From: Burkholderiales bacterium
GTDB lineage: Bacteria; Pseudomonadota; Gammaproteobacteria; Burkholderiales; JAEUOS01
Assembly: GCA_947473125.1 (NCBI GenBank)
Contig: CANJDH010000033.1
Span: forward strand, 1-43,386
DNA: 43,386 nucleotides
Reading direction: 5' to 3'
The position numbers and the translations under genes were made by a program. Under the pieces are notes generated by a model, which made no database searches, was not told the DNA's origin, and was given only the letters and a program-made list of their open reading frames with translations. Below are positions 1 to 43,386 of this stretch, one piece after another (position 1 is the stretch's first letter; each line of letters begins with the position of its first letter).

Positions 1-1
1 C

Positions 2-460
2 CATGCGGCGGCGCCCGCCGTGGCGGCAGCGCCGCTGGCCCTGCACGCGCCGGATCTTGCGCACGACGCGCGCGCGGCGCGCTACGTGAAAGACGAAGTC
101 GTCGAGGTGGCGTTTGCCCAGGCCGACGGCGAGATCGCCAGCCAGGTCGGGACCAACCGCTACCAGGCCGGCGACGCGCTGGTGACCGGCTCCACCGGGG
201 ATCGCTGGAGCGTGTCGCGCGATCGCTTCGACGCGCGTTACCTCCCCGAAGGTATGGCCATGGGCAAGCCCGGCCCCTATCGCAACCGGCCGGCGTCGGT
301 GCTGGCGCGGCAGATGGATCAGGCCTTCAGCGTGGCGCGTTCTGCCGGCGGCGATGTTCTGGCCGGCCACGCCGGCGATTGGCTGCTGCAGTACGCGCCG
401 GGCGATTTTGGCGTGGTCGATCGCGCCCGCTTTGAACGCGTGTATCGGCCTCTGCCCTAA
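2..460 (+). CDS. Uncharacterised protein with duplicated PGDFGVV-like module (5' partial)
   Basis: This is the C-terminal 152 residues of a protein whose start lies left of the window; the frame is open from base 2, and GTG at 20 is only an internal candidate start. The product contains two copies of one module. The first has GDALVTGSTGDRWSVSRDRF followed by ARYLP. The second has GDWLLQYAPGDFGVVDRARF followed by ERVYRPL. The shared pattern is GDxL, then GDxxxV-x-R-x-RF, then YxP. No signal peptide or membrane segment is visible in the part present. I recognise the PGD(Y/F)GVV signature as recurrent in uncharacterised bacterial proteins but cannot assign a function. It ends 21 bp before the convergent isocitrate lyase-family gene. 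Confidence 0.7.
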   Translation, partial: HAAAPAVAAAPLALHAPDLAHDARAARYVKDEVVEVAFAQADGEIASQVGTNRYQAGDALVTGSTGDRWSVSRDRFDARYLPEGMAMGKPGPYRNRPASVLARQMDQAFSVARSAGGDVLAGHAGDWLLQYAPGDFGVVDRARFERVYRPLP

Positions 461-481
461 CGCGGCAGGGCGGGTTGCCTG

Positions 482-1357
482 TCAGCTATCCCGGTACTGT
501 TTGTCGAACGCACTGACCTCGTCGAAACCCATCAGCTTGCTCATCGCCTGGAAGTTGTAGAGCGGCACCGCGGGCGGTGCGCTGGAACGCTTCTCCTTCA
601 AGCCCGTGAATGCGGTCTCCATCGCTTGGGTGGCCGCAAGAAAGCCCAACGCCGGGTAAATCGCCAGACCGTAGCCGATCTCTTCGAGTTCGGCCGCCGT
701 CAAAACCGGGGTGCGCCCGCCCTCGACCATGTTGGCCACCAGCGGCAGGTCAAACGTTTTGCCGATGCGCTGCATTTCCTCTACGCTCTCCGGGCTTTCG
801 ACAAACAGCAGGTCGGCGCCGGCCCTGGCATAGGCTTCGGCGCGGCGCAGTGCTTCGTCGAGCCCGTGCGTGGTGCGCGCATCGGTGCGCGCGATGATCA
901 GCAGGTTCGGGTCGGTGCGGCTCGCCACCGCTACCTTTACCTTGGCCACCATGTCTTCGACGGGCACCACGCGGCGCCCGAGCATGTGGCCGCACTTCTT
1001 GGGAAATTCCTGGTCTTCGAGCTGGATCGCACAGACGCCGGCTTCTTCATAGCCGCGCACCGTGTACTGGACGTTGAGCAGGCCGCCATATCCGGTGTCG
1101 GCGTCGGCAATCAGCGGCGTCGCGGTGATGCCGGCAATCATGCGCGCATGCGCCGCCATCTCGGTATAGGTGGCGACGCCGGCATCGGGCAGGCCGAGGC
1201 GCGAGGCCACTGTGCCGTAGCCGGTCATGTAGAGGGCAGTGAAGCCCATGCGGTCGGCGACGCGCGCCGAGATGCCGTCGAACACGCCGGGGGCGATGAC
1301 CAGGCCGGCCTTGAGGGCGGCCTTGAGGGTGCTGCGGCGCGACGAAAAAGGGGACAT
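482..1357 (-). CDS. Isocitrate lyase/PEP mutase-family enzyme (oxaloacetate decarboxylase or carboxyvinyl-carboxyphosphonate phosphorylmutase type)
   Basis: A 291-residue protein of the isocitrate lyase/phosphoenolpyruvate mutase superfamily, whose members make or break C-C or C-P bonds next to a 2-oxo or 2-hydroxy acid inside a TIM barrel. Family marks are an early PGVFDGISARVADRMGF segment, the Mg-binding loop DADTGYGG near residue 80, and LEDQEFPKKCGHMLGRRVVP near residues 115-135, where KKCGH is the mobile active-site gate of the lyases. The length matches 2-methylisocitrate lyase and oxaloacetate decarboxylase relatives. The ATG has AGGAG upstream. No prpC or prpD neighbours are present, so methylcitrate cycling is not supported; cleavage or decarboxylation of another small 2-oxo/2-hydroxy acid is more likely. 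Cytoplasmic. Confidence 0.88.
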   Translation of the reverse strand: MSPFSSRRSTLKAALKAGLVIAPGVFDGISARVADRMGFTALYMTGYGTVASRLGLPDAGVATYTEMAAHARMIAGITATPLIADADTGYGGLLNVQYTVRGYEEAGVCAIQLEDQEFPKKCGHMLGRRVVPVEDMVAKVKVAVASRTDPNLLIIARTDARTTHGLDEALRRAEAYARAGADLLFVESPESVEEMQRIGKTFDLPLVANMVEGGRTPVLTAAELEEIGYGLAIYPALGFLAATQAMETAFTGLKEKRSSAPPAVPLYNFQAMSKLMGFDEVSAFDKQYRDS

Positions 1358-1400
1358 GGCGGGAACTCCTGTGCAAAGGCCCGAAATCGGGATGGTCTCG

Positions 1401-1817
1401 TTACGATAACAGTGCCACTACGACGTAGCGGGCAGCCTTGCCGACGGCCATGAACAGCATGCATGAAAGCCAGTGGAGGCGCAGCCAGCCGGCGGCGACA
1501 CACAGCGCATCGCCGGCAAGGGGCAGCCAGGACAGGAGCAACAGGGGGGCGCCATGCCCGCGCAGCCAGGCCTCGTGGCGCACGGCCTTGCGATGCGGGA
1601 TCCAGCGCCCCATGGCGTAGGACACCATGCCCCCGGCAGTATTGCCCAGCGTTGCCACGGCAATCGCCGGCCACAGCTGCTCCGGGTGCAGGCGGATGAC
1701 GGCGAACAGCATCACTTCCGACGAAACCGGGATGAGTGTGGCCGCGAGGAAACTGCCGGCAAGGAGCGACCAGAGGCTGGCATCAGCGGTAAAAAATGAC
1801 TGAATGGTGTCGAGCAA
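1401..1817 (-). CDS. YqaA family small membrane protein (SNARE-associated/DedA-like)
   Basis: A 138-residue integral membrane protein of the YqaA branch of the DedA (SNARE-associated) superfamily. It starts LLDTIQSFF and contains SLLAGSFLAATLIPVSSEVM, then an amphipathic LGNTAGGMVSYAMGRW re-entrant-type segment, a basic loop, and two further hydrophobic stretches. I chose TTG at 1817 because GGAG lies five bases upstream and the resulting length fits the family (about 140 residues). The reading frame stays open further upstream to 1916, but that extension would run into ilvA and looks non-native. DedA-type proteins are implicated in envelope homeostasis and lipid or ion movement; the role of YqaA itself is unknown. 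Transcribed divergently from ilvA. Confidence 0.85.
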   Translation of the reverse strand: MLDTIQSFFTADASLWSLLAGSFLAATLIPVSSEVMLFAVIRLHPEQLWPAIAVATLGNTAGGMVSYAMGRWIPHRKAVRHEAWLRGHGAPLLLLSWLPLAGDALCVAAGWLRLHWLSCMLFMAVGKAARYVVVALLS

Positions 1818-1840
1818 GGAGGCTCCGGGAGAAGTTTGGA

Positions 1841-1893
1841 ACCCCCTCTTTGGGGGTCTGTTTCGTGTAGAATGGAACCCCTTCTGAAGGGGT
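1841..1893. promoter_or_regulatory. Two consecutive hairpin motifs in the yqaA/ilvA divergent region
   Basis: The first inverted repeat is ACCCCC (1841-1846), five-base loop, GGGGGT (1852-1857). The second is ACCCC-TTCTGAA-GGGGT at 1877-1893. Each is preceded by TGGA, so the unit occurs as an imperfect direct repeat about 36 bp apart. The second hairpin contains the purine-rich AAGGGG that is the only Shine-Dalgarno-like stretch before the ilvA ATG at 1907. TAGAAT at 1868-1873 resembles a -10 box, but no good -35 is visible. Either a tandem operator or RNA structures in the ilvA leader are possible. No T-run follows, so a terminator is not supported. Confidence 0.4.
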
Positions 1894-1906
1894 AGGCATT
1901 CCGCAC

Positions 1907-3430
1907 ATGAAGACACCGGATTATCTCCAAAAAATCCTCACCGCGCGGGTTTACGACGTGGCGGTCGAAACGCCCCTCGAAAAGGCGCCCAACCTGTCGG
2001 CGCGCCTCAACAACACGCTGCTGCTCAAGCGCGAAGACATGCAGAGCGTGTTCTCGTTCAAGCTGCGCGGCGCCTACAACAAGATGGCGCACCTGTCGCG
2101 CGTGGCGCTCGATCGCGGCGTGATCTGTGCCTCGGCTGGCAACCATGCGCAGGGCGTGGCGCTGGCGGCCAAGCGCCTCGGCGCGCGCGCCGTGATCGTG
2201 ATGCCGGTGACCACGCCGGCGGTCAAGGTGCAGGCGGTCAAGGCGCGCGGCGCCGAGGTGATTCTGTTTGGTGACATGTTCGACGAGGCTTACGCGCATG
2301 CCCGCGAGATCGAAGCCAGACAGGGCCTCACCTTCGTGCACCCGTTCGACGACCCGGACGTGATCGCCGGGCAGGGCACCATCGGCATGGAAGTGCTGCG
2401 CCAGCAGCAGGGGCCGATCCACGCGATGTTTGTGGCGATCGGCGGCGGCGGGCTGATCTCGGGCATCGCCTCTTACGTCAAGCGGGTGCGGCCTGACATC
2501 AGGATCATCGGCGTAGAGCCGGTCGACTCGGACGCGATGGCGCGTTCGCTCAAGGCCGGCAAGCGCGTCAAGCTCGACCAGGTCGGCCTGTTTGCCGACG
2601 GCGTCGCCGTCAAGATGGTTGGGGAGGAAACCTTCCGCCTGTGCCGCGAACTGGTCGATGAAATCATCCTGGTCGATACCGACGACATCTGCGCCGCCAT
2701 CAAGGACGTGTTCGAAGATACGCGCGCCATCCTCGAGCCGGCCGGGGCGCTGGCGATTGCCGGTGCGAAAGCCTACGTCGAGCGCGAGAAGCTCAAGGGC
2801 GAGACCCTGGTGGCGGTGGCCTGCGGCGCCAACATGAATTTCGACCGCCTGCGTTTTGTCGCCGAACGCGCCGAAGTTGGCGAGCGCCGCGAGGCGATCC
2901 TGGCGGTGACAATCCCCGAAGAGCGCGGCTCGTTCCGGCGCTTTTGCGAATTGATCGGCAGCCGCAACGTCACCGAATTCAACTACCGCATCGCCGATGC
3001 GCGGCAGGCGCACATCTTCGTCGGCCTGTCGGTGCATGACCGTGCCGACGTCGCGCGCCTGGTGAAGAATCTGGCCAAACACAACTTCAAGGCGCTCGAC
3101 CTGACCGACAACGAGCTTGCCAAATCACACTTGCGCCACATGGTCGGCGGCACGTCAGTCCTGGCGCACGACGAGTTGCTGTACCGCTTCGAGCTGCCGG
3201 AGCGCCCCGGCGCGTTGATGAAGTTTTTGACCAGCATGCGCCCGGACTGGAACATCAGCCTGTTCCATTACCGCAACCACGGCGCCGACGTCGGCCGGGT
3301 GCTGGTCGGCATGCAGGTGCCGGCAAAAGAGATGGGGGCGTTCCGCAAATTCCTCGATGCGCTCGGTTACAGCTATTGGGACGAGTCGGCCAATCCGGCC
3401 TACCGCATGTTCCTGGCGCAGGCGGCATGA
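1907..3430 (+). CDS. ilvA: Threonine ammonia-lyase, biosynthetic
   Basis: Converts threonine to 2-oxobutanoate and ammonia, the committed step of isoleucine synthesis; cytoplasmic and PLP-dependent. The 507 residues match the long biosynthetic form. The N-terminal fold-type II PLP domain has SVFSFKLRGAYNK with the Schiff-base lysine at K52, SAGNHAQGVA, and the phosphate loop GGGGLISGIASY. The C-terminal third carries two ACT-like regulatory repeats (EERGSFRRFCELIG and ELPERPGALMKFL) that bind isoleucine and valine in the enzyme family. The ATG at 1907 lies 13-14 bases after AAGGGG, which sits in a small hairpin. The stop codon overlaps the next ATG (ATGA), coupling it to a PhzF-family gene. 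No other branched-chain amino acid genes are nearby. Confidence 0.97.
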   Translation: MKTPDYLQKILTARVYDVAVETPLEKAPNLSARLNNTLLLKREDMQSVFSFKLRGAYNKMAHLSRVALDRGVICASAGNHAQGVALAAKRLGARAVIVMPVTTPAVKVQAVKARGAEVILFGDMFDEAYAHAREIEARQGLTFVHPFDDPDVIAGQGTIGMEVLRQQQGPIHAMFVAIGGGGLISGIASYVKRVRPDIRIIGVEPVDSDAMARSLKAGKRVKLDQVGLFADGVAVKMVGEETFRLCRELVDEIILVDTDDICAAIKDVFEDTRAILEPAGALAIAGAKAYVEREKLKGETLVAVACGANMNFDRLRFVAERAEVGERREAILAVTIPEERGSFRRFCELIGSRNVTEFNYRIADARQAHIFVGLSVHDRADVARLVKNLAKHNFKALDLTDNELAKSHLRHMVGGTSVLAHDELLYRFELPERPGALMKFLTSMRPDWNISLFHYRNHGADVGRVLVGMQVPAKEMGAFRKFLDALGYSYWDESANPAYRMFLAQAA

Positions 3431-4281
3431 AGCTCGCCTATCGCATCGTCAACGTGTTCGGGCGGCCCGGCGAGCCCTTCACCGGCAATCCGTTGTGCGT
3501 CTTCGAAGACGGCAGCGGCTTGTCCGATGCCGGCATGCAGGCGCTCGCCTTGCAGTTCAACCTGTCGGAAACGACGTTCATTTTCCCCTCCGACAAGGCC
3601 ACTGCGCGGGTGCGCATTTTCACGCCGGCGATGGAACTGCCGTTTGCCGGGCACCCGACGCTGGGCACGGCCCAGGTGGTGCGCGCGCTACGCAAGAGCC
3701 CCGGCGCCGGCGACAGCATCACGCTCGAGATGCAGGCCGGCGTGATTCCGGTGGCCGCAGCGGGCGATCGCTGGACCCTGCAGGCGAATGCGCCCAAGAC
3801 CCGGCCGTTTGATGCGTCGCGCAGCACCGCGCTCGCCGTCGCACTGGGCCTAGACGCAGCCGCCTTCGCGGCGCCGCCTCTGTGGGTCGATACCGGCATG
3901 GAGCAGCTTCTGGTGCCGCTGGCCTCGACGGATGCGGTGCGGCGCGCGATGCCAGGCGCCGCACTGGCCGGGTTTGCCAATGCGTCGGGCAAGGTGTCGG
4001 TCTACTGTTTCTCGCCGCTGGCGGAAGAAAACCTGCTGGTGCGCTTTTTCTTTGGCAAGAATGCCGGCAGCGTTACCGAAGACCCGGCGACGGGCTCGGC
4101 CTGCGCCAACCTGGGCGGCTATGCCATCGCGACGGGCCAGGCGCTGCCGCTCAGGCGCACCTTGCTCCAGGGCGAAGCGGTCGGTCGGCCGTCGGTGCTG
4201 GGCCTGGAGGTCGATGCCGCACGCGCGATTCGCGTCAGCGGCGAAGTGATCGAACTTGGGGGCGGAACCATCGCGCTATAA
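3427..4281 (+). CDS. PhzF family isomerase/epimerase
   Basis: A 284-residue member of the PhzF family (diaminopimelate epimerase fold). Visible family segments are FNLSETTFIF near residue 47, whose Glu is the general acid/base in PhzF; FTPAMELPFAGHPTLGTA; and EDPATGSACANLGGYA in the C-terminal half. Such proteins catalyse proton shifts on small cyclic or amino-acid-like substrates, but most members are of unknown function. No phenazine genes are nearby, so phenazine synthesis is not implied. The start is ATG at 3427, overlapping the ilvA stop by four bases, which indicates translational coupling. A role near amino-acid metabolism is plausible but only inferred. Confidence 0.9.
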   Translation: MKLAYRIVNVFGRPGEPFTGNPLCVFEDGSGLSDAGMQALALQFNLSETTFIFPSDKATARVRIFTPAMELPFAGHPTLGTAQVVRALRKSPGAGDSITLEMQAGVIPVAAAGDRWTLQANAPKTRPFDASRSTALAVALGLDAAAFAAPPLWVDTGMEQLLVPLASTDAVRRAMPGAALAGFANASGKVSVYCFSPLAEENLLVRFFFGKNAGSVTEDPATGSACANLGGYAIATGQALPLRRTLLQGEAVGRPSVLGLEVDAARAIRVSGEVIELGGGTIAL

Positions 4282-4412
4282 GCGAGTGCCACTGGCGAAA
4301 ACGCAAAGATGGCGCCGCGGCAGGCCGCGCCGGGTTATTCGCCCTTGATCCCGGCGGCGGGATTGTCCGCCCTCGCAGACGCGTCAGCCGCCATTGCGCC
4401 GTACCTGGTGGT

Positions 4413-5228
4413 TTAGCGCCCCTTGAAGTCCGGTGTGCGCTTCTCGGCGAACGCCTTGCGGCCCTCGTTGTAGTCTGCACTGGCGAAACAGGTTTCGACC
4501 ATCTTCTGGATGCGTGACGGGTCCTGCTCGGCCTGCGGCTTGCGCATTTCCATCAGCGCGCCCTTGGCCGCAGCCAAAGTCAGCGGCGCGTTTTCGCTGA
4601 TCATGGTGATGTAGTCGTCGACCACCTGGTCAAATTCGGCAACCGGTACGACCTGCTTGACCAGGCCCATGGAGAGCGCATCGGCGCCGCCGAAAATGCG
4701 TGCGGAAAAGAACAGGTCGGCGGTGTTGGCCGGGCCGATCACTTCCGAGAAGCGCTTCAGGCCGCCGAAGGCGTAGCCCAATCCGAGGCGCCCCGCAGGC
4801 ATGCGGAACTTGGCGTTGTCGGCGCAGATGCGTACGTCGCAATTCATGATGATGCCCAGGCCGCCGCCCATGCAGATGCCGCGAATCTTGGCGACCACCG
4901 GCTTGGTGCAGGCGAGGATAGACATGTAGCCGGCCTCGGTGGCCTTGTTGTACTCGGCCGCGCCGTCGCCGCTGCGCTTGTCGCCGAACTGCGAAATGTC
5001 GGCGCCCGAGACAAATGCCTTCTCGCCCGCGCCTTCGAGCACCACCACGCGGATGTCCGGGTCGGCATTGAATTCGGCGATGGCTTTGGGAATCGCCAGC
5101 CACATGTCGAAATTGACGGCGTTGAATTTTTTCTGGTTGTCGAAAATGATGTGGCCGACGTGGCCCTTCTTGTGCCAGTGCAATTGGCCCGGGGCAACTG
5201 CTGCGGCTTCTGCTTTTGCTTCATTCAT
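4413..5228 (-). CDS. Enoyl-CoA hydratase/isomerase (crotonase) family protein lacking both canonical catalytic glutamates
   Basis: A 271-residue crotonase-fold protein. The oxyanion-hole segments AFVSGADISQF (about 71-81) and KIRGICMGGGLGIIMNCD (about 114-131) are present, so binding of an acyl-CoA thioester is likely. In rat enoyl-CoA hydratase, Glu144 lies in GGGCELAMMCD and Glu164 in FGQPEILLG; the aligned residues here are Gly125 (GGGLGIIMNCD) and Ala145 (FRMPAGRLG). Simple hydration by the usual two-glutamate mechanism is therefore doubtful, and another crotonase chemistry (decarboxylation, thioester hydrolysis, ring or C-C cleavage) is more likely. It starts three bases after the stop of the CoA-transferase gene and is almost surely co-transcribed with it, so its substrate is probably the CoA ester formed by that transferase. 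Confidence 0.9.
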   Translation of the reverse strand: MNEAKAEAAAVAPGQLHWHKKGHVGHIIFDNQKKFNAVNFDMWLAIPKAIAEFNADPDIRVVVLEGAGEKAFVSGADISQFGDKRSGDGAAEYNKATEAGYMSILACTKPVVAKIRGICMGGGLGIIMNCDVRICADNAKFRMPAGRLGLGYAFGGLKRFSEVIGPANTADLFFSARIFGGADALSMGLVKQVVPVAEFDQVVDDYITMISENAPLTLAAAKGALMEMRKPQAEQDPSRIQKMVETCFASADYNEGRKAFAEKRTPDFKGR

Positions 5229-5231
5229 GAT

Positions 5232-6425
5232 TCAGATGACCTTTTTGAGTTTGAACGATTCGATCTGCGCGGGAGTGTAACCAACCGAGGCGAGCACCTC
5301 GTCATTGCTGCTGCCCTGCGGCGGCAGGGTGTAGCTGATCGCGGCCGGGGTGCGCGACAGCTTCACCGGCTGCGAGACGATGCGGATGTCGCCCAGTTTC
5401 GGGTGCGCCACCGTGGCGGCGGCGCCGAGGTGCTTGACCTGCTCGTCGTCGAATACTTCCTTCATGTTGTAGATCGGCCCGCAGGGCACGCCGGCTGCAT
5501 TGAGCTTGTCGACCCAGTGTTGCGTGGTGTTCTTGCCGAATTCCTGGTTCAGTTCGGCATTGATGCGCGGCCGGTCCTTGTAGCGCCCGTCGTTCTTCTC
5601 GTAGCGCGGATCGTCGCGCAGGTCGGGCCGTTCGATCGCATCGCATAGCGCGCGGTACTGCGCCGTGCCCGAAGCGCCGATGTTGAAATACCCGTCATTC
5701 GACTTGAATGCGCCCATCGGCGTGCTGGTCGGGTGGTCGTTGCCGGCCTGCGGCGGGATCTCGCCGGTCATCAGGAAGCGCGCCGCCTGGAAATCGCACA
5801 TGGCGATCATCGCGTGCAGCAGCGACGATTGCACCCACTGGCCCTCGCCGGATTTTTCGCGTTCCAGCAGCGCGATCATGATGCCCAGGGCCGCGTACAG
5901 ACCTGCCGAAGAATCGGCTACCGCGATGCCGGCGCGCATCGGCCCGGCGCCAGGCTCGCCAGTGATCGACATCATGCCGCCCATGCCCTGTGCGATCTGG
6001 TCGAAGCCCGGCCGCTTCACATACGGGCCGTCCTGGCCGAAGCCGGAAATGCTCGCCAGGACGATGCGCGGGTTGACCTTCTTCAGACTCTCGTAATCGA
6101 CGCCGAGGCGAAACTTCACATCGGGGCGGTAGTTCTCGACCACCACGTCGGCGTCTTTCACCAGGCGCATGAAAATCTCGCGGCCTTCGTCGGTCTTGAG
6201 GTTGAGGGTGATCGAGCGCTTGTTGCGATGCAGGTTCTGCATGTCGTAGCCGTCGCGATTGCCCGACAGGCCGTCGTTCGGGTCGACCCCGGGCGGCGAT
6301 TCGACCTTGATCACATCGGCGCCGAAGTCGGCAAGCATGCGCACGCAGGTGGGGCCGGCGCGCACCCGCGACAGGTCGAGCACGCGGAAGCGCTTCAAGG
6401 CGCTGGAATTCACTGTGAAAGTCAT
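5232..6425 (-). CDS. CaiB/BaiF family (family III) CoA-transferase
   Basis: A 397-residue family III CoA-transferase that moves CoA between carboxylic acids or releases it from thioesters. It begins with the typical LDLSRVRAGPTCVRMLADFGADVIKVESPPG. Later come NKRSITLNLKTDEGRE, the DVVVENYRPDV segment, SISGFGQDGPY, and ADSSAGLYAALGIM, where the Asp aligns with the catalytic aspartate of formyl-CoA transferase. ATG at 6425 gives the normal length; the frame extends 232 codons further upstream, but that part is antisense to the quinone oxidoreductase gene and is not native. It forms a two-gene operon with the downstream crotonase-fold gene. Substrate unknown. Cytoplasmic. Confidence 0.93.
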   Translation of the reverse strand: MTFTVNSSALKRFRVLDLSRVRAGPTCVRMLADFGADVIKVESPPGVDPNDGLSGNRDGYDMQNLHRNKRSITLNLKTDEGREIFMRLVKDADVVVENYRPDVKFRLGVDYESLKKVNPRIVLASISGFGQDGPYVKRPGFDQIAQGMGGMMSITGEPGAGPMRAGIAVADSSAGLYAALGIMIALLEREKSGEGQWVQSSLLHAMIAMCDFQAARFLMTGEIPPQAGNDHPTSTPMGAFKSNDGYFNIGASGTAQYRALCDAIERPDLRDDPRYEKNDGRYKDRPRINAELNQEFGKNTTQHWVDKLNAAGVPCGPIYNMKEVFDDEQVKHLGAAATVAHPKLGDIRIVSQPVKLSRTPAAISYTLPPQGSSNDEVLASVGYTPAQIESFKLKKVI

Positions 6426-6587
6426 GGAGTCGGGTCTGGGGAGGGAATTTCGTGGGAAGGCGGGAGAATGCCGCGAAGGCAGCCCGATTATCGTGAGGTG
6501 GGGCGCTTTTGGCAATGCGTTGCCACAAGGCGCGACAACCCCGTGAGCGCGTATGCTACGCCGCATCCATACAACGAGGGAACAGCA

Positions 6588-7583
6588 ATGAAATCGTGGT
6601 TGATTGATGGCGGGTCGGGCGAGTTGGCATTCAAGGACGTGGCGGCACCGGAGCCGGGCGCCGACGAGCTGCTGGTGCGCATGCGCACCGCGGGCCTGAA
6701 TCGCGGCGAATTCATCCGCGGCCACGGCCTGCACCAGCCCGGGGTGATGAAGCCGGCCGGCATGGAGGGCGCGGGCGAAGTGGTCAAGGTCGGCAGCGCG
6801 GTCAAGGGCTTCAAGGCGGGTGATGCCGTGATGGGCCGGCCGATGGGCGGTTTTTCCGAGATGGCCACCTGGAAAGCGGCAGAGTCGATTCTGAAACCGG
6901 CCGAATTGACATGGGAAGAAGCGGCCGGCGCGTCGCTGGCCTACTGGGTGGCCTACGACATGGTGGTGCGCTCGGCCAGCGGTGCCGCGAACGACGACGC
7001 AGGCGTGGTCGGCGCGGGCGACTGGATCCTGGTCACCGGCGTGTCGTCGGGGGTGGGCGTGGCGAGCATGCAGATCGCCAAGGCGCGCGGCGCCCGGGTG
7101 ATCGGCACCTCGGGCTCGCAAGCCAAGCTCGATCGCCTGGCCAAGCTCGGCCTCGATGTCGGCGTGTGCGTGCGCGGCGCCGGTTTTGTGGATGCGGTGA
7201 TGAAGGCGACCGATGGCAAGGGCGTGAAGCTGCTGGTGAACAACGTCGGCGGCGGCGTGTTCGAAGACGGCATGAAGTCGCTCGCCTACAAGGGGCGCCT
7301 CGCCACGGTGGGCTATGTGGACGGCATCCTTTCGGCGAAGATCGACCTGGAGCTACTGCACGCCAAGCGCCTGCGCGTGTTCGGCGTATCAAACAAGATG
7401 CGTCCGCTCGACGAGCGCGGCATGACCGTGGTGGACTTCGCAAAAGACATCGTCCCGCTGATGGCGAAGCGCACCCTGGTGCCGGTGATCGACAAGGTGT
7501 TCGCGTTTGATCAGCTTCCTCAGGCGCGCGACTTTATGGAAAGCAACGCGCAGGTCGGTAAGATCGTCGTCAAGATTGCCTGA
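6588..7583 (+). CDS. Zinc-independent quinone oxidoreductase-type medium-chain dehydrogenase
   Basis: A 331-residue medium-chain dehydrogenase/reductase of the NADPH:quinone oxidoreductase type. The N-terminal GroES-like domain has PGADELLVRMRTAGLNRGEF and MEGAGEVVKVGSAVKGFKAGD. The Rossmann domain has ILVTGVSSGVGVASMQIAKA, the AxxGxG-like nucleotide-binding loop near residue 150. No structural zinc cysteine cluster is visible. The C-terminus ends with the usual AFDQLPQARDFMESNAQVGKIVVKI. ATG at 6588 follows ACGAGGGA. It is divergent from the CaiB gene across a 162-bp gap and convergent with a Bug receptor gene. The substrate could be a quinone or an alpha,beta-unsaturated carbonyl. Confidence 0.92.
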   Translation: MKSWLIDGGSGELAFKDVAAPEPGADELLVRMRTAGLNRGEFIRGHGLHQPGVMKPAGMEGAGEVVKVGSAVKGFKAGDAVMGRPMGGFSEMATWKAAESILKPAELTWEEAAGASLAYWVAYDMVVRSASGAANDDAGVVGAGDWILVTGVSSGVGVASMQIAKARGARVIGTSGSQAKLDRLAKLGLDVGVCVRGAGFVDAVMKATDGKGVKLLVNNVGGGVFEDGMKSLAYKGRLATVGYVDGILSAKIDLELLHAKRLRVFGVSNKMRPLDERGMTVVDFAKDIVPLMAKRTLVPVIDKVFAFDQLPQARDFMESNAQVGKIVVKIA

Positions 7584-7607
7584 TCGCGGCCCGTCAGTGG
7601 GGTGATC

Positions 7608-7644
7608 CCTGGAGAGTGTCTCCTGAAGCCATTCTCCAGGAATG
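7608..7644. terminator. Hairpin between convergent genes, with similarity to the dispersed palindromic repeat
   Basis: CCTGGAGA (7608-7615) and TCTCCAGG (7633-7640) form an 8-bp stem with a 17-base loop, placed between two converging stop codons. A second, mutually exclusive inverted repeat (CCATTC, 5 bases, GAATGG, 7629-7644) overlaps it. The GAAGCCATTCT core is shared with the repeat at 24740-24764. There is no T-run, so rho-independent termination is uncertain. Confidence 0.45.
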
Positions 7645-7651
7645 GATTGGT

Positions 7652-8638
7652 TCAGTCGTTGGTAATGCCGGCCTGCTTGACGATCTTTTCCCAGAGCACG
7701 TATTCGCGCAGGATCTTGTCCTGTAGCTCTTTCGGCGTGGACGGCACCGATTCCATGCCGTGCTCCTTGATCTGCTCGCGCACCTTGGGGTCGTTGAGGG
7801 CGGCGACGATTTCGCGGTTCCAGCGCTCGGTGAGCTCGCGCGACATGCCCGGCGGCGCGACGAACGCATACCAGTTGGTGACATCGTAGCCAGGGAAGGT
7901 CTCGGCGATGGTCGGCACATCAGGCAGCGATTCGGAGCGGCGCTGGCCGGTGACCGCCAGTGCGCGTATCTTGCCGGCCTTGATTTGCGAAACCGCAGTG
8001 GGCGCCGAGGCGAATACCGACGGCACCTGATTGCCGAGCAGGTCGGTCATCGCCGGGCCGCCGCCCTTGTAGGGCACGTGCACCAGGTCGGTCTTGGCGA
8101 TCGACTCGAGCAGCGCACCCGAGAGATGCCCGGTGGAGCTGATCCCCGAGGTGCCGTAGGCAATCGAGGCGCCCTTGACGCGCCCCGCCTTGACGTAGTC
8201 GTCCAGGGTGCGCATTGGTCGCGACGGGTGCACCACCAGCACGTTGGGAAACTGCACTGCCATTGACAGCGGCGTGAAATCCTTGCGCGGGTCGTAGCCG
8301 AGCTTCTTGGTGGTGTGCGGCGACACCGTGAGGGCGCCGATATTGGTGAGGTGGATGAAGTAGCCGTCGGGGGAGGCGCGTGCAGCCTGCTCGGCCGCGA
8401 TGTTGCCGCCGGCGCCGGGCTTGTTGTCGACGTTGACCGCCTGGCCCATTTGCTCGGTGAGCTTCTTGGCGAGGATGCGCGCCGTGATGTCGGTGCCGCC
8501 GCCGGTGGCAAAGCCGACCGACAGGGTGATCGGCTTGTTGGGAAATCCGGCCTGCGCGAACGCGGCAACCGGGGCCGCAGCCAGCGGGGCGGCGGCCAGG
8601 GCAAGCAGCACCGCGTGTTTGAGCTTGACGAATGTCAT
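7652..8638 (-). CDS. Bug/TctC-family periplasmic solute-binding receptor
   Basis: A 328-residue extracytoplasmic receptor of the Bug (TctC) family, which binds carboxylates or amides in the periplasm, classically for a tripartite tricarboxylate transporter. A Sec signal peptide is clear (basic MTFVKLKH, hydrophobic core, AFAQA cleavage region). Mature family marks are FPNKPITLSVGFATGGGTDITAR, VDNKPGAGGNIAAEQAARASPDGY, HVPYKGGGPAMTDLLGNQV and GKIRALAVTGQRRSESLPDVPTIAE. ATG at 8638 follows AGGAGG. It is the last gene of a long minus-strand operon, 16 bp after the amidase gene. No TctA or TctB membrane subunits are in the window, so it is an orphan receptor. The neighbouring amidase suggests an amide or carboxylate ligand, but this is inference. 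Confidence 0.93.
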   Translation of the reverse strand: MTFVKLKHAVLLALAAAPLAAAPVAAFAQAGFPNKPITLSVGFATGGGTDITARILAKKLTEQMGQAVNVDNKPGAGGNIAAEQAARASPDGYFIHLTNIGALTVSPHTTKKLGYDPRKDFTPLSMAVQFPNVLVVHPSRPMRTLDDYVKAGRVKGASIAYGTSGISSTGHLSGALLESIAKTDLVHVPYKGGGPAMTDLLGNQVPSVFASAPTAVSQIKAGKIRALAVTGQRRSESLPDVPTIAETFPGYDVTNWYAFVAPPGMSRELTERWNREIVAALNDPKVREQIKEHGMESVPSTPKELQDKILREYVLWEKIVKQAGITND

Positions 8639-8654
8639 GGGGTAACGCCTCCTG

Positions 8655-10310
8655 TCAGGAGTGTACCGCCGGCAGGGTGTCGGAAAAGCGTGTTTCCCTC
8701 TCGTAGGCATGGCCGAGCTGGTACAGGCGTGCCTCGGAGAACGGCCGGCCGATCAGCTGAAAGCCGCACGGCAAGCCGTTCGACGTGAGGCCCGCCGGTA
8801 CCGCCAGTGCCGGCACGCCCATCACGTTGATCGGCCGCATCAGGCGCGTGATCTCGTTCAGGATGCGCATCATGTTGGCGCCACCGGAGACATCCACTTC
8901 GGACAATTTTGGCACCTGGAACGACAGGTTTGCCGCCAGCACGGCATCGCACTTGCTGAACACGGTGGCCGCAAACTCGTGCAGCATCGGGCCGCGCAGG
9001 CGATGCGCATCCATCACGCCCTGGGCGGTGGCAGCCAGCGTCATCTGGATACGGCCGCGGGTTTGCGGCGAATAGTCGTCGGGGCATTGGCGCATCCACG
9101 GGCCGTGTACGGCGATCACGTCGCCCCAGGTCAGGAGGAACCCGGCGGCGTTCATGGCGTCGAGATCCGGCATGGCGACCTCGACGATGCTGCAGCCCAG
9201 CTTGCGGTAGACCTCGACGGCGGCCTGCATGCGTGCGGCCACGTCGGCTTCGATGCCGGTGTCGAAATAGCCTTTGGGGACGCCGATGCGCAAGCCCTTG
9301 ACGGGCCGGTTCAATTGCGCGAGGTAGTCGGGCACCGGGTCATGCGTGGTAGAGGGGTCGCGCGCGTCGTGCCCGGCGATTACCGACAGCATCAGGGCAT
9401 TGTCGGCCACGGTACGGGTCAGCGGGCCGACGGTGTCGAGCGACTGCGACAGCGGCATGGCGCCGGCGCGCGAGACGCGGCCGAAGGTGGTCTTCATGCC
9501 GACCACGCCGCAAATCGAAGACGGCATGCGCACTGAACCTGCTGTATCCGAGCCTAGCGCCCCATAGACGATGCGCGCTGCTACCGAGACTCCCGAGCCG
9601 CTCGATGAACCGCCGGTGATGTAGTCGGGGTTCCATGGGTTTTTCGCATCGCCGAGGAAGGCGTTTTGCCCGGTGGGCCCGTAGGCAAATTCGGTCATGT
9701 TGAGGTTGCCGATCTGCACCGCGCCGGCGGCGTCGAGCCTTTCGAGTGCGCTGGCGGTGGTCGGTGCGACCCACTGGCTGCGGATCTTGCTGCCGCAGGT
9801 GGATACCAGGCCCTTGCGGTAGTACATGTCCTTGTGGGCCAGCGGTACACCGTGCAACGGGCCGCGCAGCTTGCCTTTGGCGAGGTCGACGTCGCAGGCA
9901 CGTGCCGTTGCCAGGGCCGATTCTTCGTCGATGCGCACGAAGGCATTGACCTTCGACTGCAGCGCCTTGGCAGCATCGATGGCAGCACGAGTTAGTTCCA
10001 CTGAAGAGACCGAACCTTCGCGCAGGGCGCGCGCAGCCTGCGTGAGGGTGACATGCAGCGGGCGGCTCGCCGAGATCGGCGGCGGCGTGAAGGGTTTGCC
10101 AGCGCCGGAGGGCGCGTCCTTGCACTGTTCGCGCGCGGCGAATAGCGACAGGGTATCGACATCAAAATCGAGCTTCGCTGCAGCGCGCGCCATGTGGTCG
10201 TAGGTGGCCTTTGCCCCGGCCGCAATTTCTGCCGCGCGGGTTTCGGTAACGGGCCAGCCGAGTTGTTCGGCATGGCGCAGGATGTCGGCGGGGGTCAAGG
10301 CGGAGGGCAT
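8655..10310 (-). CDS. Amidase (amidase-signature family)
   Basis: A 551-residue amidase-signature enzyme. The Ser-cisSer-Lys triad is visible: Lys in HGVPLAHKDMYY, the glycine/serine-rich GGSSSGSGVSVAA, and the nucleophile Ser in GSDTAGSVRMPSS. It resembles GatA-like amidases but has an N-terminal extension of about 90 residues and no gatB or gatC nearby, so a catabolic amidase that hydrolyses a free amide is more likely than tRNA transamidation. No signal peptide. It lies between the Ldh-type dehydrogenase and the Bug receptor in one operon and may convert the imported amide to its acid. The start ATG at 10310 has only a weak ribosome-binding site. Confidence 0.92.
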   Translation of the reverse strand: MPSALTPADILRHAEQLGWPVTETRAAEIAAGAKATYDHMARAAAKLDFDVDTLSLFAAREQCKDAPSGAGKPFTPPPISASRPLHVTLTQAARALREGSVSSVELTRAAIDAAKALQSKVNAFVRIDEESALATARACDVDLAKGKLRGPLHGVPLAHKDMYYRKGLVSTCGSKIRSQWVAPTTASALERLDAAGAVQIGNLNMTEFAYGPTGQNAFLGDAKNPWNPDYITGGSSSGSGVSVAARIVYGALGSDTAGSVRMPSSICGVVGMKTTFGRVSRAGAMPLSQSLDTVGPLTRTVADNALMLSVIAGHDARDPSTTHDPVPDYLAQLNRPVKGLRIGVPKGYFDTGIEADVAARMQAAVEVYRKLGCSIVEVAMPDLDAMNAAGFLLTWGDVIAVHGPWMRQCPDDYSPQTRGRIQMTLAATAQGVMDAHRLRGPMLHEFAATVFSKCDAVLAANLSFQVPKLSEVDVSGGANMMRILNEITRLMRPINVMGVPALAVPAGLTSNGLPCGFQLIGRPFSEARLYQLGHAYERETRFSDTLPAVHS

Positions 10311-10352
10311 GGGGGTGCTTTCGAAGTGAGGGAGGTTCAGAGGAGCAGCAAG

Positions 10353-11429
10353 TTAGATGCCAGCAGTACGCTCGACGTCGGATTGGGCGAGCCCGACCTT
10401 GGCGCCGGCGCCGATGATTTCTTTCCAGGTGGTCGGGTCGACCGGGATGCCGTCGACCAGGCGCTGCGCCTTGTAGCGGCGTTCGGGTTCGCCGGCAATC
10501 ATCAGCTTTTCGGTCTGCGGGTTCTTCGGCGACGCGGTGTGCCAGGCCACATACTCTTCCATTTCCCTGGCCAGGTTCTCGGCGGTGCCCAGTTTGGTCG
10601 GGTCGACCAGGATCGAGAACATGCCGTTGAGGACACGCCGCTGGCCGTCGCTGCGCTCGTGCGCGGTCTTGCCGCCGGTCAATGCACCGCCGAGCAGCTC
10701 GCAGATCAGGGCCAGGCCCGAGCCCTTGTGCTCGCCGAACGGCAGGATCGCGCCGAGCGGCTCCAGCACCGAAAAACGCGGGTCGGTGGTCGGGTTGCCC
10801 TGCGTGTCGATCAGGATGCCGGGCGCCAGCTGCTCGCCCTTGTTGTAGGCGACGCGGGTCTTGCCTTGCGCAATGCGGCTGGTGGCAAAGTCGAGCACGA
10901 TCGGGTCTTTGCCGGGGCGCGGAATGCCGACGCAAAACGGGTTGGTGCCGTGGCGCGCATCGCTGCCGCCCCAGGGCGCCACCACCGGGCGCGAAATCAC
11001 GTTGACGAAATGGATCGACACCAGGCCGTGGCCGATCGCCTGTTCGGCCCAGTGGCCGATGCGGCCGACATGGTGCGCGTTCGACAGGCCGAGCACGCAC
11101 ACGCCGTGGCGCTTGGCGCGTTCCGCAGCGAGCTCAATCGCCTCGTAACCGGCAACCTGCCCGTAGGCCTTGTTGCCGTCGAGGGTCAGCAGGGCGTTCG
11201 AGTCGAGCGTGATCGAGACGTGGGCGTTGACGGCGAGCCCGCCCTCCTTGATCGAGTCGATGTAGCGCGGGATCATGCCGACGCCGTGCGAGTCGTGCCC
11301 CTTCAGGTTGGCTTCGACCAGGTTGGTCGAAACGAGGTCGGCTTCGCGGTCGTTCGAGCCACCGGCCTTGACGATGGCGCGGATTGCGGCGGTGAGGGGG
11401 GCTGCTTGGAGAGTGAGGGTGTCGGCCAT
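10353..11429 (-). CDS. Ldh/malate dehydrogenase (LDH2/MDHG2) family oxidoreductase
   Basis: A 358-residue NAD(P)-dependent 2-hydroxyacid dehydrogenase of the LDH2/MDHG2 family, structurally unrelated to classical lactate dehydrogenase; relatives oxidise L-lactate, malate, ureidoglycolate, sulfolactate or delta-1-piperideine-2-carboxylate. The signature GHDSHGVGMIPRYIDSI near residue 50 holds the catalytic His, and SNAHHVGRIGHWAEQA and HGTNPFCVGIPRPGKDPIVLDFATS follow as usual. ATG at 11429 gives MADTLTLQ; upstream in-frame codons belong to the preceding gene. It starts 11 bp after the FAD-linked dehydrogenase stop. Two unrelated 2-hydroxyacid oxidising enzymes side by side suggest handling of both enantiomers or of two successive hydroxyacids. 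Confidence 0.92.
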   Translation of the reverse strand: MADTLTLQAAPLTAAIRAIVKAGGSNDREADLVSTNLVEANLKGHDSHGVGMIPRYIDSIKEGGLAVNAHVSITLDSNALLTLDGNKAYGQVAGYEAIELAAERAKRHGVCVLGLSNAHHVGRIGHWAEQAIGHGLVSIHFVNVISRPVVAPWGGSDARHGTNPFCVGIPRPGKDPIVLDFATSRIAQGKTRVAYNKGEQLAPGILIDTQGNPTTDPRFSVLEPLGAILPFGEHKGSGLALICELLGGALTGGKTAHERSDGQRRVLNGMFSILVDPTKLGTAENLAREMEEYVAWHTASPKNPQTEKLMIAGEPERRYKAQRLVDGIPVDPTTWKEIIGAGAKVGLAQSDVERTAGI

Positions 11430-11440
11430 AACGGGTGAAG

Positions 11441-12832
11441 TCAAACGACCTTTCCGGGGTTCATGATGTTTTTCGGGTCCAGCGTATTTTTGATCGACTG
11501 CATCAGCGCCAGCTCGACCGGTGATTTGTACTTTCGTACTTCGATGTTCTTGAGCTTGCCCAGCCCATGCTCCGCGCTGATGGATCCGCCGAATGCGTTG
11601 ACGCAGTCGTGTACCACGGTGGAAACCTGCTTCCATTCGGCCAGCCAGGCCTCCACCGTGAAGGAGGGCGGCTCGGCGATGTTGTAGTGCAGGTTGCCGT
11701 CGCCGAGGTGGCCGAAGGTGACCGGGCGCACGCCGGGCCAGTTCTGTTCCAGCGCAGCGTCGGCAGCATCGATGAATTCTGCGATCCGCGAAATCGGCAC
11801 CGAGATGTCGTGCTTGATGTTGCGTGCCTGGGCCTCGGGCAGGTGTTCGCGGATGTCCCACAGCTTGCCCGCCTCGGCCTGGTTCTTGGCGATCGCGGCG
11901 TCTTCAATCAGATCGGCTTCCAGAGCCGCTTCCAGGGCCGTTTCCATCGCCAGGTTGAGTGCTTCACCGGGTTGGGCGTCGGTTGCTTCGAGGAGCACAA
12001 CCCAGGCGTGTCGGCCCGCCAGCGGCGAGCGGTGCGCCGGGAACGCCGCTTGCACGATGTCGACGCAGCGCGCCGACATCAATTCGAAGGCGGTGAGGCG
12101 CTCGCCCAGATGCGAGCGCATGTGCGACAAGAGTTCGAGTGCCGTGCGCGGGCTGGCCAGCGCCACAAACACGGTGCTGGTCGACTTCGGTGCGGGAAAC
12201 AGTTTCAGCACCGCCTTGGTGATGATGCCTAGCGTGCCTTCGGCCCCGATGAAGAGCTGCTTCAGGTCATAACCGGTGTTGTCCTTGCGCAGGCCCTTGA
12301 GGCCGCTCCAGACTTCGCCGGACGGCAACACCACTTCAAGGCCCATCACCAGCTCGCGCGTGTTGCCGTAGCGCAGCACCTGCACACCGCCGGCGTTGGT
12401 CGAAATGTTGCCGCCGATCTCGCACGAGCCTTCGGCTGCGAGCGACAGCGGGAACAGGCGGTCGTGTTCGGCAGCCTTCTCCTGCAAGGTTTGCAGGATG
12501 CATCCGGCTTCCACCGTCATGGTGTTGTTGATGACATCGACCTCCAGCACCTTGTTCATGCGCGAGACGTTGAGCACCAGTTGCGAACCCGATTCATCCG
12601 GCACGCTGCCGCCCACCAGGCTGGTGTTGCCGGCCTGCGGCACGATGGCGATTCCGGCGGCGGCACAGAGTTTGACGATGGCCGCCACCTCGTCGGTGCT
12701 GCTGGGCTTCACTACCACCAGCGGTTTGCCAAAGTACTTCTTGCGCCAGTCGTTGGCGTAGGGCGCGAAGTCGCTGGTGATGACATGGGCGTCGCCCACA
12801 ATTTTGGCGAGGGCGGGGATCAGGTTACTCAT
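11441..12832 (-). CDS. FAD-linked oxidase, D-lactate/D-2-hydroxyglutarate dehydrogenase type
   Basis: A 463-residue flavoprotein of the FAD-binding PCMH/DLD family that oxidises D-2-hydroxyacids and passes electrons to an acceptor other than oxygen. The N-terminal FAD domain has VVVKPSSTDEVAAIVKLC, PQAGNTSLVGGSVPD, and SCEIGGNISTNAGGVQVLRYG. The C-terminal substrate domain has FGHLGDGNLHYNI, with metal-ligand histidines, and SAEHGLGKLK. ATG at 12832 gives MSNLIPAL, matching the usual start; longer in-frame upstream sequence overlaps the hydrolase end. No cysteine-rich iron-sulfur domain and no glcE or glcF neighbours, so this is a single-subunit enzyme. It sits ten bases after the hydrolase stop. 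Confidence 0.93.
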   Translation of the reverse strand: MSNLIPALAKIVGDAHVITSDFAPYANDWRKKYFGKPLVVVKPSSTDEVAAIVKLCAAAGIAIVPQAGNTSLVGGSVPDESGSQLVLNVSRMNKVLEVDVINNTMTVEAGCILQTLQEKAAEHDRLFPLSLAAEGSCEIGGNISTNAGGVQVLRYGNTRELVMGLEVVLPSGEVWSGLKGLRKDNTGYDLKQLFIGAEGTLGIITKAVLKLFPAPKSTSTVFVALASPRTALELLSHMRSHLGERLTAFELMSARCVDIVQAAFPAHRSPLAGRHAWVVLLEATDAQPGEALNLAMETALEAALEADLIEDAAIAKNQAEAGKLWDIREHLPEAQARNIKHDISVPISRIAEFIDAADAALEQNWPGVRPVTFGHLGDGNLHYNIAEPPSFTVEAWLAEWKQVSTVVHDCVNAFGGSISAEHGLGKLKNIEVRKYKSPVELALMQSIKNTLDPKNIMNPGKVV

Positions 12833-12842
12833 GGACAGTGGG

Positions 12843-13802
12843 CTACGTGGCAGGAGCGTGAACTTCGTCGAGGAACAACTGTACTTCACGGAACAGGTTC
12901 ATGCGGTTCTTTTCCATCAGAATGCTGTGCGTGCCCTCGCCCAGTTCGATGTAGCGCTTGTACGGGGCGCCGGTCAACTTCGGGAACAGGTTGCGCGCCA
13001 TCTGCACCGGCGTATCCTGGTCCCATTCGGCGATGATCAGCAACACTGGTGCCTTGATGTTCTCAGGCTGCCAGGGAATCACCCCCTTGCGCCAGTAGCG
13101 GTCACCGTCGGCAACCACCCCATTCGGCGCGCGCAGCACCGGCGGATGTTGCCGGGAACCGACCGGATCAGTCGCAAGTGTCGCTTCCGCCCAGGTCTCG
13201 AACCATCCGGCCGGAATCAGGCCCGCCTGCTTGTCAGTTGGAACACCCGTCATCCAGCGCTGTTTGGCCTGATCCATGCGTACCGAGCGATAGGCAGGCA
13301 GCGACCCGGCCCCGGATTGGAGCAGGGATACGGTCTGCCCGATGCCTACCGGTGCGTACAGCACGAGCTTGTTGACGTTGTCGCCGTGAAGGCCGGCATA
13401 CCACTGCATGATGGCGGTGCCCCAGGACCAACCCATCAGGTTGAGTTGGCTGATGCCACGCCGGGCCTTGATGAACTCAACCACTGCGTGAACGTCATCC
13501 ACCGCCTCTTCGGTGCTGGCGAAGGGCGGATTGTCGGCGGCAGGCTGATCCATTTGCGACGGGCGCGCCGAATGGCCATAGCCATGCACATCAAGCAGGT
13601 AAACGTCGTAGCCGCGTTCGGCGATGTAATCCATCCACGAAAAGCCGCCGAGCGCAAGATCGAACGAGGTTGAGGCCGGATAGGTCGCGCCGTGCACATA
13701 CAGCAGGGTCTTGTCAAGCGAGAATCGCGCCACATCGGCAGGGCGCTTGTTGCGCACGTAGAGCTCAAGGCCCGCGGCATTGTGGACGCGAAACTCCTCC
13801 AT
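12843..13802 (-). CDS. Alpha/beta hydrolase
   Basis: A 319-residue alpha/beta hydrolase. The nucleophile elbow is GWSWG in LMGWSWGTAIMQ, the likely acid is Asp in AEWDQDTPVQMA, and the His is in EGTHSILMEKNR. The oxyanion loop is YVHGATYPAS, and DVHGYGHSARPSQMDQP follows. It may be an esterase, lactonase or C-C hydrolase; no signal peptide is seen. The start is uncertain: ATG at 13802 (MEEFRVHN) has no clear Shine-Dalgarno, whereas TTG at 13835 has AAGGGG six bases upstream, but that motif is paired with the TTG region in a 9-bp hairpin. The segment upstream carries a 17-bp repeat of the preceding SDR gene's 3' end. It is a member of the long minus-strand operon. Confidence 0.88.
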   Translation of the reverse strand: MEEFRVHNAAGLELYVRNKRPADVARFSLDKTLLYVHGATYPASTSFDLALGGFSWMDYIAERGYDVYLLDVHGYGHSARPSQMDQPAADNPPFASTEEAVDDVHAVVEFIKARRGISQLNLMGWSWGTAIMQWYAGLHGDNVNKLVLYAPVGIGQTVSLLQSGAGSLPAYRSVRMDQAKQRWMTGVPTDKQAGLIPAGWFETWAEATLATDPVGSRQHPPVLRAPNGVVADGDRYWRKGVIPWQPENIKAPVLLIIAEWDQDTPVQMARNLFPKLTGAPYKRYIELGEGTHSILMEKNRMNLFREVQLFLDEVHAPAT

Positions 13803-13829
13803 CACTACCGGCGCGGCTGATTCGTCTAC

Positions 13830-13851
13830 CTGCAAGGGCCGCCCCTTGCAG
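13830..13851. promoter_or_regulatory. Hairpin upstream of the alpha/beta hydrolase
   Basis: CTGCAAGGG, four bases, CCCTTGCAG: a perfect 9-bp stem in the gap between an SDR gene and the hydrolase gene on the minus strand. Read on the minus strand it would pair AAGGGG with the CCCTTG that includes a possible TTG start at 13835. There is no T-run on either side, so it is more likely a translational or mRNA-stability element than a terminator. Confidence 0.4.
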
Positions 13852-13892
13852 TGTCGCAGCCGTTGCGCATTGCGGCGGTTTCCGGCCTCAAT

Positions 13893-13937
13893 CCCACCAC
13901 TTGCATCAATACACCGCACGCCCACCACTCGCATCAA
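13893..13937. repeat. 17-bp imperfect direct repeat spanning the SDR gene 3' end
   Basis: CCCACCACTCGCATCAA (13921-13937, inside the SDR coding end, encoding FDASGG) recurs as CCCACCACTTGCATCAA at 13893-13909, 28 bp away and overlapping the SDR stop codon, with one mismatch. On the minus strand the second copy would again read DASGG before diverging. It looks like a leftover of a tandem duplication of SDR ends. Confidence 0.7.
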
Positions 13938-14658
13938 ACACCGAGCCGGTGGTAAACGAGCACTCTTCGCTGGCCATCCAGGCGATCATCGCAGCCAGTT
14001 CTTCAACCTTGACTAGGCGCCCCATGGGGATTTTTGCCAGCATGTAGTCGATGTGCTGCTGGTTCACCTGTTTGAGAATGTCGGTTGCTGCCGCTGCCGG
14101 CGTAATCGCGTTGACGCGAATGCCGGTAGTGGCCAACTCCTTGCCGAGCGATTTGGTGAGGCCGATCACGCCCGCCTTGGAGGCGCTGTAAGCGCTGGCG
14201 TTCGGGTTGCCTTCCTTGCCGGCGATCGACGCAATGTTGATGATGCGGCCGTAATCGTTTTTCATCATCTCGGGCACGACCGCCTTGCAGCAGCGGAACG
14301 TGCCGTTGAGGTTGATGTCGATCACGTCGCGAAACTCGGCCGAGGAGTATTCCCATGTCTTGAAAGGCGAACCGGCAATGCCGGCGCTGTTGACCAGAAG
14401 GTCGATGCGGCCAAATTCGGCGACTGCCGCTTTGGTCGCCGCCCCTACCGACTCATCCTTGCGAATGTCGACAACGCATGTGCCGACCTTGCCTTTTGTC
14501 GACAAGGCCGCTTTCGATTCGGCGAGCTTCTCGGCCAGCACGTCCCACAGCACCACCGACGCGCCGGAATCGAGAAAGCGCTGCGCCACTGCGTAGCCGA
14601 TGCCCCGTGCGCCGCCGGTAATGACGGCGACTTTGCCTTGCAGGTCGATCTGGTTCAT
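13906..14658 (-). CDS. SDR family NAD(P)-dependent oxidoreductase (tandem copy 1)
   Basis: A 250-residue classical short-chain dehydrogenase. The cofactor loop TGGARGIGYA starts at residue 14, NSAG follows the central strand, and the catalytic set Ser (NIASIAGK), Tyr and Lys (AYSASKAG) is intact. The C-terminus ends SVFDASGGRAVY. ATG at 14658 shares its A with the TGA stop of a short upstream ORF (TGATG) and has GAGGAG six bases before it. It is clearly paralogous to the next SDR gene at 14761-15513: most of the protein aligns without gaps and about two thirds of residues look identical by eye. Substrate unknown; with two 2-hydroxyacid dehydrogenases in the operon, a secondary alcohol or 3-hydroxyacyl substrate is plausible. 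Confidence 0.93.
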   Translation of the reverse strand: MNQIDLQGKVAVITGGARGIGYAVAQRFLDSGASVVLWDVLAEKLAESKAALSTKGKVGTCVVDIRKDESVGAATKAAVAEFGRIDLLVNSAGIAGSPFKTWEYSSAEFRDVIDINLNGTFRCCKAVVPEMMKNDYGRIINIASIAGKEGNPNASAYSASKAGVIGLTKSLGKELATTGIRVNAITPAAAATDILKQVNQQHIDYMLAKIPMGRLVKVEELAAMIAWMASEECSFTTGSVFDASGGRAVY

Positions 14659-14753
14659 CAAAGCTCCTCTTTTGAAACGGTGATGAGGCGCGCACCAACG
14701 ACCTCGCCACCAGTGATGACGGCCACCTTGCCCTGCAAATTGATCTGGTTCAT
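14658..14753 (-). pseudogene. Short ORF duplicating the SDR N-terminus (31 codons)
   Basis: Starts seven bases after the stop of the upstream SDR gene, with TTGAGG as Shine-Dalgarno. It encodes 31 residues: the first 16, MNQINLQGKVAVITGG, repeat the start of the neighbouring SDR proteins; the rest (EVVGARLITVSKEEL) is unrelated to SDR sequence. The stop overlaps the next SDR start as TGATG. A homologous short ORF stands before the other SDR gene. It could be a decayed SDR copy or a functional leader peptide that couples translation. Confidence 0.6.
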
Positions 14754-14760
14754 GGTTGCC

Positions 14761-15513
14761 TCAATACACCGCGCGGCCGCCGGAGATGTCGAACACGGCG
14801 CCGGTGGTGAACGAGCATTCTTCGCTGGCCATCCAGGCGATCATGCCGGCGATTTCTTCGACGGTGACAAAGCGGTTCATCGGAATCTTCGAGAGCATGA
14901 AGTTGATGTGCGCCTCGGTCATCTGCGAGAACATTTCGGTCTTGGCCGCGGCCGGTGTGAGCGCGTTGACGCGAATCCCGGTTTGCGCGAGTTCCTTGCC
15001 GAGCGATTTGGTGAGGCCGATCACGGCGGCTTTGGAGGCGGAGTAGGCCGGTGCATTCGGGTTGCCGTCCTTGCCGGCAATCGAGGCGATGTTGATGATG
15101 CGGCCGTAGTCGGCCTTCATCATCGGTGCTACCACCGCCTTGCAGCAATGAAAGGTGCCGATCAGGTTGATGTCCTGTACCTGACGGAAATCCTTGGAAG
15201 AATATTCCCAGGTCTTGACGTTCGGCCCGGTGATGCCGGCGCTGTTGACCAGGATGTCGATTTTTCCAAGTGCCTTGACGGCGGCGTCGGCCGCCGCCAG
15301 CACCTGCGGCTCGTCGGTGATGTCAACCACGTGCGTATCGACCTTGCCCAGCTTGGAGAGCTCGGCTTGCGAAGTCTTGAGCCGGTCGGCCGTTACGTCC
15401 CATAGCACCACGCTCGCGCCGCTTTGCAGCATGCGCGTGGCAACTGCGTAGCCGATGCCTCGTGCGCCGCCGGTGACGACCGCGACGCGACCCTTCAGGT
15501 CAATTTGATTCAT
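14761..15513 (-). CDS. SDR family NAD(P)-dependent oxidoreductase (tandem copy 2)
   Basis: A 250-residue classical short-chain dehydrogenase, paralogue of the gene immediately downstream. It has TGGARGIGYA for cofactor binding, NSAGITGP, and an intact Ser-Tyr-Lys set in NIASIAGKDGNPNAPAYSASKAA. The C-terminus AVFDISGGRAVY matches its partner. The differences cluster in the substrate-loop region (about residues 185-205: KTEMFSQMTEAHINFML against TDILKQVNQQHIDYML), which fits two enzymes with different substrate or stereochemical preference. ATG at 15513 follows GAGGG nine bases upstream, within the end of another short N-terminal duplicate ORF. In the wrbA-DUF2069 operon. Confidence 0.93.
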   Translation of the reverse strand: MNQIDLKGRVAVVTGGARGIGYAVATRMLQSGASVVLWDVTADRLKTSQAELSKLGKVDTHVVDITDEPQVLAAADAAVKALGKIDILVNSAGITGPNVKTWEYSSKDFRQVQDINLIGTFHCCKAVVAPMMKADYGRIINIASIAGKDGNPNAPAYSASKAAVIGLTKSLGKELAQTGIRVNALTPAAAKTEMFSQMTEAHINFMLSKIPMNRFVTVEEIAGMIAWMASEECSFTTGAVFDISGGRAVY

Positions 15514-15517
15514 GAAT

Positions 15518-15606
15518 CTAGCCCTCGCAAACGTGGTTAAAGCGGCGCGCACTTGTGTCCTCGCCGCCGGTGACGACCGCGACGCGACCCTTCAGATCGA
15601 TCTGGT

Positions 15607-15610
<4 letters not shown>
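15518..15610 (-). pseudogene. Short ORF duplicating the SDR N-terminus (30 codons)
   Basis: ATG at 15610 overlaps the DUF2069 stop (ATGA) and has GAGGGG five bases upstream. It encodes 30 residues: MNQIDLKGRVAVVTGG, identical to the first 16 residues of the SDR that begins at 15513, then EDTSARRFNHVCEG. Its DNA tail is homologous to that of the short ORF at 14658-14753, sharing GGCGAGG, then GTGCGCGCC, then GTTT and GAGG in order. Both short ORFs therefore descend from one duplicated unit. Confidence 0.6.
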
Positions 15611-17501
<1,891 letters not shown>

Positions 17502-17505
<4 letters not shown>

Positions 17506-18320
17506 ACTTCAACGACCGCCTCGCGGCCGCCTGGGCGGCCAATGATTCCCTGCTGTGCGTCGGCATCGACCCCGACGTCAAGCGCTTTCCCAAACACTTC
17601 GCCGGCCGCAAGGACGCGATCCTCGAATTTGGCAAGGCGATCGTCGATGCCACCGCCGACCTGGTGTGCGCGTTCAAGCCGCAGATCGCCTACTTCCACG
17701 CCGAGCGCGCCGAAGACCAGCTCGAAGCGCTGATCGACTACATGCGCGAGACCTACCCGACGGTGCCGGTGATCCTCGACGCCAAGCGCGGCGACATCGG
17801 CTCCACCGCCGAGCAGTACGCACGCGAAGCCTTCGAGCGCTATCGCGCCGACGCGGTCACGATCAGCCCATTCCTCGGCCACGACTCGGTGACCCCTTAT
17901 ACGCAGTACGCCGACAAGGGCGTGATCATCCTGTGCCGCACCTCGAACCCGGGCGGCAGCGATTTGCAGTTCTTGAAGGTGGATGGCGAGCTGTTGTACC
18001 AGCGGATTGCGCGGGTCGTGGCTACCGAATGGAACGACAACCGCAACTGCGCGCTGGTGGTGGGCGCGACGTTTCCCAACGAACTTGCCGCCGTGCGCGG
18101 CATCGTCGGCGACATGTCGCTGCTGGTGCCCGGCATCGGTGCGCAGGGCGGCGACATCGAAGCGACGGTTCGCGCCGGGCGATCTGCCGCCGGCACCGGG
18201 CTGATGATCAACTCGTCGCGGGCGATTCTTTACGCGTCAGACGGAGAGGATTTTGCCGCTGCGGCCCGCCGGGTGGCCGACGAGACGCGCATCGCGATCA
18301 ACCGCTTTCGCAAGGGGTAG
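17502..18320 (+). CDS. pyrF: Orotidine 5'-phosphate decarboxylase (type 2)
   Basis: Decarboxylates OMP to UMP, the last step of de novo pyrimidine synthesis; cytoplasmic homodimer. The 272 residues match the longer type 2 form. Visible motifs are [13 protein letters not shown] at the N-terminus, FKPQIAYFH, the catalytic [15 protein letters not shown] near residues 90-104 with its Asp-Lys-Asp array, [12 protein letters not shown], and [15 protein letters not shown] for phosphate binding. The ATG overlaps the yihY stop, so the two are translationally coupled. It is followed by a copy of the dispersed palindrome and a strong hairpin. Confidence 0.97.
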
Positions 18321-18331
18321 TCACCGCTGAT

Positions 18332-18354
18332 CGGCTCCAGGAGCCGTTCTTCAG
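18332..18354. repeat. Dispersed palindromic repeat, partial copy
   Basis: CGGCTCCAGGAGCCG (18332-18346), a palindrome with a single central base, followed by TTCTTCAGG. It shares GGCTCCAGGAGCC and the TTCTTCAGG tail with the copy at 42569-42593 but has lost the outer left arm. It lies 11 bp after the pyrF stop. Confidence 0.6.
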
Positions 18355-18373
18355 GGCATTGGCCCCAAGAGCC

Positions 18374-18402
18374 CCTGCCGGAGCGGCTCCCGAGCCGGCA
18401 GG
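18374..18402. terminator. Hairpin between convergent pyrF and amidohydrolase genes
   Basis: CCTGCCGG (18374-18381) pairs perfectly with CCGGCAGG (18395-18402) around a 13-base loop, in the 93-bp gap between two convergent stop codons. Its position suggests bidirectional termination; there is no long T-run. Confidence 0.5.
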
Positions 18403-18413
18403 CTGTCAGGAAA

Positions 18414-19502
18414 TCATGCTTTCCACTTCGGCATCAGGCGCACTGCATTGCCGCGGCCGATCGCATCGAGGTCGGCCTGCGAAAAACCGTAGTCGATGAT
18501 GCCCTTGACGTGGTCTTCGCCGGTGCGATACGGGTAGTCGGAACCGAACAGCACCTGCGACACGTTGACCAGTTTCATCAGCGAGGCGAGCGCGCCGGGG
18601 TGCGCCGACCAGGCCGTGTCGTAGTAGAAGCGCTTCAACTCGTGCATCACGCCGTTGGGCACGCGGGCCACCAGTTTCGGGTCGATGATCGGCGCGCGCA
18701 GCAGGCGCTCGGTGAGGAACGGCAGCGTGCCGCCGGCGTGCGAGAAGATGAAGTCGATGTTCGGGTTGCGCGCCGCCGTACCCGAGAACACGATGTCGAC
18801 GATGGTGCGCGTGGTGTCGGTGCCGAACTCCACCACGGTCGGCTGCACGTCGGGGGTCAGGATGTTGCGGCAGCAGTTGGCCGCCGTCGGATGCGTGTAG
18901 AGGATCGCCTTGCGCCGGTTCAGCTCGGCCATGATCGGTGCGAACGAGGCGTGGCCGAGCCATTTGTCGCCGTAGCTGGTGAGCAGGCCGATGCCGTCGG
19001 CTTTCAACACATCAAGGCCGTACTCGATCTCCTTCAGCGAAGCGTCGATGTCCTGCAGCGGCAGCATGATGAACGAGCCGAAGCGGCCCGGATGGTCCTT
19101 GGCGATCTTGGCGGCCCACTCGTTCGATTCGCGAGCAATGCGGCGCGCGTTGGCGGCGTCGGCAAACTGCACCTGCGGCGTAGTCACCGACACAATCGAG
19201 GTGATCACACCGGCCTTGTCCATGTCGTCGAGGGTTTTTGCCAGAGACCAGTTGCGTACGATCGGCGGCGCCTGGTTGGCTTTGGCAAGTTCGGCTACAT
19301 AGGCCGGCGAAAATACGTGGTGGTGCGTGTCGATACGGTTTTTGACGCCGGCGCCGCTGCCCGCCGTGGTGCAGCCGGGCAGCATGCTCGCGGCGCCGAG
19401 CGCCCCCAGGCCCGAGAGAAAACCGCGACGTGACGGAGTCGGCTCGCAGAAGCACGAATACTGTGCGGCGGCGTGGGTGCAGGCGGCATCGTTGTTGAAC
19501 AT
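18414..19502 (-). CDS. Tat-exported amidohydrolase (ACMSD-type metal-dependent hydrolase/decarboxylase)
   Basis: A 362-residue amidohydrolase_2 (ACMSD-like) enzyme, a TIM-barrel metal enzyme that hydrolyses or decarboxylates carboxylates. Metal-ligand motifs are DTHHHVF near residue 58, ILYTHPTAAN, FIFSHAGGTLPF and LFGSDYPYRTG. Unusually for this mostly cytoplasmic family, the N-terminus has a twin-arginine signal (PSRRGFLSGLGALG) followed by SMLPGC, which resembles a lipobox, so the folded enzyme is probably exported and perhaps lipid-anchored. About 25 residues precede the RR pair. It is divergent from a TPP-enzyme gene across a 133-bp gap. The substrate is unknown; a gamma-resorcylate-like or acylated substrate is possible. 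Confidence 0.9.
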   Translation of the reverse strand: MFNNDAACTHAAAQYSCFCEPTPSRRGFLSGLGALGAASMLPGCTTAGSGAGVKNRIDTHHHVFSPAYVAELAKANQAPPIVRNWSLAKTLDDMDKAGVITSIVSVTTPQVQFADAANARRIARESNEWAAKIAKDHPGRFGSFIMLPLQDIDASLKEIEYGLDVLKADGIGLLTSYGDKWLGHASFAPIMAELNRRKAILYTHPTAANCCRNILTPDVQPTVVEFGTDTTRTIVDIVFSGTAARNPNIDFIFSHAGGTLPFLTERLLRAPIIDPKLVARVPNGVMHELKRFYYDTAWSAHPGALASLMKLVNVSQVLFGSDYPYRTGEDHVKGIIDYGFSQADLDAIGRGNAVRLMPKWKA

Positions 19503-19635
19503 GGTTTGTCTCCGTCGTTGGTTTTATCGCGCATTTATCGCGTGATCACTACGTTAGCGCCAAATCGCCGCCCGCGCAATGACGCGCGTCTTTCAGTTAC
19601 ATTGCGCATCTCTGTCCAACTTACCCCACACCATC

Positions 19636-21180
19636 ATGAATGGCGCCGAAAGCCTGGTCCGCACCCTGATTGCAAGCGACCTCAACGTCTGCTTCACCAA
19701 CCCCGGCACGTCCGAAATGCATTTCGTCGCCGCGCTCGACAAGATCGAGGGCATGCGCTGCGTGCTGGGCCTGTTCGAGGGCGTGGTCACCGGCGCCGCC
19801 GACGGCTACTTCCGCATGACCGGCAAACCGGCCTCCACCTTGCTGCACCTCGGGCCCGGCCTCGGCAACGGCCTGGCCAACCTGCACAACGCCAAAAAGG
19901 CGCGCTCCGGCATCGTCAACATCGTCGGTGAACATGCGAGCCACCATCTCAAGTACGATGCACCGCTGACATCCGACATCGAAGGCATTGCGCGGCCGAT
20001 GTCGCACTGGATCAAGACCTCGCCGTCGTCACACGACATCGCCGCCGACGGTGCGCTCGCTGTCGAAGCTGCGCGTGCCGCGCCGGGGCAGATCGCGACC
20101 CTGATCCTGCCCGCCGATACGGCATGGAACGAAGGAACTGCACCGGTGACAGCTCGCCTAGCACCTGCGCGCACCCTCGTATCGAGCGAAGCCGTGCGCG
20201 CGGCAGCCGCGGCTCTCAAACAACCCGATGCAGCCCTCATGATGGGCGGCATTGGTGTACGCAACCCGGCAATGGAACTGGCCGGCCGTATCGCTGCGAA
20301 GACGGGTTGCAAAATTATCAGCGAGTACAACAGCGCACGCACCGAGCGCGGCGCCGGGCGCGTGATTTCGAACCGCGTTCCGTATGTTGTCGACCTGGCC
20401 CTCAAGACGCTTGCTGGGTTTCGCCAGATCGTGCTGGTGGGTGCCAAGGCACCGGTAAGCTTCTTCGCGTATCCGGACAAGCCGTCGACCCTGGCGCATA
20501 CCGAATGCACGTTTACCAAACTGGCGGGCATCGAGGAAGACATCGTCGGCGCCCTCGAAGCGCTGGCCGATGAACTTGGCGCGCGCGCCACGCCGCCAGC
20601 GCATGTCGCCACACTGACGCCGCCAGCGCTGGCCACCGGCAAGGTCACGCTCGATGGCATTGCCGCCGTGCTCGGCGCGTTGATTCCCGAAAACGCCATC
20701 GTGGTCGACGAAGCAGTATCGAGCGGGCGCGGCTTTGCGCCCTCCACCACCCATGTGCAGCCGCACGACTGGCTCACCACCATGGGCGGCGCAATCGGCT
20801 TCGGCCTGCCGACCGCGGTCGGCGCCGCGATCGGCGCGCCAGGGCGCAAGGTGCTCAGCCTCGAAGGCGACGGCAGCGCGATGTACACCCTGCAGGCGCT
20901 CTGGACCATGGCTCGTGAGCAGCTCGACGTGACGGTGGTGATTTTCGCGAACCGCTCCTACAACATCCTGCGCGGCGAACTTGCGGCAGTTGGCGCCGGC
21001 ACCCCCGGCCAGCGCGCCACCGACATGCTCACCCTGGATCGCCCCAACCTCGACTGGGTCGCGATGGCGCGCGGCCATGGCGTTGAAGCCGGGCAGGCGA
21101 CGACGCTGGATGAACTGGCGACCCAGCTCAAACGCGGCCTCGCCACCAGCGGGCCTTACCTCATCGAATTGGTGTTCTAG
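19636..21180 (+). CDS. Thiamine pyrophosphate enzyme, acetolactate synthase large-subunit-like
   Basis: A 514-residue three-domain TPP enzyme. The PYR domain has CFTNPGTSEMHFVAALD and the catalytic Glu in LFEGVVTGAADGY. The PP domain has the TPP/Mg motif EGDGSAMYTLQALWTMAREQ, closing with FANRSYNIL. ATG at 19636 gives MNGAESLVRTL, the usual start; earlier in-frame codons lack conservation. Without an ilvN-type subunit or ilvC, and with an Asp/Glu-racemase-fold gene and a Bug receptor downstream, it is more likely a catabolic 2-oxoacid decarboxylase or carboligase than the branched-chain biosynthetic enzyme. Cytoplasmic. Confidence 0.92.
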   Translation: MNGAESLVRTLIASDLNVCFTNPGTSEMHFVAALDKIEGMRCVLGLFEGVVTGAADGYFRMTGKPASTLLHLGPGLGNGLANLHNAKKARSGIVNIVGEHASHHLKYDAPLTSDIEGIARPMSHWIKTSPSSHDIAADGALAVEAARAAPGQIATLILPADTAWNEGTAPVTARLAPARTLVSSEAVRAAAAALKQPDAALMMGGIGVRNPAMELAGRIAAKTGCKIISEYNSARTERGAGRVISNRVPYVVDLALKTLAGFRQIVLVGAKAPVSFFAYPDKPSTLAHTECTFTKLAGIEEDIVGALEALADELGARATPPAHVATLTPPALATGKVTLDGIAAVLGALIPENAIVVDEAVSSGRGFAPSTTHVQPHDWLTTMGGAIGFGLPTAVGAAIGAPGRKVLSLEGDGSAMYTLQALWTMAREQLDVTVVIFANRSYNILRGELAAVGAGTPGQRATDMLTLDRPNLDWVAMARGHGVEAGQATTLDELATQLKRGLATSGPYLIELVF

Positions 21181-21206
21181 AAAGAAAAAGAAAGCGAATC
21201 GATCAC

Positions 21207-21938
21207 ATGGCAGGCTACCGCGCCCGACTGGGCTTTTTGATTCCCCCCGGCAACCCGACCACCGAGCCCGAGGTGATCCGCCTCACCCCGCCCGGCGTGT
21301 CGGTGCATTTCACGCGCATGGTGGCGCACGGCGTGACCGGCAGCCTCGACGGCCAGGAAGAGCGCAACCGCACCCAGATCGCGCACCTCGATGACAACGT
21401 CGCGTTGCTCTCGATGGTCAACCCCTCGGTGATGGTGCTGGCGCACACGGCGACCAGCTACACCCTGGGCAAGCAGGGCGAGGCGGAACTGGTCGAGCGC
21501 ATCCAGCGCTCCAGCGGGTTTCGCTTCATCACCGCCTTTGGCAGCGTGGTCGAAGCGCTGCAGCGTCTCGGCGTTGAGCGTGTTGCGGTCGGCACGCCCT
21601 ACAGTGAGGCTTCCACCCAGCAGTGCAAGGCGAACCTTGAAGCCTACGGTTTCAAGGTGGTGAGCATCGGCCGCCTCGGCGGCGTGCAGAACATCTACGA
21701 CGAAACACCCGAGCGCGCCTACAGTCTGGCGCGCCAGGTCGATTCGGTCGACGCGCAGGCGGTGTTCCTCTCCGGCGTCGGCATGCCGACCCTCGAGACT
21801 CTGGCAATGATGGAGCAGGACCTTGGCAAGCCGGTGATCTCCAGCACTGCCGCGATGATGTGGAACGCGCTGCGCATCGCACATGTCAGCGCGCCGATCA
21901 ACGGGTTCGGCCGCCTGCTGGCCAACCCCAACCTGTAG
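21207..21938 (+). CDS. Maleate isomerase/arylmalonate decarboxylase-type (Asp/Glu racemase superfamily) protein lacking catalytic cysteines
   Basis: A 243-residue protein of the Asp/Glu racemase superfamily, closest in layout to maleate isomerase and arylmalonate decarboxylase (RLGFLIPPGNPTTEPE start, ITAFGSVVEALQRLGVERVAVGTPY, and LGKPVISSTAAMMWNALR). In that family catalysis uses one or two cysteines, one after the strand near residue 80 and one near residue 190. Here those places read LAHTATSY and FLSGVGMPT, with Thr and Gly, and the only cysteine (C140 in TQQCKAN) lies outside both. It is either inactive in classical racemisation or uses other chemistry. It sits between the TPP enzyme and a Bug receptor in one operon. 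Confidence 0.88.
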   Translation: MAGYRARLGFLIPPGNPTTEPEVIRLTPPGVSVHFTRMVAHGVTGSLDGQEERNRTQIAHLDDNVALLSMVNPSVMVLAHTATSYTLGKQGEAELVERIQRSSGFRFITAFGSVVEALQRLGVERVAVGTPYSEASTQQCKANLEAYGFKVVSIGRLGGVQNIYDETPERAYSLARQVDSVDAQAVFLSGVGMPTLETLAMMEQDLGKPVISSTAAMMWNALRIAHVSAPINGFGRLLANPNL

Positions 21939-21948
21939 GGAGCAGGTC

Positions 21949-22914
21949 ATGCGACGCATCGTTCTTGCCATGGTCACTACTGCAATGCTGGCCGCGCAGG
22001 CTGTGGCGCAACCCAAAGCCTTCCCCGACCATGCGGTGAAACTGGTCGTGCCGTTCACCGCCGGCGGCAACGCCGACGTGGTGGCGCGCATGGTCGCGCA
22101 AGGCATGGGCGATCAGCTCAAGCAATCGGTCATCGTCGAAAACCGCCCTGGCGCCAACGCCATGATCGGCGCCGAAGCGGTGGCACGTTCCGCTCCCGAT
22201 GGCTACACCATGATGCTCGCCACGGCGGAGAGCCACGCGATCAACCCGCACATCTACAAGAAGGTCAACTACGACGCGGTGAAGGATTTCGCACCGGTCG
22301 GGGTGATCGGCTACTTTCCGTTCGCGCTGGTGATCAACCCGAAGCTGCCGGTGCAGAACCTCGCCGAGTTCGTCGACTACGCGAAAAAGAACAAGGGCAA
22401 GCTCAACTTCGCTTCATGGGGCGTGGGCAGCACGTCGCAAATTGCCTTTGAGCAGTTCAAGCAGACCACCGGCATTGACCTGGTGCATGTGCCTTACCAG
22501 GGGGCAGCGCCAGCGCTCACCGCCATCGCAGGCGGGCAGGTGGATGCTTTCATGGTGCCTCTCAGCGTGGCGGTGCCGCAGGCGCGCAATGGCCGGGTCC
22601 GGCTGCTCGGCGTGACCACCGCACAGCGCGTGGCCACATCGCCCGACATCCCCACCCTCTCCGAACAGGGCGTCGCGGTGGTGAGCGGCGGCTGGCATGT
22701 GCTGGTGGTGCCCAAGGCCACGCCGATCGAGGTGGTGGCTCTATTGAACAAGGCCTTGCTGGCGACAACTTCGGCACCGGCAATGCGCGAGGCTCTGCTC
22801 AAAGTGGGCGTGGACCCTGCCAGCACCAGCCCGATGGACGCCGAGAAAATGCTGGTAGCCGAATGGCAGCGCTGGGGCAAGATCGCGCGCGACGCGGCGG
22901 TGCAGGCCGACTAG
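21949..22914 (+). CDS. Bug/TctC-family periplasmic solute-binding receptor
   Basis: A 321-residue Bug receptor. A Sec signal peptide (MRRIVLAMVTTAMLAAQAVAQ) is followed by FPDHAVKLVVPFTAGGNADVVARMVAQ, VENRPGANAMIGAEAVARSAPDGY, HVPYQGAAPALTAIAGGQV and DIPTLSEQGVAVVSGGWH, all in the standard order. ATG at 21949 follows GGGAGCAGG, ten bases after the racemase-fold stop. Being co-transcribed with the TPP enzyme and the racemase-fold protein, it probably delivers or senses their substrate, likely a dicarboxylate or 2-oxoacid. No permease genes accompany it. Confidence 0.93.
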   Translation: MRRIVLAMVTTAMLAAQAVAQPKAFPDHAVKLVVPFTAGGNADVVARMVAQGMGDQLKQSVIVENRPGANAMIGAEAVARSAPDGYTMMLATAESHAINPHIYKKVNYDAVKDFAPVGVIGYFPFALVINPKLPVQNLAEFVDYAKKNKGKLNFASWGVGSTSQIAFEQFKQTTGIDLVHVPYQGAAPALTAIAGGQVDAFMVPLSVAVPQARNGRVRLLGVTTAQRVATSPDIPTLSEQGVAVVSGGWHVLVVPKATPIEVVALLNKALLATTSAPAMREALLKVGVDPASTSPMDAEKMLVAEWQRWGKIARDAAVQAD

Positions 22915-22931
22915 CTTCTCTTATTTTCTTG

Positions 22932-22956
22932 AAGAATGGCGCTGGTAGCTATTCTT
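22932..22956. repeat. Dispersed palindromic repeat, 25-bp copy
   Basis: Arms AAGAATGGC (22932-22940) and GCTATTCTT (22948-22956) around a 7-base centre form a 9-bp stem with one G-U pair when transcribed. It lies 17 bp after the Bug receptor stop and has the same total length and outer arms as the copies at 24740 and 42569. Confidence 0.6.
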
Positions 22957-23047
22957 GTCGATTTGCCTGCTTTGAATCCGCCTCGCGTTGACAGATCAAT
23001 AAGGTCCGGCCGTGTCGGCAAAGGGCGGCCGCACACCCCATACCGCG

Positions 23048-23692
23048 CTAGCGTGGTCGCGCCAGGAATTCAATCACACGACTTCGCACGTCGCCCGGCC
23101 AGTCGATGTTCCCGGTTATTTCGCAAGGCCCTTCGCCTGCGGCGAATGGGTCTTCCCGGCCGGCACGCAGCGCAGCGACAACGGCATCGCGGCGGTTGGC
23201 AGCATAAGACTTGCGTGGCCCGGCATCCCAGCCGTCCGCGATGGGGCGAAACATTGTTTCCCATCCATCAGCATTCAGCAGGCAGAGTTTTTCGAGCTTT
23301 TCGCCGGATACTTTCGCAAACTGAAAGACTCCCGTTCCCCTTGCCGTCAAAAGCCGAATACTATCGATCCGTGATTCCGAGGAAAGGTTCAGGTCTCGCG
23401 TCAGCTCTGACAGTTGGCCTGACTTGAGCACTCTTGCCTGCACCGTCATAGTCGTCACCCACGTGTTGTACATTTCCATGTCCATAGTCCAGAGACCTTG
23501 CTTTCTCTTCTCTGTGGCATGTTGCGTCAGCACCAATACATCCCGGGTTCCGGCCAGGAATTGTTCCGGAACGTAGGGCGCGAGATCTCGAATCGGTGTC
23601 GACTCCGATGCCGGAAAGGGAATCGCGATACCCCAAGCACACCCCCCGAGCATTACGCAAAGCAGCAACATGATCGCGTGACGACGATGCAT
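23048..23692 (-). CDS. Uncharacterised lipoprotein
   Basis: A 214-residue protein not assigned to a family. A lipoprotein signal is clear: MHRRHAIMLLLCVMLGGC, with the acylated Cys at 18. The mature part has an IRDLAPYVPEQF stretch, predicted beta-rich segments (RDVLVLTQHATEK, WVTTMTVQARVL) and GVFQFAKVSGEKLEKLCLLNADGW. ATG at 23692 has AGGAG five bases upstream. It lies 48 bp after another lipoprotein gene on the same strand, and the two may form an envelope-associated pair. No homologue with a known role is recognised. Confidence 0.82.
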   Translation of the reverse strand: MHRRHAIMLLLCVMLGGCAWGIAIPFPASESTPIRDLAPYVPEQFLAGTRDVLVLTQHATEKRKQGLWTMDMEMYNTWVTTMTVQARVLKSGQLSELTRDLNLSSESRIDSIRLLTARGTGVFQFAKVSGEKLEKLCLLNADGWETMFRPIADGWDAGPRKSYAANRRDAVVAALRAGREDPFAAGEGPCEITGNIDWPGDVRSRVIEFLARPR

Positions 23693-23740
23693 TCAGCTCC
23701 TTTCTGCCGTCACGCAACCGCGCAACAGGCTGCTCTTGGT

Positions 23741-24547
23741 TTATCTGGCCGGCAGAAAGCCCAGCTCACGCAAACATTCCCCCACCAATCTCCGACTTTC
23801 CAACGCAAAAACTTCCTTGAAGAGCCGGGCTTGATCTTCGAATGCACGGGATAGCGGAGAGAGTCTGGGCAGCGCTCCGGGATTGGCTGCGCGGGCCCGT
23901 CCAATCACGCGTCCGTTGGACGGATCAATGACCTTGATATGCACCTGCAGGATAAATCTCTCTCCTGTGAGGATCTCGTAATTGCTGATCCCGACCTCGA
24001 AGACAAGCCCTTGGGCGCCCTGCGTGGCAGTGGCAGAACCACTCACCGCATCCGGCGCGTTGTACCAGGCGCGGATTGGCGCGAGCCAATTCTCCCCCCA
24101 GACCGAAGGCGTGCGATCAACCACACCGGGAACCGGCTGGGGCTCCGGCGCTACGGATACCCGCAAGCCAAGCGCCTCCAGCTGTGTCCGGACCTCACTT
24201 GCCAGCACTGTTGTAGGGAGCCAGGCCTTGCCTGAGTCAATCACCGACCTGAGGACTTGTCCTTGTTGCTCCGCCTGCCGCAAAGCGTCGGGCGCGTTCG
24301 CCGCCACTAGAATTGTTTGTATGAGAATGACGGCACCGGCAGCACGGGCGGTTGCATCGCCGACGACGGCAACGCCAGGAAAGGACCCATCGCCCAGCAA
24401 GTTTGGGCCCACACCGAGCGGTGGCGACTCCATCGCAACAATCCGAACCTCCCGGGCGCTCGCGATAACCCCGCCATCAGGAACAATGGCCGGACCAACG
24501 CAGCCGGCAAGAACGAAGGCTGTCGCCAGGATCACAAACCGCGTCAT
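23741..24547 (-). CDS. Uncharacterised lipoprotein
   Basis: A 268-residue predicted lipoprotein: MTRFVILATAFVLAGC with acylated Cys16, then VGPAIVPDGGVIASAREVRIVAME. A weakly hydrophobic, alanine-rich stretch follows (TARAAGAVILIQTILVAANAPDALRQAEQQGQVLR in part), then a segment with WLPTTVLASEVRTQLEALGLRVSV that resembles the layered folds of periplasmic lipoproteins annotated only as hypothetical. ATG at 24547 has AAGGTGG seven bases upstream; the frame further upstream is not convincing. It precedes another lipoprotein on the same strand. No function can be assigned. Confidence 0.82.
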   Translation of the reverse strand: MTRFVILATAFVLAGCVGPAIVPDGGVIASAREVRIVAMESPPLGVGPNLLGDGSFPGVAVVGDATARAAGAVILIQTILVAANAPDALRQAEQQGQVLRSVIDSGKAWLPTTVLASEVRTQLEALGLRVSVAPEPQPVPGVVDRTPSVWGENWLAPIRAWYNAPDAVSGSATATQGAQGLVFEVGISNYEILTGERFILQVHIKVIDPSNGRVIGRARAANPGALPRLSPLSRAFEDQARLFKEVFALESRRLVGECLRELGFLPAR

Positions 24548-24739
24548 GATCACCACCTTGGGCGCTTCAGGACAATGGCACCTTGCGCGCCAAAACCACT
24601 CTACTCTCGATACTCGCCGATGTAAATGGATTCTCAGTCGCGTTTGGTCTTGTTTGTCACGTCCCGCGCGTGGCCAAGACAACGCAAAAACGTTTCTCGC
24701 AACCCAGCCAAGCCGGCCATCGGAGAATCAAGGGGGATG

Positions 24740-24764
24740 AAGAATGGCTCCAGAAGCCATTCTT
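24740..24764. repeat. Dispersed palindromic repeat, 25-bp copy
   Basis: AAGAATGGCT (24740-24749), five-base loop CCAGA, AGCCATTCTT (24755-24764): a perfect 10-bp stem, 13 bp beyond the stop of the BrnA-like antitoxin gene. GTTTTTC follows seven bases after it on the plus strand. It is the same element as at 42569-42593. Confidence 0.7.
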
Positions 24765-24777
24765 GCAGGAGTTTTTC

Positions 24778-25062
24778 TCAGGCTGACTGCAATGCCTGAT
24801 CAATCACTTTTTTGGAAACGCCCTGCGCCTTGAGTGCGCGCGCAATATTGTCCAGCTTGGGCACATCGAGTTCTTCAAGGTCCTTGCGCGCCCCCTGACT
24901 GATGTAAAAGCGGATCAACCCTTGATAGCCGGAAAACCCTTTGGCGGCGGCAATTTCCTTGAGTTCATCGATCATGTGCTGCGGCATGCGCATACTGATC
25001 AGTGCCATCGGCGGATCCTTGACCATGCGTTTCTGAATGCGCTCCAGAGATTTGGTTTTCAT
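24778..25062 (-). CDS. brnA: BrnA-like antitoxin (ribbon-helix-helix)
   Basis: A 94-residue protein, probably the antitoxin and transcriptional autorepressor of the BrnT/BrnA type II system. MALISMRMPQHMIDELKEIAAAKGFSGYQGLIRFYISQG is a ribbon-helix-helix DNA-binding pattern; the C-terminal part (LDVPKLDNIARALKAQGVSKKVIDQALQ) is helical and would contact the toxin. I prefer ATG at 25062 because GAGG stands seven bases upstream; ATG at 25068 overlaps the toxin stop as ATGA but sits too close to that site. The toxin gene comes first, the usual order for this family. Confidence 0.85.
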   Translation of the reverse strand: MKTKSLERIQKRMVKDPPMALISMRMPQHMIDELKEIAAAKGFSGYQGLIRFYISQGARKDLEELDVPKLDNIARALKAQGVSKKVIDQALQSA

Positions 25063-25064
25063 CT

Positions 25065-25367
25065 TCATTCCTCGTAAATGCGGCGCTCGGCGGATGTGGC
25101 CCGCCATGCGCTGATGATGCGAAATCCGTCGTTCAGTTTTTCGACGTGAACCACGAACAGCAGCCGGTCTTTTGCGCCGTACCCGATCACGCCCAGGCGC
25201 TTTTCATCGTTGCGGCTGGCGTCCACCCAGCGTGCACCCGGATCGAAAAAAGCCTCGGTCGCTTCCTCGAATGTCACGCCGTCGTGATGCGCCGGATTGT
25301 CCGCCGCTTTCGCCCCGTCCCATTCAAAAACGACACCCCGGATGATTTTGGTGACCGTCCTTGACAT
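25065..25367 (-). CDS. brnT: BrnT family ribonuclease toxin (DUF497)
   Basis: A 100-residue BrnT-like toxin; the family folds like RelE-type ribonucleases and stops translation by cutting mRNA. Family marks are FEWDGAKAADNPAHHDGVTFEEATEAFFDP near the N-terminus, RLGVIGYGAKDRLLFVVHVE and the C-terminal RIISAWRATSAERRIYEE, which carries the conserved basic residues. ATG at 25367 is the only in-frame start near the conserved FEWD, and no Shine-Dalgarno precedes it; with a promoter -10 box only a few bases upstream, translation may be leaderless. The antitoxin gene follows with an overlap or a 2-bp gap depending on its start. Confidence 0.9.
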   Translation of the reverse strand: MSRTVTKIIRGVVFEWDGAKAADNPAHHDGVTFEEATEAFFDPGARWVDASRNDEKRLGVIGYGAKDRLLFVVHVEKLNDGFRIISAWRATSAERRIYEE

Positions 25368-25374
25368 GTATGCA

Positions 25375-25402
25375 ATGTATATACAAAATTGAAAATTGTC
25401 AA
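25375..25402 (-). promoter_or_regulatory. Promoter and palindromic operator candidate for brnTA
   Basis: On the minus strand TTGACA (25402-25397), a perfect -35 box, overlaps the TGA stop of the upstream TPP-enzyme gene (25401-25399). After 17 bases comes TACATT (25379-25374), a fair -10 match; TATACA at 15 bases is an alternative. The palindrome TGTATATACA (25376-25385) overlies the -10 region and is a good candidate operator for the BrnA-type repressor. Only about seven bases separate the -10 from the toxin ATG. Confidence 0.6.
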
Positions 25403-27102
25403 TTGGTCGTTTTTGTTGCGGATTGCGCGAAGCCGCCTTCCACCTGGACGTCGATCAGGCATGGTCCGCAACCCGCCTGGGTGCCGGCCATCATGCGCTT
25501 GATCGTGGCGTCGAGTTCGCCGGGCTGCGTGACGCGCGCAGTGGCGAGGCCCATGCTCTCGGCGAGCTTCACGTAATCGATCTCCGGATTCTTGATGTCC
25601 ATCGCCACGAACGCGTCGGTGTGGCGCAACGCCACCAGGCGATCCTTGATGATGCGGTAGCTGCGGTTGTTGACAATAATGTAGGTGATGTTCAGTTTCA
25701 GGTGTGCTGCGGTCCACAGGCCCTGGATGCTGTACATCGCGCTGCCGTCGCCGATCACGCCGACCACCGGGCGCCCCGGGTGGGCAAGGCTGATGCCGAT
25801 CGCGCCGGGCAGGCCGAAGCCGAGGCCGCCGCTGGCGAGGCCGTAGTAGCTGTGGGCATCGTTGGCGTGCAGTACCTTGGCGAGGCCGCCTGCGGAACTC
25901 ACGGCTTCCTCGACCACGATGGCATCGGCAGGAATCGCCTCGCTGATGCGCGCCATCAGGTATTCGGTCCAGATCGGCGAGTCGTCCCGCTTCGCTTCGA
26001 GTGCGGTCATCTGCGCTGCGCGCTTGCTGACCCAGTTGTTGCGCGCGATAGCCTCGCGGCGTGCTCTTGCCTCGGCATCGTAAGCGCCGTTCCGCCGCGC
26101 ATCGATGGCCGGCAGCAGTGCGCGCAGCGTCTCCTTGACGTTGGCGCAGATGGCGGCCTCGGTCGGGTAGTTCTTGCCCAGTTCCCAGTCGCGCTCGGAA
26201 ATATGGATCACCGGCAGGGTTTCGGGCAGGGGTTCGGTCGGGCTGTAGGGCGACATGCGCAGCAGGTCGCCGCCCAGGCAGATCAGCAAGTCGTATTGGC
26301 TCAGGGTGGCGCGCACCCGCTCCTGATTGCGCGTGATGTCGCCCATGTTGAGTGGGTGGCCCGACGGGAAACGCGTGTTGTAGGGTACCGAGCCCAGGTA
26401 CACGGCTGCGCCGAGGGTCTCGGCGAAGCGCGTCGCTTCGGCAAAGGCGTCGTGGTCGGCGATTTCCTTGCCGGCCAGGATCACCGGTCGCTGTGCCTGC
26501 AATATGCGCGCGGCAAGTGCGGCGATCACGTCGTCGGACGGTCGCATCGCGCCCTCGATGCGCGTCGGCGACCCGAGGTCTATCTCGGCCTCGTCGTCGA
26601 GGATGCTGCCCGGCAGGCTGATGAACACCGGGCCGGTCGGCGGGGTGAGGGCGATCTTGGCGGCCCGGTGCACGATGCGCGGCAGGTCTTCGATGCGCTC
26701 GACCTCGACCGCCCATTTCACCAGCGGCGCGGCGATCGGCACCAGCGGCTCGTAAAGCAAGGGTTCGGTGAGGCCGTGGCCGATTTCGTACTGGCCGGCG
26801 GTGATGATTACCGGCGAACCGGAAAACTTGGCGGTATACAGCGCGCCCATCGCGTGGCCCAGGCCCGGCGTGCAGTGCAGGTTGCAGGCAGTGAGCCGGC
26901 CGGTGGCGCGCGAAAAGCCGTCGGCCATCGCCAGCACCACGGATTCCTGCAGGCCCAGCACGTATTTGAGCTGCGGAAACTTGGAGATCACCTCCATCAC
27001 CGGTAGTTCGGTGGTGCCGGGGTTGCCGAACAGGTGCGTGATGCCTTCGTCGACCAGAAGTTGCAGAAAGGCCGAGCGGCCGGTGATGGTTTGCTTTGCC
27101 AT
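25399..27102 (-). CDS. Thiamine pyrophosphate enzyme, benzoylformate decarboxylase/acetolactate synthase-like
   Basis: A 567-residue TPP enzyme. The PYR domain has LFGNPGTTELPVME, catalytic Glu in LQESVVLAMADGFSRATG, and HCTPGLGHAMGALYTA. The central domain follows, and the PP domain has IGDGSAMYSIQGLWTAAH with IVNNRSYRII. The HCTPGLGHAMGAL segment resembles benzoylformate decarboxylase, and no regulatory subunit gene is near, so decarboxylation of an aromatic or branched 2-oxoacid is more likely than acetolactate synthesis. It is only distantly like the other TPP enzyme at 19636-21180. Divergent from an exported hydrolase gene across 78 bp. The stop codon lies within the -35 box of the toxin-antitoxin promoter. 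Confidence 0.92.
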   Translation of the reverse strand: MAKQTITGRSAFLQLLVDEGITHLFGNPGTTELPVMEVISKFPQLKYVLGLQESVVLAMADGFSRATGRLTACNLHCTPGLGHAMGALYTAKFSGSPVIITAGQYEIGHGLTEPLLYEPLVPIAAPLVKWAVEVERIEDLPRIVHRAAKIALTPPTGPVFISLPGSILDDEAEIDLGSPTRIEGAMRPSDDVIAALAARILQAQRPVILAGKEIADHDAFAEATRFAETLGAAVYLGSVPYNTRFPSGHPLNMGDITRNQERVRATLSQYDLLICLGGDLLRMSPYSPTEPLPETLPVIHISERDWELGKNYPTEAAICANVKETLRALLPAIDARRNGAYDAEARARREAIARNNWVSKRAAQMTALEAKRDDSPIWTEYLMARISEAIPADAIVVEEAVSSAGGLAKVLHANDAHSYYGLASGGLGFGLPGAIGISLAHPGRPVVGVIGDGSAMYSIQGLWTAAHLKLNITYIIVNNRSYRIIKDRLVALRHTDAFVAMDIKNPEIDYVKLAESMGLATARVTQPGELDATIKRMMAGTQAGCGPCLIDVQVEGGFAQSATKTTN

Positions 27103-27132
27103 GATGGTGTGCCCGAATAGTTGGGTAGCATC

Positions 27133-27144
27133 TTACTGGAGTAA
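27133..27144. promoter_or_regulatory. Small palindrome in a divergent promoter region
   Basis: TTACT-GG-AGTAA at 27133-27144 lies in the 78-bp gap between the divergent TPP-enzyme and exported-hydrolase genes. It could be a regulator half-site pair; there is no further support. Confidence 0.25.
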
Positions 27145-27180
27145 AGTGCGCAAAAACCTAAAACACCTGTGAAGAGAGAC

Positions 27181-29262
27181 ATGAAAACCATTTCCCGCGC
27201 CCTCGTGGTCGGCACCTTGGTGCTGGCCGCGTGCCACCCCGCTGCCGCACGTATTACGCGCATCGTGATTGACGAGACCATTCCCATGCCGGTGCCGGCG
27301 GGTAAGGCGCCCCCCCTGATTGCCTACGAGCAGGTGGCAGGGCGTGCCTTCGGTGAGATGGACCCCAAGCACCCTGCCAACGCGATCATCCAGGACATCA
27401 AACTTGCCAAGGATGCCGACGGCAAGGTGCGCTACATAGCCTCGTTCGTCATTTACAAACCCGTCGATATGGCCAAGGCGAGCGGCATGCTGTGGCACGA
27501 CGTTCCGAATCGCGGCCGCGTGTTTGCGTATGCACCTCAGGAGCAGGCGTTTGGCGACATCATGCTCGCTAGCGCCTGGCAAGGTGACAACGCCGGGCAG
27601 ACAGCGGTGCGTGATAAAGCCACTGCAAGCGGCATGCAGTTCCTGCAGGTGCCGGTAGCCAAAGATGTAACCGGCAAGGTGCTGGGGCGCATCGTCAACC
27701 GCTCCGGCCCGAACTCGCAGCCACTTCTGGTGCAGACCAACCCGGTGCCCTACAAACCGGCGAGCCTCGATACCAAAAAAGCGAAGCTGACTTCACGTGC
27801 CGGTGAAACGCAGAGCGGAAAAGTGATCGCCGAAGTCACCATTGCGGCCAATGAATGGGCCTGGGCCAGATGCGATGCCGCCAATCCCTTTCCCGGCACG
27901 CCGGACCCGACGCATATCTGTCTCAAAAACGGCTTCGACGCCAACCGGCTCTACCAGGTGGTGTTCACCGCAGTTGACCCGTATGTGCTGGGCATCGGTT
28001 TCGCCGCATGGCGCGATGTCGGCGCCTTCTTCAAGAAATCGTTGGCGGACGACAACGGCACGTCGAACCCGATTGCAAGGGCCGTCACGCACTCGATCAC
28101 GCGCGGCATTTCGCAGTCGGGCAACTATCTGCGCGGGTGGCTGCATCTGGGCTTCAACCAGGCCGAAGATGGCGGCATGGTGCACGACGGCATGTGGCCG
28201 ATTATCGCGGGCAGGCGCATTGCACTCAACTTCCGTTGGGCCCAGCCCGATGGGGTGCTCGAGTTGTATCAAGCCGGCAGTGAAGGCCCGCAGTGGTGGC
28301 TGCCGCATCCCGACAAAGTGCGTGGCCTGCGCGCAGCCGGCATTCTGGACCGCTGCACCAAGTCCAATACCTGCCCGAAGATCATCGAGCATTTCGGCTC
28401 GGCTGAAGTCTGGGCCCTGAAGTTGACACCGGAGTGGGTCGGCACCGATGCCAAACAGGACCTGCCCCTGCCCGACAACGTGCGCCGTTATTACATCGCC
28501 AGCACCAACCACAACGGTGGTGTTGGCGGCTTCGATACCAGCCTGCCGGGAGTGGGCTTGCCCAAGACCGGCGCCACCTGCCCCGGCAACAATTTTGGCA
28601 CGGCTGTGTTGCCGGCTAACCCGGTGTCGCAACGCGAAACCACCAATGCGCTGCGCGTGCACTTTCGCAACTGGGTGATGAAGGGCACGCCGCCGCCGCC
28701 GAGCCGTTATCCGACGCTTGCCAAAGGTGAACTGGCCGATGCAAACAAGGTGGCGATCGGCTTCCCGACCCTGCCTGGCTTGCGCCCGACCGTGCCCGAG
28801 CCGGACTTCATCATGCCGGTGCACGATTACGATTGGGGGCCGCGTTTCAATGCACTTGACGGCTCGGGCATTGTCTCGAATGCGCCGCCGCGCATCCGCA
28901 AATCGCTGAAGATGCTGGCGCCGAAGGTGGACGCCGATGGCAACGAAGTCGGCGGTGTGCCGGTGCCCCTGCTCGATGCGCCACTCGGTACCTACCTCGG
29001 CTGGAACGTCACGGCCGGCGGATTCCACAAGGACCAGATCTGCAACTACGTCGGCGGCATGATTCCACTTGCGAGAACTGCCGAGGAGCGAAAGACCGCC
29101 AATGACCCCCGCCCCTCGCTGCAGGAGCGCTATGGTTCGCACGAAGGCTACGTGGCGGCGGTGAAGAAGGCGACGGAGCGCAGTCTGGCGGAGGGATTCT
29201 TGTTGCCGGAAGATGCGGCCGCGCTGATTACCGCCGCAGACAAGAGTGCCGTATTGCGCTGA
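27181..29262 (+). CDS. Exported alpha/beta hydrolase-domain protein (Abhydrolase_10 type)
   Basis: A 693-residue exported protein of the large alpha/beta hydrolase-domain family often listed as PF20091. The N-terminus MKTISRALVVGTLVLAACHPAAARITR is a signal sequence; LAAC could act as a lipobox, or signal peptidase I could cut after AAA. The likely nucleophile is in GISQSGNYLRGWLHLGFNQ near residue 315. Other segments include VVFTAVDPYVLGIGFAAWRDVGAFF and, near the end, PLGTYLGWNV and SLQERYGSHEGYVAAVKKA, typical of this family. ATG at 27181 follows AGAGAG. Family members are mostly uncharacterised esterase-like enzymes. It begins a plus-strand cluster with an SDR, a second exported hydrolase and an MFS transporter. 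Confidence 0.85.
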   Translation: MKTISRALVVGTLVLAACHPAAARITRIVIDETIPMPVPAGKAPPLIAYEQVAGRAFGEMDPKHPANAIIQDIKLAKDADGKVRYIASFVIYKPVDMAKASGMLWHDVPNRGRVFAYAPQEQAFGDIMLASAWQGDNAGQTAVRDKATASGMQFLQVPVAKDVTGKVLGRIVNRSGPNSQPLLVQTNPVPYKPASLDTKKAKLTSRAGETQSGKVIAEVTIAANEWAWARCDAANPFPGTPDPTHICLKNGFDANRLYQVVFTAVDPYVLGIGFAAWRDVGAFFKKSLADDNGTSNPIARAVTHSITRGISQSGNYLRGWLHLGFNQAEDGGMVHDGMWPIIAGRRIALNFRWAQPDGVLELYQAGSEGPQWWLPHPDKVRGLRAAGILDRCTKSNTCPKIIEHFGSAEVWALKLTPEWVGTDAKQDLPLPDNVRRYYIASTNHNGGVGGFDTSLPGVGLPKTGATCPGNNFGTAVLPANPVSQRETTNALRVHFRNWVMKGTPPPPSRYPTLAKGELADANKVAIGFPTLPGLRPTVPEPDFIMPVHDYDWGPRFNALDGSGIVSNAPPRIRKSLKMLAPKVDADGNEVGGVPVPLLDAPLGTYLGWNVTAGGFHKDQICNYVGGMIPLARTAEERKTANDPRPSLQERYGSHEGYVAAVKKATERSLAEGFLLPEDAAALITAADKSAVLR

Positions 29263-29303
29263 ATGCGTAAAACGGTTTTGATCATCACTTCAGGAACATC
29301 AGC

Positions 29304-30077
<774 letters not shown>

Positions 30078-30112
30078 CCCGTCAACCACTCATCAGCTTG
30101 AAGGAGACACGC

Positions 30113-31195
30113 ATGAATACGAGATCGATGCACGCCGGCTCACGGTCACTCTGCGCCGCCATACTGGTTTTTGCGGCGTCACTGGCTTGCGCCCAGATCG
30201 CACCGGCGCGCCAGGAAGGCTCCTGGGTGGTGAAGGACTTCCGCTTCCACACCGGCGAGGTGCTGCCTGAACTCAAGCTGCATTACACGACGCTCGGCAA
30301 CCCCGCTAACGAGGCGGTGCTGGTATTGCACGGCACCACCGGCTCGGGCACGGGCCTTCTCGGGCCGGCTTTCGGCGGCGAGTTGTTCGGGCCGGGCCAG
30401 GCGCTCGATGCGAACAAGTATTTCATCATACTGCCCGATGTGGTCGGCCACGGCAAATCGAGCAAGCCTTCGGACGGCCTGCGCACCAAATTTCCGCGCT
30501 ACAACTACAACGACATGGTCGACGGCACTTATCGCCTGCTGACCGAACACCTCAATGTCAAACACGTGCGCCTGGTGATCGGCAATTCGATGGGCGGCAT
30601 GGAAACCTGGATCTGGGGTGCGCGCTATCCGGGTTTCATGGACACCCTGGTGCCGATGGCCTCGCTGCCGTCTGAAATGTCGAGCCGCAACTGGATCTTG
30701 CGGCGCCTGATCATCGATTCGATCCGCAACGACCCCGAGTGGAACAATGGCAATTACACGAAGCAACCGAAAAGCGCCCAGTACGCTTCGGTGATGTACA
30801 ACTTCGCCACTAACGGCGGCAACCAGGCCTTGTACAAAGCCGCGCCGACGCGCGAAAAGGCCGACCAGTTGCTCGATGCGCGCCTGAAGGCACCATTCAC
30901 CGCAGACGCCAACGACACGCTTTACCAATGGGATTCATCGCGCGACTACAACCCCTCGCCGGGGCTGGAGAAGGTCCAGGCGACGCTGCTGGCGATCAAC
31001 GCCGCCGATGATGAGCGCAACCCGCCGGAGCTGGGCCTGTTGCAAAGCGAGGTCAAGCGCATCAAAAATGGCCGCTTCATCATCCTGCCGGCGAGCGAGA
31101 ACACGGCCGGCCATGGCACGACCGGTCAGGCCAAAAACTGGAAACAGCACCTTGTGGAGTTGCTGCAGACGGCGCCGCGATTGCCGGCGCGTTGA
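30113..31195 (+). CDS. Exported MetX-like alpha/beta hydrolase
   Basis: A 360-residue alpha/beta hydrolase resembling homoserine O-acetyltransferase (MetX) but with a signal peptide (MNTRSMHAGSRSLCAAILVF, core, ACAQ), so periplasmic. The nucleophile elbow is GNSMGGMET near residue 160, the likely acid is in NAADDERNPPE, and the likely His is in ENTAGHGTTGQ. The lid-like segment after the nucleophile (MASLPSEMSSRNWILRRLI) is typical of this group. ATG at 30113 has AAGGAG. A hydrolase or transacylase on an acylated small substrate is likely; methionine synthesis is not, given the export signal. Its stop overlaps the MFS transporter start as TGATG. Confidence 0.88.
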   Translation: MNTRSMHAGSRSLCAAILVFAASLACAQIAPARQEGSWVVKDFRFHTGEVLPELKLHYTTLGNPANEAVLVLHGTTGSGTGLLGPAFGGELFGPGQALDANKYFIILPDVVGHGKSSKPSDGLRTKFPRYNYNDMVDGTYRLLTEHLNVKHVRLVIGNSMGGMETWIWGARYPGFMDTLVPMASLPSEMSSRNWILRRLIIDSIRNDPEWNNGNYTKQPKSAQYASVMYNFATNGGNQALYKAAPTREKADQLLDARLKAPFTADANDTLYQWDSSRDYNPSPGLEKVQATLLAINAADDERNPPELGLLQSEVKRIKNGRFIILPASENTAGHGTTGQAKNWKQHLVELLQTAPRLPAR

Positions 31196-32484
31196 TGTCG
31201 GCAGGTGCACCGCCGGCGCTGTCGATTCTCGCACCCCCGGTTCGGCGCGAGCGCTTGCTGCTGTGGCTGCTTGCGGGCCTGCAGTTCACGCACATCCTCG
31301 ACTTCATGATGATCAGCCCGCTGTCGCCGCAGTTCATGCGCTTGTGGGGCATCTCGGCGCAGGAATTCGGTTACCTGGTATCGGTTTACGCGATCGCAGC
31401 GGCGGTGGCCGGTCTTGCCGCTGCCTTCGTGATTGACCGCTTCGATCGCCGCAGTGCATTGCTGGCCATGTACGCCGGCTTCGTGCTCGCCACGCTGGCC
31501 TGCGCCGTGGCGCCCGGCTACTGGAGCTTCTTCGTGGCGCGCGCCTTGGCCGGTGCCTTTGGCGGTGTGATCGGGTCGATCGTGCTGGCGATCGTCGGCG
31601 ATGTGGTGCCGCCGGGGCGGCGCGGACGGGCCATGGGAGTGGTGATGTCGGCGTTTCCGGTGGTGTCGGTGATTGGTGTGCCGATCGGCCTGTACCTCGC
31701 CACGCGCCTGGGCTGGCATGCGCCGTTCTTTGCGCTGGCCGCCATCAGTGCCGTGCTGTGGTGTTGTTTGCCGCTGGTGGTGCCGCGCATCAATGCCCAC
31801 GTCAGGTCAGCGCAAGCGGCGTCCAAACCGCACGTGCAGCGGGGCCGGCAAGGCATGCTGCACAATTTTTTGCAACTCTTCACCGTGGCCAACCACCGTC
31901 GTGCGCTGGCGGCGATTTTTGTTTTTACGCTCTCGGGGTTCATGATATTTCCGTTCATGTCGGCGTATCAGGTCATGAATGTCGGCATCACCGAAGCGCA
32001 GCTTGTGTATGTATTCCTGTTTTCAGGCCTCGCCACCTTGTTCACGTCACGCTTGATCGGCTGGTGTGCGGATCGTTACGGCAAGCGTCGCGTGTTCTTC
32101 ATCCTGGCGCTGGCCTCGACCATACCGATCGTCGGCGCCACACACCTGCCCCGGGCATCGCTGCTGGTTTTGCTGGCGGTCACGGTGCCATTCATGGTGC
32201 TCATGTCGGGGCGTTTCATCCCGCTCATGGCGCTCATCACTACCTGCGTACACGCGCCGGTGCGCGGCGCCTTCATGAGCCTGTCGTCGTCGGTGCAAAA
32301 CCTTGGCGCCGGCGTGGCCTCGCTGTTTGCCGGTGCCGTGATCGGCCACACGGCCGATGGCGCGCTGACGCACTTTGACATGGTCGGCAACGGCGCCGTG
32401 GTGATGACCATTGCCTGCATCCTGCTGGTGCGTGGCCTGCGCCCGGTACCCGAATCACCCGGTGTCACCGAGGTAGCGCGCTAG
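31195..32484 (+). CDS. MFS transporter
   Basis: A 429-residue major facilitator with about 12 membrane segments. The cytoplasmic loop after helix 2 reads DRFDRRSALLAMYAG, the usual D-R-x-x-R-R MFS signature; RARGRAMGV-like basic residues follow helix 4-5 (PPGRRGRAMGVVMS), and WCADRYGKRRVFF forms the equivalent loop in the second half. It resembles the arabinose/purine efflux (PucC-AraJ-type) branch. ATG at 31195 shares its A with the stop of the preceding gene. It probably carries a substrate or product of the neighbouring exported hydrolases and SDR across the inner membrane. Confidence 0.92.
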   Translation: MSAGAPPALSILAPPVRRERLLLWLLAGLQFTHILDFMMISPLSPQFMRLWGISAQEFGYLVSVYAIAAAVAGLAAAFVIDRFDRRSALLAMYAGFVLATLACAVAPGYWSFFVARALAGAFGGVIGSIVLAIVGDVVPPGRRGRAMGVVMSAFPVVSVIGVPIGLYLATRLGWHAPFFALAAISAVLWCCLPLVVPRINAHVRSAQAASKPHVQRGRQGMLHNFLQLFTVANHRRALAAIFVFTLSGFMIFPFMSAYQVMNVGITEAQLVYVFLFSGLATLFTSRLIGWCADRYGKRRVFFILALASTIPIVGATHLPRASLLVLLAVTVPFMVLMSGRFIPLMALITTCVHAPVRGAFMSLSSSVQNLGAGVASLFAGAVIGHTADGALTHFDMVGNGAVVMTIACILLVRGLRPVPESPGVTEVAR

Positions 32485-32508
32485 CGCCGCCCCGTCTGCA
32501 CTACGGGG

Positions 32509-33288
32509 CTAGATCAGCCCGTGATACGAGCCTCCATCGAGCTGCAGGTTTTGGCCTGATATAAACCCCGCCTGCGCGCTGCACAAAAACGCGCAGGCGT
32601 CGCCGAATTCGCCGGGCAGGCCGAAGCGCTTCGCCGCCACCGTCTCGGTGATGCGCCGGCGCGCCTCGGCCATGTCGATGTTGTTGAGCTTCATCATGCG
32701 CTCGGCCATGAACTGCTGACGCGGCGTGTCGACGCGTTCCGGCAGCAGGTTGTTGATGGTCACGTTGTCGGCTGCGGCTTCGAGCGATACCGATTTGGAA
32801 AACGCCGTGAGCCCGGTGCGTGCCGTGGTCGAGAGCGCCATGTGCGGCCGCGGGCTTTTCACCATCGCCGAGGTGATGTTGACGACGCGGCCGAACTTGC
32901 GCGCGCGCATGCCCGGGATGAAGGCGCGGATCAGCAGGATCGGCGCCAGCATGTTCGATTCGAGCGCGGCGATCCACGCGGCATGGTCCCAGTCAGCGAG
33001 CTTGCCGGGCGGCGGGCCGGCGTTGTTGTTGACCAGCACGTCGGCTTCGGGGCACGCATCGAACAAGGCCTGGCGCCCAGCCTCCGTGGTGATGTCAGCC
33101 GCCACCGCTTGAACGCGCGTACCCGTGTCCTTCTCGATCTGCGTTTGCGCTGCGGCGAGGCGGCCAGCATCACGGCCATTGATCCACACGGCGCAGCCTT
33201 CGCGCGCCAGCGCCGTGGCGCAGGCGAGGCCCAAACCTTGTGACGACGCACACACCACGGCCTTGCGGCCCTTGATTCCGAGATCCAT
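32509..33288 (-). CDS. SDR-fold protein of the atypical ketoacyl-reductase-like group
   Basis: A 259-residue SDR-fold protein with a non-canonical N-terminal loop (VVCASSQGLGLACA instead of TGxxxGIG). Ser140 of the active site is kept (VVNITSAMVK), but the positions of Tyr and Lys read S153 and R157 in LSTTARTGL. A known ketoacyl-reductase-like SDR subgroup has the same lack of the catalytic tetrad. It ends with LDGGSYHGLI. ATG at 33288 follows AAGGGG. The gene is 28 bp downstream of a Bug receptor gene in an operon with DUF3500. A catabolic, non-reductase role cannot be excluded. Confidence 0.9.
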   Translation of the reverse strand: MDLGIKGRKAVVCASSQGLGLACATALAREGCAVWINGRDAGRLAAAQTQIEKDTGTRVQAVAADITTEAGRQALFDACPEADVLVNNNAGPPPGKLADWDHAAWIAALESNMLAPILLIRAFIPGMRARKFGRVVNITSAMVKSPRPHMALSTTARTGLTAFSKSVSLEAAADNVTINNLLPERVDTPRQQFMAERMMKLNNIDMAEARRRITETVAAKRFGLPGEFGDACAFLCSAQAGFISGQNLQLDGGSYHGLI

Positions 33289-33316
33289 GTTGCCCCTTCG
33301 GCAGTTGTGGTGACGT

Positions 33317-34342
33317 TCAGTTCTTTTTGGTGTCGATGCCGGCCGCCTTGATGGCAGCCGTCCACTGCGGCCGCTCGGCCGCCATCATGCGCGCGAACTC
33401 CTGGGTGCCGAACGCCACCGGGTCAAAACTCATCTCGTGCATGCGCTTGATGAAGGCCGGGTCCTTGGCGATGGAGAGCAGCTCCTTCTCCCAGATCTCG
33501 ACGATCTCCTTCGGCGTGGCGCTGGGGAGGAACACGCCGTACCAGTTCATGATGTTGAGGTTGGTGAGGCCCGCTTCGGCCAGGGTCGGCACGTTGGGAA
33601 AGGCGTCAAGGCGTGTCGATTCGAGCGTGGCGAGCGCGCGCAGGCGCCCGCTTTGTACATGCTGCTTGACCGCCTCGGCCGACTGCACCAGGAACTGCAC
33701 ATCGTTGCCGAGCAGGCCAACTACCGCCGGCCCGCTGCCTTTGTAAGGCACATGGGTCATCTGGATGCCGGCCTGCGCCGAGACGATCTCGGCGATCAGG
33801 TGCAAAGCGTTGCCCAGGCCCGGCGAGCCCATGTTCAATTTCTTTGGCTCGACTTTCGCCAGCGCGATGAATTCGCGCAGGGTGGTCGCCTTCACGCTGC
33901 TGTTGATGACGATCAGCGCCGGGTTGCGGCCGATCAGGGCTGTACCCACCAGGTCGCGCTGCGCGTTGTAGGGTGGCCGGGGCTCGAAGTTGTCGGCAAT
34001 CGTGATCGGCGTCGGTGGTGTGAACGCCAGCGTATAGCCGTCCGGGGCGGCGCGCACCACGGTCTGGATACCGACTTGCCCGGAGGCGCCGCCAATGTTC
34101 TCGATCAGAACCTGCTGGCCCCAGCGCTGCGTCAGGTGTTGTGCCACCAGGCGGCCGACGATGTCGGGCCCACCCCCGGGCGGCGAGGGCACGATCATGC
34201 GCATCGGGCGCGAAGGGTATTTGCCCTGCGTGAAGCCGTACGGCGCGGCGTCGAGGCCGGCTGCGGCGAGGCCCGCTTTCAGGACATGCCGCCGCCGGCT
34301 GTCGAGGGTCTTGTACTGCGCTGTCATCGGCGGCTCAATCAT
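33317..34342 (-). CDS. Bug/TctC-family receptor with Tat-like signal
   Basis: A 341-residue Bug receptor. Unlike the other two, its N-terminus has a twin-arginine pattern (SRRRHVLKAGLAAAGL), so Tat export is possible. The mature part has YPSRPMRMIVPSPPGGGPDIVGR, IENIGGASGQVGIQTVVRAAPDGY, HVPYKGSGPAVVGLLGNDV and NVPTLAEAGLTNLNIMNWYGV. ATG at 34342 (MIEPPMTAQ) is preferred, with GGAG nine bases upstream; it overlaps the DUF3500 stop by eight bases. Coupling to DUF3500 and an SDR suggests a shared substrate. No TctA or TctB gene is near. Confidence 0.92.
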   Translation of the reverse strand: MIEPPMTAQYKTLDSRRRHVLKAGLAAAGLDAAPYGFTQGKYPSRPMRMIVPSPPGGGPDIVGRLVAQHLTQRWGQQVLIENIGGASGQVGIQTVVRAAPDGYTLAFTPPTPITIADNFEPRPPYNAQRDLVGTALIGRNPALIVINSSVKATTLREFIALAKVEPKKLNMGSPGLGNALHLIAEIVSAQAGIQMTHVPYKGSGPAVVGLLGNDVQFLVQSAEAVKQHVQSGRLRALATLESTRLDAFPNVPTLAEAGLTNLNIMNWYGVFLPSATPKEIVEIWEKELLSIAKDPAFIKRMHEMSFDPVAFGTQEFARMMAAERPQWTAAIKAAGIDTKKN

Positions 34343-35711
34343 GGTGAGGGTCTCCGTGGTCGTGGGAGTGGCCATCGTAATCGGGATGGCTGTGGTTGTG
34401 GTGGGTGTGGCGGCCGCCGTCCTTGTTTTTGTGCTCCGCCGGCGCGCCGTCGACGCCGGGCTGCGCGCCCTCGTGGTGGTCCTGCGCGTAGTGCAGGCGC
34501 AACAGGTCCATGCCGTAGTCGTTGCCGTTCGGCGTGCGCACGATGGTGTGGATGTGGAACTTCGCCGGCAGTTCGTTGGTGAGGAACACGCCCGAGTGGT
34601 GGTCGAATTCGATCATCACCACCGGGCTCTGGATCCGGTAATAAAAGGTGTCGTCCTCGCCGGTGCCGCCGATCCAGCAGAAATGCGTGTCGTCGAGATG
34701 GCGCTCGACCTCGTCGATGCGCGCGGTGCGCGGGCCTTCGGGCAACGGCACAATGTAGGCGTTGACGAGATCAAGCAATTGCCGGCGCTGCACCTTCGAG
34801 AAGCCCGCCGCCGGCGCGCCTTCATAGGGAACCACGCGGTTGTCCTGGAAAGCGCCACCCAGATGCAACTGGTCGGCGCGGTGGCGCCGCGTGGGCGGCA
34901 TGTTGCCGCCGGTGGTCGCGTGGTAAATGATCGCCTGTTCCTGCTGCGCGCTCGAGAGCGCGCGGATCAATGCGAGGCCGCCGTTCTCCTCGTCCTGGAA
35001 CAGGCGCTTTCCCATCAGCGGACCTTCGTCCGCATAGTTGGGCTCGGCACCCATGAAGGCGGGCGAGAGCACCATCTGCCCGCCAATCACCAGGCAATTG
35101 AGCGCAAGGTGGTGGCCGGAGAGCTGCCAGCCCCAGGGCTCTGTCGTGGACGGCGCGCCGAACAGGGTGAAGTTGTAGCTCCACTCGCCCAGCACCTTGG
35201 TGTTCATCGCCAGCTCGCCGAGGAAGTGGTTGAAGCGCATCACGTCGCGCGCCTTCTCGTAACCGGTGCCCGACAGGCTGGCGCGCATCACCTCCAGGAT
35301 CGCCTCGCGCAACGGCAGCGCCACCTCTTCGAGGCGCAAGCCGTAGTGCCATACGTACATCTCGGTGTTGTTCCAGCGCCGCCACTCGCGCGCGTCCAGC
35401 GGCAGCATCAGCGCCTCGCGTTCCACCGGTGTAACCGCCGCGATCAGGCGCACGGTGGCTTCCACCATCGCGGCGGTCGGTGCGCCGTGGTCGCGCCGCT
35501 CGTATAAGCCGGTCAACGGCGTACCGTCGGTGATGACGCCCTTGAACGGCTCGCCGTAGAGGACTTCCCAGGGCTTGAACAGCAGGTCGCGCGGGATCGG
35601 GTTGGCGTAACCCGCCACGCCGTGCTCATGGGCAGTGCGCCCGTGCATCGCCTTGACGCGCGGGTACTCGAGTGTCGGAACGTACGGACGGAAGTCCAGC
35701 GGCTTTTTCAT
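34335..35711 (-). CDS. DUF3500 family protein with histidine-rich C-terminus
   Basis: A 458-residue protein of the uncharacterised DUF3500 family, seen in WNNTEMYVWHYGLRLEEV, TEPWGWQLSGHHLALN, PAFMGAEPNY and DTFYYRIQSPVVMIEFDHHSGVF. The last 25 or so residues are dominated by His and Asp (HTHHNHSHPDYDGHSHDHGD), and the preceding IEFDHHSGVF also carries a histidine pair. Metal binding is therefore likely, either catalytic or for delivery. No signal peptide is visible. Its last eight bases overlap the start of a Bug receptor gene. DUF3500 proteins are often found in catabolic or secretion-linked contexts; the reaction is unknown. Confidence 0.88.
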   Translation of the reverse strand: MKKPLDFRPYVPTLEYPRVKAMHGRTAHEHGVAGYANPIPRDLLFKPWEVLYGEPFKGVITDGTPLTGLYERRDHGAPTAAMVEATVRLIAAVTPVEREALMLPLDAREWRRWNNTEMYVWHYGLRLEEVALPLREAILEVMRASLSGTGYEKARDVMRFNHFLGELAMNTKVLGEWSYNFTLFGAPSTTEPWGWQLSGHHLALNCLVIGGQMVLSPAFMGAEPNYADEGPLMGKRLFQDEENGGLALIRALSSAQQEQAIIYHATTGGNMPPTRRHRADQLHLGGAFQDNRVVPYEGAPAAGFSKVQRRQLLDLVNAYIVPLPEGPRTARIDEVERHLDDTHFCWIGGTGEDDTFYYRIQSPVVMIEFDHHSGVFLTNELPAKFHIHTIVRTPNGNDYGMDLLRLHYAQDHHEGAQPGVDGAPAEHKNKDGGRHTHHNHSHPDYDGHSHDHGDPHHD

Positions 35712-35721
35712 GCGCTTGAGC

Positions 35722-35835
35722 TTATTCGATTTTGACTCCGGCCTGCTTGATCACCGCGCCCCATTTGGTGCGTTCCGCATCGAGGAAAGCAGCAAACTTG
35801 GCAGGTGGCTGGAGAGGCTCTACCACCAACGATCT
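35722..35835 (-). pseudogene. C-terminal remnant of a Bug receptor
   Basis: About 37 codons ending at TAA 35722-35724 read PPAKFAAFLDAERTKWGAVI then KQAGVKIE, the conserved C-terminal helix and end of Bug/TctC proteins. An in-frame TGA lies just upstream and no start or N-terminal part exists, so the gene is a broken remnant. It stands ten bases before the DUF3500 start on the same strand. The breakpoint is near 35836, next to the GIY-YIG gene. Confidence 0.75.
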
Positions 35836-35880
35836 TCATGGTAACCGGCTGGAGGTGCGCTTGCACCAAGGGTTTTCAGC

Positions 35881-36207
35881 CTATGCCTGCCATACGCCGT
35901 AGCCTTTCTCCTGCAGGCTGATGGCGAGCTCGACTTCCATGTCGCGCGCCGCGTCATACGGCATCGGGTTGTAGACCTCGTAAAGCTCCGGCAGCAGGCG
36001 CACCCCGTATTGCGTGACAAAGCGGTTCGCCTGGATGCCGGCCTTGTGCTTGTCGAAGCGCACATCGGGCGACAGCCCGGTCATGCCGACGTAGACGCAG
36101 GGTTTGCCGAAGGCGTAGTCGAGGTTGCATTTGCGAAAGCGCGGTTCGTCGAGCACGTCGAGCGAGAGCAGCACGACATAGACGCTGTGATGGTGGCGGC
36201 GCGGCAT
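35881..36207 (-). CDS. GIY-YIG-like small nuclease-fold protein
   Basis: A 108-residue protein with a GIY-YIG-type start: SVYVVLL, then KPCVYVGMTGLSPDVRFDKHKAG. VYV and VYVG stand for the GIY and YIG halves, with the conserved Arg in DVRFDKHKAG. The C-terminus is ELAISLQEKGYGVWQA, where E in MEVELAISL would align with the family's metal-binding Glu. ATG at 36207 gives MPRRHHHSVYV. It is likely a structure- or repair-related single-domain nuclease, or an uncharacterised GIY-YIG protein. Divergent from the GMC gene with 46 bp between starts. Downstream lies a broken Bug gene. Confidence 0.78.
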   Translation of the reverse strand: MPRRHHHSVYVVLLSLDVLDEPRFRKCNLDYAFGKPCVYVGMTGLSPDVRFDKHKAGIQANRFVTQYGVRLLPELYEVYNPMPYDAARDMEVELAISLQEKGYGVWQA

Positions 36208-36253
36208 GGCACGCAAAGTATAGGGCGCGATGCGCTGCGTTAACATCGCCGCC

Positions 36254-37894
36254 ATGCCTGATCATGACAATGCCTACGACTTTATCGTCGTTGGCGCCGG
36301 CTCGGCCGGCTGCGCCCTTGCCGGGCGCCTTTCCGAAAACCCGCAACACCGCGTACTGCTGCTCGAAGCCGGCATCGACGATCCGTGGATCTGGATCCGG
36401 ATTCCCACCGGGGTCGCCAAGATCGTGGTCGGTGAGCGCGCCATGTGGCGCTTTGACACCGAGCCTTCTCCCGGCGTGAACGGCCGCGCCTTGTTCTGCC
36501 CGCGCGGCAGATGCGTCGGCGGCACCGCCAACATCAACGGCATGTTCTGGGTGCGCGGCGACCCGGCCGAATACGATAACTGGGCGAAGCTCGGCAATGC
36601 CGGCTGGAGCTATGCCGATGTGCTGCCGCTGTTCAAGCGCATGGAAAATTATGCGCAGGGCGACCCGGCGGTGCGCGGCCACGACGGGCCGCTGGTCATT
36701 ACCGAATACGGCCCGCGCGACCCGCTCTCCGACGCCTTCCTCAAGGCCTGCGCACAGGCGGGTATTGCCGAGAATCCGGACACCAATAGCGGCCACTACC
36801 TCGGCGGCGGCCTGATCCAGATGTCGACGCGCAAGGGGCTGCGCTGGAGCGTGCGCGAGGCCTATGTGCGCCCCGCGCAAAAGCGGCCGAACTTCCGGCT
36901 TGTCACGCGCGCGCAGGTGACGCGCCTGCTGTTTGACGGTGAAGGAGACCAGCGGCGCGTCTGCGGCGTTGAGTGGACCCAGGATGGCAAGCGGATGTCG
37001 GCGCGCGCCGTGCGCGAAGTCGCGCTTTGCGCCGGCACGATCCAGTCGCCGCAATTGCTCGAACTATCCGGCATCGGTGACCGCACGCGGCTGGAGGCAT
37101 TGGGCATTGCCGTCAACCGACATCTGCCCGGCGTCGGCGAAAACCTGCGCGACCACCTGCAGGCGCGCCTGATGCTGGAGTTGAAGGGCATCAAGACCCT
37201 CAACGAGATCCTGCCGAGCACGGTCGAGAAAATGAAAATGGGCCTGCGCTGGGTGTTGATGCGCGACGGCCTGATGAGCGTGCCGGGCGCAACGGCACAT
37301 GCCTACACCAAGACGGATCCAGCGCGCGCGCAGCCCGACCTCAAGCTGCAGTTGCACCACCTGTCCAGCCCCGACGAACGTAACCCGAAAAAGCTGGTGC
37401 TCGACCCGTTCCCCGGCTGCTCGATCGGCATGGTGCACCAGCAGCCGCACTCGCGCGGTTCGGTGCATGTTCGGTCGGCCGATCCGCTCAAACAGCCCGA
37501 GATCCACACCAACTATTTGACGCAGGACGAAGACCTGCAGACTTTCCTCAAAGCCATGAAGATCGTGCGCCGCGTCACCCAGCAGCCGGCGCTGGCGCAG
37601 TACGTGGTGCGCGAGTTGCGCCCGGGCCCGGCGATCACCTCAGATGCGACCTTGGAGGACTACCTGCGCGCGACGATTTTTCCCTCGTACCACCCGGTCG
37701 GCACTTGCAAGATGGGTAGCGACGCCATGGCTGTGGTCGACGCGCAGTTGCGCGTGCACGGCGTGGCGGGCCTGCGCGTTGCCGACGCCGCGATCATGCC
37801 GACGATTCCCGCTTCCAACACTAATGCTGCGGCGATCATGATTGGCGAGAAGGCGGCCGACCTGATGCTCGACGCAGCGCGCAACACACCATAA
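36254..37894 (+). CDS. GMC family oxidoreductase (choline dehydrogenase-like)
   Basis: A 546-residue FAD-dependent glucose-methanol-choline oxidoreductase. The N-terminal dinucleotide-binding motif is [19 protein letters not shown] with LLLEAG; the GMC signature follows in [20 protein letters not shown] and in [17 protein letters not shown]. The C-terminal active-site region has [11 protein letters not shown], with the usual His, and [20 protein letters not shown]. Soluble, no signal peptide; ATG at 36254 lies 46 bp from the divergent GIY-YIG start. The GMC gene is first in an operon with a molybdenum hydroxylase subunit, a pseudo-HtrA and a sulfatase, so oxidation of an alcohol side chain of a common substrate is plausible. 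Confidence 0.93.
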
Positions 37895-37901
37895 GTACGC
37901 C

Positions 37902-40220
37902 GTGAACCCAGCACTCCGATCACCCATAGGTCGTCTCGAAGACACCCGTCTGATCACCGGCGCGGGCTGCTACGCCGACGACTGGGCGCTGCCCGATCAG
38001 GCCTGGGCCTGCTTTGTGCGCGCCGACCGCGCCCACGCGCGCATCCTCGGCATCGACACCGAGGCTGCGCAGGCCAGCCCCGGCGTGCTCGCAGTGCTCA
38101 CTGGCAAGGACGTCGACGCTGCCGGGTTTAAGGCCTTGCCCCACTGGATGCCGGTGAAGGGGCGAGACGACATGGCGCTCAACGCGCCGCCGCGACCGGT
38201 ACTGGCCGGCGACACCGTGCGCTTTGTCGGCGAGATCATCGCCATCATAGTGGCCGAGTCGCACCTCGCCGCGCAGGATGCTGCCGAGCAGGTCGCGATC
38301 GACTATGAAGACCTGCCGCCGGTGGTCTCCGCCGTGGCGGCGCTCGATGCGGGCGCCCCGCAACTGCATGCCGGCGCACCCGGCAACCTCGCGTTCGACA
38401 TTGACATCGGCAACGTGGCGGCCGCCGACGTGGCAATGGATCAGGCCCACAAGGTGGTGCGCCTCTCGGTCGAGATTCCGCGCCTGGTTGCGAACCCGAT
38501 GGAGCCGCGCAGCTGCATGGGCGCGTACGACGTCGCGACACAAAGCTACACGCTCTACGCTTGCATCCAGGGTGCGTTCCACATGCGCCTGCAACTGGCG
38601 CAGGTGCTGCCGGTGCCGATCGAGCAACTCCGCGTGGTGGCGCAGGATGTCGGCGGCAGCTTTGGGGTGCGCAGCAATGCCTACCCGGAGGATTGCGCCG
38701 TGCTGCTCGCGGCGCGGCACACCGGGCGGCCGGTGAAGTGGCAGGGCACGCGTTCCGAGTCGTTCGTGTCCGACGAACAGGGGCGCGATGTGGTGGTTGA
38801 TGGTGAACTCGCGCTCGATGCGAGCGGGCGCATGCTCGGCGTGCGCTTCTCATTCACCGGCAACCTCGGCGCTTACCCGACCATGATCGGACCGGTGGTC
38901 AACACGCTGGGTGCGACCGCATGCCTCACCGGCCCCTACGACCTGCCGGCGGCGCATGCGCGGATGCGCATCGCCTATACCAACACGGTGCCGACGGCCG
39001 CCTACCGCGGCGCCGGCCGGCCCCTGATGTCGTACGCGATCGAGCGCCTGGTGGACCAGGCGGCGCTCGAAACCGGCATCGACCCGGTGGCCTTGCGCGC
39101 GCGCAACTTCATTGCCCGCGACGCGTTTCCGTACAAGCTAGCCAACAACACGGTGTACGACTGCGGCGATTTCAACCTGGCACTCGAACGTGCGGTGGCG
39201 GCTGCGGACTGGAGCGGCTTCGAAGCACGGCGTGCCGCGGCGCGTACGCGCGGCCGCCTGCGCGGCATCGGCATGGCGAGCTTTGTCGAGGCGACCAACG
39301 CCGGCTTTTTGCCGGCCGATCATGTGCAGATCCGCTTCACGCCGCAAGGCGAGGTGCTGCTGCATGCCGCCACCCAATCGAACGGGCAGGGCCATGAAAC
39401 CAGCTTCGCGCAGGTGGTGAGCGGCGTGCTCGGGGTGCCGATGGCGAAGATTCACCTGGCCACCTCGACCCTGGCCGCACCGCAACTGGAGGGCAATCTC
39501 ACGTCGGGCTCGCGCTCGCTGGCCTCGCTCGGCAGCGTGCTGATGAAAGCCGCAGAGCAGGTGGTAGAGACCGGGAAACCGTTGGTGGGAGCGGCCCTTG
39601 GCGTATCTCCCGCGTCCGTATCGTTTTCCGGCGGTGTGTATTTCACGCCCTCCGGCGCAAGCTTGTCGCTGGCCGACCTCGCCGCGCGCCACGCCAGCGA
39701 CACACCGCATCCGCTCTCGGTGGACTTCAGCGGCCGCTTCGGCGCCACCTTCCCCAACGGCTGCCATATCGCCGAAGTCGAGATCGACCCCGATTCGGGC
39801 GAGGTGTCGCTCGCCTCCTACGTCGCCTGCGACGACGTCGGCAACATCATCAATCACCAGATCGTTGCTGGCCAGGTGCATGGTGGCCTCGCGCAAGGCC
39901 TCGGCGAAGCGTTTTCCGAAGTCGCAATCTACGACCCGGCGACCGGGCAATTGCTGGCTGGCAGCTTCCTCGATTACGCGATGCCGCGCGCCGGCTGGGC
40001 CGATTCGAACAGCACGCTGACCCTGGTCGAATCGCCGGTGCCGACCCAGGTCAACCCGCTCGGTGCCAAGGGCGCCGGCGAGGCCGGCGTCACCGGCGGC
40101 TTGCCGGCGCTGATGAATGCGCTGTGCGACGCCTTGCGCCCCGCCGGCGTGACGCATTTCGACATGCCGGCCACGTCGGCGCGCGTCTGGCGCGCACTGC
40201 AGGCAGCGCGTCCGGCCTGA
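37902..40220 (+). CDS. Xanthine dehydrogenase family, molybdopterin-binding large subunit
   Basis: A 772-residue molybdenum hydroxylase large subunit (aldehyde oxidase/CoxL type). It shows [19 protein letters not shown], the MoCo-binding [15 protein letters not shown] near residue 250, [20 protein letters not shown] (so not the CO dehydrogenase AYRCSFR form), [15 protein letters not shown], and the C-terminal [15 protein letters not shown] with the catalytic Glu. It starts with GTG at 37902, seven bases after the GMC stop. Neither the 2Fe-2S small subunit nor the FAD medium subunit is encoded nearby, so it must use partners made elsewhere or act with the GMC flavoprotein. It hydroxylates an N-heterocycle or aldehyde in the known family. 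Confidence 0.92.
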
Positions 40221-40257
40221 CGTCGGCGTCGATACGGGTTCGTGTCAAAATTGCCGC

Positions 40258-41232
40258 ATGTCTGAACCCCAACAATGGGCCTTCCCCGAGTCGCTGCAAC
40301 CGAAGGCCGACGAAACGCAGTTTGACCTGGCGCGCGCGATGGACGCCGTGGTGCTGGTGCGCACAGAAATTCCCGAAGACGGCTTTACCGCCGGCATTCT
40401 CGGCACCGAGCGGGGCGGCTATGGCGTGGTGATCCGCGCCGACGGCCTGGTGCTGACCATCGGCTACCTGATCACCGAAGCCTCGCAAATCTGGCTCACC
40501 ACCAATCGCGGCAATGTGGTGGCCGGCTATGCGCTGGCCTACGACCAGGCCACCGGTTTCGGCCTGATCCAGCCGCTCGGCAAACTCGATGCGCCGCATC
40601 TCAATTTCGGTGTGGTGGCCGACGTGAACGTCGGCGATTCGGCGTTTGTGCTGGGCCATGGCGGCCGCGCCCACGCCCTCAAGACGCGGCTGATCGGCAA
40701 ACGGGAATTCGCCGGCTACTGGGAATACGTGCTCGACGAAGCCCTGTTTACCGCGCCGGCGCACCCGCAGTGGGGTGGTGCCGCGTTGCTCGACGCACAG
40801 GGCGACCTGATCGGCATCGGCTCGCTGCTGGTGCAGCAGGAGGTCAAGGGCGAGTCGATTCACGTGAACATGTTCGTGCCGATCGAGCTGCTCACGCCGA
40901 TCCTCGATGCGATACTGAAAACCGGGTGCAGCCCGTATCCAGCACACCCGTGGCTGGGCATGTACACGCAGGACCCGGAAGGCAAGCTGGTGGTCGGCAA
41001 TGTTTCGCCAGGTGGCCCGGCCGAGCGTGCCGGTGTGCAGGCTGGCGACATGGTGCTGGGGGTGGGTACCGAGCGCGTGCACGGGCTGGCCGAACTGTTC
41101 CGCGCGATCTGGAAGCTCGGTTCAGCGGGCGTCGACGTACCGCTCACCCTGGCGCGCGCCGGCGACGTGCTGCGCATCACGGTCAAGTCCGCCGACCGCA
41201 ATGACTTTCTCAAAAAGCCTAACCTCCATTGA
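40258..41232 (+). CDS. HtrA-like PDZ protein, catalytically inactive (pseudoprotease)
   Basis: A 324-residue protein with the architecture of an S1C/HtrA protease: a trypsin-like domain (about 25-215) and a C-terminal PDZ domain (about 230-315; GNVSPGGPAERAGVQAGDMVLGVG). The catalytic positions are all replaced: His in the usual TNxHV is Tyr70 in LTIGYLI, Asp of DxxTD is Gly100 in YDQATGFGLI, and Ser of GNSGG is Trp172 in PQWGGAALL. The fold is kept, so it likely binds protein or peptide without cutting it. No signal peptide, hence cytoplasmic. It lies between the Mo-hydroxylase subunit and a sulfatase and may help mature or scaffold them (inference). Stop and sulfatase start overlap. Confidence 0.88.
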   Translation: MSEPQQWAFPESLQPKADETQFDLARAMDAVVLVRTEIPEDGFTAGILGTERGGYGVVIRADGLVLTIGYLITEASQIWLTTNRGNVVAGYALAYDQATGFGLIQPLGKLDAPHLNFGVVADVNVGDSAFVLGHGGRAHALKTRLIGKREFAGYWEYVLDEALFTAPAHPQWGGAALLDAQGDLIGIGSLLVQQEVKGESIHVNMFVPIELLTPILDAILKTGCSPYPAHPWLGMYTQDPEGKLVVGNVSPGGPAERAGVQAGDMVLGVGTERVHGLAELFRAIWKLGSAGVDVPLTLARAGDVLRITVKSADRNDFLKKPNLH

Positions 41233-42554
41233 CCAAGCCCAATTTCATTTTCATCCTCGCCGATGACCTCGGCTACGCCGACCTCGGCTGCGCCGGCGCA
41301 CGAGACTCCGGTTTGCCCGGCGGCGTGTCGCCGAACCTCGACCGCATGGCGCGTGAAGGCTTGTACTTCACCCAGGGCTATTCGAATTCGCCGGTGTGCT
41401 CGCCGACGCGCTTTGCGCTCGCCACCGGGCGCTACCAGTACCGCCTGCGCGGCGCCGCCGAAGAGCCGCTCTCGGGTGTTGCCAAGGGCAACCCGATCCT
41501 CGGCCTGCCGCCGGAACACCCGACGCTGCCGTCATTGCTGCGCGCTGCCGGCTATGCCACCGCGCTGGTCGGCAAGTGGCACCTCGGGTTCCGCCCACAC
41601 TTCGGCCCCGAGAAAAGCGGCTACGACAGCTTCTTCGGGCCGATGGCGGGCGGCGTCGATTACTTCTCGCATTGCTCGCGCGGCAACGACCACGACCTCT
41701 GGGAAAACGACGTCGAAGTGCATCGCGAGGGCTACCTGACAGACCTTCTGTCGGAGCGTGCGGTGCAGTTCGTGAAGGAGAAAAAAGACCAACCCTTCAT
41801 GCTGTCGCTGCACTACACGGCGCCGCACTGGCCGTGGCTGACGCGCGACGACGGCGATGAATCGAAGCGCATCAACGGCGCGATTGCGCATGTCGACGGC
41901 GGCAACATCCACACTTACCGGCGCATGATCCACCACATGGACGAAGGCATCGGCCAGATCATGGCCGCGTTGAAGGAAACCGGCGCCGACCGCAACACCC
42001 TGATCGTGTTTACCAGCGACAACGGCGGCGAACGCTTTTCCGACAACTGGCCTTTTATCGGGCAGAAAATGGATCTGCTCGAAGGTGGTATTCGCGTGCC
42101 GCTGCTGGCTCGCTGGCCGGCGCAGATCACGCCCGGCGGCCGCACCGCAACACCGGCGATCACGATGGACTGGGTCGCCACCATGCTTGATGCCGCAGGC
42201 GTGGCGCCGCAGGCCGACCATCCGCTTGACGGCGTGAGCCTCATGCCCCTGTTCAGCGATGCCGCGTGGCGCCCGGCGCGCAATCTCTACTGGCGCATGG
42301 CGTATCGCAAACAGCGCGCGCTGCTGTCGGGGTCGGGGCAATGGAAATACCTGCGCATCGAAGACAACGATTACCTGTTTGACCTCAACCGCGACGAGCG
42401 CGAACGCGCCAACCAGGCAGCGCGCGAGCCGGATCGCCTTGCGGCGATGCGTGCCGAGTGGGAGCAGTGGGCCGCGACCATGCCGGGCATTCCCTCCGAC
42501 GCAAAAGTATCGCTGGTGTTCGGCGAGGCGCAGATGCCGCGCCCGGGACACTAG
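41229..42554 (+). CDS. Cys-type sulfatase, no signal peptide
   Basis: A 441-residue arylsulfatase-family enzyme. Metal and active-site motifs are IFILADDLGYAD (Asp12-13), the formylglycine signature CSPTR at residues 57-61, GKWHLG near 115, and FTSDNGGE near 260. Cys57 must be oxidised to formylglycine by an FGE-type or anSME enzyme; neither is in the window. The protein starts TTG (41229), overlapping the pseudoprotease stop as TTGA, and begins directly with the catalytic domain, so there is no signal peptide and the enzyme is probably cytoplasmic. It would hydrolyse a sulfate ester or sulfonate-like substrate already inside the cell. Confidence 0.92.
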   Translation: MTKPNFIFILADDLGYADLGCAGARDSGLPGGVSPNLDRMAREGLYFTQGYSNSPVCSPTRFALATGRYQYRLRGAAEEPLSGVAKGNPILGLPPEHPTLPSLLRAAGYATALVGKWHLGFRPHFGPEKSGYDSFFGPMAGGVDYFSHCSRGNDHDLWENDVEVHREGYLTDLLSERAVQFVKEKKDQPFMLSLHYTAPHWPWLTRDDGDESKRINGAIAHVDGGNIHTYRRMIHHMDEGIGQIMAALKETGADRNTLIVFTSDNGGERFSDNWPFIGQKMDLLEGGIRVPLLARWPAQITPGGRTATPAITMDWVATMLDAAGVAPQADHPLDGVSLMPLFSDAAWRPARNLYWRMAYRKQRALLSGSGQWKYLRIEDNDYLFDLNRDERERANQAAREPDRLAAMRAEWEQWAATMPGIPSDAKVSLVFGEAQMPRPGH

Positions 42555-42568
42555 AGGGGAATATCACG

Positions 42569-42593
42569 AAGAATGGCTCCAGGAGCCATTCTT
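42569..42593. repeat. Dispersed palindromic repeat, perfect 25-bp copy
   Basis: The left arm AAGAATGGCTCC (42569-42580), a single central A, and the right arm GGAGCCATTCTT (42582-42593) are exact inverses. It lies 14 bp after the sulfatase stop and is followed by CAGG, as in the copy downstream of pyrF. It could fold into a stem-loop in mRNA. Confidence 0.75.
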
Positions 42594-42692
42594 CAGGCAT
42601 CATCTACTGCAAACGAACGCGTGGAGAAAGGCAGTTCTACCGTATAGCGCCTCTCTCTCTATAGAATCAACCTTTTCCTGTGCCGCGTTTGC

Positions 42693-43386
42693 ATGCCGAC
42701 CAACGAAGCCTTCTCCCGCGTTGTCATTGATCGCCAGCTTGCAGACCAGGGCTGGGAGGTCGAGAACCCCAACGCCGTCCGGTATGAATACCCCATGGCG
42801 GATGGCACGCGCGCCGACTACGTGCTGTGCAATCGGCATGGCCACTCCATGGCGGTGATCGAGGCCAAGCGCTTCTCGGTGAACCCGGGCGATGCCGCCG
42901 AACAGGCCCGCGCCTACGCCAGACAGCTCAACGTGCCCTACATATTCCTCGCCAATGGCGCGGAAATTAGATTTTGGGAGTGGGAGACCGAAGCTTTCCC
43001 TCGCCTGGTCAAAACGTTTTTCAAGCAAGACGACCTTGAGCGTCGCTTCGCGACCCGCCAGTTGAAGCGTGACCCGATGACGGTTGACATCGACAAACGC
43101 ATTGTCGAGCGCGATTACCAGAAGGATTGCATCAATACCCTGTGCAGTGAAATGGCCACCGGGCGTCGCAAGCTTCTCGTTGAAATGGCCACCGGCACCG
43201 GCAAGACCCGCACCGCTGCCGCCTTCATCAAGCGCCTGTTCGAAGCGCATGCGATCACGCGCGTGCTGTTTCTGGTGGACCGCATTCCGCTTGCCAAGCA
43301 AACCGAAGATGCCTTTGCCGAATTTTTGCCCGACTACCCGGCCTACGTGCTGCGTGCGGGTCGCAGGTTTCAGGACGAGAAGCGCA
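42693..43386 (+). CDS. hsdR: Type I restriction endonuclease subunit R (3' partial)
   Basis: The first 231 residues of an HsdR-like protein that runs off the right edge. The N-terminal nuclease domain has RADYVLCNRHGHSMAVIEAK, a PD-(D/E)xK pattern (Asp, then E-x-K) near residues 38-58. A linker follows, then RDYQKDCINTLC (Q-motif-like) and the helicase Walker A MATGTGKTRTAAAF near residue 168, then VLFLVDRIPLAKQ. In a type I complex HsdR translocates DNA and cleaves it after HsdM/HsdS recognition. ATG at 42693 is the first start in frame, 138 bp after the sulfatase stop. Its hsdM and hsdS genes would lie to the right. An isolated DEAD/DEAH helicase-nuclease is the alternative. Confidence 0.85.
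   Translation, partial: MPTNEAFSRVVIDRQLADQGWEVENPNAVRYEYPMADGTRADYVLCNRHGHSMAVIEAKRFSVNPGDAAEQARAYARQLNVPYIFLANGAEIRFWEWETEAFPRLVKTFFKQDDLERRFATRQLKRDPMTVDIDKRIVERDYQKDCINTLCSEMATGRRKLLVEMATGTGKTRTAAAFIKRLFEAHAITRVLFLVDRIPLAKQTEDAFAEFLPDYPAYVLRAGRRFQDEKR

Follow-up and report, generated by a model that had tools for sequence, protein, structure and literature searches.

A large, strongly conserved bacterial family of predicted HtrA-fold pseudoproteases

One gene in a 43,386-nucleotide stretch of DNA from a Burkholderiales bacterium (contig CANJDH010000033.1 of assembly GCA_947473125.1; the whole stretch is referred to here as the window) encodes a protein that resembles an HtrA protease and carries other residues at the catalytic positions, and we asked what such a protein, here called pseudo-HtrA (Table 1), could do. 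An earlier note on this DNA had described a trypsin-like plus PDZ layout, which was borne out by Pfam and by an AlphaFold2 model: the Trypsin_2 match (residues 54-187) scored 49.5 bits relative to a cut-off of 27.6, a single PDZ region was found both by Pfam and in the model, and all 80 of the 80 A3 members had both Trypsin_2 and PDZ_2. The protein also matched 13 NCBIfam models, all with scores far under their cut-offs; among these the DegP/DegS/HhoA equivalog and subfamily models gave a best score of 73.2 bits vs a curated cut-off of 416.2.

Table 1. Coordinates of pseudo-HtrA, its domains and motifs, and its two adjoining genes in the window
Feature	Position	Strand	Remarks
Mo-hydroxylase large subunit, upstream	37902..40220	+	neighbour not conserved
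pseudo-HtrA gene, set A	40258..41232	+	324 aa, ATG start, signal peptide not seen
Trypsin-like domain, residues 54-187	40417..40818	+	Pfam Trypsin_2; HtrA fold by Foldseek and VIA-align
Motif T-I-G-Y-L-I-T-E (67-74)	40456..40479	+	Tyr70 in catalytic-His column, Y in 170/170; Glu74, E in 170/170
Motif D-Q-A-T-G-F-G (96-102)	40543..40563	+	Gly100 in catalytic-Asp column, G in 170/170
Motif F-A-G-Y-W-E-Y (151-157)	40708..40728	+	family-specific; F151, W155, E156 and Y157 fixed in 170 rows
Altered L1 loop H-P-Q-W-G-G-A (169-175)	40762..40782	+	Gln171 = first Gly column of GNSGG, Trp172 = Asn column, Gly173 = Ser column
PDZ domain, residues 232-310	40951..41187	+	Pfam PDZ_2, 42.9 bits vs cut-off 27
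C-terminal tail K-P-N-L-H (320-324)	41215..41229	+	kept in set A only; last three residues pLDDT <50
Sulfatase ORF	41229..42554	+	overlaps pseudo-HtrA stop; neighbour not conserved

The structure prediction and superposition proposed in the earlier note recovered the HtrA/Deg fold, with Deg1 and HtrA1 as best matches. The model, built from an alignment of the window protein with the contig-scan loci (79 of the 80, omitting L039, whose contig has the same length as that of L007), has the HtrA fold with a mean pLDDT of 93.7 and a pTM of 0.91, and its stretches with pLDDT <50 are residues 1-5 and 322-324. By VIA-align the best match was Deg1 (3qo6_B; Z 25.4, rmsd 5.7 A over 282 residues), and the protease part matched HtrA1 (3tjo_D; Z 22.6, 2.5 A over 179 residues). 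Among the Foldseek and VIA-align matches listed, all were HtrA/Deg proteases.

For the catalytic positions, the earlier note had put Tyr70, Gly100 and Trp172 in the place of His, Asp and Ser. The first two assignments held in MAFFT alignments with two triad-bearing HtrA-type proteases from the host genome (L003 and L004) and by hhalign with L003, but the third was one residue off: the catalytic Ser fell on residue 173, a Gly, by hhalign, by MAFFT and in 18 of 18 triad-bearing matches, while Trp172 aligned with the Asn of GNSGG. By alignment the window protein has neither the His-Asp-Ser triad (Y70, G100 and G173 stand there) nor the GNSGG loop with its oxyanion Gly (Q171-W172-G173-G174); the first Gly of GNSGG is presumably the oxyanion-hole Gly, at chymotrypsin position 193. 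Because His and Asp are gone and a non-Gly residue stands in the oxyanion-hole column, acyl-enzyme chemistry is not to be expected from what is known of the family, and acyl-enzyme formation would be ruled out in the window protein. The accessible part of the MamO paper makes the same steric argument for position 193 (PMC4794232). Across the 170 family rows that we aligned, column 171 is non-Gly in 169 and column 173 holds Gly in 114, Ser in 43, Ala in 10 and Gln in 3, and every one of the 43 Ser-173 rows carries Tyr in the His column and Gly in the Asp column. The 18 nearest matches outside the family, fetched from 17 genomes scoring 9.9e-29 to 8.7e-26, all keep His, Asp and Ser at columns 70, 100 and 173. 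An R-P-W-L-G motif, which we take to be the carboxylate-binding loop, precedes the PDZ domain in most rows and reads H-P-W-L-G in the window protein, position 230 being Arg in 155 of the 170 rows.

The 170 rows comprise 130 of a set A, which includes the window protein, and 40 of a set B; two genes were counted twice, leaving 168 genes. Eight residues are fixed in all of them (Tyr70, Glu74, Gly100, Phe151, Trp155, Glu156, Tyr157 and Ser189). Five of these, Y70, E74, W155, E156 and Y157, differ in the three aligned triad-bearing sequences and are family-specific, and S189 is S/T in those three. Since the contig scan was seeded on the peptides EFAG[YP]WEY and PAHP[QH]W[GS]G, the rows from it are biased to these motifs; in the 90 rows found without the seed peptides Tyr70, Glu74, Gly100, Trp155, Glu156, Tyr157 and Ser189 were fixed too, and Trp172 was Trp in 50 of 50 set-A rows but in only 20 of 40 set-B rows.

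Within the order, 40 of the 150 genomes searched (one of them that of the window) had a match at E <= 1e-20. Among 398 genomes of the phylum, with the five best candidates scored per genome and a limit of 1e-25, 35 (own genome included) matched at E 1.1e-84 or better; the next match was at 9.9e-29, and 17 genomes followed this gap at 9.9e-29 to 8.7e-26. Relatives are encoded in at least 565 of the 593 candidate stretches listed from one genome collection (tblastn, E <= 1e-3; a partly checked list), and 80 contig-scan loci were kept for analysis. A single scan of viral sequences found no relative of pseudo-HtrA. We found no description of the family in the literature searched, whose scope left out most subscription journals and all of bioRxiv; as far as its accessible part goes, a 2008 survey reported 2 inactive homologues among 247 trypsin-like proteins (PMC2605481). 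Judged from its sequences, this is a large, strongly conserved family of predicted bacterial HtrA-fold pseudoproteases, real and widespread, for which we found no description. Three copies on rhizobial plasmids are annotated 'S1C family serine protease', and 'signal protein PDZ' is the label of another listed copy. Should the family prove non-proteolytic, such labels are misleading, and a widespread, conserved proteobacterial pseudoenzyme awaits a function.

The gene does not appear to be decaying, as the earlier note had argued from the preserved strands and PDZ domain, because the model of its fold is confident, Tyr70 and Gly100 are fixed in 170/170 rows and dN/dS is low. By a simple Nei-Gojobori count, dN/dS was 0.03-0.15 in the 30 closest of 62 pairs of A3 rows >78% identical, so that close pairs are under purifying selection. 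Alignment and model together support an intact-looking non-protease rather than a single decayed gene, and a specific role for the former active-site region is suggested by the positions that are invariant in this family but not in active HtrAs.

The two sets were split by score, set A being the rows with E <1e-120 to the A3 profile plus the A1 and A3 rows. Set A is 46-84% identical to the query and set B 33-46%. The earlier note had reported no signal peptide in the window protein, and we agree: its homologues share the start Met and hydropathy shows no hydrophobic N-terminus, a call that rests on the homologue starts and on a Kyte-Doolittle threshold (mean 1.6 in a 12-residue stretch within the first 26). 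From its sequence the window pseudo-HtrA is probably cytoplasmic. By the same hydropathy threshold none of the 130 set-A rows has a signal-like N-terminus, and in 3 of 38 set-A loci (L140, L121 and L157; two genes, one counted twice) a hydrophobic stretch lies ahead of the presumed start, within the open frame. In set B, 34 of 40 rows pass the threshold when the 60 residues preceding the match are scored, the rows below it being L149, L194, L152, L176, L178 and L187. The set-A tail has Pro321 in 129 of 130 rows and a terminal His or Gln in 128 of 130.

On a tree with 45 of the 130 set-A rows, set B groups with 99/99 support. Set A was rejected as a clade, as the tree rooted on three triad-bearing proteases, with its root on a long outgroup branch, nests set B within it. 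Of the 40 carrier genomes in the order, 12 have both sets, 12 only A and 16 only B; each set is found alone, and therefore neither depends on the other. The host genome holds one gene from each set. Its set-B relative (G000:C68:5600-6493; L002, L153) is 41% identical, has a signal-like N-terminus and shows the same Tyr and Gly substitutions, but has Asp-His-Ser-Gly in the L1 loop; the neighbours of this gene gave no obvious partner. A further set-B copy, L148, lies in a 1.2-Mb single-contig genome (G493) near peroxiredoxin, rhodanese and sulphur-transport genes, and no obvious partner was found among its neighbours. A genome that carries both kinds of relative, one with a signal-like N-terminus and one lacking it, is a natural setting for comparing the two.

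The titles of three metagenome bins (L037, L045 and L062) name Bordetella parapertussis or Klebsiella pneumoniae. The protein of L045, however, shares 96% identity with that of L047, a Lake Baikal betaproteobacterium bin, and L062 lies among betaproteobacterial bins on the tree; the titles of the three bins may be mislabelled.

On sequence and model together we think it reasonably likely that the window protein is a cytoplasmic HtrA-fold pseudoprotease that binds peptides without proteolysis, as an adaptor or chaperone with a PDZ domain and an active-site cleft put to new use. We arrive at this reading because the triad is gone while the PDZ domain and, in most rows, R-P-W-L-G are kept, and a scaffold or chaperone is partly the default reading for an HtrA fold without its triad. 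In such a mechanism the PDZ groove would hold a protein tail, and the old active-site cleft, rebuilt around Tyr70, Glu74, Trp155-Glu156-Tyr157 and Ser189, would take up a ligand or an unfolded segment. The protein would then be an adaptor or chaperone that does not cut, perhaps as an HtrA-like trimer, and the exported set B would have a comparable task outside the cytoplasm. Two points count against this reading: the window protein has His at position 230, where most rows have Arg, and Ser is kept at the nucleophile column in 43 of the 170 rows, members that may therefore carry out some non-proteolytic chemistry. A wider proposal, which we put forward tentatively and with more doubt than belief, is that one early loss of protease activity founded a large proteobacterial family, partly cytoplasmic, whose cleft was rebuilt around Tyr70, Glu74, Trp-Glu-Tyr and Ser189 as a conserved site for a ligand or client. 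If true, this would be an HtrA machine inside the cytoplasm that works without cutting.

The same residues could instead form a new ligand, metal or catalytic centre, making the protein a sensor or a different enzyme, a reading that we regard as rather unlikely. It draws on the fixation of Y70, E74, W155, E156 and Y157 in 170/170 rows, with other residues in the three triad-bearing sequences, on the fixed S189, and on the precedent of MamO, which, in the accessible part of its description, binds transition metals via a surface di-histidine (PMC4794232). However, no His is invariant over the 170 rows, so that a conserved di-histidine as in MamO is not seen (H169 alone is invariant over the 130 set-A rows), and an enzyme-like operon partner does not recur.

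The idea of a pseudo-subunit that enters mixed oligomers with an active HtrA and regulates it is made plausible by plant Deg5/Deg8 from HtrA biology, but seems to us improbable: these bacteria generally export their HtrA proteases, whereas set A has no signal peptide and, not being exported, would not meet an active HtrA, a meeting that is possible for set B. MamO would be a parallel, as it activates MamE-dependent proteolysis according to the accessible part of its description.

We consider it very improbable that other residues supply a triad and that the protein has remained a protease. The candidates would be H169, invariant in the 130 set-A rows, with D96 and S189, present in all 170, and Ser does stand at column 173 in 43 of the 170 rows; but H169 is kept in 1 of 40 set-B rows, D96 also occurs in the three triad-bearing sequences, which have their triad Asp as well, and is thus not a replacement Asp, S189 lies by alignment and model in the strand after the L1 loop, and the first Gly of GNSGG is replaced in all rows but one. 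We rejected the H169/D96/S189 triad on conservation in the sequences.

The earlier note had suggested, from the absence of a signal peptide and the translational coupling to the sulfatase, that the protein serves one of its two neighbours, the sulfatase or the Mo-hydroxylase subunit, as a scaffold or chaperone. The co-directional genes, the 37 bases that separate the Mo-hydroxylase gene from pseudo-HtrA and the sulfatase stop/start overlap speak for this, but it is hardly credible, as a sulfatase was found at 0/129 other family loci and a Mo-hydroxylase relative at 2/129 (L039 and L085), none adjacent and both >5 kb from the gene. The coupling to the sulfatase does stand here, where the pseudo-HtrA stop overlaps a TTG start at 41229, but it was seen in the window's genome only. 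These counts come from tblastn searches (E <= 1e-15) with the window's neighbours at the 129 loci, of which 95 have at least 3 kb on both sides and 81 have 5 kb; a neighbour can be missed because the other 34 have <3 kb on at least one side. The co-conservation survey that the earlier note proposed found the homologues scattered without these neighbours, an outcome it had itself named as contrary to its suggestion, and on a 7.9-kb contig the nearest homologue found (L035, 84% identical) is flanked by other genes.

The same searches found a GMC oxidoreductase at 3/129 loci, DUF3500 at 0/129 and TctC-type receptors at 36/129. In L043, from the same family as the host genome, the gene directly upstream of pseudo-HtrA encodes a GMC oxidoreductase with 64% identity to that of the window, and a local link with GMC genes is therefore possible. 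TctC receptors were dismissed as a partner, since such genes are numerous here (three in the window). All-against-all clustering of neighbours gave no recurrent operon partner: in the 71 loci that could be used, the most frequent co-directional cluster close to the gene occurred four times upstream and three times downstream. The crude GC-frame gene caller used had unreliable starts and missed the target in 9 of 80 loci. The 20 neighbour-cluster representatives scanned included acyl-CoA ligases, ABC transporters, RND pumps, CobW, methionine synthase and regulators, and the three rhizobial plasmid copies sit among unrelated genes, in a gene table that is incomplete. Domain fusions were also set aside, as eight long frames look by eye like upstream frame extensions. 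Such diverse neighbours favour no particular client, and the client of pseudo-HtrA is probably not encoded next door.

Elsewhere in the window, positions 34335-35711 (-) encode a DUF3500 protein with a His-rich C-terminal tail, adjoining a TctC receptor. A 124-residue ORF at 35881-36255 (-) had no Pfam match even at E 1 and no relative at the 129 family loci (0/129); by eye it resembles a GIY-YIG type domain. The window ends (42693-43385) inside an apparent type I restriction R-subunit gene with Pfam ResIII and HSDR_N matches.

How does a non-cutting adaptor or chaperone compare with known systems? Like the HtrA/Deg proteases (MEROPS S1C: DegP, DegQ, DegS, Deg1 and HtrA1), pseudo-HtrA has a trypsin-like domain with at least one PDZ domain, a model with the HtrA fold and profile matches over approximately residues 53-310; unlike them it has no His-Asp-Ser triad, a non-Gly residue at the first Gly of GNSGG and, in set A, no signal peptide that we could see. 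Of the features of S1C, the chymotrypsin-fold domain followed by PDZ is present, and the triad, the GNSGG Gly and, by hydropathy, an export signal are absent. The predicted fold and, by profile, the descent are shared with the HtrA proteases, and the defining triad is absent. In an A3-profile search MamO was absent from the best 60 of 330 chains, an absence that is compatible with kinship.

MamO and PflC are both HtrA relatives without protease activity in structural or regulatory roles, according to the accessible parts of their descriptions (PMC4794232, PMC12222027), on which the following comparison draws. MamO shares with pseudo-HtrA an HtrA-type fold, the loss of protease activity, a non-Gly residue at position 193 (Q171 here) and a bulky L1 Trp. 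The MamO Trp is at position 192, whereas by alignment Pro170 occupies that column here and Trp172 lies two columns on; in MamO a threonine replaces the Ser nucleophile, whereas here a Trp stands in the Asn column of GNSGG and His and Asp are gone. MamO needs a TauE domain for MamE activation and is placed by its authors in magnetotactic bacteria (PMC4794232), whereas the pseudo-HtrA family is widespread. PflC, of the Campylobacter flagellar medial disk, likewise puts an HtrA architecture without the triad to structural use (PMC12222027), but it is periplasmic, has two PDZ-like domains to the window protein's one, has lost its His loop and belongs to one known machine. By analogy, these likenesses suggest that pseudo-HtrA works most like MamO and PflC.
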